From a bacterium HR40 (GTDB taxonomy: Bacteria; Pseudomonadota; Alphaproteobacteria; Geminicoccales; Geminicoccaceae), in assembly GCA_002898275.1 (NCBI GenBank), contig BEIQ01000003.1, positions 310,001 to 374,000 of the forward strand: a stretch of 64,000 nt of DNA, given 5' to 3'. The position numbers and the translations under genes were made by a program. Shown piece after piece: positions 1-64,000 of the stretch (the stretch's first letter is position 1; each line of letters begins with the position of its first letter). Under the pieces are notes generated by a model. That model saw only the letters and a program-made list of their open reading frames with translations, did not search any database and had not been told where the DNA came from.

Positions 1-503
1 TGATCGAGCCGTTCGTCGATCGTCAGCAGCGCGAAGGCTGCATTTCCTACGGCCTTTCATCCTACGGCTATGACGCGCGTCTCGCGAACGAGTTCCGCAT
101 CTTCACCAATGTCGATGGCGCCATCGTCGACCCGAAGAACTTCTCGGAGCGGAGCTTCGTCGAGCGCACGGCCGAGGTGTGCACGATCCCGCCCAATAGC
201 TTTGCCCTGGCCCGCACCGTGGAATACTTTCGTGTCCCGCGCGACGTGCTGGTGATCTGCCTCGGCAAGAGCACCTACGCGCGGTGCGGGATCATCGTCA
301 ATGTCACCCCGCTCGAGCCCGAATGGGAGGGCCATGTGACCCTCGAGATCTCGAACACGACGCCGCTTCCCGCCCGCGTCTACGCCAACGAGGGCATCTG
401 CCAGTTCGTCTTCCTCAAAGGGGCGGAACCCCCCGAGGTCTCCTATGCCGATCGCCGCGGCAAGTACATGCGCCAGACCGGCGTGACCCTGCCGCGCCTG
501 TGA
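1..503 (+). CDS. dcd: dCTP deaminase, 5' end cut off by the window
   Basis: Deaminates dCTP to dUTP, the first step toward dTTP, in the cytoplasm. The reading frame is already open at base 3, and about 166 residues are visible, so only the N-terminal start is missing. Seen: the family signature SSYGYDARL, the triphosphate-binding stretch GKSTYARCG, and [14 protein letters not shown], which carries the catalytic glutamate of the trimeric dUTPase-like fold. The C-terminus [16 protein letters not shown] is typical of proteobacterial Dcd. murA starts 18 bases downstream, so the two are probably cotranscribed. Nothing unusual is seen apart from the truncation. Confidence 0.95.
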
Positions 504-521
504 AGTCGCGAGGAGAAGACC

Positions 522-1787
522 GTGGACCGCATCCTCATCCAGGGCGGTGTACCCCTTCGCGGCCGCATCGAGATCAGCGGTGCCAAGAACGCCGCGCTGC
601 CGGCGATGGCCGCGGCGCTGCTCACCGAGGAGCCGCTCGAGCTCGACGACGTGCCCGACGTGGCCGATGTAGGCACCATGCGGCGGCTGTTGCAGATGCT
701 CGGGGTGGAGACCCGCCACCCCGCCGGTCACCCGCACCGTCTCGTGCTGCACTGCCCGCAGGTGATCGACACCACGGCGCCCTGGGACCAGGTGAGGCGG
801 ATGCGGGCGTCGGTGCTCGTGCTCGGCCCCTTGCTCGCCCGCGCTGGCGAGGCCAAGGTGTCGCTGCCGGGCGGCTGCGCCATCGGGCCGCGGCCCATCG
901 ATCTCCATCTCGAGGGGCTGCGCCGCATGGGGGCGGAAATCGAGCTCTTCGGCGGCTATGTCCATGCTCGCGCCCCCTCTGGCCTGCGCGGGGCGGTGAT
1001 CCGCTTCCCGAAACCCTCTGTGGGTGCCACCGAGAATCTCATGATGGCCGCCACGCTGGCGCGCGGCGAGACGGTCATCGAGGAGGCGGCACAGGAGCCG
1101 GAAATCGTCGATCTCGCCCGCTGTCTCGTCGCCATGGGGGCAGCGATCGAGGGAGCTGGCACCTCGACCATCCGCATCGAGGGCCAGCAGCGGCTTCGCG
1201 GCGCGCGTCACCGCATCCTGCCCGATCGCATCGAGACCGGCACCTATGTCATGGCGGCGGCGATCACCGGCGGCGAACTCGAACTCGTGGGCGGCCGCCT
1301 CGAGCTTCTGGGGGCGGCGGCCGACCGGCTCGCCGAGGCAGGCGTGCGGCTCGAGCCTACGCCCGAGGGGCTGCGCGCCTCGCGGGCTGACGGCGGGCTT
1401 GTCGGCACCGATGTCATGACCATGCCCTTCCCCGGGTTCGCGACCGACTTGCAGGCGCAGTTCATGGCTCTCATGTGTATTGCCGAGGGTGCGGCGATGA
1501 TCACCGAAACCATCTTCGAGAATCGCTTCATGCACGTCCCGGAACTCGCGCGCATGGGAGCACGGATCACCGTTCACGGGGCTACGGCCCTCGTGCGCGG
1601 CGTGCCGAAGCTGCACGGTGCGCCCGTGATGGCGACGGATCTGCGGGCCTCGGTATCGCTCGTGCTGGCCGGGCTCGCGGCCGAGGGCGAGACCGAGATC
1701 CATCGCATCTACCATCTCGATCGCGGCTACGAGCGGCTCGACCAGAAGCTCGCTGCGGTCGGCGCGCGGATCGAACGGCGGGGTTGA
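522..1787 (+). CDS. murA: UDP-N-acetylglucosamine 1-carboxyvinyltransferase
   Basis: Transfers enolpyruvate from PEP to UDP-GlcNAc, the first committed step of peptidoglycan synthesis. The protein has 421 residues, the normal MurA length. The start is GTG with AGGAG a few bases upstream. Seen: the substrate-binding SGAKNAAL near residues 19-26, and [11 protein letters not shown] with the catalytic cysteine at about residue 119. Because the cysteine is present rather than aspartate, fosfomycin sensitivity would be expected from family knowledge. A second [10 protein letters not shown] motif lies in the C-terminal half. It is followed after 6 bases by the DUF2948 gene and then hisD, a conserved alphaproteobacterial order. 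Confidence 0.97.
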
Positions 1788-1793
1788 GAGGCC

Positions 1794-2285
1794 ATGCGCG
1801 AACGGCGGAAACTGCGGCTACGGGCCGAGGACAGCGAGGATCTGGCGGTGGTGGCCGCGCTCCTGCAGGATGCCCGCGCCCCGCTCTCGGAAATGGCTTT
1901 CGATCCCACAGGCGGCAGGTTCATGGCTTCGTTCGTGCGCTACATGCGCGAATGCCAGCCCGATCCCCGTATCCGCGAGGGTCTGTGCGAGATCGCCTCG
2001 GCCGTGATCTTCGAGGGTATCCAAAGCGTCCGCTACCGCGGTCTCGATCCGCACGATCTCGCCTGCGAGCTCCGGCTGCTCACCATCGCCACGGCTCCCG
2101 GCCGCGAGCGCCTTGTCGACATCGACCTGCTGTTCGACGGCGGAGCCGTCATCCGGCTCGCCACCGATCGCATCCGCTGCCGTCTCGAGGATCACGGCGA
2201 GCCGCGCGGCTGCACCGTGCCCCCGACCGACCATTTCGCCGAGGAACCGTCGGAGGATCTCGATGCTCCGTCTGGACCGGCGTGA
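1794..2285 (+). CDS. DUF2948 family protein
   Basis: A 163-residue soluble protein of unknown function. The opening LRAEDSEDLAVVAALLQDA and its place between murA and hisD identify it as the DUF2948 family, which I know almost only from Alphaproteobacteria. No catalytic motif, signal peptide or membrane segment is visible. The middle holds a conserved basic and aromatic patch (RFMASFVRYMRE), and the last part is a beta-rich stretch. Its 3' end overlaps the hisD start by 23 bases, which suggests translational coupling. Function cannot be assigned from sequence. Confidence 0.88.
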   Translation: MRERRKLRLRAEDSEDLAVVAALLQDARAPLSEMAFDPTGGRFMASFVRYMRECQPDPRIREGLCEIASAVIFEGIQSVRYRGLDPHDLACELRLLTIATAPGRERLVDIDLLFDGGAVIRLATDRIRCRLEDHGEPRGCTVPPTDHFAEEPSEDLDAPSGPA

Positions 2286-3564
2286 TCCGGGTTTCGAGGT
2301 CGCCTTCGCCGAACTCGTCGCCCGGCGGCGCGAGGAGAGCGAGGATGTGCGGGCGCAGGTGGCAGCCATCCTGGCCGAGGTGAAGCGGCGAGGCGACGCC
2401 GCCGTCGTGGAGTTCACCGCTCGGTTCGACCGCCTCCCGCTGACAGCCGAGGGATTGCCAATCGGCGCCGCGGAGATCGAGGAGGCGATCGCGTCCTGCG
2501 CCCCCGAAGATCTCGACGCGCTCGCGCTCGCCGCTTCCCGCATCCGCGCCTTCCACGAACGTCAGCGGCCGACGGATCTCGCGTGGACGGATGGGCTCGG
2601 CGTGCGCCTCGGGCTGCGCTGGCGCCCGCTCGAGGCGGTCGGCATCTATGTGCCCGGCGGCCGAGCCGCTTATCCGAGTTCGGTGCTCATGAACGCCATC
2701 CCGGCCCGGGTCGCCGGGGTCGAGCGCATCGTCATGACGGTGCCCGCACCGGGCGGCGAACTGTCGCCCCTCGTGCTGGCCGCGGCACGGCTCGCCGGAG
2801 TCGACGAGATCTTTCGAATAGGAGGCGCCCAGGCGATCGCTGCCCTCGCCTTCGGTACGGAGCGGATCCGCCCGGTCGACAAGATCGTCGGTCCCGGTAA
2901 CGCCTATGTCGCCGAAGCCAAGCGCCAGGTGTTCGGGCATGTCGGCATCGATTCCATCGCCGGCCCTTCGGAGGTGGTGATCGTCGCCGACGGCCACGCG
3001 CGCCCCGACTGGGTCGCCGCCGATCTGCTGGCCCAGGCGGAACACGACCCGCGGGCCCAGTCGATCCTGATCACCGATTGCCCGGCCCTCGCCGATGCCG
3101 TCTCGGCCGAAGTCGAACGCCAGCTCGGCGAGCTCGCCCACCCCGAGGTCGCCCGCACCAGCTGGCGGGAGCAGGGGGCGATCATCCTCGTGGCGAGACT
3201 CGAGGAGGCAGTGCCGCTCGTCGATCGGCTCGCTCCCGAGCATTTGCAGCTCGTGCTCGAGGACGATGTGGCCGAGGCCTTCGCCGCACAGGTGCGGCAC
3301 GCGGGCGCGATCTTCCTCGGCGCCTACACCCCCGAGGTGATCGGCGACTACGTCGGCGGGCCCAACCATGTCCTGCCGACCGGACGGACCGCCCGTTACG
3401 CCTCTGGCCTATCGGTCTACGACTTCCTCAAGCGCACCACCCTGCTCGGCTGCTCCCCCGCCGCCTGTGCCGAGCTCGTGCCCGCGGCGGCGCGGCTCGC
3501 TCGCGGCGAAGGGCTCGAAGCGCACGCCCGAGCGGTGGAGCTGCGGCTCGGGAACCGCCGTTGA
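2263..3564 (+). CDS. hisD: Histidinol dehydrogenase
   Basis: Catalyses the last two steps of histidine synthesis, histidinol to histidine with two NAD+, using zinc. The start is the ATG at 2263, with GGAGG 6 bases upstream, giving 433 residues beginning MLRLDRRDPGF, a typical HisD N-terminus. A longer in-frame opening upstream lacks a ribosome site. Seen: GPGNAYVAEAKRQVFG, the zinc-ligand stretch LLAQAEHDP, the catalytic pair in RLAPEHLQL (Glu-His), and GPNHVLPTGRTARY. It overlaps the DUF2948 gene upstream and the UPF0262 gene downstream by 4 bases, so this is a tight operon. Confidence 0.97.
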   Translation: MLRLDRRDPGFEVAFAELVARRREESEDVRAQVAAILAEVKRRGDAAVVEFTARFDRLPLTAEGLPIGAAEIEEAIASCAPEDLDALALAASRIRAFHERQRPTDLAWTDGLGVRLGLRWRPLEAVGIYVPGGRAAYPSSVLMNAIPARVAGVERIVMTVPAPGGELSPLVLAAARLAGVDEIFRIGGAQAIAALAFGTERIRPVDKIVGPGNAYVAEAKRQVFGHVGIDSIAGPSEVVIVADGHARPDWVAADLLAQAEHDPRAQSILITDCPALADAVSAEVERQLGELAHPEVARTSWREQGAIILVARLEEAVPLVDRLAPEHLQLVLEDDVAEAFAAQVRHAGAIFLGAYTPEVIGDYVGGPNHVLPTGRTARYASGLSVYDFLKRTTLLGCSPAACAELVPAAARLARGEGLEAHARAVELRLGNRR

Positions 3565-4037
3565 GCGACGAGACGTCCCGCATCGTCGCCATCGAGCTCG
3601 ACGAGAAGAGCGTGGTGCGCTGGCGGCCGGAGATCGAACACGAGCGCAATCTCGCCATCTTCGATCTGCTCGAGTGCAACAGCTTTCGCCTCAAGGAAGG
3701 CTTTCCCGGCCCCTACGCCCTCGACCTGTCGCTGCGCGATGCCACCCTCATCCTCCGGGTGAAGGCCCGCGACGGAGCCGACCAGCTCGAGATCGGCCTG
3801 CCGGTGCGGCCGCTGCGGCGGGTGATCAAGGATTACTTTCTGATCTGCGACAGCTACTATCAGGCCATCCGTGGTGCCACGCCGAGCCGCATCGAGACCC
3901 TCGACATGGCCCGCCGGGGGCTCCACGATGAGGGATCGGAGATCCTCAAGGACATCCTCGCCGACCGGGTGGAGATCGACTTCGAGACGGCACGTCGGCT
4001 CTTCACCCTCGTGTGCGTGCTGCATTTGCGTGGCTGA
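3561..4037 (+). CDS. UPF0262 family protein
   Basis: A 158-residue protein of the alphaproteobacterial UPF0262 family, which usually sits directly after hisD. Function is unknown. The likely start is TTG at 3561, overlapping the hisD stop (TTGA). The frame is open far upstream, but only this start gives the family's usual length of about 160. Recognisable stretches are NLAIFDLLECNSF, GPYALDLSLRD, RRVIKDYFLICDSYYQAI, and a C-terminal helix ending in FTLVCVLHLRG. No catalytic motif is seen. It probably depends on coupled translation with hisD. Confidence 0.9.
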   Translation: MSDETSRIVAIELDEKSVVRWRPEIEHERNLAIFDLLECNSFRLKEGFPGPYALDLSLRDATLILRVKARDGADQLEIGLPVRPLRRVIKDYFLICDSYYQAIRGATPSRIETLDMARRGLHDEGSEILKDILADRVEIDFETARRLFTLVCVLHLRG

Positions 4038-4040
4038 TGG

Positions 4041-4484
4041 ATGGCCGACCTGCCCGGTTCCGTGCTCTTCGCTTGCACCCTCAACGCCGTCCGCTCGCCG
4101 ATGGCGCAGGCGATCCTGAAGTATCTCCACGGGCACCGGATCTATGTCGAATCCTGCGGTGTGCGCCGGGGCGAACCCGATGCCTTCGTGGACATCGTGC
4201 TCGATGAGATCGGTATCGCTATCGGGAACCACCGTCCCAAGACCTTCGAGGACCTCGAAGACGGCTTCTTCGACCTCGTGATCTCGCTCTCCCCCGAAGC
4301 GCAACACCACGCCGTGGAGTTCACCCGCAACAGCGCCACCGAACTCGAGTTCTGGCACATGCCCGATCCGAGCCTGGTCGAGGGCTCGCGCGAGCAGCGG
4401 CTGGTCGCCTATCGCCAGCTCCGCGACCTCCTCATGCGACGCATCCTCGAGCGTTTCCCGCCGTCGGGAAGCCCGGCGCCGTGA
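4041..4484 (+). CDS. Low-molecular-weight protein tyrosine phosphatase-like protein
   Basis: 147 residues of the LMW phosphatase/arsenate reductase fold. Seen: the P-loop CTLNAVRS (Cys12, Arg18, the CX5R-S signature) near the N-terminus, and the general-acid loop HMPDP (Asp109) near the C-terminus. These are all the residues needed for phosphotyrosine hydrolysis through a cysteinyl phosphate. Genes of this family follow the UPF0262 gene in many alphaproteobacteria, so it belongs to the same transcript; the spacing is 3 bases. The physiological substrate is unknown. An arsenate reductase role is less likely because the redox cysteines of ArsC are not evident. Confidence 0.88.
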   Translation: MADLPGSVLFACTLNAVRSPMAQAILKYLHGHRIYVESCGVRRGEPDAFVDIVLDEIGIAIGNHRPKTFEDLEDGFFDLVISLSPEAQHHAVEFTRNSATELEFWHMPDPSLVEGSREQRLVAYRQLRDLLMRRILERFPPSGSPAP

Positions 4485-4523
4485 CACCTGCCACGCTCGT
4501 CGCACCGCCACAGGAGATCGTCC

Positions 4524-4751
4524 GTGCATCCTTGGCTCCGGCCCCTTCGCCGTCGCCTCGCACTGTTCGCGCTGCTGCTCTCCTGGTTCGCCCTCGAGGC
4601 CGTCTACGAACCGCTTTCGCCCTGGTTCTTCCTGGTCGCCGCGATCACCATCTATGCGCTGTGGGATTTCTTCCTCGCGGAACGATTGCGAGGCGACGAC
4701 CGCTGCGGCAGAGACAGCGATGGGCGCGGAGATCGAGGCCATGACCAGTGA
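4524..4751 (+). CDS. Small membrane protein of unknown function
   Basis: A 75-residue protein. A basic N-terminus (HPWLRPLRRRLA) is followed by two hydrophobic stretches at about residues 12-26 and 33-50, then a polar, charged tail (RGDDRCGRDSDGRG). This suggests an inner-membrane hairpin with a cytoplasmic tail. The family is not recognised. Its 3' end overlaps the start of the sigma-like gene by 11 bases, so the two are probably coupled. In the usual alphaproteobacterial order infA follows the phosphatase gene; here this gene stands in that place. The polar tail may be partly an effect of the overlap. Confidence 0.55.
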   Translation: MHPWLRPLRRRLALFALLLSWFALEAVYEPLSPWFFLVAAITIYALWDFFLAERLRGDDRCGRDSDGRGDRGHDQ

Positions 4752-5388
4752 CAGCGAGGCCGGCGAGCTGTGGCAGAGAGCGGTCGAGGGCGACCGCGAG
4801 GCCTTTACCCGGCTGACCGAGCCGCTGCTCGGCCGCTTGCGGGAGGCTGCGACGCACGAGCTCGAGCATTTCGTCGCCGTCGGCGAGCTGCCGGAGGATG
4901 CCACGACCGCCGAGGAAGTGGTGGGCGAAGTCCTGCTGCGCGCCTGGCGCCAGCGGCATCGCAAGCCCGCCGACTTCCGCCTCGAGCCATGGCTCCTTTC
5001 CATCCTCTATCGCGTGATCGACGCGCTCGTGCACGAGCATCGGCGGAAGACGGAACTCGCCGAGGCGCTCGCCGGACAGCATCCCGAGGCTCCGCCCCTC
5101 GAGGACGACGACGAGTTCTGGGAGTGGTTCCAGCCCGAGGATCTTCCGATCGCCGAACCGCTCTTGCCGCAGGCGCCGCCCTCGCCGGAGGAGATCGCCG
5201 CGAAGCTGGGCGCCCGACCGCGGCTGCTCAGCACCGCCTCGCGCCGCGCCCTGTGGTTGCACCAGCGTCATCGCCTCGCCGTGCGCGAGATCGGAGCGGT
5301 GCTGAAGAAGCCGGCAGCCGAGGTGCGCGAGCTCGTGGAAACGGCCGCCGAACGGATCCGCCGCAGCGAGGAACCGGGCGCACCATGA
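4741..5388 (+). CDS. Sigma-70/ECF-like protein, divergent
   Basis: A 215-residue protein read from the ATG at 4741 (GAGG just upstream; an in-frame ATG at 4720 is an alternative). Residues about 18-101 resemble sigma region 2: an initial DREAFTRL helix, then AEEVVGEVLLRAWRQ (core-binding-like), then LEPWLLSILYRVIDALVHEHRR. Residues about 175-208 resemble region 4, with RLAVREIGAVLKKPAAEV as helix-turn-helix. Between them lies an acidic, proline-rich linker (residues 112-150) that ordinary ECF factors lack. No anti-sigma gene with an obvious zinc-binding or receptor domain follows, but a membrane protein and membrane proteases surround it. The call rests on visible resemblance only; it may bind RNA polymerase or be a degenerate relative. 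Confidence 0.6.
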   Translation: MTSDSEAGELWQRAVEGDREAFTRLTEPLLGRLREAATHELEHFVAVGELPEDATTAEEVVGEVLLRAWRQRHRKPADFRLEPWLLSILYRVIDALVHEHRRKTELAEALAGQHPEAPPLEDDDEFWEWFQPEDLPIAEPLLPQAPPSPEEIAAKLGARPRLLSTASRRALWLHQRHRLAVREIGAVLKKPAAEVRELVETAAERIRRSEEPGAP

Positions 5389-5546
5389 CCACACCGCGAC
5401 GGATCGACGGTCGAGCGCGAGGAGCGAGCCCCATGGAAACACCGCTGTCACCGATGGCCGCTGGGCCTCGCCACCCGCGGCCGACGCACGAGCTCCGTTC
5501 CAGCGCCTCGTTCGCGGCGCCGCAGCGGCGGGGAGCCTGACGCCAG

Positions 5547-6302
5547 GTGTTCCCCGTCGCCAGCGCGGTTCCGGTGCGCTTTCCGCCATTCGTCGTTTAC
5601 GCGCTCGTCGCGGTCAACGTCCTCGCCTTCGTCTTCGAACTGTCGCTGCCGGCGCGAGCCCTCGAGGACTTCCTCCAGCGCTGGGCGCTCGTGCCCTTGC
5701 GTTACAGCGACCCGAATTGGGCGATGCGTCATGGGCTAGATCCCGACAACTATCTGCCTTTTTTCACGAATACATACTTGCACGGCGGATGGTTCCACAT
5801 CGTCTCCAACATGTGGACGCTGTGGATCTTCGGCCCGGCCGTCGAGGACAGGCTCGGTAAAATCCGTTTCTTCATTTTTTATTCTGCTTGCGGAATCGGT
5901 GCCAGCATTGCCCATGCCCTCACCAACCTCGACTCGGCAATCCCTGCCCTCGGCGCCTCCGGCGCCATCGCCGGAGTGATCGGTGCCTACATGCGGTTGT
6001 TCCCGCACGCGCGCCTGATCGTCATGGTGCCGATCCTCTTCTTTCCCTTGTTCCTGGAGGTGCCGGCCTCCGTCTTCGCCGCCATTTGGTTCGCCACCCA
6101 GGTGGTCCAGGGTGTCGGGGCACTGTTCGCGCCGGCAGTGGGCGGCGGCGTCGCCTGGTGGGCGCATGTCGGAGGGTTCGCCGTCGGTTGGGCGATCATC
6201 CGCCATGTGCAGCAGAAGGAACGGCACTACCGACGTTGGTATCCCGACGAGGGCCGACTCGGTTTCCGGCCGGAAGGATTTCGGAGAAGGCACGGACGAT
6301 GA
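5547..6302 (+). CDS. Rhomboid family intramembrane serine protease
   Basis: 251 residues with about six hydrophobic segments. Seen: HGGWFHIVSNMW (His79 to about 90, the oxyanion/L1-side region with conserved His and Asn), the catalytic GASG with Ser138, and WAHVGG with the catalytic His207. This is a complete Ser-His dyad. The start is GTG at 5547. Rhomboids cut transmembrane helices within the membrane; the substrate here is unknown. The next gene, a ClpP-fold membrane protease, overlaps by 4 bases (ATGA). The segment about 5750-5890 is noticeably AT-richer than the surroundings, with codons such as ATA, TTG and TCT. Confidence 0.9.
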   Translation: MFPVASAVPVRFPPFVVYALVAVNVLAFVFELSLPARALEDFLQRWALVPLRYSDPNWAMRHGLDPDNYLPFFTNTYLHGGWFHIVSNMWTLWIFGPAVEDRLGKIRFFIFYSACGIGASIAHALTNLDSAIPALGASGAIAGVIGAYMRLFPHARLIVMVPILFFPLFLEVPASVFAAIWFATQVVQGVGALFAPAVGGGVAWWAHVGGFAVGWAIIRHVQQKERHYRRWYPDEGRLGFRPEGFRRRHGR

Positions 6303-7144
6303 CCCTCATGGATCTGTTCTGGCTGTTCTTCATCGTCTCCGCTCTGCAGCCGGTGCTGCAGCAGCGCCTGCTCGAGGCGATGCGAGCGCGCAAGATCGCC
6401 CAGATCGAGAAGGAACGCGGTTCGCGAGTGATCCTTCTCGTGCACCGCCAGGAAACCATGCGCCTTTTGGGTTTCCCGGTGATGCGCTTCATCGACGTCA
6501 ACGACTCCGAGGCGGTGCTGCGGGCGATCCAGATGACCGACCGTTCGGTGCCGCTCGATATCATTCTCCACACGCCGGGAGGCCTCGTGCTGGCGGCCTT
6601 GCAGATTGCCCGGGCGGTCCGCGAACATCCAGCGAAATGCACGGTTTTCGTCCCCCACTATGCGATGTCGGGAGGTACGCTCATCGCCATGGCCGCGGAC
6701 GAGATCGTCATGTGCCGCCATTCGGTGCTCGGACCGGTCGACCCGCAGATCGGTCAGTTGCCCGCGGCCTCCATCGTGCGCGCGGTGGAGCAGAAGCCCC
6801 TTGCCGAGATCGACGACCAAACGCTGATCCTCGCCGATATCGGCCGCAAGGCCATCAATCAGATGCGCGAGGCGGTGGAAGCCCTGCTCGCCGACAAGAT
6901 GCCGCCGCAGAAGGCGAAGGAGGTGGCGTCGCTGATGTGCGAAGGTACCTGGACCCACGACTATCCGATCTCCGCTGACGAGGCGAAGGCGCTCGGCCTA
7001 CCCGTCTCGACCGACATGCCGGATTCGGTGCTCGAGCTCATGAGCCTCTACCCGCAACCGGTACGCGCCCAGACAGGGGTCGAATATCTGCCGGTGCCGA
7101 GGCCGGGCGGCGGCACCCGCACTCCCTTCTCGCCGCGGCACTGA
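6299..7144 (+). CDS. SDH-family ClpP-fold membrane serine protease
   Basis: 281 residues. An N-terminal hydrophobic anchor (residues 4-20) is followed by a ClpP/SppA-type crotonase fold. Seen: HTPGG at 91-95, YAMSGGT with the likely nucleophile Ser124, ADE at 133-135, and RHSVLGPVDPQ (His141, Asp148). This matches the SDH (Ser-Asp-His) clade related to SppA and NfeD proteases. It would act at the membrane, possibly on peptides released by the rhomboid encoded just before it. The start is the ATG of the ATGA overlap with the rhomboid stop. The C-terminal 20 residues are proline- and glycine-rich and probably disordered. Confidence 0.85.
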   Translation: MTLMDLFWLFFIVSALQPVLQQRLLEAMRARKIAQIEKERGSRVILLVHRQETMRLLGFPVMRFIDVNDSEAVLRAIQMTDRSVPLDIILHTPGGLVLAALQIARAVREHPAKCTVFVPHYAMSGGTLIAMAADEIVMCRHSVLGPVDPQIGQLPAASIVRAVEQKPLAEIDDQTLILADIGRKAINQMREAVEALLADKMPPQKAKEVASLMCEGTWTHDYPISADEAKALGLPVSTDMPDSVLELMSLYPQPVRAQTGVEYLPVPRPGGGTRTPFSPRH

Positions 7145-7151
7145 CGGCGTC

Positions 7152-7697
7152 CTAGAAGCCGATGCTGGCCCCGACGCCCACCCGCAGTCCGAACAGGTCG
7201 ATGCCGTAGCGCTCGGCGTAGCGATCCGGGAACAAGCGCCGGGCAGCGCGCCAGATCGCTCGCTCCACTTCCTGCGGCGCCGTCGAGGCCAGGGGCACCG
7301 TGACGGCCGCGACCGCTTCCCCGTCGCCGCACCAGACGAGGAGCAGCAGCGTCGGCGAAGCCGGCGGTGCCGTGGCGCTCTCGCCGCGGCAGAGGCTATC
7401 GGGCTCTGCCGGGGCGAAGCTCAGGAGCGCCGATGCCGGCCGCACCCGGCTCGTGGGCTCGAACTGCGCCTCGAGCCCGACCACCCCTTCTGCCAGGGCC
7501 TTTGCCACGCGTTCGGGCGGAAACTCCGCTGGCGCGTCGCGGACCGAGAGGGCCACGGGGCCGGAGGCGGCCGCCGCCTCGAGCTGGACCCGGGCCGCAC
7601 CCGCATCGCCCTCTACCTCGAGCGGCAGCCATCCCGCACAGGCCGAGAGGAGGACGACGAGGACCGCCGGGCACAACAGGGGAGGACGCAGGTTCAT
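7152..7697 (-). CDS. Putative lipoprotein of unknown function
   Basis: A 181-residue protein read from the ATG at 7697 (GGAG 6 bases upstream). The N-terminus MNLRPPLLCPAVLVVLLSACAG is a lipoprotein signal with lipobox LSAC, so the mature protein starts at a lipidated Cys. The rest is alanine-rich with no recognised domain. The C-terminus reads IDLFGLRVGVGASIGF, which looks like a single terminal beta strand. A longer in-frame reading to 7781 exists but would bury the signal peptide. It is convergent with the ClpP-fold protease gene, with 7 bases between the two stops. Confidence 0.65.
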   Translation of the reverse strand: MNLRPPLLCPAVLVVLLSACAGWLPLEVEGDAGAARVQLEAAAASGPVALSVRDAPAEFPPERVAKALAEGVVGLEAQFEPTSRVRPASALLSFAPAEPDSLCRGESATAPPASPTLLLLVWCGDGEAVAAVTVPLASTAPQEVERAIWRAARRLFPDRYAERYGIDLFGLRVGVGASIGF

Positions 7698-7763
7698 CGG
7701 CGCTCCACAGCGGCAGCGTGGATCAACCATATCGCAACCTCCGTGTGATGGAATGGCGCGGCG

Positions 7764-8051
7764 ATGCGCATCGATCCCCACCTCGCCCGCGACGCCATGC
7801 CGCTCGTGGCGGCTCTGCGGCTATTCTCCGCCGCACGGCCGCAGGGCACCGTCCATGCCTGGAGCCTGTCGGTGACCGTGGCGCCCCCACCCGCACCCGG
7901 ACCGGCGCCGGTCGTCGTCCCGCCCGAGCTCTTGGGGCTCGATTTTACCGCCACTCTGCCAGCCGATCGCGGCCTCGACACCTACGCTCGGGCGGCGGCA
8001 GCGCGAATCCACTACGAGGGGCCCGTGCGTCCGGTCGACCTCCGGGCCTGA
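7764..8051 (+). CDS. Small hypothetical protein, uncertain
   Basis: An open frame of 95 codons from ATG, divergent from the lipoprotein gene and overlapping the 3' end of rnhB by 40 bases on the opposite strand. The product has a helical start, a proline stretch ([15 protein letters not shown]) and a more ordinary tail. No family is recognised and no good ribosome site is seen. The coding character is modest, so this may be noise in high-GC DNA. It is the only candidate between two minus-strand genes. Confidence 0.3.
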
Positions 8052-8653
8052 GATGCTGGGGTCGGCCAGGCCCGATCCTCGCTCTCGGCGGCGCAGCCCT
8101 CGAGCACCGCCCGAACCGGGGCGAAGCTACGGCGGTGGTGCAGCGTCGGGCCGAGGAGCCTGAGCGCCTGGCGGTGTTCGACCGTGGGATAGCCGGCGTG
8201 ACGCTCGAAGCCGTAGCCCGGATAGCGGCGGGCCAGGCGACGCATGGCATGATCGCGCAGCTCCTTGGCGACGATGGAGGCGGCCATGATCTCGGGCACC
8301 GTGGCGTCGCCGCCGACGATGGCCTCGGCGGGAATGCCGAAGTCGGGAACGTCGCGGCCGTCCACCAGCACCCGCGTCGGTCGCACCGGCAGGCGAGCGA
8401 CTGCCCTCTGCATGGCGAGCCAGGTGGCGCGCCGGATGTCGAGGCGGTCGATCTCCCGCACCGAGGCCGCACCGACGGCCACCGCACCGGCGCGCCGCAC
8501 GAGCGGCACCAGTCGCGCCCGCGCCGCCGGCGCGAGCTGCTTGGAGTCGCGAAGGCCCGGTGGCACCTCGAACAGGATCACGGCGCAGGCGACCACCGGA
8601 CCGGCAAGCGGCCCGCGCCCGACCTCGTCGACGCCGGCGACGAGGGTTCTCAT
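8012..8653 (-). CDS. rnhB: Ribonuclease HII
   Basis: Removes ribonucleotides and RNA primers from RNA-DNA hybrids in the cytoplasm. 213 residues from the ATG at 8653. The four acidic metal ligands of the family are visible: Asp9 and Glu10 in [15 protein letters not shown], the Asp in VLVDGRDVP, and the Asp in [14 protein letters not shown]. The [11 protein letters not shown] and HRRSFAPV motifs complete the family pattern. The start overlaps the stop of the upstream asparaginase gene (ATGA on the minus strand). The C-terminal 25 or so residues beyond the conserved core are basic and probably dispensable. Confidence 0.95.
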
Positions 8654-9690
8654 CCCTTCCTTCCGACTATGGGCGGGAAGTCCGCCGCCGGCACGATCTC
8701 TCCCACGCGCCGGCCGCGACTGTCCAAGACTTGCGGCTGGGCCAGATCGGCCAGCGCCCGCCGCGCTTCGGGAGTGAAGAGCTGGAGGCTGTCGAGGAGG
8801 GCGACGAGCGCCACCTCGCTCGCTCGCCCGGCACCATCCTCGACCTTGAGCGCGAGCCCGAGTCCGGCTTTCGGGAAGAATCCGAGATAGACACCTTCCG
8901 CCCCGCTCTTGACGAGGCCATCGGCGAGCACCGCGACGATGCGCGTGCCAGCGCGGCCGGTGCCGGCCAGGTACCAGGGTTCGGCACGGCAGGCGGCGAT
9001 CAGCCGCGCGGCCGCCCGCATCCGCGCCGGCGGCAGATCCGCGCCCGTGGCGAAGCGGGCCGCGGCGCGGGCGAGAGCGCGCAGAGGGATGGGCCAATTG
9101 GGCGCGGTGCAGCCGTCGATGCCCGGCGGGTCGACCACGGCATGTCCCGTGAGTTCGCTCAGGACGTCGCGGATCCTGCGCTGCACCGGGTGGTGCGGAT
9201 GGACGTAGTCCGTCTCCGGCACGCCGAGATGGCGGGCGAGGGTCAGCATACCGGCGTGCTTGCCCGAGCAATTGTCGTGCAGGGGGGATGGTTCTTCGCC
9301 CCGCGCGATGAGCCGCCGTGCGACTTCGGCGGAAAGGGGCGGTCGCGGTCCGCAGGCGAGGGCGGTTTCGTCGAGCCCGAGCCGGAGGAGCCACGCCCGC
9401 ACCGCCTCCACATGCCCTTCCTCCCCCGAATGCGAGGCACAGGCCAGCGCCAGCTCGCGCGAGCTCAAGTGGAAGCGGTCGGCGGCTCCCGACTCGACGA
9501 GCGGCAGGGCCTGGAACGGTTTGATCGCCGAGCGCGGATAGATCGGCTCGTCGAGCTCGCCGGCGGCCAGGACGATCCTGCCGTCCGGGCGCAGGACCGC
9601 GACCGAGAGGCGGTGTCGGCTCTCGACCCGGCCCCCTCGCCGCACCTCGACCGCAACCGGCGGCGTCACCCCATGGCGGTCGCCCGTCAT
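8650..9690 (-). CDS. L-asparaginase II (class 3, Rhizobium etli type)
   Basis: 346 residues of the thermolabile asparaginase family (PF06089 type), which hydrolyses L-asparagine to aspartate and ammonia and is unrelated to E. coli AnsB. Seen: [12 protein letters not shown] near residue 52, [10 protein letters not shown], and [11 protein letters not shown]. These are the family's Ser-Lys and cysteine motifs around the active site. [13 protein letters not shown] follows. No signal peptide, so it is cytoplasmic. It is coupled to rnhB by a 4-base overlap. It lies downstream of the molybdenum hydroxylase genes by 40 bases and may share their transcript. Confidence 0.88.
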
Positions 9691-9730
9691 GGGCGCTGGC
9701 TCGCCGCTGCGGTCGTGGCCGACACGGGTC

Positions 9731-10531
9731 TCAGCTGGCGCGCGCCTGTTCCACGGCGCGACGCGCCATCACCGTAACCAAGTGCGATCGATACTCCGCC
9801 GAAGCGTGCAGGTCGCTGTTCAGCCCGTCTTCCGGCACCCGGATGCCGGCGATCGCCTCGGGGCGAAAGTCGCGGGTCAGCGCCTCTTCCATCTCCGTCG
9901 CCCGGAATACCGCGGGCGCGGCGCCGGTCACCGCTACCCGCACCCGATCGGCGAATTTCGCGACGAACACGCCCACGATGGCATAGCGCGAGGCCGGGTT
10001 GGGGAACTTGGCGTAGGCCGCCCGCTCGGGGCGCGGGAACCAGACCTCGCGCAGGATCTCGCCCTCTTCGAGGGCGGTCTCGAAGAGGCCGCGGAAGAAA
10101 TCGTCCGCTGCGATCTCTCGCCGATCGGTGCGCAGGATGGCTCCGCAGCCGACGACCGCGGCCGGCCAGTCGGCGGCGGGATCGGCGTTGGCGATCGAGC
10201 CGCCCATGGTACCGCGGTTGCGCACCGCCGGGTCACCGATATGGGAAGCCAGCGCTGCGAGGGCCGGAATCGTGCGTCGCACGAGATCCGACGCCGCCAC
10301 CTCGCCGTGCCGCACCGCGGCGCCGATGGCGAGCCCGCCGTTTTCCTCGCGCAGACCGCGGAGCTCCGCCAAATGGCCGATGTCGAGGAGCACGCTCGGT
10401 CGCGCCAGTCGCTGCTTGAGCGTCGGGATCAAAGTATGACCACCCGCCAGAAGCTTCGCCTCGGGGTCCTGTCGCAGCAACGCCGCCGCCTCGGCGAGGC
10501 TCGACGGGCGCCGATAGTCGAATGCGTACAT
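9731..10531 (-). CDS. Molybdenum hydroxylase FAD-binding subunit (CoxM-like)
   Basis: 266 residues beginning MYAFDYRRPSSLAEA, the usual opening of CoxM/XdhB-type flavoprotein subunits. Start at 10531 with AGGAGG 8 bases upstream. FAD-binding motifs are visible: AGGHTLIPTLKQRL and RNRGTMGGSIANADPAAD. It passes electrons from the iron-sulfur subunit to a carrier. It is the third gene of the set transcribed S, L, M, 13 bases after the large subunit. No CoxDEF-type maturation genes are nearby. The substrate is undefined; see the large subunit. Confidence 0.9.
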   Translation of the reverse strand: MYAFDYRRPSSLAEAAALLRQDPEAKLLAGGHTLIPTLKQRLARPSVLLDIGHLAELRGLREENGGLAIGAAVRHGEVAASDLVRRTIPALAALASHIGDPAVRNRGTMGGSIANADPAADWPAAVVGCGAILRTDRREIAADDFFRGLFETALEEGEILREVWFPRPERAAYAKFPNPASRYAIVGVFVAKFADRVRVAVTGAAPAVFRATEMEEALTRDFRPEAIAGIRVPEDGLNSDLHASAEYRSHLVTVMARRAVEQARAS

Positions 10532-10544
10532 GCCCGTTTCCTCC

Positions 10545-12914
10545 TCATTCCGCCGCCTGGGCCAGGCGCCGCCCGTGCAGCGCCCGCCACACTTTCTCCG
10601 GTGTCGCGGGCATCTCCACCCGCACACCGATGGCATCCGTCAGGGCGTTGATCACCGCCGCCGGGGCGCCGATCGCCCCCGCCTCGCCGCACCCCTTGAC
10701 CCCCATGGAGTTGGCGGCGGCTGCCGTGCCGGGCGCGAACTCGACGACGAACGCCGGCACATCGTCCGCCCGCGGCATGGCGTAGTCCATGAAGGAGCCC
10801 GTGAGCAGCTGTCCCGAGGGGTCGTAGACCGCCTGTTCGAGGAGCGCCTGGCCGATCCCCTGGACCAGTCCGCCATGTACCTGCCCCTCGACGACAAGGG
10901 GATTGATCACTCGGCCGAAATCGTCGACGGCCACGAACTTCTCGATGCTGACCCGGCCGGTATCCGGATCGACCTCGACCTCGCACACATAGGTGCCGGC
11001 GGGAAAGGTGAAGTTCGGCGGATCGAAATAGGCCGAGGCCTCGAAGCCCGGCTCGAGGTCCGGCGGATAGCGGTGGGGAACGAGGGCGGTGAAGGCGACT
11101 TCCTGGATGGTCTTCTGGCGGTCGGTGCCTTTGACCCGGAAGGCTCCGTCGACGAACTCGATATCCGCCTCCGACGCCTCGAGCAGGTGGGCGGCGATCT
11201 TCCGCCCCTTGTCGATCAGCTTGCGGCAGGCGCGCAGGATCGCTTCGCCGCCGACGGCGAGCGAGCGCGAGCCGTAGGTGCCCATGCCGACCGGCGTGCC
11301 GGCGGTATCGCCGTGGATCACCTCGACGTCCTCGAACGGCACCCCGAGGGCTTCGGCGACGAGCTGACTGAAGGTGGTTTCGTGGCCTTGCCCATGGGTG
11401 TGAGTGCCGGTCAGCACCTGCACCTTGCCGGTGTGGGTGAAACGCACTTCCGCCGATTCCCACAGACCGACGCCCGCACCCAGCGAGCCCACCACCGCCG
11501 AGGGAGCGATGCCGCAGGCTTCGATGTAGCAGGAGATCCCGATCCCCCGCAGCCGTCCGCGCCGCTCGGCCTCCGCCCGCCGTGCCGGGAAACCCGCGTA
11601 ATCGGCGAGCGCGAGCGCCCGTTCGAGGCTCGTCGCATAGTCGCCCGTGTCGTAGACCAGCGCCACCGGCGTCTGATAGGGGAACGCGTCCTTGGGAATG
11701 AAGTTGCGGCGTCGGATTTCCGCCCGGTCGATGCCGAGAACGCGCGCCGCCTCCTCGACCAGGGTCTCGACGAGGAAGCTCGCCTCGGGGCGGCCAGCAC
11801 CACGGTAGGCGTCGACCGGCGTGGTATTGGTGTAGAGCGCCTTGACCTCGGCATAGATCGCCGGTGTGCGATACTGACCGGCGAGCAGGGTGGCGTAGAG
11901 ATAGGTCGGGATGCAGCTGGAGAAGGTGCTCATGTAGGCGCCGAGATTGGCGCGAGTCGACACTCTCAGGGCGAGGAAATGACCCTCCGCGTCGAGGGCG
12001 AGCTCGGCGTGGGTCAGGTGGTCGCGTCCGTGGGCATCGGCGAGGAACGCCTCGCTGCGCTCCTCCCGCCAGCGCACCGGACGCCCGCCCACCTTGCGCG
12101 AGGCCCACAGCACCACGCATTCCTCGCCGTAGACGAAGATCTTGGAACCGAAGCCGCCGCCGACGTCGGGCGCCACCACCCGCAGCTTGTGTTCCGGGGC
12201 GATGCCGACGAAGGCCGAGATCACGAGCCGATGCACATGGGGGTTCTGGCTGGTGAGATAGAGCGTATAACCGTCGGTCCCGGGATCCCACACGCCAATC
12301 GCCGCCCGCGGCTCCATGGCATTGGGCACGAGCCGGTTGTTGACGAGATCGACAGCGACCACTCGGTGCGCCTTGGCGAAGGCCTCTTCCACGGCCGCGC
12401 GGTCGCCGAGCTCCCAGTCATAGACGACATTGTCCGGCGCCTCCTCGTGCACCGCGACCGGAGCCTTCTCCGCCTCGGCGAGCGAGGTCACCGCCGGCAA
12501 CTCCTCGTATTCGACGACCAGGGCCTCGGCCCCGTCGCGGGCGGCGGCGAGGGTCTCGGCCACCACGCATGCCACCCGATCGCCGACGTAGCGCACCTTG
12601 CCCTGGGCGAGCAGCGGATGCTTGCCCATGCGCATGGGCGAACCATCCTTGGACTTGACGAGCCAGCCGCAGACCAGATGGCCGAGGCCGTCGGCGGCCA
12701 CGTCCTCGCCGGTGAGCACGGCGAGCACCCCCGGCACGGCTAGGGCCGGCCCCTTGTCGATCCGCAGGATGCGCGCATGCGCATGCGGCGAGCGCACGAA
12801 CACCGCATGCACCTCGCCCGGTAGATGGATGTCGTCGGTATAGCGCCCGCGACCGGTCAAAAACCTCCGGTCCTCCTTGCGCGGCACCGCCGCCCCGATA
12901 CCCTTCGCCACCAT
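10545..12914 (-). CDS. Molybdopterin-binding large subunit, form II CoxL-like
   Basis: 789 residues of the xanthine dehydrogenase/CO dehydrogenase large-subunit family, cytoplasmic, carrying molybdenum-cytosine-dinucleotide cofactor. Seen: the N-terminal [27 protein letters not shown] near 252-258, and the active-site loop AYRGAGR at about residues 369-375. The C-terminal [11 protein letters not shown] carries the catalytic Glu. Form I CO dehydrogenases have AYXCSFR; the AYRGAGR loop defines form II, whose CO oxidation is doubtful and whose true substrates may be aldehydes or aromatic heterocycles. It sits between the small and FAD subunits. The call as a molybdenum hydroxylase is secure; the substrate is not. 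Confidence 0.93.
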
Positions 12915-12942
12915 GGCCTCGCCTCCCGTCCCTCGATGTCCG

Positions 12943-13422
12943 TCACGCCGCCTTTTGCTGGCGCAGCTCGGCGGCCGCGGCGAGCACCGCCTTGACGATA
13001 TTGTGATAGCCCGTGCAGCGGCAGAAGTTCCCCTCGAGCCAGGAGCGCACCTCGGCCTCCGTCGGATCGGGATTGCGCGACAACAAGTCGACCGCGCTGA
13101 TCACCATACCCGGCGTGCAGAAGCCGCACTGCAGGCCGTGGTGCTCGTGGAACGCCCGCTGCACCGGATGCAGCTCGCCGTCGCTCGCCAATCCCTCGAT
13201 GGTCGTGACATTCGCCCCCTCGCATTGGAGGGCCAGGGTCGTACAACTCTTGACCGAGACCCCGTCGACCAACACCAGGCAGCAGCCGCACTGGCTCGTG
13301 TCGCAGCCGACATGGGTGCCGGTCAGTCCCAGCCGCTCGCGCAGGAACTCGACGAGCAGCGTCCTGCCTTCCACCTCGCCGGCGACCTCGCGTCCGTTGA
13401 CCACCATCCGCACCTGGGGCAT
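12943..13422 (-). CDS. Molybdenum hydroxylase 2Fe-2S subunit (CoxS-like)
   Basis: 159 residues. A plant-type ferredoxin domain at the N-terminus has [10 protein letters not shown] and a later Cys in KSCTTLA. A four-helix domain carries the second cluster in QCGFCTPGM and NFCRCTGY. This eight-cysteine arrangement is the CoxS/XdhC-type pattern. Start at 13422, with GGGAGG upstream. It is the first gene of the three-subunit operon, and the large subunit follows after 28 bases. The 118 bases upstream hold no gene. Confidence 0.92.
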
Positions 13423-13540
13423 CGGTCCGACCTCCCTTCGTGCTCTTCGGGCCACGACGTGCCGCCCGGCAGTCGCATCCCGTCCATCCGCAGCCCTTCT
13501 ACCACGCCCGGGCGCTTCGTACAGTCCCGCACGCGCGAGC

Positions 13541-14218
13541 TCAGCTCGACGCCGGCACCAGGAGATCGCGCAAAAACCGACCTGCCGCCTCGAGACCCAC
13601 GGCATCGATGGCGTGTCCGAGGCCGGGCCGGACGAGCCACTGCACCGGGATGCCGGCGGCGGCGAGGCCGTGGACGGCGGCAAAGAGGTAATCGAGGGGC
13701 ACCACCTCGTCGGCATCGCCATGGACGAGGAGCACCGGCGGCCGGCTCCGGAGCTCGCCCGCGAGCCGCTCTGGCGCCACCAGCGCTCCCGAAAAGCCGA
13801 CCACCGCGGCCGGCCCCGGATCGCGGCGCGGCGCCACATGGAGGGCCATCATGGTGCCCTGGGAAAAGCCCACGAGCCCGAGGCAGGAGGCGGGAAGCCG
13901 ATAGCGGGCGAGCAGATGGTCGAGATATTCGTGGAGAAAGGGAGCTGCCCGTTCCACTCCCTGCCAGGCTGCCACCGCAAGCTCGGCCGGATCGATCGCC
14001 CGCAGGCTGAACCACTGGCGGCCAAAAGGTGCGAAGTCGCAGGGAAAAGGGGCGTCCGGGGCGTGGAAAGCGGCGTCGGGAAGAAAGCGCGCGAGCGCCG
14101 GGGCCAGGCCTATGAGGTCGTTGCCGTCGGCGCCGAGACCGTGCAGGAGCACGACCAGGCGCTGCGGCGATCGACCGTTGCGCGGCAGCCAGCTCGGGCC
14201 GGAAAGACGCACCATCAC
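13541..14218 (-). CDS. Carboxylesterase/phospholipase family hydrolase
   Basis: 225 residues with an alpha/beta-hydrolase fold of the PF02230 type. Seen: [11 protein letters not shown] (oxyanion loop) near residue 25, GFSQGTMMA with the nucleophilic Ser, HGDADEVVP with the catalytic Asp, and GLGHAID with the catalytic His. This is a complete triad. No signal peptide, so it is cytoplasmic. Such enzymes hydrolyse short-chain esters or lysophospholipids; the substrate cannot be told. It is divergent from gluQ with about 47 bases between starts, and lies upstream of the coxS-like gene on the same strand. Confidence 0.85.
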
Positions 14219-14265
14219 GCAGGGTCTCCGTAGTCGACGGCTTGCGAAGCGAAGCGGCGCGGATC

Positions 14266-15252
14266 ATGATCGCAGCCGGCGGGCTTCTCAACCTCAAGGG
14301 GCCATCCGCCTTGTCGCACGGCCGCATTCCGCCGCAGACCCTGCTCTCCGGAGCGGACCGCATTCCGCTTCCCGCCGAGGGCGAGCCGCCGCCCACGACG
14401 CGCTTCGCCCCCAGCCCGACCGGCTTTCTCCATCTCGGCCACGCCTACTCGGCGCTCTTCGCCTACGAGGCCGCACGCCAGAACGGTGGCCGCTTCCTGG
14501 TGCGACTCGAAAACATCGATCCCCTGCGTTGCCGACCCGAATTCGAGCGGGCCATCCTCGAGGACCTCGCCTGGCTCGGCCTCGACTGGGACGGGCCGGT
14601 GCGGCGGCAGAGCGAGCACATGGAGGTCTATCGCGCCGCGCTCGAGGCGCTGATGGGACTGGGCGTGGTCTATCCGTGCTTCTGTACCCGCAGGCAGATC
14701 CGGATGGAGGTCGAAGAAGCGGGGCGCGCGCCGCACGGGCCGTCGGGCGAGCCCGTCTACCCCGGGATCTGTCGCAGTCTCAGCGCCGAGGAACGCGAGC
14801 GGCGCATCCGTCGCGGCGAACCTTTCGCCTGGCGGCTCGATGTCGAGAAAGCCCTCTCCCGGACGGGCCCGCTCTGGTGGTACGATTACCGCGCTGGCTG
14901 GGTGGAGGCGACACCGCAGATCTTCGGAGATGTCGTCATCGCCCGCAAAGATATCCCGACCTCCTACCATCTCTCCGTCACTGTCGATGACCATCTCCAG
15001 GGGGTCACCCTCGTGACCCGCGGCGAGGACCTGTTCCACGCCACCCACATCCACCGCCTGCTGCAGGCCCTGCTCGGCCTCGACACCCCACGCTACTATC
15101 ACCACAATCTGGTGGCCGACAGTCGCGGCCAGCGCATGGCGAAACGCAACCGGGCCGTGACCCTCCGCCATCTCCGCGACTGCGGCCGGCGGCCCGACGA
15201 CATCTGGAGGATGCTCGGGCTCGGCGAGGCGGGGACGGCCGTTCCCGCGTGA
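14266..15252 (+). CDS. gluQ: Glutamyl-Q tRNA(Asp) synthetase
   Basis: A truncated glutamyl-tRNA synthetase paralogue that attaches glutamate to queuosine-34 of tRNA(Asp). 328 residues from the ATG at 14266; a TTG at 14242 is also in frame. Seen: FAPSPTGFLHLGHA (the HIGH motif), RLENIDPLR, a zinc-site pattern with CFC followed by VYPGIC, and KRNRAVT-region residues (RMAKRN) replacing KMSKS. It lacks the anticodon-binding domain of GltX. Odd: about 45 residues precede the conserved core, whereas GluQRS usually starts within about 5, so the true start may be further in. It is coupled to the next gene by a GTGA overlap. Confidence 0.9.
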   Translation: MIAAGGLLNLKGPSALSHGRIPPQTLLSGADRIPLPAEGEPPPTTRFAPSPTGFLHLGHAYSALFAYEAARQNGGRFLVRLENIDPLRCRPEFERAILEDLAWLGLDWDGPVRRQSEHMEVYRAALEALMGLGVVYPCFCTRRQIRMEVEEAGRAPHGPSGEPVYPGICRSLSAEERERRIRRGEPFAWRLDVEKALSRTGPLWWYDYRAGWVEATPQIFGDVVIARKDIPTSYHLSVTVDDHLQGVTLVTRGEDLFHATHIHRLLQALLGLDTPRYYHHNLVADSRGQRMAKRNRAVTLRHLRDCGRRPDDIWRMLGLGEAGTAVPA

Positions 15253-16241
15253 AACCGCGACAGGCCGCCGCGCTGGTCCTGGTCCTCGCCGCCTGTGCCC
15301 TGACGGCGGGCGACGAACGAACGGCCCCTCGGCCCGCGGCGACCCCGCCACTGCCGACGAGCCTTTGGGCTCCACCCGCCGAGCCGCGCGCCGCGATCCT
15401 CGCCCTCCATGGCTTCAACGACTACCGCCGGGCATTCGAACTCTTCGGCAGTTTTGCCGCCGAACGGGGCATCGCGGTCGAGGCCTTCGACCAGCGCGGC
15501 TTCGGCGAGAACCCCGATCGCGGGCGCTGGCCGGGCAGCGCGCGGCTGGTGGCCGACGCACGGGCCAGGCTGCTGGCATTGCACCGTCAGTACCCCGGGG
15601 TTCCCGTCTACCTCCTCGGCGTCAGCATGGGGGCTGCGGTCGCGGCGCTCGCCGTCGCCGAACAGCCGCCCCCCTTTCTCGCCGGCGTGATCCTGAGCGC
15701 CCCCGCGGTGTGGGGTGGGCAAGCGATGAACCCCTTTTACCGAGGCCTGTTGTGGATTGCGGCTCGGCTGTTCCCCGACCTCGAGCTCACCGGCGAGAGC
15801 CTGAAGCGCCAGGCTTCGGACAATCTCGAGGTGCTGCGCGCGCTGGCGGCCGATCCGCTGTTCATCAAGCGCACCCGCATCGCCGCCATCGAAGGCCTCG
15901 TCCGCCTCATGGGCGAGGCATTTGCCGCCGCGCCCCGCATCCTCTCGCCGGTGCTCGTGCTGGTGGGCGAGCGCGATCAGATCGTGCCGGTCGATGCCCA
16001 GCTCGCCTTCGCCCGGGCGATCGGCAGCGAGGACTGCACTCTCGTCGTATACCCCGAAGGATGGCATTTGCTGCTGCGCGATCGGCAGCGCGAGCGCGTG
16101 TGGCGCGACATCGAGGCCTGGCTTTTCGGCGAGCCCCTGCCTTCGGGCCTCGCCCGTCCCTGCGCCGAGAGGGATCTTGCCGCCGCGGGCAGCGGCCGCG
16201 AGATTGATGGGGCGCCCCGGCTGCCAGCGAGGACGCCATGA
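15249..16241 (+). CDS. Alpha/beta-hydrolase lipoprotein (lysophospholipase/monoglyceride lipase-like)
   Basis: 330 residues with a GTG start overlapping the gluQ stop. The N-terminus (KPRQAAALVLVLAACALT) is a lipoprotein signal with lipobox LAAC. The body is a hydrolase of the serine aminopeptidase S33 type: LHGFNDYRRAF, AFDQRGFGENP, GVSMGAA with the nucleophile Ser, GERDQIVP with the Asp, and EGWHLLLRD with the His. It should act at the periplasmic face of a membrane on lipid esters. It is coupled to rpiB by an ATGA overlap, although the functions are unrelated. Confidence 0.85.
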   Translation: MKPRQAAALVLVLAACALTAGDERTAPRPAATPPLPTSLWAPPAEPRAAILALHGFNDYRRAFELFGSFAAERGIAVEAFDQRGFGENPDRGRWPGSARLVADARARLLALHRQYPGVPVYLLGVSMGAAVAALAVAEQPPPFLAGVILSAPAVWGGQAMNPFYRGLLWIAARLFPDLELTGESLKRQASDNLEVLRALAADPLFIKRTRIAAIEGLVRLMGEAFAAAPRILSPVLVLVGERDQIVPVDAQLAFARAIGSEDCTLVVYPEGWHLLLRDRQRERVWRDIEAWLFGEPLPSGLARPCAERDLAAAGSGREIDGAPRLPARTP

Positions 16242-16684
16242 CCACGATCGCCTTTTCCGCCGATCACGCCGGCTTCCGCCTCAAGGACGAACTCGTGGCG
16301 CTCGCCCGCGAGAAAGGGTACGAGGTGCTCGATCTCGGCGTCAACGACGGCACCTCGGTGGACTATCCGGACATGGCCGATGCCCTCGCCTTGGCGCTCG
16401 CCGACGGGCGGGCCCAGCTCGGGGTGATCATCTGCGGCTCCGGAATCGGTATTTCCATCGCCGCCAACCGCCACCGGCACATCCGCGCCGCCCTCTGCCA
16501 CGACGTGACCACCGCCCGACTGGCGCGGCTGCACAACGATGCCAATGTCCTCGCGCTCGGCGCCCGCACCCTGGGTCCGGCGGTCGCCCGCGACTGCCTC
16601 GAGGCCTTCCTCGCCACCCCCTTCGAGGGCGGCCGCCATGCCCGCCGCGTGGCGAAGCTCTCGGGCAGCCCGCAGCCGGCCTGA
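16238..16684 (+). CDS. rpiB: Ribose-5-phosphate isomerase B
   Basis: 148 residues. Interconverts ribose 5-phosphate and ribulose 5-phosphate in the pentose phosphate pathway. Seen: FSADHAGFRLK at the N-terminus, DYPDMA, IICGSGIGISIAANR with the catalytic Cys, and HNDANVLALGART. The start overlaps the stop of the lipase-like gene (ATGA). The stop codon TGA lies exactly in the loop of a 14-bp perfect inverted repeat. The C-terminal residues KLSGSPQPA are therefore encoded within the left arm of that hairpin. Confidence 0.96.
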   Translation: MTTIAFSADHAGFRLKDELVALAREKGYEVLDLGVNDGTSVDYPDMADALALALADGRAQLGVIICGSGIGISIAANRHRHIRAALCHDVTTARLARLHNDANVLALGARTLGPAVARDCLEAFLATPFEGGRHARRVAKLSGSPQPA

Positions 16685-16698
16685 GGCCGGCTGCGGGC
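16668..16698. terminator. Perfect 14-bp hairpin, putative bidirectional terminator
   Basis: Left arm 16668-16681 and right arm 16685-16698 are exact reverse complements, GC-rich, with a 3-base loop that is the rpiB stop codon TGA. It lies between the convergent rpiB and pcaG genes, whose stops are 20 bases apart. There is no T-run on either side, so strict intrinsic termination is uncertain; the position and perfect pairing make a shared terminator or RNA-stabilising hairpin likely. Confidence 0.75.
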
Positions 16699-16704
16699 CC
16701 CTGT

Positions 16705-17286
16705 TCAGACGTCGAAGAAGACGGTCTCCTGCTCGCCTTGCAAGTGGATGTCGAAGCGGTAGACGGGGCCGCCCGGATGGTCCTCGCGACGCGCGATCAG
16801 CGTGGCGCGCCGGTCTTCCGGCACGAGGGCCAGGATCGGGTCGGAGGCGTTGGCGGCCACCTCGTCGGCGAAATAGATGCGGGTGACGAGGTGGTTGAGG
16901 AGACCGCGAGCGGTCACGATCACCGCGATATGCGGGGCCTGCAGCTTGCCATCGGGCCCTGGTACCCGGCCGGGCTTCACCGTCTCGAACGAGAAACGGC
17001 CCTCGGCGTCGGTCCCGCAGCGGCCAAAGCCGCGGAAACCGCGCGCCTCGCCCGGGGCTTCGGTGGGATAGCGGCCGCTCGCGTCTGCCTGCCAGATCTC
17101 GAGGAGCGCGTCCTCCACCGGCTCGCCCGCGCCGTCCAGCACCCGGCCCCGGAGGAGGATCCGCTCGCCCGGCGTGCCGATGTCGACGAGGCGGTTGCTG
17201 GCGATCCCCGGATAACCGTAGGGCTCGGGGGTGAGCGCATAGGCGAAGTAGGGACCGACGGTCTGCGACGGGGTCTGCGCGGGCAT
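16705..17286 (-). CDS. pcaG: Protocatechuate 3,4-dioxygenase alpha subunit
   Basis: 193 residues. Non-catalytic partner of PcaH in the intradiol dioxygenase that opens protocatechuate to beta-carboxy-cis,cis-muconate. Seen: the N-terminal SQTVGPYFAYAL, RGRVLDGAGEPVEDALLEIWQAD, and the C-terminal RFDIHLQGEQETVFFDV, all typical of PcaG. The iron-binding Tyr and His set is incomplete, as expected for alpha. It starts one base after the pcaH stop, so it is translationally linked. No pcaB, pcaC or pcaD gene is in the window, so the rest of the beta-ketoadipate pathway lies elsewhere. Confidence 0.95.
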   Translation of the reverse strand: MPAQTPSQTVGPYFAYALTPEPYGYPGIASNRLVDIGTPGERILLRGRVLDGAGEPVEDALLEIWQADASGRYPTEAPGEARGFRGFGRCGTDAEGRFSFETVKPGRVPGPDGKLQAPHIAVIVTARGLLNHLVTRIYFADEVAANASDPILALVPEDRRATLIARREDHPGGPVYRFDIHLQGEQETVFFDV

Positions 17287-17287
17287 C

Positions 17288-17998
17288 CTAACGGTTCTCC
17301 ATCGGCGTTTCCCTCGGACCTCGCAACACGATGTCGAACGCGTAACCGGTGGCCCAACCGGGCTCGGTGAGCTCGAGCGAGAAACGCGAGATCAGGCGAT
17401 CGCGGGCGAAGGCCGGGACACTCTGGAAGATCGGGTCGTGCGCCAAGAGCGGGTCGCCCGGGAAGTACATCTGGGTGACGAGCCGCGTGCAAAAGGCGTG
17501 ACCGAAGAGGGAGAAGTGGATGTGGGAGGGTCGCCAGGCGTTGTCGTGATTCTGCCAGGGATAGGGCCCCGGTCGGATGGTGACGAAGCGGTAGCGGCCT
17601 TCGGCATCGGTCAGGCAACGACCAGCGCCGTGGAAATTGGGATCGAGGGGCGCGTGATGCTGGTCGCGGCGGTGGATGTAGCGGCCGGCGGCGTTGGCCT
17701 GCCAGATCTCGATCAGGGTGTGGGGAACCGGCCTTCCCGCCTCGTCCAGCACCCGACCGGCGACGATGATGCGCTCGCCGAGCGGTTCGCCGTTTTTCGC
17801 CGCGTTGCGCGTGAGATCGGAATCGAGCGGCCCGATGGCATCGTGGCCGTAGACCGGAGCGGTGAGCTCGGTCAGCGTCTGCGGTATCGGAACGAGCGGC
17901 TTTTTCGGGCCGCGCGTGGTGGTGGAGCGGTAGGCGGGGAAGACGAGCGGCGGATGGCTGGACCAGTCGCGGGCTCCGTAGACGAGATTGGGTTTCAC
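17288..17998 (-). CDS. pcaH: Protocatechuate 3,4-dioxygenase beta subunit
   Basis: 236 residues from the GTG at 17998, with AGGAGG about 6 bases upstream; a longer in-frame reading to 18064 lacks a site and overlaps pobA. It carries the catalytic non-haem iron. The ligands are visible as Tyr in GRYIHRRDQH, Tyr in IRPGPYPW and two His in PSHIHFSLFG. Residues GRVLDEAGRPVPHTLIEIWQAN are the family signature. It starts 13 bases downstream of pobA and is followed after one base by pcaG, giving an operon pobA-pcaH-pcaG. Confidence 0.96.
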   Translation of the reverse strand: MKPNLVYGARDWSSHPPLVFPAYRSTTTRGPKKPLVPIPQTLTELTAPVYGHDAIGPLDSDLTRNAAKNGEPLGERIIVAGRVLDEAGRPVPHTLIEIWQANAAGRYIHRRDQHHAPLDPNFHGAGRCLTDAEGRYRFVTIRPGPYPWQNHDNAWRPSHIHFSLFGHAFCTRLVTQMYFPGDPLLAHDPIFQSVPAFARDRLISRFSLELTEPGWATGYAFDIVLRGPRETPMENR

Positions 17999-18011
17999 TG
18001 GGCGCCTCCTT

Positions 18012-19199
18012 TCAGGATCGTTCGGGAAGCGGCGGCAGCGATAGCCCGGTGTAGTTTTCCGCAAGCCAGGTGAGTGCCGCCCGCGAGCCCGTCACCGCCT
18101 CGAGCTCGCCGAGCTGACGCTTGCGGTCGAAGGGGAGCGTGTCCGTGTCGCGATGCAACATGGTGGTCATCCACCAGGAGAAATGCTGGGCCTTCCAGAT
18201 GCGCGAGAGACAGAGGGCGGAATAGGCGTCGAGCAAGTCCTCGCGCCCCTCCCGGTAGTAGGCGACGAGGGCGCGGGCGAGCATCACCACATCGCCGATG
18301 GCAAGGTTCATTCCCTTGGCTCCGGTGGGAGGCACGATGTGGGCGGCATCGCCGGCGAGGAACAGCCGACCGAAGCGCATGGGCTCGCAGACGAAGCTGC
18401 GCATGGCCGTCACGCCCTTTTGCAGGATCGGGCCGCGCTCGAGGCGGAAGTCCTCAGCCGCGAGCCGGGTCTCGAGTTCGTCCCAGATCCGCTCGTCCGG
18501 CCATTCCTCGAGCGGTTCGTCCGGGCGGCATTGCAAATAGAGCCGCGACAGGGTGGGCGAGCGCATGGAAAGCAGCGCAAAGCCGCGCTCGTGATGGGCG
18601 TACACGAGCTCCTGGGAAGCGGGCCGGGCGACGGCGAGGATACCGAGCCACGCGTAGGGATAGACCCGTTCGTAGACGGTGATCGCCTGCTCGGGGATGG
18701 ACGCGCGGGCGATCCCGTGGAAGCCGTCGCAGCCAGCCACGAAGTCGCAGGCCAAAACCTGCTCCTCGCCGCGATGGCGGAAGCGGACCACAGGCCGGTC
18801 ACTGGCCAGCCCTTCGATGGCGGTAGCTTCTGCCTCGAACAGGATCGTCCCGCCAGCTTGCAGACGGGCAGCGATCAGATCCTTGACCACTTCCTGCTGG
18901 CCATAGACCACGACCGTTCGGCCGACCAGTTCCGCGAAGTCCACACGATGGGTGCGGCCGGCGAAGCGAAGATTGATGCCGGAGTGGACGAGCCCCTCTC
19001 GGCGCATGCGCGCACCCACGCCCACGCGGTCGAGGAGTTCCGCCGCCGCGTGTTCGATCACCCCGGCGCGGATGCGTCGCTCGACGTAGCTGCGGCTGTG
19101 GCGCTCGAGAACGACGGATTCGATACCCGACTGGTGCAGCAGGTGGGATAGCAAGAGCCCTGCCGGCCCGGCACCCACAATGGCGAGCTGCGTCCGCAT
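18012..19199 (-). CDS. pobA: 4-hydroxybenzoate 3-monooxygenase
   Basis: 395 residues, a single-component FAD monooxygenase that converts 4-hydroxybenzoate to protocatechuate with NAD(P)H and O2. Seen: the N-terminal dinucleotide motif [12 protein letters not shown], the CDGFHG region, and [21 protein letters not shown], the PobA fingerprint. The size matches the family (about 390). The start ATG at 19199 follows a GGAGG-rich stretch. Its product is the substrate of the dioxygenase encoded by the next two genes, so this is a self-contained funnel for 4-hydroxybenzoate. No pobR or pcaQ regulator is adjacent; the divergent neighbour is trxA. Confidence 0.96.
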
Positions 19200-19306
19200 C
19201 GCTCCCCCCCTCCTGTGCGGCCGCGACTCTGCCGTGCTTTCCCGCGCCGCTCAAGGCGCCGCCCACGACGGGCGAAAGGCGGTGGCCAGGCCTGCGGCGG
19301 CGGCGC

Positions 19307-19334
19307 TTGACGGTCCCATCGGTCGGCCTAAGGT
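19307..19334 (+). promoter_or_regulatory. Putative sigma-70 promoter for trxA
   Basis: TTGACG (19307-19312), a 16-base spacer, then TAAGGT (19329-19334), about 50 bases before the trxA ATG. The -35 is close to consensus; the -10 is weaker. It lies in the 187-base divergent region between pobA and trxA, where no other gene is seen. Confidence 0.5.
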
Positions 19335-19386
19335 CGCCCTCCGGCGCATCCGTCGCGGCTGCAGCGGCGACCGAGGGAGAACACCG

Positions 19387-19722
19387 ATGGGCGAAATCGT
19401 TCAGGCCTCCGACACCTCCTTCGAGAAGGACGTGCTCAAGGCAGACCGGCCAGTCGTGGTCGATTTCTGGGCGGAGTGGTGCGGTCCCTGCAAGATGATC
19501 GCACCCTATATCGACGAGCTGGCGGCCGAGTTCGGCGATCGCGTGCGCTTCGTCAAGGTCAACATCGACGAGAACCCGCTCACTCCGACCCGCTACGGCG
19601 TGCGCGGCATCCCCACCCTGATGCTGTTCAAAAACGGCGAGCTGCGGGCCACCAAGGTGGGCGCCCTGCCCAAATCCAAGCTGCGCGAGTGGATCGAGGA
19701 GAACCTCGGCGAATCGGTGTAA
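19387..19722 (+). CDS. trxA: Thioredoxin
   Basis: 111 residues. Small cytoplasmic dithiol reductase for ribonucleotide reductase, PAPS reductase and general disulfide repair. Active site WCGPC at residues 31-35, preceded by VVDFWAE; the cis-proline loop [11 protein letters not shown] is intact. Start ATG with GGGAGA upstream and a plausible promoter 50 bases before. The frame is open further upstream, but without thioredoxin homology. It is followed by the glutamine-synthetase-like gene after 21 bases. Confidence 0.96.
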
Positions 19723-19743
19723 CGCGCAGATCCGGCCAGGCCG

Positions 19744-21093
19744 ATGGCAGAAAAAGACGCCCTCGCCCGCTTCTTCGAGGAAAACCCGCTCGTCGAGCAG
19801 ATCGAGATCCTGATCCCCGATCTCTCCGGGATCCCGCGCGGCAAGCGCATTTCCCCCGAGGTCCTGCGCGGCGAAGCGTTGCCGAGTTTCCCGAGCTCCA
19901 TCTACGCCCTCGACAGTTCCGGCAACAATGTCGACCGGGCGCCGCTGGTGTGGGCCGAGGGCGACGCCGACCGGCCGGTACGGCTCGATCTCGACACCCT
20001 CGCCGCACTGCCCTGGAAGCCCTCGCACGCCCAGGTGATCGGCGGCCTGCTCGACCACGATGGGCGACCGTTCTATGCCGATGCTCGGGCTGCCTTGCGG
20101 GCGCTCGAGGAGCGGTTCGCCGAACGCGGGCTCGGCGTGCGCGCCGCCTTCGAGATCGAGTTCTATCTGCTCGATCCGGAAAACGACGCCGAGGGTCGGC
20201 CGCTCTTGCCGCCGAGCCGGCGCCTCGCCCGACGCCCGCGCGCCATCGAGCTCTACAGCCACGAGCGGCTCGACGAGGAGGAGACCTTCTTCGAGCAAGC
20301 GTTGCGCTGGGCCGAGACGCTCGGGCTCGCGGTCGTCGCCGTGGAATCGGAGTTCGCCCCGGGGCAGTTCGAGATCAACATCCGCCCGAGCGATGGCGCG
20401 GTGCGCGCCGCCGACCAGGCGCTCCTGCTCGAACGCTGCGTGCGCGCTGCCGCCTCGGCCAGCGGCCGCCGTGCGACCTTCATGGCCAAGCCCTTCGAGG
20501 GCCGCAGCGGCAACGGCATGCACGTCCATGTGAGCCTCTACGATGCCGACGGCCGCAACCTCTTCGGTGAACGACCGGATGGCGAGGCGATGCTGCGACG
20601 GGCGGTGGCAGGGGTGTTGCGCAGCATGCCGGAGGCCATGGCGATCTTCGCTCCCAATGCCAATAGCTATCGTCGTTTCGTGCCCGGATCCTACGCCCCG
20701 CACGCGCCTTGCTGGGGATGGAACAATCGCACGGTGGCGGTTCGCATCCCCTTGGCACGGCCGAACGCCATGCGCATCGAACATCGGGTCGCAGGGGCGG
20801 ATGCCAATCCCTATCTGGTGCTCGCGGCGATCCTCGCGGGCATCCTCGACGGTCTCGAGCAGGGCGGCGATCCTGGCCCGCCGGTCGAGGGGAGTGCCTA
20901 CGACAAGCTCGATCCGGCTCTGCCGCGCAGCTGGGAGAGCGCCCTCGCCGCCTTCCGCTCGGGCACCATCTTGCGCCGCTTTCTCGACCCACGGTTGCTC
21001 GACCTCTACGCTCTCGTCCGCGACACCGAGCGCGAGCGTTTCGAGAGCCGGGTGACACCCCTCGAATACGAGTGGTACCTCGCGACCGTCTGA
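19744..21093 (+). CDS. Glutamine synthetase family protein (gamma-glutamylpolyamine synthetase-like)
   Basis: 449 residues of the GS fold. Seen: the N-terminal LIPDLSGIPRGKRI, metal-ligand glutamates in FEIEFYLLDP, the ATP-site histidine in GNGMHVHVSL, NSYRRFVPGSYAP, and RIEHRVAGADANPYL. The N-terminal pattern and length (about 450) fit PuuA-type gamma-glutamylputrescine or other gamma-glutamylamide synthetases rather than GlnA, which carries the adenylylation tyrosine loop. The substrate could be putrescine, ethanolamine or another amine; no puuBCD or polyamine transport genes are adjacent. It is convergent with an unknown gene, with 7 bases between the stops. Confidence 0.85.
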   Translation: MAEKDALARFFEENPLVEQIEILIPDLSGIPRGKRISPEVLRGEALPSFPSSIYALDSSGNNVDRAPLVWAEGDADRPVRLDLDTLAALPWKPSHAQVIGGLLDHDGRPFYADARAALRALEERFAERGLGVRAAFEIEFYLLDPENDAEGRPLLPPSRRLARRPRAIELYSHERLDEEETFFEQALRWAETLGLAVVAVESEFAPGQFEINIRPSDGAVRAADQALLLERCVRAAASASGRRATFMAKPFEGRSGNGMHVHVSLYDADGRNLFGERPDGEAMLRRAVAGVLRSMPEAMAIFAPNANSYRRFVPGSYAPHAPCWGWNNRTVAVRIPLARPNAMRIEHRVAGADANPYLVLAAILAGILDGLEQGGDPGPPVEGSAYDKLDPALPRSWESALAAFRSGTILRRFLDPRLLDLYALVRDTERERFESRVTPLEYEWYLATV

Positions 21094-21100
21094 ACCCGCT

Positions 21101-21682
21101 TCATTCCCCCTGGAGGGCGGCAAAGAAGGCATCGCGCGCCATGAAGCTCTCGGCCGAATCGTTCGTGTAAAGACAGAGGCAGAGGAACGCCAAGCCGGGG
21201 AGGCGCGCCAACAGCGGGTGCAGCCCGTCGCTGCCGGAGGCGGCGAGCCAGTCGAGGGCCGGTCGCTGCAGATCCGGATCGCCGGTGAAAAGGTGGACCA
21301 GAGCCGAGGCGTGGGAGAAGACGCGGCCCTCCTCGCCCAGCAGCAGCAACACCGCCGCCATCACGGCACTGGTGCGGGCGGCGTAGCGCCGGACGGCGTC
21401 CTCGCCCTGGGGATCCGCACTCCGGCGGTTGACCATGCCGGTGATGGCCTCGGGAGAGAGCATCTCTTGGGCCTGCTGCCAGCAGAAGGCGGAGAGGATC
21501 TGCAGCCGCTCCGGCCATGGAAGAAAGCGCAACCGCTCGGCGAGCGCCCATCCGTCGGCGTAGAGCTCCCGCCACCCCTCGCCGGCCCGCTCGATCAGCC
21601 ATACCGCTGCCGGGTCTCCGGCAGGTGCCCCCTCCTCGGCCGGCTGGCAGTGGCAGGACAGACGTCGCATATCCATCGGCAC
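21101..21682 (-). CDS. Hypothetical protein, alpha-helical
   Basis: About 193 residues if begun at the GTG at 21682 (GGGAG 8 bases upstream); an ATG two codons later at 21676 is the alternative. No family recognised. The N-terminus has a CHC pair followed by a disordered stretch. The rest looks all-helical, with LRFLPWPERLQILSAFCW, a hydrophobic AVMAAVLLLLG segment (about residues 105-115) and a Cys pair in LCLCLY near the end. It may be soluble; a TorD-like helical chaperone is conceivable but no signature supports it. Divergent from mutS with about 120 bases between starts. Confidence 0.55.
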   Translation of the reverse strand: MPMDMRRLSCHCQPAEEGAPAGDPAAVWLIERAGEGWRELYADGWALAERLRFLPWPERLQILSAFCWQQAQEMLSPEAITGMVNRRSADPQGEDAVRRYAARTSAVMAAVLLLLGEEGRVFSHASALVHLFTGDPDLQRPALDWLAASGSDGLHPLLARLPGLAFLCLCLYTNDSAESFMARDAFFAALQGE

Positions 21683-21803
21683 GGTGACATCTCCCGAAGG
21701 TTGGTGCCCGCACCCCCCGCTCGCGCGTTCCACCGACGGAGACGTCCCCGCGTCGCGACCCCGGGCTACGCCGCGACGGCATCTTGCAGTATACGTGCGG
21801 ACG

Positions 21804-24496
<2,693 letters not shown>

Positions 24497-24500
<4 letters not shown>

Positions 24501-25030
24501 TGCGCACCTTCCGGCTCCTGCCCCTCGCCCTCGCTGCCGCCACACCGGCGACCGCCGTTGCTCTCCCCCTCGACCGCGTCGAGCGCTTCGCCGCAGAGGC
24601 CGCGGCGATCTGCCCGCGGGCCCCGGCGCCGCGCTGCCTCGATACCACCTTCGCCTTCCTCGACGCCGACCGTGACCGCCGGGTCACCGCCGCCGAGCTC
24701 GATCACGCCGCGGCCGCGGGCGACGCTTGGCTCGCCCGTCACGGCGATCGGCTCGGACCGAGCGAACGCGGGGCCCTCGCCGGCCTCCTCGCGACCGTCC
24801 GCATGCTCGGGCCGGAGACGGTCATCGAGGCCTACGATCGCGACGGCGATCGGGCGCTGCGGCAGGCCGAGCTGTTCGCCGATATCCGCGCCGATCGCCG
24901 ACCGCTCCCCGAACTCCTGCGCGATCCCGAAGGCGTGGACTGGCCAGCGGCCCGTCGCCGGTTTGGCTTCGCCGTGGAACTGCTGCGCGGCCTCCTCATC
25001 GCTCTGCCGACTTCGCGCCGCGTGGACTGA
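24497..25030 (+). CDS. Exported EF-hand domain protein
   Basis: 177 residues. A signal peptide (MMRTFRLLPLALAAATPATA) is followed by an alpha-helical region with two EF-hand loops. Loop 1 is D56-A-D58-R-D60 with Thr64 and Glu67; loop 2 is D114-R-D116-G-D118 with Glu125. Both have the 1, 3, 5 and 12 acidic ligands for calcium. A Cys pair (39 and 47) may form a disulfide in the periplasm. It starts at the ATG of an ATGA overlap with mutS, so it is translated with a repair gene although the function is unrelated. The specific role is unknown. Confidence 0.75.
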
Positions 25031-25042
25031 GCCGGGAAGAAA

Positions 25043-25056
25043 GCGGCGCTTGCCGC
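25043..25056 (+). terminator. Small GC hairpin after the mutS/EF-hand pair
   Basis: GCGGC (25043-25047), loop GCTT, GCCGC (25052-25056), 12 bases after the stop of the EF-hand gene. The stem has only 5 pairs and no T-run follows, so this is a weak candidate. The 191 bases between the EF-hand gene and the M23 peptidase hold nothing else recognisable; an in-frame extension of the peptidase into this region lacks coding character. Confidence 0.3.
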
Positions 25057-25221
25057 GTCTGGTAGCCGGGGAGAGCGGTGCGGCTCGCCGCTGCTCTTGA
25101 CGCTCGCGGGCGATGCGTGCAGGAACGCGGGCGGCTTCGAACGCTGCGAGCGGGCCGCGTCGGCGCGCCCCCGAACGACGACACCAGAGAGAGGCAGCCG
25201 ATTCGAGGACAGCCGCCGACG

Positions 25222-26766
25222 ATGTACGTGCAGCCCTATCACTCGCTCGGACGCGCCCTCGCCTTCGTGGCTGCGGCGGCCTTCAGTCTCGGCGTGGTGG
25301 TCGGGGCGCTGGCGGTATGGTTCGTGCTCGGGCAAAGCCGCGGTGGCGAAAGCGCCGCCGTTTCCTCCCATCCGTGGCGAGTACAGTCGGCATTGCCGGA
25401 ACCGTCGCGACAGCCCGCGACCTCGCCGGCGGCGACCACTGCCGTCCTCGCCTCTAGGGAGCCCGCGTCCGCCCCCACCGCGAGCGTCGCGGCAGCGCCG
25501 GGCGAAGCCGACGGCGCTTTCCGGACAGGTGGAGGCGACGCCTGGCCGGAGAGTCTGACCTTTGCCGTCGATCCCGCCATTCCTCTGGCACCTCCGGCGC
25601 GCACCGAACGTCTGCTGCTCGCTACCCGCACCGAACGGGTCGAACAGCAGGTGGAGATCCGACGTGGCGACACGCTGCTCTCCATCCTGCTCGAGGCCGG
25701 GGTCGGCACCGCGGAAGCTCACGAGGCCATCTCCACCCTGCGCGGGCTCTACGATCTCCGACGCTTGCAGCCCGGCCAATATCTGACCCTCGCGCTCGAG
25801 CGGGAACGCCGCAGCGGCGGCGAGCTGCGGCTGGCGTCGCTGTCCTTTGCCCTGGATGCGCGCAAGGAGGTGGAACTGTCGCGAGACGACGAAGGTCACT
25901 TCGTGGTCCGGGCCGTCGAGCGCGAATTCGCGGCTGAAACGCGGCTCGCTACCGGCGCCATCGAGGACAGCCTCTATGCCGCGGCGCTCCGCCAGTCCGT
26001 CCCGGAGTCGACCCTCGCCGAGGCGATCCGCCTGTTGAGCTGGGACATCGACTTCCAGCGCGACCTGCAACCCGAGGATCGGTTCGAGCTGCTCTACGAG
26101 GAGCTCGTGCATGCCCCCTCGGGCGCGAGCCTGCCCGGCGATCTCCTCTATCTCGCGCTGCGAATGGATCGCAGGATCGTCGAAGCCTTCCGCTTCAAGA
26201 CCCGGGACGGCCAAGTCCAATACTACGACCGCCAAGGACGCAGCCTGCGCAAGTCACTTTTGAAAACGCCCGTCGACGGCGCACGCCTTTCCTCGCGCTT
26301 CGGCAACCGGCGCCACCCGGTCCTCGGCTACACTCGCATGCACAAGGGCGTCGACTTCGCCGCACCCACCGGGACACCGATCTATGCTGCCGGCGACGGC
26401 GTGGTGGTCATGGCCGGTCCGTATAGCGCCTATGGCAATTACGTCCGCATCCGCCACACTCGCGAGTTCGAAACCGCCTACGGCCATATGAGCCGAATCG
26501 CTACCGGCATCCGGAGCGGCGTGCGGGTGCGCCAGGGGCAAGTGATCGGCTATGTCGGCAGCACCGGCATGTCGACCGGCCCGCATCTGCACTACGAGGT
26601 CCTCCAAGCTGGACGCCAGGTGAACCCTCTCCGGGTCACCGTCACCGTCGCCGAGCAGCTCGAGGGCCGCGATCTCGAGGCCTTCCGCCAGCGTGTCGCC
26701 GACATCGACGGACTGCGGCGTCGGCTCGGCGAAGCCAAGCTGGTGGCGAGCCGCGTCACACCCTGA
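25222..26766 (+). CDS. M23 family metallopeptidase (LytM/MepM type)
   Basis: 514 residues from the ATG at 25222. A short cytoplasmic N-terminus leads into one membrane span (about residues 11-37). A Ala/Pro-rich linker follows, then a LysM/OapA-like module beginning VEIRRGDTLLSILLEAG, a second beta-rich domain, and the C-terminal peptidase. The zinc site is complete: MHKGVDFAAPTGTPIYA supplies His and Asp, and GPHLHYEV supplies HxH. This matches periplasmic DD-endopeptidases such as MepM that open peptidoglycan crosslinks for growth. It stands alone; a weak hairpin and the sulfur-operon promoter follow. Confidence 0.9.
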   Translation: MYVQPYHSLGRALAFVAAAAFSLGVVVGALAVWFVLGQSRGGESAAVSSHPWRVQSALPEPSRQPATSPAATTAVLASREPASAPTASVAAAPGEADGAFRTGGGDAWPESLTFAVDPAIPLAPPARTERLLLATRTERVEQQVEIRRGDTLLSILLEAGVGTAEAHEAISTLRGLYDLRRLQPGQYLTLALERERRSGGELRLASLSFALDARKEVELSRDDEGHFVVRAVEREFAAETRLATGAIEDSLYAAALRQSVPESTLAEAIRLLSWDIDFQRDLQPEDRFELLYEELVHAPSGASLPGDLLYLALRMDRRIVEAFRFKTRDGQVQYYDRQGRSLRKSLLKTPVDGARLSSRFGNRRHPVLGYTRMHKGVDFAAPTGTPIYAAGDGVVVMAGPYSAYGNYVRIRHTREFETAYGHMSRIATGIRSGVRVRQGQVIGYVGSTGMSTGPHLHYEVLQAGRQVNPLRVTVTVAEQLEGRDLEAFRQRVADIDGLRRRLGEAKLVASRVTP

Positions 26767-26781
26767 TCCGCGGGCTCGAGG

Positions 26782-26802
26782 AGCCGGGGGAACGCTCCGG
26801 CT
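26782..26802 (+). terminator. Hairpin between the M23 gene and the YeeE operon
   Basis: AGCCGG (26782-26787), a 9-base loop, CCGGCT (26797-26802), 15 bases after the M23 stop. The stem is short and there is no T-run. Its right arm touches the proposed -35 of the next promoter, so it may only be incidental. Confidence 0.35.
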
Positions 26803-26830
26803 TGCAGGGTCGTTTAGAAAGAACTAAATC
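26802..26830 (+). promoter_or_regulatory. Promoter with embedded TTTAG-N6-CTAAA operator
   Basis: TTGCAG (26802-26807), a 17-base spacer, TAAATC (26825-26830): a good sigma-70-like promoter about 26 bases upstream of the first YeeE gene when counted from the expected transcription start. Inside it lies the palindrome TTTAG AAAGAA CTAAA (26813-26828), covering the spacer and most of the -10. That placement is ideal for a repressor. It is one of the most AT-rich stretches of the window. From family knowledge, YeeE/YedE plus DUF442 genes are often repressed by ArsR-type sulfide sensors (BigR/SqrR). That this is such a site is inference; no regulator gene is in the window. Confidence 0.6.
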
Positions 26831-26862
26831 AACTGCGGTTCGAGCGCTCCGGGAGAGGTGAC

Positions 26863-27375
26863 GTGACGACGCAGCCTCGTCCGTTTTGGTCACCGCTGGT
26901 GGCGGGTCTCGCCCTCGGTGGCGTGCTTCTCCTCACCTTCCTGGTCACCGGCCACGGACTGGGCGCGAGCGGCTTCTTCACCCGGCTCGCCGCCTGGCTC
27001 GCGGATCTGACCGTGCCCGGATGGGCGCGCAGCAACAGCTATTTCGCCCCGCTCTTCGTCGACCATCCGCTGGCGAGCTGGATCAGCTTCGAAATGGTCG
27101 GCGTCGTCGTGGGGGCGCTCGCGGGAGCCGCCTCGGCGGGACGGTTCCGCATCGGCATCGAGCGCGGAGCCGGTATCGGCGGCGGGGCCCGACTCCTGAA
27201 TGCGCTCTTTGGCGGCGTGCTGGTCGGTTTCGGAGCGCGCGTGGCTCAGGGCTGCACCAGCGGCATCGGACTTTCCGGCTCTGCCACGCTGGCCCTCGCC
27301 GGCTTCGTCTTCCTCCTCGGCTTCTTCGCCGCCGGATTCCTGGTGAGCGCGCTCGTGCGGAGGGCCTGGCAATGA
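26863..27375 (+). CDS. YeeE/YedE family transporter, first half (PmpA-like)
   Basis: 170 residues, GTG start at 26863. About four membrane segments separated by glycine-rich turns. Seen: the family motif RVAQGCTSGIGLSG with the conserved Cys that relays thiosulfate or another sulfur species through the YeeE fold. Proteins of this size pair with a second half, encoded directly downstream with an ATGA overlap; together they equal one full YeeE. The first membrane segment is followed by a periplasmic loop (TVPGWARSNSYFAPLFVDHP). The likely role is import of a sulfur compound across the inner membrane. Confidence 0.88.
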   Translation: MTTQPRPFWSPLVAGLALGGVLLLTFLVTGHGLGASGFFTRLAAWLADLTVPGWARSNSYFAPLFVDHPLASWISFEMVGVVVGALAGAASAGRFRIGIERGAGIGGGARLLNALFGGVLVGFGARVAQGCTSGIGLSGSATLALAGFVFLLGFFAAGFLVSALVRRAWQ

Positions 27376-28034
27376 CTCTTCCTCTCTACGACAGCGGCGC
27401 CTTCTCGGCGCTTTTCGTCGGCTTCCTGTTCGGCTGGGTGCTCGAGGGCGCTGGCTTTGGCAGTGCGCGCAAGCTCACCGGCCAGTTCCTGTTGCGCGAC
27501 TGGACGGTCTTCAAGGTGATGTTCACCGCTGTTCTGGTCGCCGCCTTCGGCCTGTGGCTGTTCGAGACCCTCGGATGGCTCGCTCCAGATGGGGTGTTCG
27601 TGTCGCAACTGCTGGTCGTCGGCACCGCCCTCGGCGGCCTGCTCATTGGCGCGGGCTTTGCCATCGGGGGCTACTGCCCGGGTACCTCTGCCGTGGGCCT
27701 CGCCTCCGGGCGGCTCGATGCCCTTTTCTTCATGATCGGCATGGTGATCGGCTCCGCCGTGTTCGCTGCCGTCTTCGACGTCATCGGTCCGGTCGTTTCG
27801 GCCGAGGCGCAGGTGAGCCCCACTTTGCCCGAGTTCTTCGGTGTGCCGGCCCTCGCCGTGATCCTGGCGCTCACCGCTGTGGCGGTGCTCGGCTGGCGGC
27901 TCGGCAGCCGGCTCGAGGCTCGCTTCGGCGGACCGCTGGGGGTGGAGCAGGTGTTGGCCGGCCTCGCCGAGGAGGGGTCCACCCGGCGCGGCGAGGCGGG
28001 CTTCGTCGAGCGCGCCGTGCATCCCGCCGAATGA
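27372..28034 (+). CDS. YeeE/YedE family transporter, second half (PmpB-like)
   Basis: 220 residues, beginning at the ATG of the ATGA overlap with the first half. Several hydrophobic segments, with the second family motif GGYCPGTSAVGLASGRLDALFF holding the pore Cys. The opening FLFGWVLEGAGFGSARKLTGQF is also characteristic. The C-terminal 45 residues after the last span are charged and probably cytoplasmic (RLGSRLEARFGGPLGVEQVL). It likely forms the functional sulfur-compound channel with its partner. Confidence 0.88.
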   Translation: MTLPLYDSGAFSALFVGFLFGWVLEGAGFGSARKLTGQFLLRDWTVFKVMFTAVLVAAFGLWLFETLGWLAPDGVFVSQLLVVGTALGGLLIGAGFAIGGYCPGTSAVGLASGRLDALFFMIGMVIGSAVFAAVFDVIGPVVSAEAQVSPTLPEFFGVPALAVILALTAVAVLGWRLGSRLEARFGGPLGVEQVLAGLAEEGSTRRGEAGFVERAVHPAE

Positions 28035-28076
28035 CGGTCTCGGCTTTTCGGTCGCACCCGTAGGGCTCTCGCAAGG

Positions 28077-28089
28077 GGAGGACTCCTCC
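28077..28089 (+). promoter_or_regulatory. Hairpin that pairs the ribosome-binding site of the DUF442-like gene
   Basis: GGAGG (28077-28081), loop ACT, CCTCC (28085-28089), then ATG at 28090. The Shine-Dalgarno itself is the left arm, so a perfect 5-bp GC stem would hide it directly before the start codon. It may damp or condition translation; thermodynamically it is short but all G-C except one A-T pair. Confidence 0.45.
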
Positions 28090-28887
28090 ATGCCGAAACT
28101 CCGCCACCTCGCGACGATGACGGCGCTGCCACTCGTCCTCGCGCTCACCTCCGGGCTCGAGCCCGAAGACCTGGCTTCGGGAGATTGGCTGCCGGTCGCG
28201 TTGGCCCAGGGCAATCCCTGCGCTCCCGCCAATCCTTGCGCGCCGCGGCGCCGCAATCCGTGCATGCCGGCCGCTGCCAACCCCTGTGCACCGACGGCCA
28301 AACGAGCGGCCGGCAGTCCTTGCGCCGCGGCTCAGCCTTCCGCTGCCACCGCGGCACCTCTGCCGCAGGCGCTGCCGGCCTCGGCGGCCCATCCCTTCGA
28401 CACGCTCCGGAATTGGCCCGAGGTGCCCTTCGGCGACGCGGTCGATTCCCGCATTCCCAACTATCATCGCGCGGCGCCGCACGTCGCGACCTCCGGCGCC
28501 GTGAAACCGGAAGATTATGTCTATGTCGCCTCGCTCGGATTCCGGACGGTGATCAACTTGCGCACCGACGAGGAGGGTGCGGCGGCCGAGGCGAAGGCGG
28601 CCGAAGCCGCGGGCCTCAAGGTCGTGCGCGTGCCGGTGGCGGGCAAGGCACCGGAACTCGCCCAAGTCGCCACCGTCATCCCGCTGCTCGAGGATCCCGC
28701 CAACTACCCGATCCTGCTGCTGTGCCATACCGCCAACCGCGCGGGGGCGATGTGGGCCCTCTACCGGGCGAGTCGCGGCGTCCCGGCCGAGATCGCGATC
28801 GAGGAGGGGCGAGCTGCCGGACTCAAGCCCAATCGCGAGGCGCGGGTGAGGGAACTTTTGGGCTTGCCCCCGCTCGCCGGCGGCTGA
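28090..28887 (+). CDS. Exported DUF442/dual-specificity-phosphatase-like protein with NPC repeats
   Basis: 265 residues. The N-terminus has a hydrophobic segment (residues 10-21) and a signal-like end at VALAQG. Residues 42-78 hold repeated cysteine triplets: NPC at 42, 48, 56 and 64 and SPC at 76, spaced by Ala/Pro residues. The C-terminal domain (about 120-250) matches the DUF442 / beta-lactamase-hydrolase phosphatase-like fold: SGAVKPEDYVYVASLGFRTVINLR, then LLCHTANRAG with Cys212 and Arg217. In sulfide-responsive BLH proteins this domain is fused to a persulfide dioxygenase and acts as a sulfurtransferase-like module; here it stands alone and is exported. It follows the YeeE pair by 55 bases. 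Confidence 0.78.
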   Translation: MPKLRHLATMTALPLVLALTSGLEPEDLASGDWLPVALAQGNPCAPANPCAPRRRNPCMPAAANPCAPTAKRAAGSPCAAAQPSAATAAPLPQALPASAAHPFDTLRNWPEVPFGDAVDSRIPNYHRAAPHVATSGAVKPEDYVYVASLGFRTVINLRTDEEGAAAEAKAAEAAGLKVVRVPVAGKAPELAQVATVIPLLEDPANYPILLLCHTANRAGAMWALYRASRGVPAEIAIEEGRAAGLKPNREARVRELLGLPPLAGG

Positions 28888-28893
28888 GCGCGG

Positions 28894-28917
28894 CGACACC
28901 GGCGAGCCGCGGTGTCG
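28894..28917 (+). terminator. 8-bp hairpin after the sulfur operon
   Basis: CGACACCG (28894-28901), an 8-base loop, CGGTGTCG (28910-28917), 7 bases after the stop of the DUF442-like gene. No T-run follows. Its position suggests that the next gene is a separate transcription unit. The remaining bases to 29013 show no gene. Confidence 0.5.
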
Positions 28918-29013
28918 GCCGGTCTCGGGCGGCCGATGGCAAATCCCCTCTTGCCCCGAACGGCGGGCTCGGTAGACCGTCATCCGACACTGGCCGAACG
29001 GGGAGCCCCGAGG

Positions 29014-29991
29014 ATGTCTTCCCGAGTCCGTCGTCGGGATGCGATTCGCGCCGCTGTCGCGAGCGCCCTGCTGCCAGCCGCTTCCCTCCCGTTCGCCGCG
29101 GCGCGGGCCGCCGCACCCCTCAAGGGCCCGCTCCGCCCGCAGGCCTACCGTTTCCGCCTCGGCACCTTCGAGCTCACCGCCCTTTTCGACGGGATGGTCG
29201 CCATGGACGGGCCACATCCGATCTTCGGCGCCGACCAATCGCCGCAGGCGGTGGCTCGGTTGTGCGAGGAGAACTTCCTGCCGACGGGACGGCTGGCCAT
29301 CGGTTTCGCCCCTATCCTCGTGAACACTGGCCGGCAGCTCGTGCTCTTCGATGCCGGCAATCCGGCGAGCCGGCGCGAGGCAGGGGCCGGGTTCCTGGTC
29401 GACGCCCTCTCCGTTGCGGGCTATCGACCAGAGGAGATCGATCTCGTCGCCCTCACCCACTACCATCCGGACCACATCGGCGGTCTGGTGACCGACGGCC
29501 AACCCACTTTTCCCAACGCCGTCTATGCTAGCTCCGCCGTCGAACATGCCTTCTGGAGCGCCGAGGAGCGGCTGTCGGGGCCGAGCGAGGCGACGGCGCG
29601 GCTCGTGCGTACCAACGTGCTGCCGCTTGCCGACCGCCTCCGTCTCCTGCAGGACGGCGAGGAGTTGGTGCCCGGCATCCGCGCCCTCGCGACCCCCGGC
29701 CACACCCCCGGCCACATGGCATTCCACGTCGAGAGCGAAGGCCACAGGTTGTTGATCTGGGGCGATGTGGCCAACCATTTCGTGCTGTCGGTCGAGCGTC
29801 CGGAGTGGCACGTGCGCTTCGACCGGGACAAGGTCCAGGCGGCGGCCACGCGCAAGCGAGTGTTCGACATGGTGGCGACGGACCGCATCCCCGTCGCCGG
29901 TTACCACATGCCCTTCCCCAATCTCGGTTACGTGGAACGGCGTGGCGGCGACTACCGCTGGGTGCGAGCGAGCTACCAGTTCGACGTCTGA
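29014..29991 (+). CDS. Exported metallo-beta-lactamase-fold hydrolase
   Basis: 325 residues from the ATG at 29014 (GGGAG 8 bases upstream). The N-terminus (VRRRDAIRAAVASALLPAASLPFAAARAA) has a twin-arginine-like motif followed by a hydrophobic stretch, so Tat export to the periplasm is likely. The MBL metal motif THYHPDH is at 148-154 (His149, His151, Asp153, His154). Further His residues lie in ATPGHTPGHMAFH and GYHMPFPN, plus Asp in WGDVANH. The overall shape resembles the AttM/YtnP-like MBL group rather than ETHE1 persulfide dioxygenase. The substrate is unknown; linkage to sulfur chemistry is only by location. Confidence 0.82.
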   Translation: MSSRVRRRDAIRAAVASALLPAASLPFAAARAAAPLKGPLRPQAYRFRLGTFELTALFDGMVAMDGPHPIFGADQSPQAVARLCEENFLPTGRLAIGFAPILVNTGRQLVLFDAGNPASRREAGAGFLVDALSVAGYRPEEIDLVALTHYHPDHIGGLVTDGQPTFPNAVYASSAVEHAFWSAEERLSGPSEATARLVRTNVLPLADRLRLLQDGEELVPGIRALATPGHTPGHMAFHVESEGHRLLIWGDVANHFVLSVERPEWHVRFDRDKVQAAATRKRVFDMVATDRIPVAGYHMPFPNLGYVERRGGDYRWVRASYQFDV

Positions 29992-30048
29992 GCGGGGCGG
30001 CTGGGCGCGCCCTTTACCGAGGCGCCACTCTTGCCATATCGGCCGCTC

Positions 30049-31593
30049 ATGAGCGAGCGCGTGTTGATCCTCGATTTCGGCTCGCAGACGACCCAGCTCA
30101 TCGCCCGTCGACTGCGCGAGCTGCGGGTCTACTGCGAGATCCATCCCTGTACGGTGGACGATGCCTTCGTGCGCGGCTTCGCCCCCCAGGCGATCGTCCT
30201 TTCCGGTGGCCCGGCGAGCGTCAGCGAGGCGGGAAGTCCGCGCGCTCCCGATGCCGTCTTCCGCCTCGGTGTGCCGGTACTCGGCATTTGCTATGGCGAG
30301 CAGACCCTGTGCGCCCAGCTCGGCGGTCGGGTGGAACCCGCCGCGACCCGCGAATTCGGCCGCGCGGAGATCGAGCTCTTGCGCGAGTGCCGGTTGTTCG
30401 ACGGGATTCTGCGGGTGGGCGAGCGGGCGCGAGTATGGATGAGCCACGGCGACCGGGTGATGGAACTGCCGCCCGGCTTTGTCGCGGTCGCCGCCAGCCC
30501 AGCTGCGCCCTTTGCCGCCATTGCCGACGAGCGCCGGCGATTCTACGGCGTTCAGTTCCACCCCGAGGTGGCACATACCGAGATCGGTCGGCAGCTCTTC
30601 GCCAATTTCGCCTTCCACGTGGCGGGGCTGCGCGGCGACTGGTCGATGCAGGCCTACCGGCAGCAGGCCGTGGCGCGCATCCGGGCCGAGGTGGGTGACG
30701 GCCGGGTGCTGTGCGCACTCTCGGGCGGGGTCGACTCGGCGGTCACCGCCCTGCTCGTGCACGAAGCCATAGGCGAACGACTGACCTGCGTGTTCGTCGA
30801 CACCGGACTGTTGCGCGCCGGCGAGGCAGAGGAAGTGGTGCGGCTGTTCCGCAGCCACTTCGACATCCCGCTCGTCCACCTCGAGGCCGCCGACATCTTC
30901 TTTTCCCGTTTGCGCGGGATCACCGATCCCGAGGAGAAACGGCGGATCGTCGGCCGCACGTTCGTGGAGCTCTTCGAAGCCGAAGCCGAGAGACTGGGCG
31001 GGGCCGATTTCCTCGCCCAGGGCACCCTCTATCCGGACGTGATCGAGAGCACCTCCTTCCGTGGGCCCTCGGCCACCATCAAGACCCACCACAACGTCGG
31101 CGGCCTGCCGGAGCGGATGCGGATGCGGCTGGTCGAGCCGCTGCGCGAGCTCTTCAAAGACGAGGTGCGCGAGCTCGGTCGGGAAATGGGTCTGCCGGAA
31201 AGCTTCGTCCGGCGCCATCCCTTTCCCGGCCCCGGCCTCGCCGTGAGGGTGCTGGGCGAGGTGACCCGCGAACGCGTGCGCACCCTGCAGCGAGCGGACG
31301 CCATCTGGCTCGAGGAAATCCGGCGGGCTGGCCTCTACGATGCCATCTGGCAGGCTTTCGCCGTGCTGCTGCCGGTGAGGACCGTCGGAGTGATGGGCGA
31401 TGCCCGCACCTACGAGGCGGTCTGTGCGCTGCGCGCCGTCACCTCCGAGGACGGAATGACGGCCGATGTCTTCGCTTTCGATCCCGCACTGCTCGCCCGG
31501 GTCGCCACCCGGATCGTCAACGAGGTGCCGGGCATCAACCGGGTGGTCTACGACTTCACCAGCAAGCCGCCGGGCACCATCGAGTGGGAATGA
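30049..31593 (+). CDS. guaA: GMP synthase (glutamine-hydrolysing)
   Basis: 514 residues. Converts XMP to GMP using glutamine and ATP. Domain 1 is a class I amidotransferase with Cys81 (GICYGEQ), His171 and Glu173 (QFHPEVAHT). Domain 2 has the PP-loop [10 protein letters not shown] at about 223-232. The dimerisation domain ends in the invariant PGTIEWE. The start chosen is ATG at 30049; a TTG at 30031 is in frame but upstream of any homology. There is no Shine-Dalgarno. A TTTACC/CATATC promoter-like pair ends 8 bases before the ATG, so a leaderless message is possible. Confidence 0.97.
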
Positions 31594-31608
31594 GCACGGC
31601 TGGTGTCT

Positions 31609-32169
31609 TCACACGCGCTCCATGGTACCCGCGACGAAATCGTACTCCGCCTCCAAGGTGTGCACCGCGCCCTCCGGGCGCAGGCGGCTCGAAAAGAGGC
31701 CGAAGCACGATACCGGAAAGGGGCTCGAGCGGAAGAGGGCGGTACGACGGAGGAAGGCACCGAGACGTTCCTGCGGCAATGGCTCTTTCACCCGGCCGAG
31801 GGTGACATGGGGCACGAACTTGCGGTGTTCGGGCTCGACCCCGGCCTCGGCCAGCGCCCGTTCGATTCGCCGCCTGAGCCGCAGCAGCGGTTCGGCATCC
31901 TCGACCCCGACCCAGAGCGTGTGCGGTTCGCCGCGCGGCGGAAACTGTCCGATGCCGCGCAGCCGAAGCTCGAAGGGCTCGGCACTTACCGCCATCAGCG
32001 CCTCGCCGATGTCGTAAAAGGTGTTGTGGTCGACCTCGCCGATGAAGCGCAGGGTCAGGTGGAATTGTTCCATCTCGGTCCACCGGACGCCCGGCAGACC
32101 GGTGCACAGGCGATCCATCTCCTCCGAGATCTCTTCCGGGACGCGAACGGCGACGAACAGTCTAGGCAT
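31609..32169 (-). CDS. thpR: RNA 2',3'-cyclic phosphodiesterase
   Basis: 186 residues of the LigT/2H phosphoesterase family. Both catalytic HxTx motifs are present: HLTL at His37 and HVTL at His121. It opens 2',3'-cyclic phosphates on RNA or nucleotides and can ligate tRNA halves in vitro; the in vivo role is unclear. The N-terminus MPRLFVAVRVPEE is typical. Convergent with guaA (15 bases between stops) and divergent from the TPR-like gene. Confidence 0.9.
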   Translation of the reverse strand: MPRLFVAVRVPEEISEEMDRLCTGLPGVRWTEMEQFHLTLRFIGEVDHNTFYDIGEALMAVSAEPFELRLRGIGQFPPRGEPHTLWVGVEDAEPLLRLRRRIERALAEAGVEPEHRKFVPHVTLGRVKEPLPQERLGAFLRRTALFRSSPFPVSCFGLFSSRLRPEGAVHTLEAEYDFVAGTMERV

Positions 32170-32253
32170 GGTGGTTCTCTCGCTGCGCGCTAGAACGAAA
32201 GGTAGGACTCCGCACGCGGCTTGCCAAACCCGTCCCCCTCACCTAGGAGAGGC

Positions 32254-32958
32254 ATGCGCGCCGGGTCCCTCGCCACGCCGGAACGGGATGCTCGCTTGAA
32301 GCCGGACGAATTCATCCGCGAAGTGGACGAAGAGCTGCAGCGTGAACAATTGCTGCGGCTGTGGCGGCGCATCGGCCCCTGGTTGATCGCGGCGGCCGCG
32401 CTCGTCGTCCTCGGCACCGCCGGCAAGGTGGGTTACGACAGCTGGCGCGACAGCCGCCTGCAGGCGCGGGCCGCGGCCTTTGCCGACGCCGAGCGCCGGG
32501 CGGGCTCGTCGGCACAGGCGGCCGAGATCTGGCTCGGTGTGGCAGCGAACGAGCGCGACGGTCTGGCTGTCCTGGCCACACTCCGGGCGGCGGCGGCCCT
32601 CCGCGAGGCTGGCGATCGCGGACGCGCCATCGAGCTCCTCGACCGATTGGGTCGGGAAAACGCAGATCCCCTCTTCGCCGATCTCGCTCGCCTGGTTTCT
32701 GCCCGCTCGCGCCTCGATTCCGCGGACACGGCGGCGCTCGCGGCGGAGCTCGAGCCCCTCGCCGCCGCCGGTCGGCCGTTCCGCCACAGTGCCCGCGAGA
32801 CTCTCGGGCTTTCCGCCCTGCGGACGGGCGACCGCGAACGGGCGCGCGCGCTTTTGCGCGAGCTCGTCGACGATGCCACCGCCCCGTCCGGGCTCAAGAC
32901 CCGGGCGCGCGAGCTCCTCGATGCGCTCGGTGCTGGCGGGGAAGAGGTCGCCTCGTGA
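32254..32958 (+). CDS. TPR-like inner-membrane protein (YfgM-type)
   Basis: 234 residues from the ATG at 32254 (AGGAGAG directly upstream). A short cytoplasmic N-terminus (DEFIREVDEELQREQLLRLW) leads into one membrane span (about residues 38-55, WLIAAAALVVLGTAG), followed by helical repeats rich in Ala and Arg. This is the tetratricopeptide_21/YfgM architecture: periplasmic TPR domain, ancillary to the Sec translocon in E. coli. The order yfgM-like, bamB, der is conserved in many proteobacteria and supports the call. It overlaps bamB by 4 bases (GTGA). Confidence 0.88.
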   Translation: MRAGSLATPERDARLKPDEFIREVDEELQREQLLRLWRRIGPWLIAAAALVVLGTAGKVGYDSWRDSRLQARAAAFADAERRAGSSAQAAEIWLGVAANERDGLAVLATLRAAAALREAGDRGRAIELLDRLGRENADPLFADLARLVSARSRLDSADTAALAAELEPLAAAGRPFRHSARETLGLSALRTGDRERARALLRELVDDATAPSGLKTRARELLDALGAGGEEVAS

Positions 32959-34286
32959 ACTGGACGCGGAGACGAGCGCTGCTCGCCACGAGCTCGCTTG
33001 TGCTCGCGGGATGCAGCGCCCTGCCGTGGCTCGGCGAGCAGGAGGCTCCGCCCCTCCCCGGCAAGCGCATACCGGTGCTGCTGCTGGACGAGGGCGTAAA
33101 GGCCGATCCGCGCCTCGCCGACCTGCGCATCGTCTTGCCGCCACCGCGCACCAATCCCGACTGGCCGCAGGTCGGGGGCAATGCCAGTCATGCCCTGCAT
33201 CACCTCGCTCTTGCCGACGATCCGAAGCCGGCCTGGCAGGCGTCGATCGGCCGGGGCTCCGACGACAAGTCCCGTCTGCTGGCGCCCCCGGTGATCGCGA
33301 ACGGTCGGGTCTTTACGGTCGACACCTCTCTCTCGGTACGCGCCTTCGACCTGGCCTCCGGCCGCCAGATCTGGGAGGTGCAGCCGGACTTCGTCGAAGA
33401 CATCGACCGCCTGCGCGCCGGCGGCCTCGCCTTCGAAGGGGGAGGTCTGTTCGTCACCACCACGAGCGGCGAGATCGTCGGCCTCCATGCCGAGGACGGC
33501 CGGCAGCTGTGGCGGCAAGCGGTGCGCGTCGGCATCGATGCCCCGCCCACGGTCCTCGACGGCCGGCTGTTCGTCCGCACGATGGACAACCGGTTGCTCG
33601 CGCTCGACGCCGCCACGGGTCGACCGCTGTGGCAACATGCCGGCTCTCCCGAGATCGCCGGTATTCTCGGCGGTGCGGCGCCGGCGGCGACGCGGGAGGT
33701 GGTGATCGCCGCCTATTCATCGGGTGAAGTGTTCGCGCTGCGCTATGCCGACGGCCGGCCGCTGTGGTCCGATTCCGTGCTGCGCCCGCGTCACACGCTG
33801 GCCATCGGGGCGATCGCCGATATCACCGCAGCGCCGGTGATCGACCGCGATCGCGTCTATGTCGCCGGCAACGGCGGCGAAGTGGCGGCGATGGATCTCG
33901 CGCGCGGCAGCCGACTGTGGGACCTCGACCTGACCGTCCGCGAAACCCCTTGGCTTGCCGGCGACTTCCTCTATCTCCTGAGCAGTCGCAACGAAATCGT
34001 GTGCCTCCTGCGCAACGGCGGCCATGTGCGCTGGGTGTCGCCGCTCGGCACGCTCGCCCATCCGGACGGTGCCGAAGCCGGACGGGTGATTTGGACAGGA
34101 CCGGTGCTCGCGGGCGACCGGCTCGTGCTGGCGAGTTCGGAGGGTCGGGCCGCGAGTGTTTCGCCCTACAGCGGCGAGGTGCTCGGGAGAATCGATCTTC
34201 CCGGCCCGGTGCGTTTGCCGCCGGTGGTGGCGCAGGGCACGCTCGTTTTCCTGACAGAAAGGGGCGAGCTCGTCGCCTTCCGCTGA
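32955..34286 (+). CDS. bamB: Outer membrane protein assembly factor BamB
   Basis: 443 residues from the GTG that overlaps the preceding stop. The N-terminus NWTRRRALLATSSLVLAGCSALPW is a lipoprotein signal (lipobox LAGC). The rest is an eight-bladed beta-propeller of PQQ-like repeats, recognisable by recurring G-x-x-Y/F-A-x-D-x-x-(S/T)-G-x-x-x-W units such as RAFDLASGRQIWE and LALDAATGRPLWQ. BamB scaffolds BamA during outer-membrane protein insertion. Its place between the YfgM-like gene and der is the conserved one. Confidence 0.93.
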   Translation: MNWTRRRALLATSSLVLAGCSALPWLGEQEAPPLPGKRIPVLLLDEGVKADPRLADLRIVLPPPRTNPDWPQVGGNASHALHHLALADDPKPAWQASIGRGSDDKSRLLAPPVIANGRVFTVDTSLSVRAFDLASGRQIWEVQPDFVEDIDRLRAGGLAFEGGGLFVTTTSGEIVGLHAEDGRQLWRQAVRVGIDAPPTVLDGRLFVRTMDNRLLALDAATGRPLWQHAGSPEIAGILGGAAPAATREVVIAAYSSGEVFALRYADGRPLWSDSVLRPRHTLAIGAIADITAAPVIDRDRVYVAGNGGEVAAMDLARGSRLWDLDLTVRETPWLAGDFLYLLSSRNEIVCLLRNGGHVRWVSPLGTLAHPDGAEAGRVIWTGPVLAGDRLVLASSEGRAASVSPYSGEVLGRIDLPGPVRLPPVVAQGTLVFLTERGELVAFR

Positions 34287-34291
34287 GGACC

Positions 34292-35638
34292 ATGTTGCCA
34301 ACCGTCGCCATCGTCGGCCGGCCGAACGTCGGCAAGTCGACCCTGTTCAACCGGCTGATCGGTGAGCGTCGGGCGATCGTCGACGATCGCCCGGGGGTCA
34401 CCCGTGATTGCATCGAGGGCGAAGCGAAGCTCTTCGGTCTGCGCTTCCGGTTGCTCGATACCGCAGGCTTGCTGCTCGAGAGCGGGGACGGGCTGGCGAT
34501 GGCCATCGAGCGCCAGACCCGCACCGCCATTGCCGATGCGGACGTGGTGTTGTTCGTGTGCGACGCGCGCGCCGGTCTCACTCCGCTGGATCGGGAGATC
34601 GCGGCCCTGCTGCGTCGTGCCCGCCGACCTGTCGTGCTGGTCGCCAACAAGTGCGAGGGCCGGCTGCCCGAAGCCCAGGCCGCCGAGGCCTGGGCGCTCG
34701 GCCTGGGCGAACCCCTGCCGCTCTCCGCCGAACACGGTCTGGGCTTCGAAGCTCTCGCCGAGGTCCTGGCCCCGCTCCTGGCCGAGGCGATGGAACGGAG
34801 CGCCCAGTCGCCCCAGCCGCAAGCGCAGGACGCGGCGGTGCGGGTGGCGGTGGTCGGTCGACCGAACACCGGCAAGTCGTCGCTCGTCAACCGGCTGCTC
34901 GGCGAGGAGCGGCTGCTGACCGGCCCCGAGCCCGGCATCACCCGGGACGCCGTGGAGGTGCCGTTTACCTGGCGCGGCCATGCCTTCGTGCTCGTCGACA
35001 CGGCCGGCCTTCGCAAACGCGCGCGTATCGAGGACCGCATCGAGCGGCTGTCGGCAGCCAAGAGCCTGGAGGCGATTCGCACCGCCGAGGTGGCGATCCT
35101 CGTCATCGACGCCACCCAGCCCCTCGAGCGCCAGGATGCGACGATCGCGGCCCGCGCGGTCGAGGAAGGCCGGCCACTCGTGGTGGCGCTCAACAAATGG
35201 GACCTCGTCGACAACGGGCCCGCGCTTTTGCGCGAGGTCGGCCTGCGGGCGCGATCGCGGCTGTCGGAGGTTCCGGGGGTGCCGATCGTGCCGGTCTCGG
35301 CCCTCACCGGCCGCGGTCTCGATCGGCTCCTCGAGGCGGTACGCAGCGTCCATGCCCGGGCCGGCGAGCGCATCCCGACCGGCCGGCTCAATCGCTGGCT
35401 GGAGTCGGCGCTCGGCCGGCAGCCACCCCCCACCGTCGACGGGAAACGGGCGAAGATCCGCTTCGCCACCCAGACGGGCGTACGCCCACCCACCCTCGTG
35501 CTCTTCGGCAACCGGCCGGCGCTCGCGCTGCCCGCCAGCTACCGACGGTATCTGCTCGGCGACTTCCGCCGCAGTTTCGGCTTCGAAGGGATTCCGCTGC
35601 GCCTCGAGTTGCGCGCAAGCGACAATCCCTTCGAGTGA
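34292..35638 (+). CDS. der: GTPase Der (tandem G domains)
   Basis: 448 residues. Essential ribosome-assembly GTPase acting on the 50S subunit. Two G domains: GRPNVGKST with DTAG in the first half, and GRPNTGKSS with DTAGLRKRARI in the second, followed by the C-terminal KH-like domain ending FGFEGIPLRLELR. The G4 motif of domain 1 reads NKCEG and that of domain 2 NKWD, as in many alphaproteobacterial Der proteins. ATG at 34292, 5 bases after the bamB stop. It is convergent with dnaE. Confidence 0.96.
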   Translation: MLPTVAIVGRPNVGKSTLFNRLIGERRAIVDDRPGVTRDCIEGEAKLFGLRFRLLDTAGLLLESGDGLAMAIERQTRTAIADADVVLFVCDARAGLTPLDREIAALLRRARRPVVLVANKCEGRLPEAQAAEAWALGLGEPLPLSAEHGLGFEALAEVLAPLLAEAMERSAQSPQPQAQDAAVRVAVVGRPNTGKSSLVNRLLGEERLLTGPEPGITRDAVEVPFTWRGHAFVLVDTAGLRKRARIEDRIERLSAAKSLEAIRTAEVAILVIDATQPLERQDATIAARAVEEGRPLVVALNKWDLVDNGPALLREVGLRARSRLSEVPGVPIVPVSALTGRGLDRLLEAVRSVHARAGERIPTGRLNRWLESALGRQPPPTVDGKRAKIRFATQTGVRPPTLVLFGNRPALALPASYRRYLLGDFRRSFGFEGIPLRLELRASDNPFE

Positions 35639-35642
35639 CCGG

Positions 35643-38600
35643 CTAGCCGGCGAGGTCGCGGATCATCGCCACGCCGGGAATGCGGGCGACGTCGGCACGG
35701 GCAGTGAGCGGCAGCCTGAGTTCCGCCGGCAGCTCGAGCACCACGCGTTCCTGGCCGCTCGTCGGGAGCCGCAGCCGGACGCGCGCGCCGCGGCCGCTGC
35801 CCGTGCGCTGCAAGAGCTCGCCCAGGCGGGGAAGGGCCTCGGCTCGCTCGAGCACGATCTCGAGCACGGCGGGCCTGGTCTCGAGCCTCGCGGAGAGGGG
35901 TTCGATGCGCTGCGCGACGAGCCTCACCCTCTCCTCCTCGACCCGGCAGTCGGCGTCGACGGCAAGCGGCTCGTGACCCTCGAGCAGCTCGCGCGAGCGC
36001 GAGAAGAGGTCCGAGAATACCGTCACCTCGAATTGGCCGCTCGGATCGGAAAAGGTGACGAAAGCGAAGCGGCCACGCTGGCTGCGCCGCTCCTGCCGCG
36101 CCACCACCACGCCGGCGAGCCGCAGGCTGCGCCCATCGAAGGCTGCCGGTTCGTCGAACAGGCGCGCGGCCAGAGTGAAACCGGCTGCCGGCAGCATATC
36201 GAGAAATCCGTCGAGCGGATGCGCCGAGAGATGGAAACCGAGCACGCTTTGCTCGTGCTGCAGCCGCTCGAGCAGGGGCCAATCGGAGATCTGCGGCAGG
36301 GCGGGCTCGGCAACCTCCATGACGTCGCCCCCGAACAGAGTGGCCACGGCGGGATCGGGGGTGGCGTGGGCGCGAGCGTGGTGAAGGGCCGCCTCGATCG
36401 CCTCGAAAAGGCGGGCACGATGGGGATCGAGGCTGTCGAAGGCACCCGCCCGAACGAGCGCCTCGAGGATGCGCCGGTTGAGCACCCGGGGTCCGAGCCT
36501 GCGGGCGAACTCGAAGAAGCTCCGGAACGGACCGGCGCGCTCCCGTTCTGCCACGATCGCCGCCGCCGCCTGGTCGCCGATACCCTTGATGGCCGAGAGG
36601 GCGAAGCGGACGCCGCGACCCTCGCCGCCTTCCTCGACACCGAAGGTGGCACCCGAGTGTTGCACGTCCGGTGGATAGAGGGGAATGCCCTTGCTCCGCA
36701 TCTCCTGCCGATAGGCGGCGATCTTGGCCTGGTCCGCTTTTTCCATCGTCAGGACCGAGGCGTAGAACTCGGCCGGATGATTGGCCTTGAGCCAGGCGGT
36801 CTGGTAGGCGAGGAGGGCGTAGGCGGCCGCATGGCTCTTGTTGAACCCGTAGGAGGCGAACTTCGCCACCTGATCGAAGATGGCGGTGGCGAGATCCTCG
36901 GGAATGCCGCGCTCCATCGCGCCGCGCACGAAGACCTCGCGCTGGGCGTCCATTTCCGCCTTGATCTTCTTGCCCATGGCCCGGCGCAGGAGGTCGGCAC
37001 CGCCGAGCGTGTAGCCCGCCAGGGTGCGGGCGATCTCCATGACCTGCTCCTGGTAGATGATGACCCCGTTGGTCTCGCGCAGGATCGGCTCGAGGGCCGG
37101 GTGGAGATAGCTCGGCCGCTCGACACCGTGTTTGACGGCGATGTAGCGCGGAATGTTGTCCATCGGGCCCGGCCGGTAGAGGGCAACCATGGCGATGATG
37201 TCCTCGAAGCGATCCGGCCTGAGCCTGGCGAGGGCATCGCGCATGCCGCCCGATTCCAGCTGGAACACCCCCATGGTGTCGGCGCGGCCGAGGAGCTCGT
37301 AGGTGGCGCCGTCGTCGAGCGGCACCTTGGCGAGCTCGACCGCGAGCCCGCGCCGCCGCAGCAGGTCCTCGCCCATGCGCAGCATGGTGAGGGTGGTCAG
37401 GCCGAGGAAATCGAACTTCACCAGGCCGGCCTTCTCGACGTCCTTCATGTCGAATTGGGTGACCGGCATGTCGCTGTGGGGATCGCGGTAGAGAGGGATC
37501 AGCTCGACGAGCGGGCGGTCGCCGATGACCACCCCGGCGGCGTGGGTGGAGGCGTGCCGAGGCAATCCCTCGAGCCGGCTCGCGATCGCGATCATGCGCG
37601 CGACATCGGGATCCGAATCCCGCAATTCGGCAAGCCGCGGCTCGAGTTCCAGCGCCTCCGCCAGGGTCACCGGATTGGCAGGGCTGTGGGGCACGAGCTT
37701 GCAGACCCGATCCACCAGGCCGTAGGGTAGCCCGAGCACCCGGCCGACATCGCGCAATACCGCCCGCGCCTGCAGCCGGCCGAAGGTGATGATGTGGGCG
37801 ACGCGGTCGGCGCCGTACTTGTCCCGCACGTAACGGATCACTTCGTCGCGCCGGTCCTGACAGAAGTCGATGTCGAAGTCCGGCATGGACACCCGCTCGG
37901 GATTGAGGAAACGCTCGAACAGCAGACCGAAGCGCAGCGGGTCGAGATCGGTGATGGCGAGCGCCCAGGCGACGAGGGAGCCGGCGCCGGAGCCGCGACC
38001 GGGCCCGACGGGAATGCCTCGTTCCTTGGCCCATCGAATGAAATCCGCGACGATCAGGAAATAGCCCGGAAACTCCATCCGCACGATGACATCGAGCTCG
38101 TATTCCAACCGCTCGCGATAGGGGCGAGCGACCTCCTCGCGTTCCTCCGCGCTCATCTCGGGCCGCCACAACTGTCTCTCGAGACGCTCTTGCAGGCCGG
38201 CGCGCGCCCGTACCCGGAGCTCTTCGGCCTCGTTGCGCCCCTCGGCGGTCGGATAGCGCGGCAGAATGGGCTTGCGGACGGGTGCCGCGAAGGCACAGCG
38301 TCGGGCGATCACCAAGGTATTCTCGATCGCCTCCGGCAGATCGGCGAACAGTGCCGCCATCTCTTCGCCGCTCTTGAAACGGTGTTCGGGCGTCACCTGC
38401 GGCCGGTCGGGATCGTCGAGGGTGGTGCCAGCACCGATGCACAGCAGCGCCGCATGGGCCTCGTACATGTCGGCGTCGGCGAAGTGCACGTCATTGGTGG
38501 CGACGATCGGCAGATCGAGGCGGTAGGCGAGGTCGAGGAAAGCCTCCTCCGTCTGCTCCTCTTCCGGAAGACCGTGACGCTGCAGCTCGACGTAGAGGCG

Positions 38601-39110
38601 GTCGGGAAAACTTCGGGCGAGCTGCTCGAGCACCTGGCGAGCGCGCGACGGCTCACCGCGGCGGAGCAGGCTGCCGACCGGTCCGAAGGCACCGCCGGTG
38701 AGCAAGATGAGACCGCTCGAGGCGGCGGCGAGCTGCTCCACGGACACCGCTGGCCGACCTTGGGTGGCGTCGAGCCAAGCGTCGCTCAAAAGCCGACAGA
38801 GATTGGCGTAGCCCGTGGCATTCTGGACGAGGAGGACGACCGCCGGCGGCTCCTCGTGCCGGCTTGCCGGGCGCCTGTCGCCATCGGGCAGGGCGAGGGG
38901 CAGGCTCGCCCCGACGACCGGCTGGATGCCCGCCTTCGTGGCAGCGGCACAGAAGCCCATGACGCCAAAGAGATTGGCATCGTCGGTCACCGCCACCGCC
39001 GGCATGCGCAGCTCGCGGCAGAGCCGAACGAGCTCGTCGTGACGCACACAGCCGCGCAGCAGCGAATGGGCCGACCGCACCCGCAGATGGAGGAAAGGGG
39101 AGAGGCTCAT
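35643..39110 (-). CDS. dnaE: DNA polymerase III subunit alpha
   Basis: About 1155 residues from the ATG at 39110 (another ATG two codons upstream at 39116). Replicative polymerase. Order: N-terminal PHP domain, palm with the catalytic aspartates in [14 protein letters not shown], fingers with [14 protein letters not shown], helix-hairpin-helix and a C-terminal OB fold ([18 protein letters not shown]). Odd: the first PHP motif reads [11 protein letters not shown] where the family usually has HLRVHSxYSLL, so a metal-binding His appears replaced by Arg. A degenerate PHP is common where a separate DnaQ does proofreading. It is divergent from the nuo operon with 239 bases between starts. Confidence 0.97.
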
Positions 39111-39271
39111 CCGCATCCGTCCTCGAGCGCCCGCCGACATGGGAACCGAGGACGGCCGAGCGGGCAAGGCGAACGGATGTTGGCCACCGCGCGGTCACCG
39201 GGCAGGCGATGCAGTCCGCCCTGCCGGGGCGGCGTGCCGCCGGTGGGACAGATCGGCGCGCCCGCCCAGCC

Positions 39272-39300
39272 TTGGCAAGGCCCCGGGGTGCTCCTATGTT
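39272..39300 (+). promoter_or_regulatory. Sigma-70 promoter of the nuo operon
   Basis: TTGGCA (39272-39277), a 17-base spacer and TATGTT (39295-39300), both close to consensus. Transcription would start near 39307, about 43 bases before the nuoA GTG at 39350. This supports that start over longer in-frame readings beginning upstream. The remaining divergent region toward dnaE (39111-39271) shows no gene. Confidence 0.65.
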
Positions 39301-39349
39301 GCGCCCCGGCATGGGTATGGCGCCGCCGCACGCGCCGGGGAGCTGCGCC

Positions 39350-39718
39350 GTGCAGCAGTCCTATCTCTTCGAATATCTGCCGATCCTCGTGTTTTTGGGC
39401 ATCGCGCTGGGGTTGGCGGTGGCGATCCTGCTCGCCTCCTGGCTCATCGCCCCGCAACATCCCGAGCGCGAGAAACTGTCCGCCTACGAGTGCGGTTTCG
39501 AGCCCTTCGACGATGCGCGCGGCCGCTTCGATGTGCGCTTCTATCTGGTGGCCATCCTGTTCATCATCTTCGACCTCGAAGTCGCGTTCCTCTTTCCCTG
39601 GGCGGTGGCGCTCGGCGACATCGGTGTCTTCGGCTTCTGGTCGATGATGCTGTTCCTCGCGGTGCTCACGGTCGGCTTCGCGTACGAGTGGAAGAAGGGA
39701 GCCCTCGAATGGGAGTGA
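39350..39718 (+). CDS. nuoA: NADH-quinone oxidoreductase subunit A
   Basis: 122 residues from the GTG at 39350 (GGGGAG 7 bases upstream), the normal length. Inner-membrane subunit of complex I with three spans. The conserved loop [20 protein letters not shown], which carries the Cys of the quinone-site region, follows span 1. [15 protein letters not shown] is the second span. First gene of a complete 14-gene operon; its stop overlaps nuoB by 10 bases. Confidence 0.95.
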
Positions 39719-40236
39719 GCGGCAGCGTCGCGCCGGCCGCTTCCGACCGGCTGTTCGAGCGGGTCAGCGAGGGCCTCGAGAAGCGAGGCTTTTTCGTGAC
39801 GAGCCTGGATGCCCTGGTCACCTGGGCGCGCTCCGGCAGCCTCTGGCCCATGACCTTCGGGCTCGCCTGCTGCGCCGTGGAGATGATGCACGCCGCAGCG
39901 AGCCGCTACGACCTCGACCGCTTCGGCCTCGTCTTCCGACCCAGTCCGCGCCAGAGCGACGTCATGATCGTCGCCGGTACCCTATGCAACAAGATGGCTC
40001 CGGCCCTGCGCAAGGTCTACGATCAGATGGCCGAGCCGCGCTACGTGATATCCATGGGCAGCTGCGCCAATGGCGGCGGCTACTATCATTTTTCCTACTC
40101 GGTGGTGCGGGGCTGCGACCGCATCGTGCCGGTCGATATCTACGTGCCGGGCTGCCCGCCCACCGCGGAGGCGCTCGTCTACGGCATCCTGCAGCTGCAG
40201 AAGAAGATCCGCCGCAAGGGCACCCTCGAGCGCTGA
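39709..40236 (+). CDS. nuoB: NADH-quinone oxidoreductase subunit B
   Basis: 175 residues, ATG at 39709 inside the nuoA end. Carries the terminal 4Fe-4S cluster N2 that reduces quinone. Ligands are seen as the tandem Cys in [10 protein letters not shown], Cys in [16 protein letters not shown] and Cys in [11 protein letters not shown]. The first 35 residues are variable. Peripheral-arm subunit; directly followed by nuoC. Confidence 0.97.
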
Positions 40237-40246
40237 GGAACGGAGG

Positions 40247-40873
40247 ATGAGCGTGGAGACCGGGCCGCAGACCGTCGAGGCGCTCGAGGACATGCTCGCC
40301 ACCATCGAGGCGAAGCTCGGCGACCTCTTGCTCGAGAGTCGGATCGCTCATGGCGAGCTCACCATCGTGGTGCCAGCGTCCCGGATCGTCGAGGTGCTGA
40401 CCTGGCTCAGGGACGAGCCGGCCATGCTCTTCAGCGAGCTCGTCGATCTGTGCGGCGTCGATTGGCCGGAGCGGGAGCAGCGCTTCGACGTCGTCTACCA
40501 CCTTTTGTCGCTGCACCATAACCAGAGGCTACGGGTGAAGGTGCGCACCGACGAACATACCCCGGTCCCTTCGGTTACCGCCGTCTATCCCACCGCAGGT
40601 TGGTTCGAGCGGGAGGCGTGGGACATGTTCGGCATCCTGTTCTCGGACCATCCGGATCTGCGGCGGATCCTCACCGATTACGGTTTCGAGGGGCATCCGC
40701 TGAGGAAGGACTTTCCGCTCACCGGCTATGTCGAGGTCCGCTACGACGACGACCAGAAACGGGTGGTCTACGAGCCGGTGAAGCTCCGGCAGGACTTTCG
40801 CAACTTCGATTTCCTCTCACCGTGGGAGGGCCTGCAAGGCTTCCTGCCGGGCGACGAGAAAGCGACGAGCTGA
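40247..40873 (+). CDS. nuoC: NADH-quinone oxidoreductase subunit C
   Basis: 208 residues from the ATG at 40247, preceded by GAGGAACGGAGG. Peripheral-arm subunit with no cofactor that holds NuoD in place. Family signature: [42 protein letters not shown], and the C-terminal [12 protein letters not shown]. It is a separate gene here, not fused to nuoD as in E. coli. 66 bases separate it from nuoD. Confidence 0.96.
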
Positions 40874-40939
40874 GTCGAGGGGCAGCACCGCGACCGGCGG
40901 CGGCGAACGGCCGGAGGTGGTACCTGCCGGAGCGACGGC

Positions 40940-42118
40940 ATGAGCGAGACGACGATCCGCACCTTCAGCGTCAACTTCGGACCGCAGCATCCGGCGGCCC
41001 ACGGCGTCCTTCGGCTGGTGCTGGAAATGGACGGCGAAGTGGTGGAGCGCGCCGATCCGCATATCGGTCTGTTGCATCGCGGCACAGAAAAGCTCATCGA
41101 GTATCGCCCCTACTTGCAGAACATCGGCTATTTCGACCGTCTCGATTACGTCTCGATGATGTGCCAGGAGCACAGCTATGTACTCGCCGTGGAGAAGCTC
41201 CTGGGCATCACCCCGCCAATTCGCGCTCAATACATTCGAGTGCTATTCTGCGAGATCACGCGCATTCTCAATCATCTCCTCAATATCACGACCATGGCGC
41301 TCGACATCGGAGCGATGACCCCGCTTCTTTGGGGGTTCGAGCAGCGCGAAAAGCTCATGGAGTTCTACGAGGCGGTGTCGGGCGCCCGCATGCATGCCAA
41401 CTATTTCCGATTCGGCGGTGTCGCGAAGGATATGCCAGCCGGGCTCGAGGAGCGCATCGCCGAATGGTGCGACCAGTTCATGCCGTTCATGGACGATCTC
41501 GAGACGCTGCTCACCGAGAACCGCATCTTCAAGCAGCGCACCGTCGACATCGGCGTGGTGTCGGCCGAGGATGCGCTGGCCTGGGGCTTCTCGGGGCCGA
41601 TGCTGCGCGCCTCCGGGATCGCCTGGGATCTGCGCAAGGCTCAGCCCTACGAGGTCTACGACCGCATGGATTTCGACATTCCCGTCGGCCGGCACGGCGA
41701 CTGTTACGATCGCTATCTCGTGCGCATGTGGGAGATGCGGGAATCGGTGAAGATCATCCGCCAGTGCCTGGAACAGATGCCAGAGGGGCCGGTGCGCTTG
41801 CCCAATCACAAGGTGACGCCGCCGCCGCGCGCCGAAATGAAGCGGTCGATGGAGGCGCTCATCCACCACTTCAAGCTCTACACCGAGGGAATCCACGTGC
41901 CCAAAGGCGAGGTCTACGTGGCGACCGAGAATCCCAAGGGAGAGTTCGGCGTCTATCTCGTGTCCGACGGCACCAATCGGCCTTACCGCTGCAAGATCCG
42001 CTCGCCTGGCTATGCGCATCTGCAGGCCCTCGAGAAAATGGCGAAGGGCCACCAGCTCGCGGACACGGTGGCGATCATCGGGTCGCTCGACATCGTCTTC
42101 GGGGAGATCGATCGGTGA
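40940..42118 (+). CDS. nuoD: NADH-quinone oxidoreductase subunit D
   Basis: 392 residues. 49-kDa subunit that forms the quinone-binding cavity with NuoB. Seen: [21 protein letters not shown] at the N-terminus, [12 protein letters not shown], and the C-terminal region around [13 protein letters not shown] ending [12 protein letters not shown], the standard NuoD terminus. The stretch about 41215-41295 uses unusual AT-rich codons for this genome (ATT, CAA, TAC, TTC, AAT). It is coupled to nuoE by a GTGA overlap. Confidence 0.97.
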
Positions 42119-42741
42119 CCTCCGCGCCGTCGAAGAAGACGCCGGTCGGAGTCATGGCCCCCGACGTCGACCGCTTCGCCTTCACCCCCGAGAACCTGGA
42201 GAAGGCGCGCGAGATCCTCCGTCGCTATCCCGAGGGGCGCCAGCAGAGCGCGGTGCTGCCGCTTTTGCATCTCGCCCAAGCGCAGCACGGCGGTTGGCTG
42301 CCGCAGGCGGCCCTCGACTATGTCGCTGACTTCCTCGGCATGCCGCGGATTCGCGTCTACGAGGTGGCGACTTTCTACGACATGTTCAATCTCGAGCCGG
42401 TGGGTCGCATCCAGGTACGGGTCTGCACCACCACGCCCTGCTGGCTGTGCGGTTCCGACCAGGTGCTGCAGGCCTGCCGCGACGTGCTCGGCATCGACGT
42501 CGGCGAGTCCACCCCGGACGGCCGCTTCTTCCTGCGCGAGTTCGAGTGCCTCGGCGCCTGCGCCAATGCGCCGGTGATGTGGATCGACGACGACTACTAC
42601 GAGGACCTCGACTACGGCCGCGCCCGGGCGGTGCTGGAAGCGCTCAAGCGTGGCGAAAAGCCCAAGCCTGGCCCGCAGTCGGGGCGCTGCGGCTCGATGC
42701 CCGCGGGCGGCAAGACCACGCTCTTGTTCCGGGAGGAGTGA
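42115..42741 (+). CDS. nuoE: NADH-quinone oxidoreductase subunit E
   Basis: 208 residues from the GTG overlapping the nuoD stop; the ATG at 42154 is a less likely alternative. Thioredoxin-like 2Fe-2S subunit (cluster N1a). Ligands: Cys in [13 protein letters not shown] (CX4C) and CLGACANAP. Preceded by [20 protein letters not shown] and [13 protein letters not shown]. Forms the NADH-oxidising module with NuoF. The C-terminal 35 residues, after the conserved core, are Lys/Pro/Gly-rich. Confidence 0.96.
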
Positions 42742-42744
42742 GGG

Positions 42745-44046
42745 ATGCTGCGCGACCGCGACCGCATCTTCACCAACCTCTATGGCGAACAACCGTGGCA
42801 TCTCGAGGCGGCGCGCCGGCGCGGCGACTGGGACGGCACGCGCGATCTCATCCTCCTCGGCCGCGAGCGGATCGTCCAGGAGATCAAGGATTCCGGCCTG
42901 CGGGGCCGCGGCGGCGCCGGTTTCCCGACCGGTCTCAAATGGTCCTTCATGCCCAAGCAGAGCGACGGTGGACCGGTCTATCTGCTGGTGAACGCCGACG
43001 AATCGGAACCCGGCACCTGCAAGGACCGAGAGATCCTGAGGAACGAGCCGCACAAGCTCATCGAGGGGATCGTGCTGGCCGGTGCCGCCATGGGGGCCAC
43101 CCACTGCTACGTCTATGTGCGGGGCGAGTTCGTGCGCGAGGCGCAGATCCTCGAAGCGGCGGTGCGCGAGGCCTACGAGGCGGGGCTCGTGGGGCGCAAC
43201 GCCTGCGGCTCGGGTTACGACATCGAGATCGTCGTCCACCGCGGGGCCGGAGCTTATATCTGCGGCGAGGAGACCGGGCTCATCGAGAGCCTCGAGGGCA
43301 AGAAGGGCCAGCCGCGGCTGAAGCCGCCGTTTCCCGCTGCGGTCGGCCTCTATGGGCGACCGACCACCGTCAACAATGTCGAGACCATCGCCGTCGTACC
43401 GACCATTTTGCGCCGCGGCGCCTCGTGGTTCGCCAGCCTCGGCCGGCCGCGCAACACCGGTACCAAGATCTTCTGCATCTCCGGCCACGTGAACCACCCC
43501 TGCACGGTAGAGGAGGAGATGGGCATTCCGCTGCGCGAGCTCATCGAGCGCCACGCCGGCGGGGTCAGGGGCGGCTGGGACAATCTGCTCGCGGTGATCC
43601 CGGGTGGCTCGTCGGTCCCCCTCATTCCCAAGTCGGTCTGCGACACCGTGCGCATGGACTTCGACAGCCTCGTCGAGGTCAAGAGCGGCCTCGGCACGGC
43701 GGGCGTGATCGTGATGGATCGCAGTACCGATATCGTGCGGGCCATCGGGCGTTTGTCGCGGTTCTATATGCACGAATCCTGTGGCCAGTGCACGCCCTGC
43801 CGGGAAGGGACGGGATGGTTGTGGCGCATGATGGAGCGCCTCGCCCTGGGCGATGCGGAACCGGAGGAGATCGACCTCCTCTACGAGGTATCCAAGCAGA
43901 TCGAGGGCCATACCATCTGCGCCCTCGGTGACGCCGCTGCCTGGCCGGTGCAGGGGCTCATCCGTCACTTCCGTCCGGAACTCGAGCGGCGGATCGAGGA
44001 ACGCCGGCGGCGAGTCGCCACGCGCGCCGCCGAAACGGTCGCCTGA
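42745..44046 (+). CDS. nuoF: NADH-quinone oxidoreductase subunit F
   Basis: 433 residues. Binds NADH, FMN and the N3 cluster. Seen: [16 protein letters not shown] (NADH), [15 protein letters not shown] (FMN), [19 protein letters not shown], and the cluster ligands in [12 protein letters not shown] plus Cys in [13 protein letters not shown]. It starts 3 bases after the nuoE stop. Confidence 0.97.
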
Positions 44047-44056
44047 GGGACGGCAG

Positions 44057-46138
44057 ATGCCGAAGATCGTCATCGACGGCAGGGAATACGAGGTTCCGGC
44101 TGGGATCACCATCTTCCAGGCCTGCGAGCTCGCCGGCATCGAGATTCCGCATTTCTGCTACCATCCGCGGCTCAACATCGCCGGGAACTGCCGGATGTGC
44201 CTGGTGGAGGTGGAGAAGTCGCCGAAACCGGTGGCATCCTGTGCCATGCCCGTAGCCGATGGCATGGTGGTCCACACCGACACGCCCCTCGTCCATCGAG
44301 CCCGACGGGGCGTTCTGGAGTTCCTGTTGATCAACCATCCGCTCGACTGCCCGATCTGCGATCAGGGCGGCGAGTGCGATCTCCAGGACCTCACGCTCTT
44401 CTACGGACCGGATCATTCGCGTTACCGCGAGAACAAGCGGACGGTCGCCGACAAATATCTCGGGCCCTTGATCTCGACCCACATGACGCGCTGCATCCAC
44501 TGCACGCGTTGCATCCGCTTCCTCACCGAGGTTGCCGGGGTCGAGGAGCTCGGCGCCGTCCACCGCGGCGAGCATATGGAAATCACCAATTACATCGAGG
44601 CGGCGCTCCGCTCGGAATTGCAGGGCAACGTCATCGATCTCTGTCCGGTGGGGGCGCTCAATTCCAAGCCATTCGAGTATCGGGCGCGCCCGTGGGAGCT
44701 GAGGAAGACCGAATCGATCGATGTCATGGACGCGGTCGGCTCGAATATCCGGGTGGATTCGCGTGGCAACGAGGTGATGCGGATTTTGCCTCGGCTGCAC
44801 GAAGACGTGAACGAGGAATGGATCTCGGATCGCAGCCGCTTCGCCTACGACGGCCTCCGCTACCGTCGCCTCGATGTGCCCATGGTACGCCGGGGCGGGC
44901 GACTCGAGGAAGCCTCGTGGCGAGACGCCTTACGCGCCATCCGCGAGCGGGTCGCGGGATTGTCCGGCGAGCGCATCGCCTTCATTGTCGGCGATCTCGC
45001 CTGTGCCGAGAGCATGCTTATGGTGCGCGAGCTGGCGCAGCGGCTCGGCTGCCCCAATGTCGATTGCCGGCAGGACGGTGCCCGACTGTCGGCGCGCCAC
45101 CGCGTCGAATATCTCTTCAACACCACGATCGCCGGCATCGAGCGCGCCGATCTCTGCCTGCTCGTCGGCACCAACCCGCGCTGGGAGGCTCCGCTCATCA
45201 ATGCCCGGCTGCGCAAGCGCTGGCGCATGGGCGGCTTCCGCGTGGCGCGCGTCGGCGCCGCCTTCGATCTCACCTATCCCGTCGAGGATCTGGGCGACAG
45301 CCCCGAAGTGCTCGCTGCCATCGCCGATGGCAGTCACCCCTTCGCCGCGGCGCTGGCACGGGCGGAGCGCCCGATGCTGGTGCTCGGCATGGGAGCACTG
45401 GCACGGCCCGACGGCGCGGCCATCCTCGCCCTCGCCCATCGCATCGGCGAGCGCTACCCGCTGCTGCGCGAGGGATGGAACGGCTACAATGTGCTGCACA
45501 CCGCGGCGGCGCGCGTGGGCGGCCTCGATCTCGGCCTGGTGCCGGAGGAGGGCGGACGCGACGTGGCCGGCATCCTCGACGGCGTCGAGAAGGGAGAGAT
45601 CGAGGTCGTCTATCTGCTCGGGGCCGACGAGATCGACGTGTCCCGCCTCGAGCGCGCGTTCGTCATCTACCAGGGCACCCATGGCGACCGCGGTGCACCA
45701 GTGGCCGATGTCGTGCTGCCGGGTGCCGCCTACACCGAGAAGAATGCCACCTGGGTCAACACCGAAGGGCGAGTGCAGCGCGGTCGCCTGGCCGTGTTCC
45801 CTCCCGGGGAGGCGCGGGAGGATTGGAAGATCCTGCGGGCGCTGTCGGAAGTTCTGGGCTGCCCGGTGCCGCTCGACGACCTCGCCGCGGTGCGGCGGCG
45901 GATGGCCGAAGTGGCACCGACGTTCGCCCACGAGGACACGATCCAGCCGGCGGCGTGGGCGCGGTTCGGCGAAGCGGGACCGCTCTCCCCGCAACCGCTA
46001 CGCTCGCCGGTCGAGGATTTCTATCTCGTCAATCCCATCTGTCGCGCGTCGAAGACGATGCAGCGCTGCTCCGCCGAGATCCTCAACGGGCAGATGCCCG
46101 AGGAGCGGCGGCTGGCGGTGGAGGTGCACATTGTCTGA
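44057..46138 (+). CDS. nuoG: NADH-quinone oxidoreductase subunit G
   Basis: 693 residues from the ATG at 44057. N-terminal 2Fe-2S domain ([19 protein letters not shown]), the N5 cluster with a His ligand ([20 protein letters not shown]), the N4 ligands [10 protein letters not shown], then a molybdopterin-oxidoreductase-like domain without cofactor function. The C-terminal half carries the usual [20 protein letters not shown]. Length matches alphaproteobacterial NuoG. It overlaps nuoH by 8 bases. Confidence 0.97.
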
Positions 46139-47144
46139 GCTGTTCGTCGGCACGATCTGGCCGCTTTTCGAGCTCGTGCTGCTCACCCTGCTCATCGTCG
46201 TGCCGTTGCTGCTGGCCGTCGCCTATTTGACCTATGCCGAACGCAAGATCATCGCTGCCATGCAGCTGCGGCAGGGACCGATGTTCGTTGGACCCTATGG
46301 GCTGTTGCAGCCCCTGGCCGATGGTCTCAAGCTCTTGTTCAAAGAGACCGTCATTCCCACCCGCGCCAACAAGGGCGTGTTCGTGGCCGCACCGATCGTC
46401 ACCTTCGTGCTGGCGCTCGTCGGCTGGGCGGTGATCCCCTTCGGACCCGGTCTCGTCCTCGCCGACATCAACGTCGGCGTCCTCTACCTCTTCGCCGTGA
46501 GTTCGCTCGGCGTCTACGGGATCGTCATGGCCGGTTGGGCGTCGAACTCGCGTTACGCCTTTCTCGGGGCGCTGCGCTCTTCCGCCCAGATGGTGAGCTA
46601 CGAGATCGCGATCGGTCTCGTCATCATCAGCGTGCTCATCAGCGCCGGTTCGCTCAACCTGTCGGAGATCGTGGAGGCCCAGGCGCGGCACGGGTGGTAC
46701 GTCCTCTGGCACTTTCCGATGTTCATGATCTTTCTCGTCTCGATCCTGGCCGAGACCAATCGACATCCCTTCGATCTTCCCGAGGACGAGGCCAGTCTGG
46801 TGACCGGCTACAACGTCGAATATTCTTCGATGGCGTTCGCCCTCTTCTTTCTTGGCGAATACGCCAACATGATACTGATGAGCGCGATCTGCTCGATCCT
46901 TTTCCTCGGCGGCTGGCTGCCACCGCTCGATATCGCTCCCTTTACCTGGATTCCGGGACCGGTCTGGTTCGCCCTCAAAATCTCGGCGATCTTGTTCGTC
47001 TACATTTGGGCACGCGCGACCCTTCCGCGCTACCGATACGACCAGCTGATGCGCCTCGGCTGGAAGGTCTTCTTGCCCGCGGCCCTGCTGTGGATCGTCG
47101 TCACCTCCGGCGCGATGGTGGCGTTGGATCTCCTGCCCAAATGA
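46131..47144 (+). CDS. nuoH: NADH-quinone oxidoreductase subunit H
   Basis: 337 residues read from the TTG at 46131, which has GGAGG 6 bases upstream and lies inside the nuoG end; no nearer ATG gives the full N-terminus. Membrane-arm subunit with eight spans at the quinone channel. Seen: [32 protein letters not shown], and [28 protein letters not shown]-type segments that are near invariant in the family. Confidence 0.96.
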
Positions 47145-47158
47145 CCGGGAGACCGTCC

Positions 47159-47650
47159 GTGAGTCTCGCCCTCGACCGCCTCGCCCGCACGCTTTTGTGG
47201 AAGGAGCTGGTGCAGGGATTCGCGCTCACGTTCCGCTACATGTTCCGGCCCAAGGTGACCCTCAACTACCCCTACGAGAAAGGGCCGAAATCCCCGCGTT
47301 TTCGAGGCGAGCACGCGCTCCGGCGCTATCCCAACGGCGAGGAGCGCTGCATTGCCTGCAAGCTGTGCGAGGCGATCTGTCCGGCCCAGGCGATCACCAT
47401 CGAGGCCGAACCGCGGCCGGACGGCAGTCGGCGGACCACCCGCTACGATATCGATATGGTGAAATGCATCTATTGCGGGTTGTGCGAGGAGGCCTGCCCG
47501 GTCGATGCCATCGTCGAGGGGCCCAACATGGAATTCGCCGCCGAGACTCGCGAGGAGCTCATCTACACCAAGGAAAAGCTGCTGGCCAATGGCGAACGCT
47601 GGGAACGCGAGCTGGCGCTGCGGCTCGAGCTCGACGCTCCCTATCGCTGA
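47159..47650 (+). CDS. nuoI: NADH-quinone oxidoreductase subunit I
   Basis: 163 residues from the GTG at 47159 (GGGAG 8 bases upstream); an ATG at 47141 overlapping the nuoH stop would add 6 residues. Two 4Fe-4S clusters (N6a and N6b): [12 protein letters not shown] and [12 protein letters not shown], each followed by conserved Pro. The C-terminus [17 protein letters not shown] is a family mark. It connects the peripheral arm to NuoB. Confidence 0.97.
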
Positions 47651-47680
47651 GCGTTGCGCCCCAAGCGGAACGGCCCTGCC

Positions 47681-48286
47681 ATGACGATCGCCCTCTTCGT
47701 CTTCTATGTCTTCGCACTGGTCACCACGGCGTCGGCGGTGATGGTGATCGCCGCTCGCAATCCCGTGCATTCCGTGCTGTTCTTGATCCTCGCCTTCGTC
47801 TCCTCGGCAGGACTCTTCGTGCTGCTCGGCGCCGAGTTCCTCGCCATGGTGCTGGTCGTGGTCTATGTCGGCGCAGTGGCGGTGCTGTTCCTCTTCGTCG
47901 TGATGATGCTCGACATCGATTTCGTGCAGCTGCGCGAGGGTTTTCTCCAGTACCTCCCGGTCGGGGCGCTCGTCGGCCTCGTCCTGCTCGTCGAGCTCGC
48001 GCTCGTCTTCGGCACCCAGGCGGTGGAGACGGCCGCGGTCGACATGCCGCCCACCGCACCGCCGGGTGTGACCAACACCGAGGCGCTCGGCAGCCTGCTC
48101 TATACCCGATACTTCTATCTGTTCCAGACAGCGGGGGCGATCCTGCTCGTCGCCATCGTCGGGGCCATCACCCTCACCCTTCGCCATCGGCCGGATGCGA
48201 AGCGACAGGACATCTCCCGCCAGGTGCACCGGCGCCCGTCCGACACCCTCGAAGTGCGGAAGGTGCGCCCGCGCTCGGGCATTTGA
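47681..48286 (+). CDS. nuoJ: NADH-quinone oxidoreductase subunit J
   Basis: 201 residues from the ATG at 47681. Five spans; the conserved third span [28 protein letters not shown] contains the pi-bulge region that links quinone reduction to proton movement. The C-terminal tail ([20 protein letters not shown]) is basic and cytoplasmic. Twelve bases separate it from nuoK. Confidence 0.95.
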
Positions 48287-48297
48287 GGAGCATTGCC

Positions 48298-48609
48298 GTG
48301 CCGGCCATCCCCCTGTCCCACTATCTCGTTCTGGCCGCCCTGCTGTTCACGATCGGGGTCTTCGGCATCTTCCTCAACCGCAAGAACGTGATCGTCATTT
48401 TGATGTCGATCGAGCTCCTCTTGCTCGCGATCAATGTCAATTTCGTCGCCTTTTCCGCCTATCTGGGCGATCTCGCGGGTCAGGCTTTCGCCATGTTCGT
48501 GCTGACCGTGGCCGCCGCCGAGGCCGCCATCGGTCTCGCCATCGTCGTCGTCTACTTCCGCAACCGCGGAAGCATCGAGGTGGAAGATATCAATCTCATG
48601 AAGGGCTGA
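48298..48609 (+). CDS. nuoK: NADH-quinone oxidoreductase subunit K
   Basis: 103 residues, GTG start at 48298 with GAGGAG 8 bases upstream. Three spans with the conserved Glu residues of the antiporter-like chain: [24 protein letters not shown] and [13 protein letters not shown]. Ends EDINLMKG, as in most NuoK proteins. Confidence 0.95.
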
Positions 48610-48611
48610 GG

Positions 48612-50534
48612 ATGCTGCACGTCCTCCTCGTCTTCTCGCCGCTCGCCGGAGCCGCGATCGCCGGCCTGTTCGGTCGGCTGATCGGCGACCGCGCTTCGCA
48701 GCTCGTCACTTGCGGGCTCATGGCCCTCTCGGCTCTGTGCGCGATCATCGGCCTCCGCCAGCTCGGCGAGGAGCCGTATACCGTCCCGCTCTTCACCTGG
48801 ATGCTGGTCGACGGCTTCGCCGTCGACTGGGCCTTGCGGGTCGACACGCTGTCGACCGTGATGATGTTCGTCGTGAGCTGCATCAGCTTTCTCATCCACG
48901 TGTATTCGATCGGCTACATGGCTCACGACGACAGCATTCCTCGGTTCTTCGCCTATCTCTCTTTCTTCACTTTCGCGATGCTCATGTTGGTGACTTCCGA
49001 CAACCTCCTACAGCTCTATTTCGGCTGGGAGGGAGTCGGTGTCGCCTCCTATCTTCTCATCGGTTTCTGGTACACCCGGCCGTCGGCTTGCGCCGCTGCC
49101 ATCAAGGCCTTCATCGTCAACCGTGTTGGCGACTTCGGTCTCGCCCTGGGGGTGGCTGCGACCTTCTTCATCTTCGATAGCATATCCTATGACGAGATCT
49201 TTCGAGCCGCACCTCGGTTCGCCGATACCCAGCTCGCGATCTTCGGTGCGAGCTTCGACACCCTGACCCTGATCTGCGTGCTGCTGTTCGTCGGCGCCAT
49301 CGGCAAGTCGGCACAATTGCCGTTGCACACTTGGCTTCCCGACGCCATGGAGGGTCCGACCCCGGTCTCGGCTCTGATCCACGCCGCCACCATGGTGACG
49401 GCCGGCGTCTTTCTCGTCGCCCGCTTCTCGCCTCTCTTCGAATATGCGCCCGAGGCGCAGGCCCTCGTCACCGCGATCGGCGCCAGCACCGCCTTCTTCG
49501 CCGCCACCGTGGGACTGGTGCAGAACGACATCAAGCGGGTGATCGCCTATTCCACCTGCTCGCAGCTCGGCTACATGTTCGCCGCCGCTGGCGTCGGCGC
49601 CTATGCCGCCGGCATCTTCCACCTCTACACCCATGCCTTTTTCAAGGCCCTGCTCTTTCTCGGTGCGGGTTCGGTCATCCACGCCATGTCCGACGAGCAG
49701 GACATGAGGCGGATGGGAGGGATCTGGCGCAAGCTCCCGCTCACCTATGCGGCGATGTGGATCGGGACTCTGGCGCTCGTCGGCTTTCCCGGAACTAGCG
49801 GCTTCTTCTCCAAGGATGCGATCATCGAGGCGACGTTCGCCGCGCACGCACCGTTCGCCGGCTACGCCTTCGGGTTGCTGGTGCTGGCCGCCGTGCTCAC
49901 CGCCTTTTACTCGGGCCGATTGATGTTCCTGACCTTCCACGGCGATCCGCGGGCGGATGCGCACACCATGGAGCATGTCCACGAGAGCCCGCCGGTCATG
50001 ATCGTGCCGCTCGTGCTGCTCGCCCTCGGCGCCCTCCTCGCTGGCTGGGTCGGTCGCGACATGCTCGATCCCGAAGGCCGCTTCTGGGCCGGCGCCATCG
50101 TCACCCTGCCGGACAATCGCGTGCTCGAAGAGATGCACCATGTGCCGACCGTGGTGAAACTGGCGCCGCTTTTCGCCCTCGTCCTCGGCCTGGGGCTCTC
50201 CTGGCTGTTCTACGTCCGCTCGCCGCAACTGCCCAACCAGCTGGCTGGTCGCCTACGCCCGCTCTACCGCTTCCTGCTCGAAAAGTGGTATTTCGATGAG
50301 CTCTACGACGCCCTGTTCGTGCGCCCTGCCCTGGCTCTCGGGCGAATCCTCTGGCGCGGCTTCGATCTCGGAGTGATCGACCGCTTCGGCCCCGATGGGG
50401 TCGCGGTCGCCACCCTGGCGGCGGCGCGCCGGGCGGTGCGGCTGCAGACAGGCTATGTCTACCACTATGCCTTCGCCATGCTGATCGGCATCGTCGCTTT
50501 GCTCTCCTGGTACCTGTTCGTCGTGCGCGGATAG
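48612..50534 (+). CDS. nuoL: NADH-quinone oxidoreductase subunit L
   Basis: 640 residues from the ATG at 48612. Antiporter-like proton-pumping subunit with about 16 spans and the long lateral helix. Seen: [42 protein letters not shown] and [18 protein letters not shown]-type motifs, with the key Lys and Glu residues. The frame is open far upstream, but the conserved N-terminus [14 protein letters not shown] fixes the start. Confidence 0.97.
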
Positions 50535-50540
50535 ACCCCG

Positions 50541-52040
50541 GTGACCGACTGGCCTCTCCTCTCCCTCGTGACCTTCCTGCCGCTCGTTGGCGCCGCCTTC
50601 ATCCTGTTCATCCGCGGCGAACCGGATATCGTCGCCCAGAACAGCCGAGCGGTCGCCCTGTGGACGGCGCTCGTCACCTTCCTGCTGTCGCTGCTCGTGT
50701 GGGTCCACTTCGATCCAGCCCAGCCGGGTTTCCAGCTGGTGGAGAGGGCGCCGTGGCTCTCCGGCCTCGGCATCGACTATCACATGGGCGTAGATGGCAT
50801 TTCTCTGTGGTTCGTGCTGCTATCGACCCTGCTCACCTTGGTGTGCGTGATCGGCTCCTGGTACTCCGTGACCGAGCGGGTCAAGGAGTACATGGTCGCT
50901 TTTCTCGTCATGGACACGCTCATGGTCGGCGTGTTCTGCGCGATCGACCTGGTCCTCTTTTATCTGTTCTTCGAAGGCATTTTGATACCTATGTATCTCA
51001 TCATCGGTATATGGGGCGGGCCGCGGCGGATCTACGCCGCCTTCAAGTTCTTCCTCTACACTCTCGCCGGTTCGGTGCTGTTCCTGGTCGCCCTCATCGT
51101 CCTCTATCTCGAAGCCGGCACCACGAGCATCCCGCATCTGTTGACGGCGAAGATCGATCCCACCGTCCAGAAGTGGCTGTGGCTCGCCATGTTCGCCTCC
51201 TTCGCCGTCAAGGTCCCGATGTGGCCGTTCCACACCTGGTTGCCGGACGCCCATGTCGAGGCTCCGACGGCCGGATCGGTGCTGCTCGCGGGGGTTCTGC
51301 TCAAGCTCGGCGGTTACGGTTTTCTGCGCTTCTCCCTACCCATGCTGCCCGAAGCGTCACAGTTCTTCGCGCCGCTGGTGTTCGCGCTGTCGATCGTCGC
51401 CATCGTCTATACCTCGCTCGTGGCGCTCGCCCAGACCGACATGAAGAAGCTCATCGCCTACAGCTCGGTCGCCCATATGGGGATCGTCACGATCGGCATC
51501 TTCACTCCCAACGCCCTCGGCATCGCCGGCAGTATCGTGCAGATGCTCTCCCACGGCTTCGTCTCCGCCGCCCTCTTCATGGTGGTCGGAGTGGTCTACG
51601 ACCGCATCCATTCGCGCGACATCGAGGCCTATGGCGGCCTCGCCGAGCGCATGCCGGTCTATGCCACGGTATTCATGTTGTTCATGCTGGCCTCCGTCGG
51701 CCTGCCCGGTACCTCGGGCTTCGTCGGCGAGATCCTCGTCATCGTCGGCGCCTTCCAGCACAACGCCTGGGTGGCGGCGCTCGCTGCGACCGGTACGATC
51801 CTCGGCGCGGCCTACATGCTCTGGCTCTATCGGCGGGTGGTGTTCGGGGCGCTCGTCAAGGACTCCCTCGCCGCCATTCGCGACCTGCGACCCAACGAGA
51901 TCCTGGCCTTCGCGCCGCTCGTGCTCCTCGCTCTGGTCATGGGCGTCTATCCGCAGTTCTTCCTCGCACCCATGGCGGTATCGGTGGCGGCTGTGCTCGA
52001 GCGCTTCTCCGCCGCTGCTGGCGGTCTCGCGCTCCGCTGA
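50541..52040 (+). CDS. nuoM: NADH-quinone oxidoreductase subunit M
   Basis: 499 residues, GTG start 6 bases after nuoL. Second antiporter-like subunit. Seen: the essential Lys in [20 protein letters not shown], Lys in [16 protein letters not shown], and Glu in spans 5-6. A short AT-rich codon patch (about 50980-51015) lies in a membrane segment. The stop is followed after 6 bases by nuoN. Confidence 0.97.
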
Positions 52041-52046
52041 GGGAGG

Positions 52047-53507
52047 ATGACCGTGCTCGGTTCCGGCTTCGACCTCTCGCCCGCGCTGCCCGAAGCCTTC
52101 CTGTTCGTGGCCGGTCTCGCGCTGCTCGCGGTGGCTGCGTGGCGCGAGCGCCAGGCCAACGGCTTCACCTTGCCGCTCGTCGCTCTTTCCTTCCTCGTCG
52201 CCGCCCTCCTCCTCCTCGGCCGCGATCCGACGCCGACGCTCGCCTTCGACGGTCACTTCGTTGCCGATGGCTTCGCGAACTTCGTCAAGGTCCTGATCCT
52301 CCTCGCCGCCGCCGGGAGCCTGCTGCTGGCTCCGGCATGGCTCAGCGACGAGGGCGTCGAGCGGTTCGAGTTCCCGCTGCTGGCCCTCTTCTCGACCCTC
52401 GGCATGGCGATGATGGTCTCGGCCAACAGCCTGCTCGCGCTCTACATGGCGCTCGAGCTGCACAGCCTGCCGCTCTACGTGCTCGCCGCCTTCAAGCGCG
52501 ACGAGATCCGGGCGACCGAGGCCGGGCTCAAATATTTCGTGCTGGGTGCGCTCGCCTCCGGGCTGCTTCTCTATGGCTGCTCGCTGGTCTACGGTTTCAC
52601 CGGCACCCTGCGCTTCGACGTGCTCGCCAGCACCTTTGCCGGCAAGGGCGGCGCGGTGCTGCCCCTCGGCGCCATCGTCGGTCTCGTCTTCGTCGTCGCC
52701 GGACTCGCCTTCAAGCTCGCCGCCGTCCCCTTTCACATGTGGACACCCGACGTCTACGAGGGCGCGCCGACTCCGGTCACGGCCTTTCTGACCGCGGCGC
52801 CGAAGCTCGCCGCTTTCGCTCTCCTGTTGCGGCTGCTCTTCCAGCCCTTCGCGACCTATGTGGACGAGTGGCAGCAGGTGGTGATCCTGGTCGCGGTCGC
52901 CTCGATGCTCCTCGGCGCGTTCGCGGCCATCGGCCAGAGCAACATCAAACGGCTCATGGCCTATAGTTCCATCGGCCACGTCGGCTATGCGCTGGTCGGA
53001 GTCGCCGCCGGCACGGGGGAAGGGGTCCATGCGGTGCTCGTCTATTTGGGCATCTATCTCGTCATGAGCATCGGCACCTTCGGCTGCATCCTGATGATGC
53101 GACGTCAGGGCCGTTACGTCGAGGCGATCCAGGACCTTGCCGGCCTTTCGCGATCGCGGCCGCTCATGGCTCTCGCCCTCGCCCTGTTCATGTTCTCGCT
53201 CGCGGGCATCCCGCCGCTCGCCGGCTTCTTCGGCAAGCTCTATGTCTTCCTCGCGGCGATCCGGGCGGATCTGGTCTGGCTCGCGGTGGTCGGGGTGCTC
53301 ACGAGCGTCATCGGCGCCTTCTACTATCTCCGCATCGTCAAGATCATGTACTTCGACGAACCGGCCGAGAGCTTCGATCCCTTGCCGCGCCCCGGCCTCG
53401 GTCTCGTCGTCGCGGCAACGGCGGTGCTCGTTGCCGGCTTCCCCCTCCTGCCGGGACCGCTTGTGGAGTCGGCACAAGCGGCGGCACGGTCGCTGCTGGG
53501 CTCGTGA
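52047..53507 (+). CDS. nuoN: NADH-quinone oxidoreductase subunit N
   Basis: 486 residues. Third antiporter-like subunit and last gene of complex I. Seen: FKLAAVPFHMWTPDVYEGAPTPVTAFL with the Lys and His of the proton path, QSNIKRLMAYSSIGHVGYAL, and FSLAGIPPLAGFFGKLYVF. It overlaps birA by 4 bases (GTGA), tying complex I to the cofactor genes that follow. Confidence 0.97.
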   Translation: MTVLGSGFDLSPALPEAFLFVAGLALLAVAAWRERQANGFTLPLVALSFLVAALLLLGRDPTPTLAFDGHFVADGFANFVKVLILLAAAGSLLLAPAWLSDEGVERFEFPLLALFSTLGMAMMVSANSLLALYMALELHSLPLYVLAAFKRDEIRATEAGLKYFVLGALASGLLLYGCSLVYGFTGTLRFDVLASTFAGKGGAVLPLGAIVGLVFVVAGLAFKLAAVPFHMWTPDVYEGAPTPVTAFLTAAPKLAAFALLLRLLFQPFATYVDEWQQVVILVAVASMLLGAFAAIGQSNIKRLMAYSSIGHVGYALVGVAAGTGEGVHAVLVYLGIYLVMSIGTFGCILMMRRQGRYVEAIQDLAGLSRSRPLMALALALFMFSLAGIPPLAGFFGKLYVFLAAIRADLVWLAVVGVLTSVIGAFYYLRIVKIMYFDEPAESFDPLPRPGLGLVVAATAVLVAGFPLLPGPLVESAQAAARSLLGS

Positions 53508-54280
53508 GCTCCGTGGCCTGGCGGCTCGAGCGCTACGACAGCGTCGACAGCACCAACGACCTCGTGCTCGCTCGGGCCGCGGCCGGAGAACCGGAGGGGC
53601 TCGCGGTTCTCGCCGCCGAGCAGCGCCGCGGGCGCGGCCGGCACGGCCGCAGCTGGGCCTCGCCGCCCGGCAACCTCTATCTCACCCTGCTCCTGCGGCC
53701 CCGGAAGCCGGCGCAGGAACTCGCCAGCCTTTCCCTGGTGGTCGGCCTGGCGTTGCGGCAAGCCGTGGCTGCCGCCACCCATGGGGCCATGGCGGTCCGG
53801 CTCAAATGGCCGAACGACCTGCTTGTCGGCGGCCAGAAGCTCGCCGGCATTCTGCTCGAACTGGCGGCGACACCCGGCGACCGGCCGGCCGTCGCAGCCG
53901 GCATCGGCCTCAACATCCGGACCTGCCCTCAGCTCCCCGACCGGCAGGCGGTCGCCCTCGCCCATTTCCTGTCGTCGCCACCGCCGGCAGAGGAGCTCGC
54001 ACGCCGCACCCTCGCCTGCTTCGAGCCGCTCTACGCCCGCTGGCACGAGCAGGGTTTCGCGCCCTTGCGCGATGCGTGGCTCGCTGCCGCCCATGGTCTT
54101 GGCGAGGAGGTGCGCCTGCGTCTGGGCGACCGACAGGTGGCGGGAGTCTTTCTCGGGATCGACGACGCGGGTCGGCTGCTGCTCGCCACCGAAGCCGGGC
54201 CCGAGCTCTTCGATGCCGGAGAACTCTTCTTCCCCGGTGCGCCGGCGGCGCCCCTCGTCAGGAGCGGGGATCCGCGATAA
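53504..54280 (+). CDS. birA: Biotin--[acetyl-CoA carboxylase] ligase
   Basis: 258 residues from the GTG overlapping the nuoN stop. Activates biotin to biotinyl-AMP and attaches it to the carboxyl carrier protein. Seen: DSVDSTNDLVLA, the adenylate loop RGRGRHGRSWASPPGNLY, and LKWPNDLLVGGQKLAGIL. There is no N-terminal DNA-binding domain, so it is the monofunctional class II type, not a repressor. Follows nuoN in the alphaproteobacterial order. Confidence 0.95.
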   Translation: MSSVAWRLERYDSVDSTNDLVLARAAAGEPEGLAVLAAEQRRGRGRHGRSWASPPGNLYLTLLLRPRKPAQELASLSLVVGLALRQAVAAATHGAMAVRLKWPNDLLVGGQKLAGILLELAATPGDRPAVAAGIGLNIRTCPQLPDRQAVALAHFLSSPPPAEELARRTLACFEPLYARWHEQGFAPLRDAWLAAAHGLGEEVRLRLGDRQVAGVFLGIDDAGRLLLATEAGPELFDAGELFFPGAPAAPLVRSGDPR

Positions 54281-54313
54281 ACCCGAAGCGGCCGGGGACA
54301 CGGAGAAACCATC

Positions 54314-55111
54314 ATGCTGCTCGCGGTCGACGTCGGTAACACCAACACCGTCTTTGCCGTGTACCGCGGCAACGAACAGGTGGGCCAGTGGCGTCTGTCG
54401 ACCAACCGCGACCGCACTGCCGAGGAATATGCGGCGACATTGCTGCAGCTGATGGCCTTTGCCGGCTGCCGGCGGGAAGAGATCGAAGCCGTGGTGATCG
54501 CCAGCGTCGTGCCGCAGGCGGTGATGCCCCTGCGCTGGATGAGCCGCGACTATTTCGCATGCCGGGCGTGGGTGGTAGGCGAGGACCTCGCCTATCCGAT
54601 CCCGATCCGCTTACCGCACCCCGAGGAGGTGGGTGCCGACCGCGTGGTCAATGCCATCGGTGCCTTGACCCGCTACGCGCCGCCCCTCGTGATCGTCGAT
54701 TTCGGCACCGCTACCACGTTCGATGTGGTGGATGCCGACGGCGCCTACTGTGGCGGGGCCATCGCCCCGGGCATCAATCTCTCGCTCGAGGCGCTGCACC
54801 GCGCCGCTGCCCGACTTCCTCGCATCGCCGTGGCGCCGCCGGAACGAACGATCGGCACCCGCACCGTCGAGGCCATGCAGTCCGGCATTTTCTGGGGCTA
54901 CATCGGGCTCGTCGAGGGCCTGGTCGCCCGCATTCGCGCCGAGCTCGGAGTCCAGGCGACGACCATCGCCACGGGTGGCCTTGCCCCGCTCTTCGCGCGC
55001 CGCACCGAAGCGCTCGAACATGTGGATCCCGACCTGACCATGGCGGGCCTGCTCGAGATCTACAAGCGGCACCGCGGACTCATCGAGGACAGCACGGGAG
55101 GGCGTGCGTGA
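54314..55111 (+). CDS. coaX: Type III pantothenate kinase
   Basis: 265 residues. Phosphorylates pantothenate in the first step of CoA synthesis. ASKHA-fold motifs: VDVGNTNTVFAVY (phosphate 1), HPEEVGADRVVNAIGAL, IVDFGTATTFDVVD (phosphate 2) and GGAIAPGINLS. Coupled to the RNase J gene by a GTGA overlap. In this family activity needs a monovalent cation and is not feedback-inhibited by CoA. Confidence 0.95.
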   Translation: MLLAVDVGNTNTVFAVYRGNEQVGQWRLSTNRDRTAEEYAATLLQLMAFAGCRREEIEAVVIASVVPQAVMPLRWMSRDYFACRAWVVGEDLAYPIPIRLPHPEEVGADRVVNAIGALTRYAPPLVIVDFGTATTFDVVDADGAYCGGAIAPGINLSLEALHRAAARLPRIAVAPPERTIGTRTVEAMQSGIFWGYIGLVEGLVARIRAELGVQATTIATGGLAPLFARRTEALEHVDPDLTMAGLLEIYKRHRGLIEDSTGGRA

Positions 55112-56814
55112 CGGCCGACGACAGGCTCCTCTTCGTCGCCCTCGGTGGCGTCGGCGAGATCGGCATCAACTGTTACCTCTATGGTCTCGCCGGCCAGTGG
55201 CTGATGGTCGACCTCGGCATCGGCTTCGCCGACGAGCGCTTGCCCGGAGCCGAGCTACTGCTGCCGGACCTGCGCTGGATCGAGGGACAGAGGGAACGGC
55301 TCGCGGGATTGGTGCTCACCCATGTCCACGAGGACCATTTCGGAGCGGTCCCCTATTTGTGGGAGCGGCTGCGCTGTCCGGTGTGGTGCACGCGCTTTGC
55401 CGCCACGGTGCTCGCGCGCAAATGCGAGGATCTCAGGGTCGAGCCACCGCGGCCGCTGCACATCGTCGAACCGGGCGAGCGATTTCGGATCGGGCCGTTC
55501 GATTGCCGCTTGTTCCACGTGGCCCATTCCATCCCGGAAGCGAACGCCCTCGGCATCGAAACCCCTTTCGGCCGCCTCCTCCACACCGGCGACTGGAAGC
55601 TCGATCCGCTGCCGCTCATCGGCGAGCGCACCGATGCCGCTGGCATCGAGGCCTTCGGCCATGACAGCATCCTCGCCCTGGTCGCCGACAGTACCAATGC
55701 CATGGTACCCGGCACCGCCGGCTCCGAAGGCGAGCTGCGCGACAGTCTCGAGCAGCTGATCGCCCGCCAGCCCTTCCGCGTCGCCTTCACCACCTTCTCG
55801 TCCAACATCGCCCGCATCGAGAGCGCCGTTCGCGCCGCCAAAGCCTGCGGCCGCGAGATCGTCGTGGTCGGCCGCTCCATGCACCGTATGCTCGAAGCCG
55901 CTGTCGAATCGGGCTATCTCCGCGATCTCCCGCGATTGCGCGACGAGAGCGATGGCCGCCAGCTCGCGCGCGAGCGCAGCTTCTATCTCGTTACCGGCAG
56001 TCAGGGCGAGCCGCGCTCGGCGCTGCAACGCATCGCCTCCGGTCAGCATCCTCGCGTCCGTCTCGAGGCGGGCGATACGGTGATCTTTTCGGCGAAGATC
56101 ATCCCCGGCAACGAGCGGACCCTCTTCGACCTGCACAACCGCCTGGTCGCCGCCGGCATCGAGGTGGTGACCGAAGAGGACCATTTCGTCCATGTCTCGG
56201 GGCATCCCTGCCGCGAGGACATGGAGCAGATGTATCGCTGGACGCGACCGCGGATTGCCGTCCCGGTCCACGGCGAGATGCGGCATTTGCACGCCCATTT
56301 GCGCTTCGCCCGCGAGCTCAGGGTCCCCTACCCGATGCTCGTCACCAACGGCGATCTGTTGCAGCTGGCACCGGGCGAGCCGCGCGTGATCGATCGTGTG
56401 CCAACCGGCCGCTTGGTGGTCGAGACCGATGTCACGCTCGCCGAGGACGACGAGCTGTTTCGCACCCGCCGCAGGATTGCCCAGAACGGAACGCTGTTCG
56501 TGAGCCTGGTCATGGACCCGTGGGGAAGCCTGCTGGAGCGTCCGCGGATCGTCAACGTCGGCGCCATCGATGCCGCCCGCTTCGCGCGCGAGCGCGAGCG
56601 ATTGATCGATGCGGTCGAGGCGGCGGTGGAGACTCTCGAGGACGAGGCGGTGATGGAGGATGGCAGGGTACAGGAGGCGGCGCGCATCGGCTTGCGCCAG
56701 GCCCTCGGTCTGCCGCGGCACAAGCGCCCGCTCGTCGAGGTCGAGATCGTGCGACTGAGCGAAAAGGCTCTCGCCGAACTCGAATCAGCGGAGGGGAGTC
56801 CTACCACGAGATGA
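55108..56814 (+). CDS. rnj: Ribonuclease J
   Basis: 568 residues from the GTG overlapping the coaX stop. MBL-fold exo- and endoribonuclease with a beta-CASP insert, used for mRNA decay and rRNA maturation. Metal motif THVHEDH (His72, His74, Asp76, His77); the beta-CASP stretch (FTTFSSNIARI ... TGSQGEPRSAL) and the C-terminal VPVHGEMRHLHAH follow. Length and order fit RNase J of alphaproteobacteria. It overlaps mce by 4 bases. Confidence 0.95.
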   Translation: MTADDRLLFVALGGVGEIGINCYLYGLAGQWLMVDLGIGFADERLPGAELLLPDLRWIEGQRERLAGLVLTHVHEDHFGAVPYLWERLRCPVWCTRFAATVLARKCEDLRVEPPRPLHIVEPGERFRIGPFDCRLFHVAHSIPEANALGIETPFGRLLHTGDWKLDPLPLIGERTDAAGIEAFGHDSILALVADSTNAMVPGTAGSEGELRDSLEQLIARQPFRVAFTTFSSNIARIESAVRAAKACGREIVVVGRSMHRMLEAAVESGYLRDLPRLRDESDGRQLARERSFYLVTGSQGEPRSALQRIASGQHPRVRLEAGDTVIFSAKIIPGNERTLFDLHNRLVAAGIEVVTEEDHFVHVSGHPCREDMEQMYRWTRPRIAVPVHGEMRHLHAHLRFARELRVPYPMLVTNGDLLQLAPGEPRVIDRVPTGRLVVETDVTLAEDDELFRTRRRIAQNGTLFVSLVMDPWGSLLERPRIVNVGAIDAARFARERERLIDAVEAAVETLEDEAVMEDGRVQEAARIGLRQALGLPRHKRPLVEVEIVRLSEKALAELESAEGSPTTR

Positions 56815-57215
56815 TCGGACGGCTCAATCACGTGGCTATCGCGGTCCCGGATATCGCCAAGGCCCGTGCCATCTGGCGCGATGTGCTGGGGGCCCGGGTG
56901 TCCGAGATCGAGGACCAGCCCGAGCATGGTGTGCAGACGGTGTTCGTCGATCTCGGGAACACCAAGATCGAGCTTTTGGGGGTGCTCGGCGAGGACTCGC
57001 CCATCCGCGGCTTTCTCGAGCGCAACCCCTCGGGCGGCATCCATCACCTCTGTGTCGAGGTCGAGGACATCGAGGCCGCTCGCCAGCAGCTCCGCGCCGC
57101 CGGTGTCCGCATCCTCGGTAGCGGCGAAGCCAGAATCGGCGCCCACGGCAAGCCGGTCCTGTTCCTGCATCCGAAGGACCTGTCGGGCACCCTGGTCGAG
57201 CTCGAGCAGGCATGA
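56811..57215 (+). CDS. mce: Methylmalonyl-CoA epimerase
   Basis: 134 residues from the ATG at 56811 overlapping the rnj stop (GAGGGGAG upstream). Vicinal oxygen chelate fold with two repeats; metal ligands in IGRLNHVAIAVPD, SGGIHHLCVEVED and HGKPVLFLHPKDLSGTLVEL (His, Gln/Glu, His, Glu pattern). Converts (S)- to (R)-methylmalonyl-CoA in propionate metabolism; the mutase is not in this window. Coupled to the DUF1467 gene by ATGA. Confidence 0.93.
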   Translation: MIGRLNHVAIAVPDIAKARAIWRDVLGARVSEIEDQPEHGVQTVFVDLGNTKIELLGVLGEDSPIRGFLERNPSGGIHHLCVEVEDIEAARQQLRAAGVRILGSGEARIGAHGKPVLFLHPKDLSGTLVELEQA

Positions 57216-57448
57216 GCACGACAGGCATCGTCATTGTTTTCGTGGTGAGTTGGTGGCTATTCTTCTTCATGGCGCTGCCGCTCGGCGTGCGGCCTCCAGA
57301 GGCGCCAGAGCCCGGCACGGTGCCGAGCGCCCCGGAACGGCCGCATCTGTGGCTGAAGGCGCTCGCCGCGACGCTCCTCGCGACGGCTGCGACCTTCGGG
57401 CTCCATTGGGCGATGGCGACGGGGTGGATCGCCCTCGTGCCCCGTTAG
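57212..57448 (+). CDS. DUF1467 family membrane protein
   Basis: 78 residues with two spans: VIVFVVSWWLFFFMALPLGV near the N-terminus and ALAATLLATAATFGLHWAMATG near the C-terminus, joined by a short Pro/Glu-rich loop (PPEAPEPGTVPSAPE). This matches the DUF1467 family found after mce in alphaproteobacteria. Function unknown. The usual next gene, proS, is not here; instead an extensin-like gene follows after a small GGCGG/CCGCC stem at 57471-57483. Confidence 0.9.
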   Translation: MSTTGIVIVFVVSWWLFFFMALPLGVRPPEAPEPGTVPSAPERPHLWLKALAATLLATAATFGLHWAMATGWIALVPR

Positions 57449-57506
57449 GCCGATGGACCGCGCGGGTCTAGGCGGGCTCCGCCGCAGCTGGTAGACTTGC
57501 GGAGCG

Positions 57507-58136
57507 ATGGATGCCGTGCGCCTGTCGTTCTGTCCTGCGCTCCTGGTCTTGCTCGTCGCCGCCTGCGCCAGCCGCGAGCCTCCCGTGTCGGTGCCAGCGG
57601 AACGAGGCGCTCTGTCCGGTATGGCATGCCTCGCTGCCCTCGCCGAGGCTGGCGGGGTCGCGGCCGATTTCGGGGTCGAACGCAGCGGAACCTGCGGCGT
57701 CGACACGCCAGTTTCGCTCCTCTCGGCCGGGGCGGTCCTCGAGCCTCCCCTCGCCACGAGCTGCGCCATGGCCGTCGCCTGGGCACGGTTCGTGCCCGAG
57801 ATCGACCGGCTCGCCCGCGAACATCTCGGGAAGAGCATTCGCCTGGTGCGGCACTATGGCTCCCATGCCTGCCGCCGCATGACCGGCGACAGCCGGCGGC
57901 TCAGCCTGCATGCCACCGCCCGCGCCGTCGATGTCGCCGGCTTCGCCCTCGCCGATGGGAGCGAGGTGATGGTAGGCCGCGACTGGTCGGGCAACGGCCC
58001 GCGTGCCCGTTTCCTGCGGGCCGTGGCGCGCGCCGGATGCCGCCACTTTGCGGTGGTGCTGACTCCGGACTTCGACCGTCACCACCGCGATCACCTCCAT
58101 TTCGACATCGGTCCATGGCAGCTGTGCGGCCTGTGA
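57507..58136 (+). CDS. Extensin-like C-terminal family lipoprotein
   Basis: 209 residues. The N-terminus MDAVRLSFCPALLVLLVAACAS is a lipoprotein signal (lipobox VAAC). The body fits the bacterial extensin-like C-terminal domain (PF06904), which resembles the LAS/DD-carboxypeptidase fold: SLHATARAVDVAGF, and HHRDHLHFDIGPW with the metal-type HxH. Conserved Cys residues (about 4) may form disulfides. It may cut cell-wall peptides in the periplasm; the enzymatic role of this family is unproven. It is followed by the AtuA pair, without overlap. Confidence 0.85.
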   Translation: MDAVRLSFCPALLVLLVAACASREPPVSVPAERGALSGMACLAALAEAGGVAADFGVERSGTCGVDTPVSLLSAGAVLEPPLATSCAMAVAWARFVPEIDRLAREHLGKSIRLVRHYGSHACRRMTGDSRRLSLHATARAVDVAGFALADGSEVMVGRDWSGNGPRARFLRAVARAGCRHFAVVLTPDFDRHHRDHLHFDIGPWQLCGL

Positions 58137-58150
58137 GGGGAAGGTGTTGC

Positions 58151-59488
58151 ATGCCGAGGGAGTGCCTGAGGATCGGCTGCGGCGCAGGCTTTGCCGCCGA
58201 TCGCCTCGATGCGGCGGAGGAGCTTGTCCGCCGCGGCGACCTCCACTGGCTGGCCCTCGAGTGCCTCGGCGAGCGCACTCTCGCCTTCGCCCATCGCGAT
58301 CGCGCCCGCGATCCGACGAAGGGCTACGATCCGCGGCTGGAGCGGCGCATGCGGGCGCTCCTTCCGCTCTGCCGAACCCACCACACCCGTCTCATCTCCA
58401 ACATGGGGGCCGCCAATGTCCCGCAGGCGGCACAGCGCACCCTGGCTATCGCTCGCGAACTCGGCCTGTTCGGTATGCGCGTGGCCTGCGTGCTGGGCGA
58501 CGACGTGCGGCATCTGCTCGCTCCCGAAACTCCGCTCCTCGAGGGTGGGACGATCGCCGAGGTCGGCCGGCCGGTGGTCGGCGCCAACGCTTATCTCGGG
58601 GCCGATGCCATCCTGCCGGCGATCGAGACCGGGGCGGACGTGATCCTGACCGGACGGGTCGCCGATCCTTCCCTGTTCCTCGCCCCCCTGCGCGCCCGCT
58701 TCGGCTGGCAGGACACCGATCTCGACCGACTCGCGGCAGGGGTGCTCGTCGGTCACCTGCTCGAGTGCGGCATGCAGGTGACGGGCGGCTATTTCGCCGA
58801 TCCCGGCTTCAAGGATGTGCCCGATCTCGCGCGCTGCGGCTATCCGCTCGCCGAAGTGGCCGAGGATGGCAGTGCGGTGATCACCAAAGTCGAAGGCACG
58901 GGCGGGATGGTCGACCGACGGACGGTGCTCGAGCAGCTGTTCTACGAGGTCCACGACCCGGCGCACTACCTCGGCCCCGATGTCACTGCCGATTTCTCCC
59001 AGGTGATGATCGCTGAGGTCGGCCGAGACCGCGTGCGGGTGTGGAACGCCCGCGGCAAGCCGCCGCCGCAACAGCTCAAGGTGACGGTGGGCTTCGACGC
59101 TGGCTGGCTCGGAGAAGCCGGGATCTCCTACGCTGGACCCAATGCGCTCGCTCGTGCCGAGCTCGCTCGCGAGGTCCTGCGCGAGCGACTGCTCGTCGTT
59201 CACGGATTGACCTGCGCCTTGCGTTTCGATCTCGTCGGGGTCGATTCGCTCCACGCTACCGCCGGCGTGCCACGGTCGATGAGCGAGGACGTCCGGCTCC
59301 GCGTCGCCTGCCGCTCCATCGACCGCGAAGAGGTCGAGTTCGTGCTGTGGGAGGTGGAGGCCATGCTTTGCTGCGGACCGGCAGGTGGCGGCGGATTTCG
59401 CGCCCGCCTCGGCCCCGTCGTCGAGACGCGCTCCTGTTTTCTGCCGCGGGCGCAGGTCCGTCCTTGCGTCGAGGTGTTGCGAGCATGA
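58151..59488 (+). CDS. Acyclic terpene utilization AtuA family protein, main domain
   Basis: 445 residues from the ATG at 58151 (GGGGAAGG 8 bases upstream). The AtuA family (DUF1446, PF07287) is recognised from RIGCGAGFAADRLDAAEELV, ISNMGAANVPQAA, VGANAYLGADAI, GADVILTGRVADPSLFLAPL, and KVEGTGGMVDRRTVLEQL. AtuA acts in citronellol/geraniol breakdown in Pseudomonas, but the exact reaction is unclear and relatives are widespread. The C-terminal AtuA domain is encoded by the next, overlapping gene. No other atu genes are nearby. Confidence 0.88.
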   Translation: MPRECLRIGCGAGFAADRLDAAEELVRRGDLHWLALECLGERTLAFAHRDRARDPTKGYDPRLERRMRALLPLCRTHHTRLISNMGAANVPQAAQRTLAIARELGLFGMRVACVLGDDVRHLLAPETPLLEGGTIAEVGRPVVGANAYLGADAILPAIETGADVILTGRVADPSLFLAPLRARFGWQDTDLDRLAAGVLVGHLLECGMQVTGGYFADPGFKDVPDLARCGYPLAEVAEDGSAVITKVEGTGGMVDRRTVLEQLFYEVHDPAHYLGPDVTADFSQVMIAEVGRDRVRVWNARGKPPPQQLKVTVGFDAGWLGEAGISYAGPNALARAELAREVLRERLLVVHGLTCALRFDLVGVDSLHATAGVPRSMSEDVRLRVACRSIDREEVEFVLWEVEAMLCCGPAGGGGFRARLGPVVETRSCFLPRAQVRPCVEVLRA

Positions 59489-59832
59489 GCCCGCGCGTGC
59501 CCCTCTACCGCATCGCCCATGCCCGCGCCGGCGACAAGGGGAACGATTCCCTGGTCTCCGTATGGCCCTACGACCGCCGTCATTTCGCCGCTATCGCCCG
59601 CGGGCTCACCGCAGAGCGTCTGCGCGCCACCTATCCCGCTCTCCTGCGCGGGCCGATCGAGGTCAAGGCCTTCCCCCGCCTGGGGGGCTTCTTGATCGTC
59701 ATGCGCGACGCCCTCGAAGGAGGCGTGAATGCGTCCCTGGGCCTCGACAGCCACGGGAAGTCCTGGAGCTATCTGATCCTGCGCCTCGACATCGAGCTCG
59801 ACGACCACCAGCTCTCGGGCCAGGGCCTGTAG
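59485..59832 (+). CDS. AtuA C-terminal-like protein
   Basis: 115 residues, ATG overlapping the AtuA stop (ATGA). YRIAHARAGDKGNDSLVSVWP is the opening of the small domain that is fused to AtuA in many bacteria (an AtuA-related, ferredoxin-like fold); here it is a separate gene. The GDKGN loop suggests a ligand-binding site. It should form a complex with the preceding protein. gpsA follows after 13 bases. Confidence 0.83.
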   Translation: MSPRVPLYRIAHARAGDKGNDSLVSVWPYDRRHFAAIARGLTAERLRATYPALLRGPIEVKAFPRLGGFLIVMRDALEGGVNASLGLDSHGKSWSYLILRLDIELDDHQLSGQGL

Positions 59833-59845
59833 GAGGAAGTGGCCG

Positions 59846-60826
59846 GTGGCGGACCTGGCGGTGATCGGAACGGGTGCTTGGGGTACGGCCCTTTCCATCG
59901 CCGAGACGCGGGCCGGGCGGTGCGTATTGCTCTGGGGTCGCGACAGCGAGCGGATCGCCGAGCTCGCTCGCAGTCGGGAGAACCGGCGCGATCTGCCGGG
60001 AGTGCCCTTGCCCGAGGGGCTCGTCCTCTCCGCCGACCCGGAGCGCCTCGCCGCGATCGACCTCTGGCTGGTCGCGGTACCCGTGCAGGCCTTGCGCGCC
60101 CTCTTTTCTCGTCTGCCCCCAGGCCCCCGGACGGTGGTGCTGTGTGCCAAGGGTGTCGAGCGGCAGACCCTGGCCACGCCGAGCGCGGTTCTTGCCGCCA
60201 CCCTTCCGGCAGCGCGGCCGGCCGTGCTCTCGGGCCCGTCCTTCGCCGCCGAGGTGGCGCGCGGCTTGCCGACCGCCCTCACCCTCGCGGCGCCTTGGCT
60301 CGCCGAGGCCCGGGAGCTGGCTGCCCGACTCACGACGCCGGTCCTGCGCCTCTATCCTTCCGACGATCTCACGGGCGTCGAGCTCGGTGGCGCCCTCAAG
60401 AACGTGATCGCCATCGCCGCGGGAGCGGTCACCGGCTGCGGGCTGGGCGAAAATGCTCGGGCGGCTGTGGTCACTCGCGGGCTCGCCGAGATCGCGCGCC
60501 TCGTCGCCGCGTTGGGCGGGCGGCGCGAGACCGTGGCCGGGCTATCGGGCCTCGGCGATCTGCTCCTTTCGGCGACGAGCAGCAGCTCGCGCAACTTCCG
60601 CTTCGGGCTCGAACTCGGACGCGGCCGGCCGCTCGCCGAACTCACCGCGCACGGCAGCCCCCTAGCCGAGGGTTTCTGGACCGCCCCGGCGGCGGCAGCC
60701 CTCGGCGAGAGGCTCGGCGTCGAGCTCCCCGTCACCCAGGCGGTGGCGGCAGTCGTCGAGGGCCGCGCGAGCGTCGCCGACGCCGTGGCCACGCTCCTCG
60801 CCCGCCCGCTGGCCGAGCGGGAATGA
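59846..60826 (+). CDS. gpsA: Glycerol-3-phosphate dehydrogenase [NAD(P)+]
   Basis: 326 residues, GTG start. Makes sn-glycerol 3-phosphate from dihydroxyacetone phosphate for phospholipids. Seen: the N-terminal IGTGAWGTALS (dinucleotide), AVPVQALRALF, LSGPSFAAEVARGLPTA, the catalytic Lys in LGGALKNVIAIAAG and GLSGLGDLLLSATSS. It overlaps the methyltransferase gene by 4 bases. Confidence 0.96.
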   Translation: MADLAVIGTGAWGTALSIAETRAGRCVLLWGRDSERIAELARSRENRRDLPGVPLPEGLVLSADPERLAAIDLWLVAVPVQALRALFSRLPPGPRTVVLCAKGVERQTLATPSAVLAATLPAARPAVLSGPSFAAEVARGLPTALTLAAPWLAEARELAARLTTPVLRLYPSDDLTGVELGGALKNVIAIAAGAVTGCGLGENARAAVVTRGLAEIARLVAALGGRRETVAGLSGLGDLLLSATSSSSRNFRFGLELGRGRPLAELTAHGSPLAEGFWTAPAAAALGERLGVELPVTQAVAAVVEGRASVADAVATLLARPLAERE

Positions 60827-61746
60827 GCGCGGCGACCGGGGGGCCCGAGCTGACGTTCAGCCGGCGTCTCAAGCTTGCCCTTCGAGCCGCCCTCTCGGTT
60901 TGGGGGATCGCGCCCTCCGGGGTGTTCGTCCCTTGGCGCGCAATCCGGGACATCGAGCCAATCCCCTATCCTGCCGTAGAACGGCTGCTGGCGGCACGGC
61001 AGGAGCGCTTTCGGGCGTTGCTCGTGGCCACCGCCGGCCACAGCCAGCAGTTCGCCGGCTTCCGCGACCTGCCACCGGCGCCGCGCTTCGACCAGGAGTG
61101 GTTTCCGCGGCTCGATGCAGCCATCGCCTACAGCCTTGTCCGCCACTTCGCCCCGAACCGCATCCTCGAGGTCGGCTGCGGCCATTCGACCCGATTCCTG
61201 GTCCGCGCCGTAGCGGACGGCGGTTTCCCCTGCGAGATCTCGTGCATCGACCCGGCGCCGCGGGTGACACTCTCGGATCTGCCGGTGCGCCATCGGCGCG
61301 AGCGCCTCGAGGCCGTGCCGGAACATCTGCTCACCGGGCTCGCGCCCGGTGACGTGCTCTTCGTCGACTCGAGCCATCTCGCCCTGCCGGGAAGCGATGT
61401 CGACCGGCTGTTCCACCACCTGCTGCCAGAGCTTCCAGCCGGTGTGCTCGTGCACGTCCACGACGTCTTTCTGCCGGATCCTTATCCCGCCGCCTGGAAC
61501 TGGCGCGGTTACAACGAACAGATGCTGGTCGCCTCGTGGCTCCTCGCCGGCGGGCTCGATCCCCTGTTCGCGAGCCACTATGTGGTGACGCGCATGCCAG
61601 AAGCGGTGCGCGAGTCCGGGTTGGATCGCTTGCCGTTGCGACAGGGCGTGCGGGAGTCGAGCCTGTGGGTGCGGACCCAAGGTCCGCGCGCCTGCGCAGA
61701 AGGCAAATCGGCGGCAGCCGCGTATGCGGTGACCGGCGCCCCTTAA
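60823..61746 (+). CDS. Class I SAM-dependent methyltransferase-like protein
   Basis: 307 residues from the ATG overlapping the gpsA stop. The SAM motif ILEVGCGHSTRFLVRAV near residue 112, ISCIDPAPR, and VLFVDSSH fit the Methyltransf_24 group. The HVHDVFLPDPYP and YNEQMLVASWLL segments also recur in that group. The N-terminal 50 residues hold one hydrophobic stretch (LALRAALSVWGIAPSGVF) that may associate with the membrane. The substrate is unknown. Its stop codon lies within the TTAA-N7-TTAA box. Confidence 0.8.
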   Translation: MSAATGGPELTFSRRLKLALRAALSVWGIAPSGVFVPWRAIRDIEPIPYPAVERLLAARQERFRALLVATAGHSQQFAGFRDLPPAPRFDQEWFPRLDAAIAYSLVRHFAPNRILEVGCGHSTRFLVRAVADGGFPCEISCIDPAPRVTLSDLPVRHRRERLEAVPEHLLTGLAPGDVLFVDSSHLALPGSDVDRLFHHLLPELPAGVLVHVHDVFLPDPYPAAWNWRGYNEQMLVASWLLAGGLDPLFASHYVVTRMPEAVRESGLDRLPLRQGVRESSLWVRTQGPRACAEGKSAAAAYAVTGAP

Positions 61747-61757
61747 TTCTCCGTTAA
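61743..61757 (+). promoter_or_regulatory. CtrA-type binding box TTAA-N7-TTAA
   Basis: TTAA at 61743-61746, seven bases, TTAA at 61754-61757: an exact match to the full CtrA recognition pattern of alphaproteobacteria. Eight specified A/T bases are rare in DNA of about 70% GC. It stands 47 bases before the ATG at 61805 of the small membrane protein and overlaps the methyltransferase stop. That CtrA binds here is inference. Confidence 0.5.
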
Positions 61758-61804
61758 GATCTGCCCGTTAGCCTGTTCGCCGTCGACAGATGGCGGAGCC
61801 AGCC

Positions 61805-61963
61805 ATGCCCGAGCGCGTCGAGCTTGCGGTACCGCCTGCCGCGCAAGCGGAGGCGGACGTGCCGGAGCGGCTGCCGATCCCGGTTGCCGCCGCGGTCATC
61901 CTGGTGGTGTCCGTCGGCCTCTGGACGGGGATCATCTGGCTCGTGCGGCTGCTCCTCCTGTGA
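61805..61963 (+). CDS. 52-residue single-span membrane protein
   Basis: Read from the ATG at 61805 (GGCGGAG 7 bases upstream); the ATG at 61790 would add 5 residues. The N-terminal half is polar, Ala/Pro/Glu-rich. The C-terminal half is one span (LPIPVAAAVILVVSVGLWTGIIWLVRLLLL in pieces: residues about 23-52). Family not recognised. The CtrA-type box just upstream suggests cell-cycle or development-linked expression. It is convergent with the glycerate kinase gene. Confidence 0.6.
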   Translation: MPERVELAVPPAAQAEADVPERLPIPVAAAVILVVSVGLWTGIIWLVRLLLL

Positions 61964-62014
61964 GCCGGGCGGGGCGGCGGGCACCATGGCCATCGCGGCG
62001 GCAGTCGCCCTGGG

Positions 62015-62080
62015 ACACGAGCCGGAGAGCGCGTACCCCGACGGGCGATCGTGCCCGCAGCGATGGTCTCCGGCTCGGGT
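62015..62080. terminator. Long nested inverted repeat between convergent genes
   Basis: Outer arms 62015-62028 and 62067-62080 pair in 13 of 14 positions (core GAGCCGGAGA / TCTCCGGCTC). Inside is a second stem CGGGC (62042-62046) / GCCCG (62053-62057) with a 6-base loop. It sits between the 52-residue membrane protein and glycerate kinase, touching the latter's stop codon. Probably a bidirectional terminator or RNA-protecting structure; no T-run is seen. Confidence 0.6.
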
Positions 62081-63363
62081 CAGCTGCGAGCGGTCATCGC
62101 CTCGCGGGTGACGAGGAGGACGCGGAAGTCGTTGACGTTGGTGAGGGTAGGCCCGGTCACGACGCGGTCGTCGAGAACGGCGAAGAAGCGGTGGGCATCG
62201 TTGTCGGCGAGGATGGCGCGCGCGTCCAGGCCTGCAGCGCGTGCACGGTCGAGGGTATCGGGACGGACGATGGCTCCGGCAACGGCCTCTGCACCGTCGA
62301 TGCCATCGGTATCGGCGGCGAGCGCCCAAATGCCGGGCGCGCTCTCGAGCGCGAGGGCCAGGGCGAGCAGCAGCTCGACATTGCGTCCGCCGCGCCCCCT
62401 GCCCCGCACCGTCACGGTCGTCTCGCCGCCTGAGAGAATCGCGCAGGGTGGCGGGACGGGATGCCCGCTGCGAGCTGCGGCAAGCGCGATGCCGGCGAGC
62501 ACCCGACCCACCTCGCGCGCCTCGCCCTCGATGGCATCGCCCAACACGAGCGGCGCATAGCCAGCGGCGCGTGCCACCTCCGCCGCGGCGAGCAGCGACG
62601 CGAGCGGCCGCGCCACGATCCGGGTCTCGGCGCGGGCCAGCCGCGGATCGCCCGGCTTCGGGCTCTCGTCGTGGCAGCGCTCGAGATGCTCGCGCACCGC
62701 CGGCGGTGGCCGAATGCCATAACGCTCGAGCACTGCGAGCGCGTCGGCGCAGGTCGTGGGATCCGGCACGGTCGGCCCGGAGGCGATCACCGCCGGATCG
62801 TCACCTGGCACGTCCGAGATCAGGAGGGCGAGCGTTCTCGCCGGAAAGGCCGCAGCGGCCAGCCGTCCGCCCTTGATCGCGGAGAGATGCCGCCGAACGG
62901 TGTTGATCTCGCGGATGGTCGCGCCACAGCGCAACAGTTCGCGATTGACCGCCTGTTTGTCGGCGAGCGACAGGCCTGGCGCCGGGAGGGTGAGCAGGGC
63001 CGAGCCGCCACCGGAAATCGCGGCCAGCACGAGATCCTCCTCGCCGGCGCTCCGGGCGAGCTCGAGTATGCGTTGCGCGGCCCGCATTCCGGCCTCGTCG
63101 GGCACCGGATGCGCCGCTTCGACGATCTCGATGCGCCGACAGGGCACGGCATGGCCATAGGCGGTGACGACCAATCCCTCGACCGGGCCGCGCCAGTGCT
63201 CCTCGATCACTTGGGCCATGCGCGCCGACGCCTTGCCCGCGCCGAGCACGATGGTGCGGCCTTTGGGCGGCTCGGGCAGATGCGGTGGGATCACCCGTGC
63301 CGGGTCGGCGGCCGCGACCGCGGCCTCGAACATACGACGGAGCAGGGTGGCGACCTCGGACAC
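62080..63363 (-). CDS. Glycerate 2-kinase, MOFRL family
   Basis: 427 residues from the GTG at 63363. Phosphorylates glycerate (to 2-phosphoglycerate) in glyoxylate, tartrate or serine-cycle metabolism. Seen: GAGKASARMAQ (nucleotide), AAISGGGSALLTLPAPGLSLAD, INTVRRHLSAIKGGRLA, ISDVPGDDPAVIASGPTVPDPTT, SGGETTVTVRGRGRGGRN, and the C-terminal DTDGIDG ... LTNVNDFRVLLV, the MOFRL domain. It stands between the right-end sulfur gene and a strong inverted repeat. Alternative start codons upstream in frame lack homology. Confidence 0.92.
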   Translation of the reverse strand: MSEVATLLRRMFEAAVAAADPARVIPPHLPEPPKGRTIVLGAGKASARMAQVIEEHWRGPVEGLVVTAYGHAVPCRRIEIVEAAHPVPDEAGMRAAQRILELARSAGEEDLVLAAISGGGSALLTLPAPGLSLADKQAVNRELLRCGATIREINTVRRHLSAIKGGRLAAAAFPARTLALLISDVPGDDPAVIASGPTVPDPTTCADALAVLERYGIRPPPAVREHLERCHDESPKPGDPRLARAETRIVARPLASLLAAAEVARAAGYAPLVLGDAIEGEAREVGRVLAGIALAAARSGHPVPPPCAILSGGETTVTVRGRGRGGRNVELLLALALALESAPGIWALAADTDGIDGAEAVAGAIVRPDTLDRARAAGLDARAILADNDAHRFFAVLDDRVVTGPTLTNVNDFRVLLVTREAMTARS

Positions 63364-63455
63364 GGCAATCCCGCCTGGCTTGCGTCGCCCCCTATGCCGC
63401 CCGGCGAGCCAGTCGGCAATGGCTTCCTGCGGCGCACCCGCGAGTCGGTGCGACG

Positions 63456-64000
63456 CTAGCGGATGAACCCCATCGCCTCGAGCTTGACGAGGATGCGGTG
63501 AGCGGCGAGGTCTGGCGAGAGTTCCGTGGTGTCGATGCGCACGTCGGGGTTCTCGGGCGGTTCGTAGGGATCGGAGATGCCCGTGAACTCTTTGATCAGC
63601 CCGGCCCGGGCTTTGGCGTAGAGGCCCTTGCGGTCGCGCGCCTCGCACACCTCGAGCGGTGTCGCCACATAGACCTCGACGAAACCGCCGTGGGGCTCGA
63701 TCATCTCCCGCACCTTGCGGCGGGTCGCGGCATAGGGAGCGATCGGCGCACAGATCGCGATTCCGCCGTTCTTGGTGATCTCGCTCGCCACGAAGCCGAT
63801 CCTCAGGATGTTGAGATCCCGGTGTTCGCGCGAGAAGCCGAGCTCGCTCGACAAATGCTTGCGGACGATGTCGCCATCGAGGAGAGTGACCGGCCGGGTA
63901 CCGATCTCCATGAGCTTGACCATGAGGGCATTGGCGATGGTGGACTTCCCGGAGCCGGAAAGGCCGGTGAAGAACACGGTGAAGCCCTGCCGGTGCCGCG
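63456..64000 (-). CDS. Adenylylsulfate kinase domain, probably the C-terminus of bifunctional Sat/APS kinase; cut by the window
   Basis: About 180 residues in an open frame that runs past the right edge. Phosphorylates APS to PAPS. Seen: P-loop TGLSGSGKST, DGDIVRKHLSSELGFSREHRDLNILRI, ICAPIAPYAATRR, and the lid region with KGLYAKARAG. Just before the P-loop the sequence reads RHRQGFTVFF. That linker is what I know from fusions in which ATP sulfurylase precedes APS kinase, rather than from CysN/CysC fusions or stand-alone CysC. A GTG at 63977 is therefore unlikely to be the true start. No strong end structure follows. Confidence 0.85.
   Translation of the reverse strand, partial: RHRQGFTVFFTGLSGSGKSTIANALMVKLMEIGTRPVTLLDGDIVRKHLSSELGFSREHRDLNILRIGFVASEITKNGGIAICAPIAPYAATRRKVREMIEPHGGFVEVYVATPLEVCEARDRKGLYAKARAGLIKEFTGISDPYEPPENPDVRIDTTELSPDLAAHRILVKLEAMGFIR

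Follow-up and report, generated by a model that had tools for sequence, protein, structure and literature searches.

The window, a 64-kb stretch of DNA, carries on its plus strand a gene (28090-28887) for a probably exported DUF442 protein with an array of NPC cysteine triplets, and this gene stands beside a pair of YeeE/YedE half-transporters. In our reading the product is an exported, PTP-fold, rhodanese-type sulfurtransferase that may serve this YeeE pair of PmpAB type and whose array would form a flexible arm with several thiols; we regard this reading as evenly poised between right and wrong. The strongest result of the analysis is the tie between NPC arrays and a second protein family, DUF6969 (PF22308).

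The gene starts with ATG, preceded by a AGGGGAGG-like ribosome site, and encodes 265 amino acids. Residues 1-39 (28090-28206, plus strand) form an apparent export signal; read by eye, a hydrophobic N-terminal stretch is followed by ALAQ directly before the array, with a probable cut between ALA and Q. The array itself (residues 42-78; 28213-28323, plus strand) consists of four NPC triplets and one SPC, with cysteines at residues 44, 50, 58, 66 and 78 and thus spacings of 6, 8, 8 and 12. It is disordered in the AlphaFold2 model (pLDDT <50). A linker separates it from the DUF442 (BLH_phosphatase) domain at residues 114-262 (28429-28875, plus strand), which is ordered in the same model (pLDDT ~95) and was delimited by profile match, alignment, AlphaFold2 model and structure comparison. 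The PF04273 BLH_phosphatase profile matches residues 129-227 (E 7e-12; 46.0 bits, above the cut-off of 26.1). The TIGR01244 sulfurtransferase profile gave 66.9 bits, under its cut-off of 85.85, so the protein is a divergent member. The Blh model scored 29.6 bits against a cut-off of 625, and the 265 residues include no MBL/ETHE1 domain. Cys212, in LCHTANRAG, is the sole cysteine outside the array among six in total. Open reading frame analysis and the PF04273 match therefore bear out the preliminary description, which had noted a signal-like N-terminus, four NPC and one SPC spaced 6-12 residues apart, and a DUF442 domain with LCHTANRAG.

The two genes upstream encode opposite halves of a PF04143 transporter. 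Half a (26863-27375, plus strand; 170 aa, PmpA-like) matches the C-terminal half of the profile (positions 176-309, E 1.9e-20) and has a single cysteine, Cys131 in QGCTSG. Half b (27372-28034, plus strand; 220 aa, PmpB-like) matches the N-terminal half (positions 4-148, E 2.7e-15) and also has one cysteine, Cys102 in GGYCPG. Both are short proteins with one conserved cysteine each, which places them with PmpA/PmpB-type pairs as defined previously (PMC11582611). The start of half b overlaps the stop of half a and the DUF442 gene begins 55 bases after half b, so the three genes are likely to form an operon. Downstream, an MBL-fold gene (29014-29991, plus strand) was weighed as a possible partner of ETHE1 type and rejected, as its best match was a lactonase model, below cut-off, and no match was found beside the orthologues. 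This gene is not conserved beside the operon, and the N-terminus of its lactonase-like product is twin-arginine-like. The genome has a second DUF442 gene (L002) without an array, and no YeeE/DUF442-operon neighbour was matched in the stretch read around it.

The window's family contributed orthologues from five genomes (L018-L022); beyond it, they occur in Thioclava, Marinobacter, Pseudidiomarina, one Hyphomicrobiales MAG and one Kiloniellaceae MAG. The array-DUF442 protein and the YeeE pair are also conserved together in two more alphaproteobacterial families. It had been proposed that the carrier idea would fail if close homologues lacked the repeats or a signal peptide; put to the test, the idea was not refuted. 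Among the 18 orthologues first found, the array is kept with 3-9 repeats in all except L011, and an export-type N-terminus, read by eye, is present in 18 of 18. The signal types differ, being Sec-type in alphaproteobacteria and a lipobox in Marinobacter and Pseudidiomarina (also read by eye), and the A-x-A/Q site directly before the array recurs as ARAQ or SRAQ in relatives, the lipobox occupying the same place. Export of the protein, as claimed from the first reading, is thus strengthened by sequence conservation. The suggested link to the YeeE pair has also held, since the pair adjoins the gene in all of these 18 but L012. L011 retains the YeeE pair and the DUF442 domain in swapped gene order and has no array, which therefore cannot be indispensable.

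A class-wide search of 385 genomes recovered six close domain relatives, all in DUF6969-positive genomes (chance 1.4e-4). Array and YeeE are both present in four of them: the window genome (G000), G016, G167 and G395. The G225 relative has lost the catalytic cysteine, the array and YeeE, and no YeeE was seen with that of G266. Side observations concern two DUF442 genes. A likely inactive paralogue (L162:1501-2133, minus strand) has its catalytic cysteine replaced by glycine (FHGVFANRAG) and is without array or YeeE, and a Roseomonas plasmid DUF442 gene (L218:4941-5471, plus strand; 'sulfur transferase domain-containing protein') lies directly after narGHJI.

The arrays belong to a wider class. 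At least three NPC in array were found in 23 of 40 DUF6969 loci (with flanks of ~7 kb, or less where a contig ends sooner), and no such array occurs in the reversed DNA of the same 40 loci or elsewhere in the 64-kb window. Because arrays of this size recur in true orthologues and are missing from both of these backgrounds, the array exceeds what chance would give. A census of the loci yielded 76 distinct array proteins, comprising 30 with the array only, 26 of P460 type (including four that the script had listed as other cytochrome c and that we read as P460-type), 19 with DUF442 and one other cytochrome c. A hydrophobic stretch precedes the array in 75 of the 76. In many array relatives the repeat reads CNPC, that is CxxC, a metallothionein-like cysteine spacing. 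The exported array proteins encoded at DUF6969 loci across Alphaproteobacteria (L118-L157, L066-L117) reach 34 NPC repeats, and a P460-type c-haem domain is present in many of them.

Presence of arrays followed DUF6969 closely. In alphaproteobacterial genomes the array query was positive in 17/30 and 22/40 DUF6969-positive genomes and in 0/30 and 0/40 DUF6969-negative ones, which gives 39/70 against 0/70 (Fisher p ~1e-15, ignoring kinship). With the negatives restricted to genomes of ~3 Mb or more, p was 9e-7, again ignoring kinship; many of the genomes compared come from different families. Direct reading revealed arrays in G109 and G365 that the query had missed, so the true share among DUF6969-positive genomes is higher. 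Arrays seem to need DUF6969, whereas DUF6969 does not need arrays. It occurs without them in Azospirillum, for example. Our prediction that the genome of the array-less L011 would be without DUF6969 failed, as two DUF6969 genes are present there.

DUF6969 is the next gene after array-DUF442 in Thioclava, Marinobacter and Pseudidiomarina. In the window's family it instead adjoins a gene whose exported product combines an array with a cytochrome P460 domain, and in the window genome it lies at G000:C3:8575-9180, ~329 kb from the operon and with no array neighbour. The Hyphomicrobiales MAG (L012) has it at a separate locus, next to a stand-alone array. Marinobacter carries a second DUF6969 gene, which adjoins an array on a cytochrome c; in this protein (L224:2225-3085, minus strand) the cytochrome c motif is flanked by NPC arrays on either side. 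With its export signal, at least three xPC repeats and a DUF6969 gene in the genome, the window protein falls into the NPC-array/DUF6969 set, a category defined in this analysis. DUF6969 proteins are His-rich, and a D-D-HxH-E-HxH-H set is invariant or near-invariant over 57 sequences. The model of the family is of fair confidence (pLDDT 83.8, pTM 0.86), and comparison with the PDB by sequence, Foldseek and VIA (best Z 2.6) gave no significant match, from which neither a new fold nor a lack of relatives follows.

Among 56 DUF6969 loci the common neighbouring families were FGE-sulfatase-like proteins (17), c-type cytochromes (13), DUF2336 (12) and exported rhodanese (6). The formylglycine-generating-enzyme-like (PF03781) neighbours include L133:7781-8650 (minus strand) and L086:950-1870 (plus strand). 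The exported rhodaneses have a C-terminal CxxC (L120:4285-4776, minus strand; L127:9974-10333, plus strand; L119, L121, L124 and L136), and in L120 and L127, alphaproteobacteria without the DUF442-YeeE operon, the array-P460 gene directly adjoins the rhodanese. The sulfur link is therefore seen again where YeeE is absent. The link to haem is as strong, so the cargo of the arrays may or may not be sulfur.

Several explanations compete for these observations. The DUF442 domain has the PTP/DSP fold (Foldseek E ~1e-7 and VIA-align on the predicted model; VIA-align Z 15.7 for 3gxh, 15.7 for Tk-PTP, 15.0 for NMA1982 and 13.2 for TpbA), and periplasmic dual-specificity phosphatases have precedent (PMC4409338), so that the protein could be such a phosphatase, like TpbA of Pseudomonas aeruginosa. 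We consider this unlikely in view of the active site. The loop C212-H-T-A-N-R217 (28723-28740, plus strand) is of CX4R type; its Cys, Asn and Arg do not vary among the 17 aligned orthologues, all of which have C-x-[ST]-[AS]-N-R, and the same six-residue loop, CX4R, is that of rhodaneses. The CX5R signature of TpbA and other PTPs is absent from the window protein and from the aligned orthologues, and CX4R is also found in 2f46 and 3gxg. Where the Asp of the 3gxg PVDW motif, a putative general acid, aligns, every orthologue has Ala, Gly, Pro, Ser or Thr, and in its operon the gene is accompanied by a sulfur transporter. For Blh, the DUF442 domain has been demonstrated to act as a thiosulfate sulfurtransferase, with an active site of rhodanese type (PMC5823870). 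Loop type, the missing Asp and this precedent favour sulfur transfer over phosphatase activity, short of proof. Given its homology to the Blh domain that was assayed, the domain here is most likely a sulfurtransferase, and the sulfurtransferase-type assignment made at the outset agrees with the PF04273 match and the CX4R loop.

The array admits other interpretations. It may be a periplasmic buffer for Cu(I), Zn or another soft metal, comparable to bufferins or metallothioneins, with DUF6969 handling the metal or modifying the cysteines before export and DUF442 only localising the array. The metallothionein-like CxxC spacing in many relatives, the existence of small stand-alone arrays, the many arrays on haem proteins, the frequent FGE-like neighbours and the conserved residue set of DUF6969 would all suit this possibility. 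The constant partner in the DUF442 operon is, however, a sulfur transporter and not a metal pump, and the neighbour families scanned, among those in at least six loci, are not metal-resistance genes; we find the metal buffer a possible though rather doubtful explanation. The array length in orthologues ranges from 0 to 9, as might be expected if the array were a functionless low-complexity tail arisen by chance and grown by slippage. This seems very improbable, since arrays persist in both Alpha- and Gammaproteobacteria, come after a signal-like hydrophobic stretch in nearly every case and were detected only in DUF6969-positive genomes.

The sulfur-transfer reading is supported by the conservation of the YeeE pair with array-DUF442, the invariant catalytic loop, the exported rhodanese at DUF6969 loci, the confinement of the window protein's cysteines to the array and Cys212, and the tracking of DUF6969 by arrays. 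Against it count the array-less L011, the dual-specificity phosphatase type of the fold, and the tendency that free thiols would have to form disulfides in the periplasm. Under the sulfur-transfer reading, Cys212 would accept sulfane sulfur in the periplasm, for instance from thiosulfate or polysulfide, and hand it on towards the YeeE pair, where the two conserved cysteines may line the import path, and the disordered N-terminal array would hold or relay cargo. The direction of flow is our inference. Persulfide is the first-choice cargo because of the company that the array keeps, and the relay of persulfide is likewise conjectural; the chief alternative cargo would be a soft metal such as Cu(I). 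The cytoplasmic DUF6969 probably acts on array proteins ahead of their export, by servicing or modifying them. As most arrays are on haem proteins or alone, the general role of arrays need not be sulfur transfer. We also put forward, tentatively and as somewhat short of an even chance, that exported NPC arrays, whether they stand by themselves or are joined to DUF442, cytochrome P460 or cytochrome c, form one undescribed system, that DUF6969 matures or modifies the arrays as a metal-dependent enzyme, and that the array protein of the window's branch is the missing periplasmic sulfur-presenting partner of YeeE.

How sulfur is presented to YeeE/SoxT-type importers on the periplasmic side is an open question, for which DsbA or SoxS has been proposed (PMC11582611). 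A conserved exported sulfurtransferase-type protein in a YeeE operon is a direct and testable candidate for this role, and Thioclava and Marinobacter are culturable. The strict co-occurrence of arrays with DUF6969 gives a starting point for functional work on an uncharacterised Pfam family and on an exported class with long NPC arrays, and it suggests a system for handling sulfur or metal that has yet to be described. In the literature searched, with most subscription journals outside its scope, nothing was found on DUF442 together with YeeE, DUF6969, NPC arrays, an array on DUF442, its conservation with YeeE or the array-DUF6969 tie. Exported DUF442, DUF442 beside YeeE, and half-YeeE pairs each already have precedents.

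Among known systems, bufferins and other MNIO-modified peptides, like metallothioneins, are exported or small, with regularly spaced cysteines and a dedicated companion gene. Their likeness to NPC arrays is an analogy only, and the companion of bufferins is an MNIO enzyme, whereas that of the arrays is DUF6969. TpbA shares the PTP/DSP fold and a periplasmic location and differs in its loop. 3gxg/3gxh and other stand-alone DUF442 proteins have the same fold, and several have an export-like N-terminus and a loop of HC-x-[ST]-[AGS]-N-R type; the earlier statement that DUF442 is usually cytoplasmic was therefore too strong. Unlike the window protein, they have no cysteine array, and among those examined a YeeE pair was seen only at L195, where it neighbours a DUF442 gene that lacks an obvious signal, in a different branch of the phylum. 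Blh, the DUF442-ETHE1 sulfurtransferase/dioxygenase of the bigR operon, has the DUF442 domain in common with the window protein, which is by comparison exported, stand-alone without the dioxygenase, provided with a cysteine array, and below the TIGR01244 and Blh cut-offs. The window pair resembles the PmpAB/YeeE/SoxT/TsuA transporters in matching the two PF04143 halves in the manner of PmpA and PmpB with one cysteine each. However, PmpA and PmpB are ~130 aa long compared with 170 and 220 aa here, and the known transporters are linked to YeeD/TusA or SoxS, whereas the window pair is linked to an exported sulfurtransferase-type protein.
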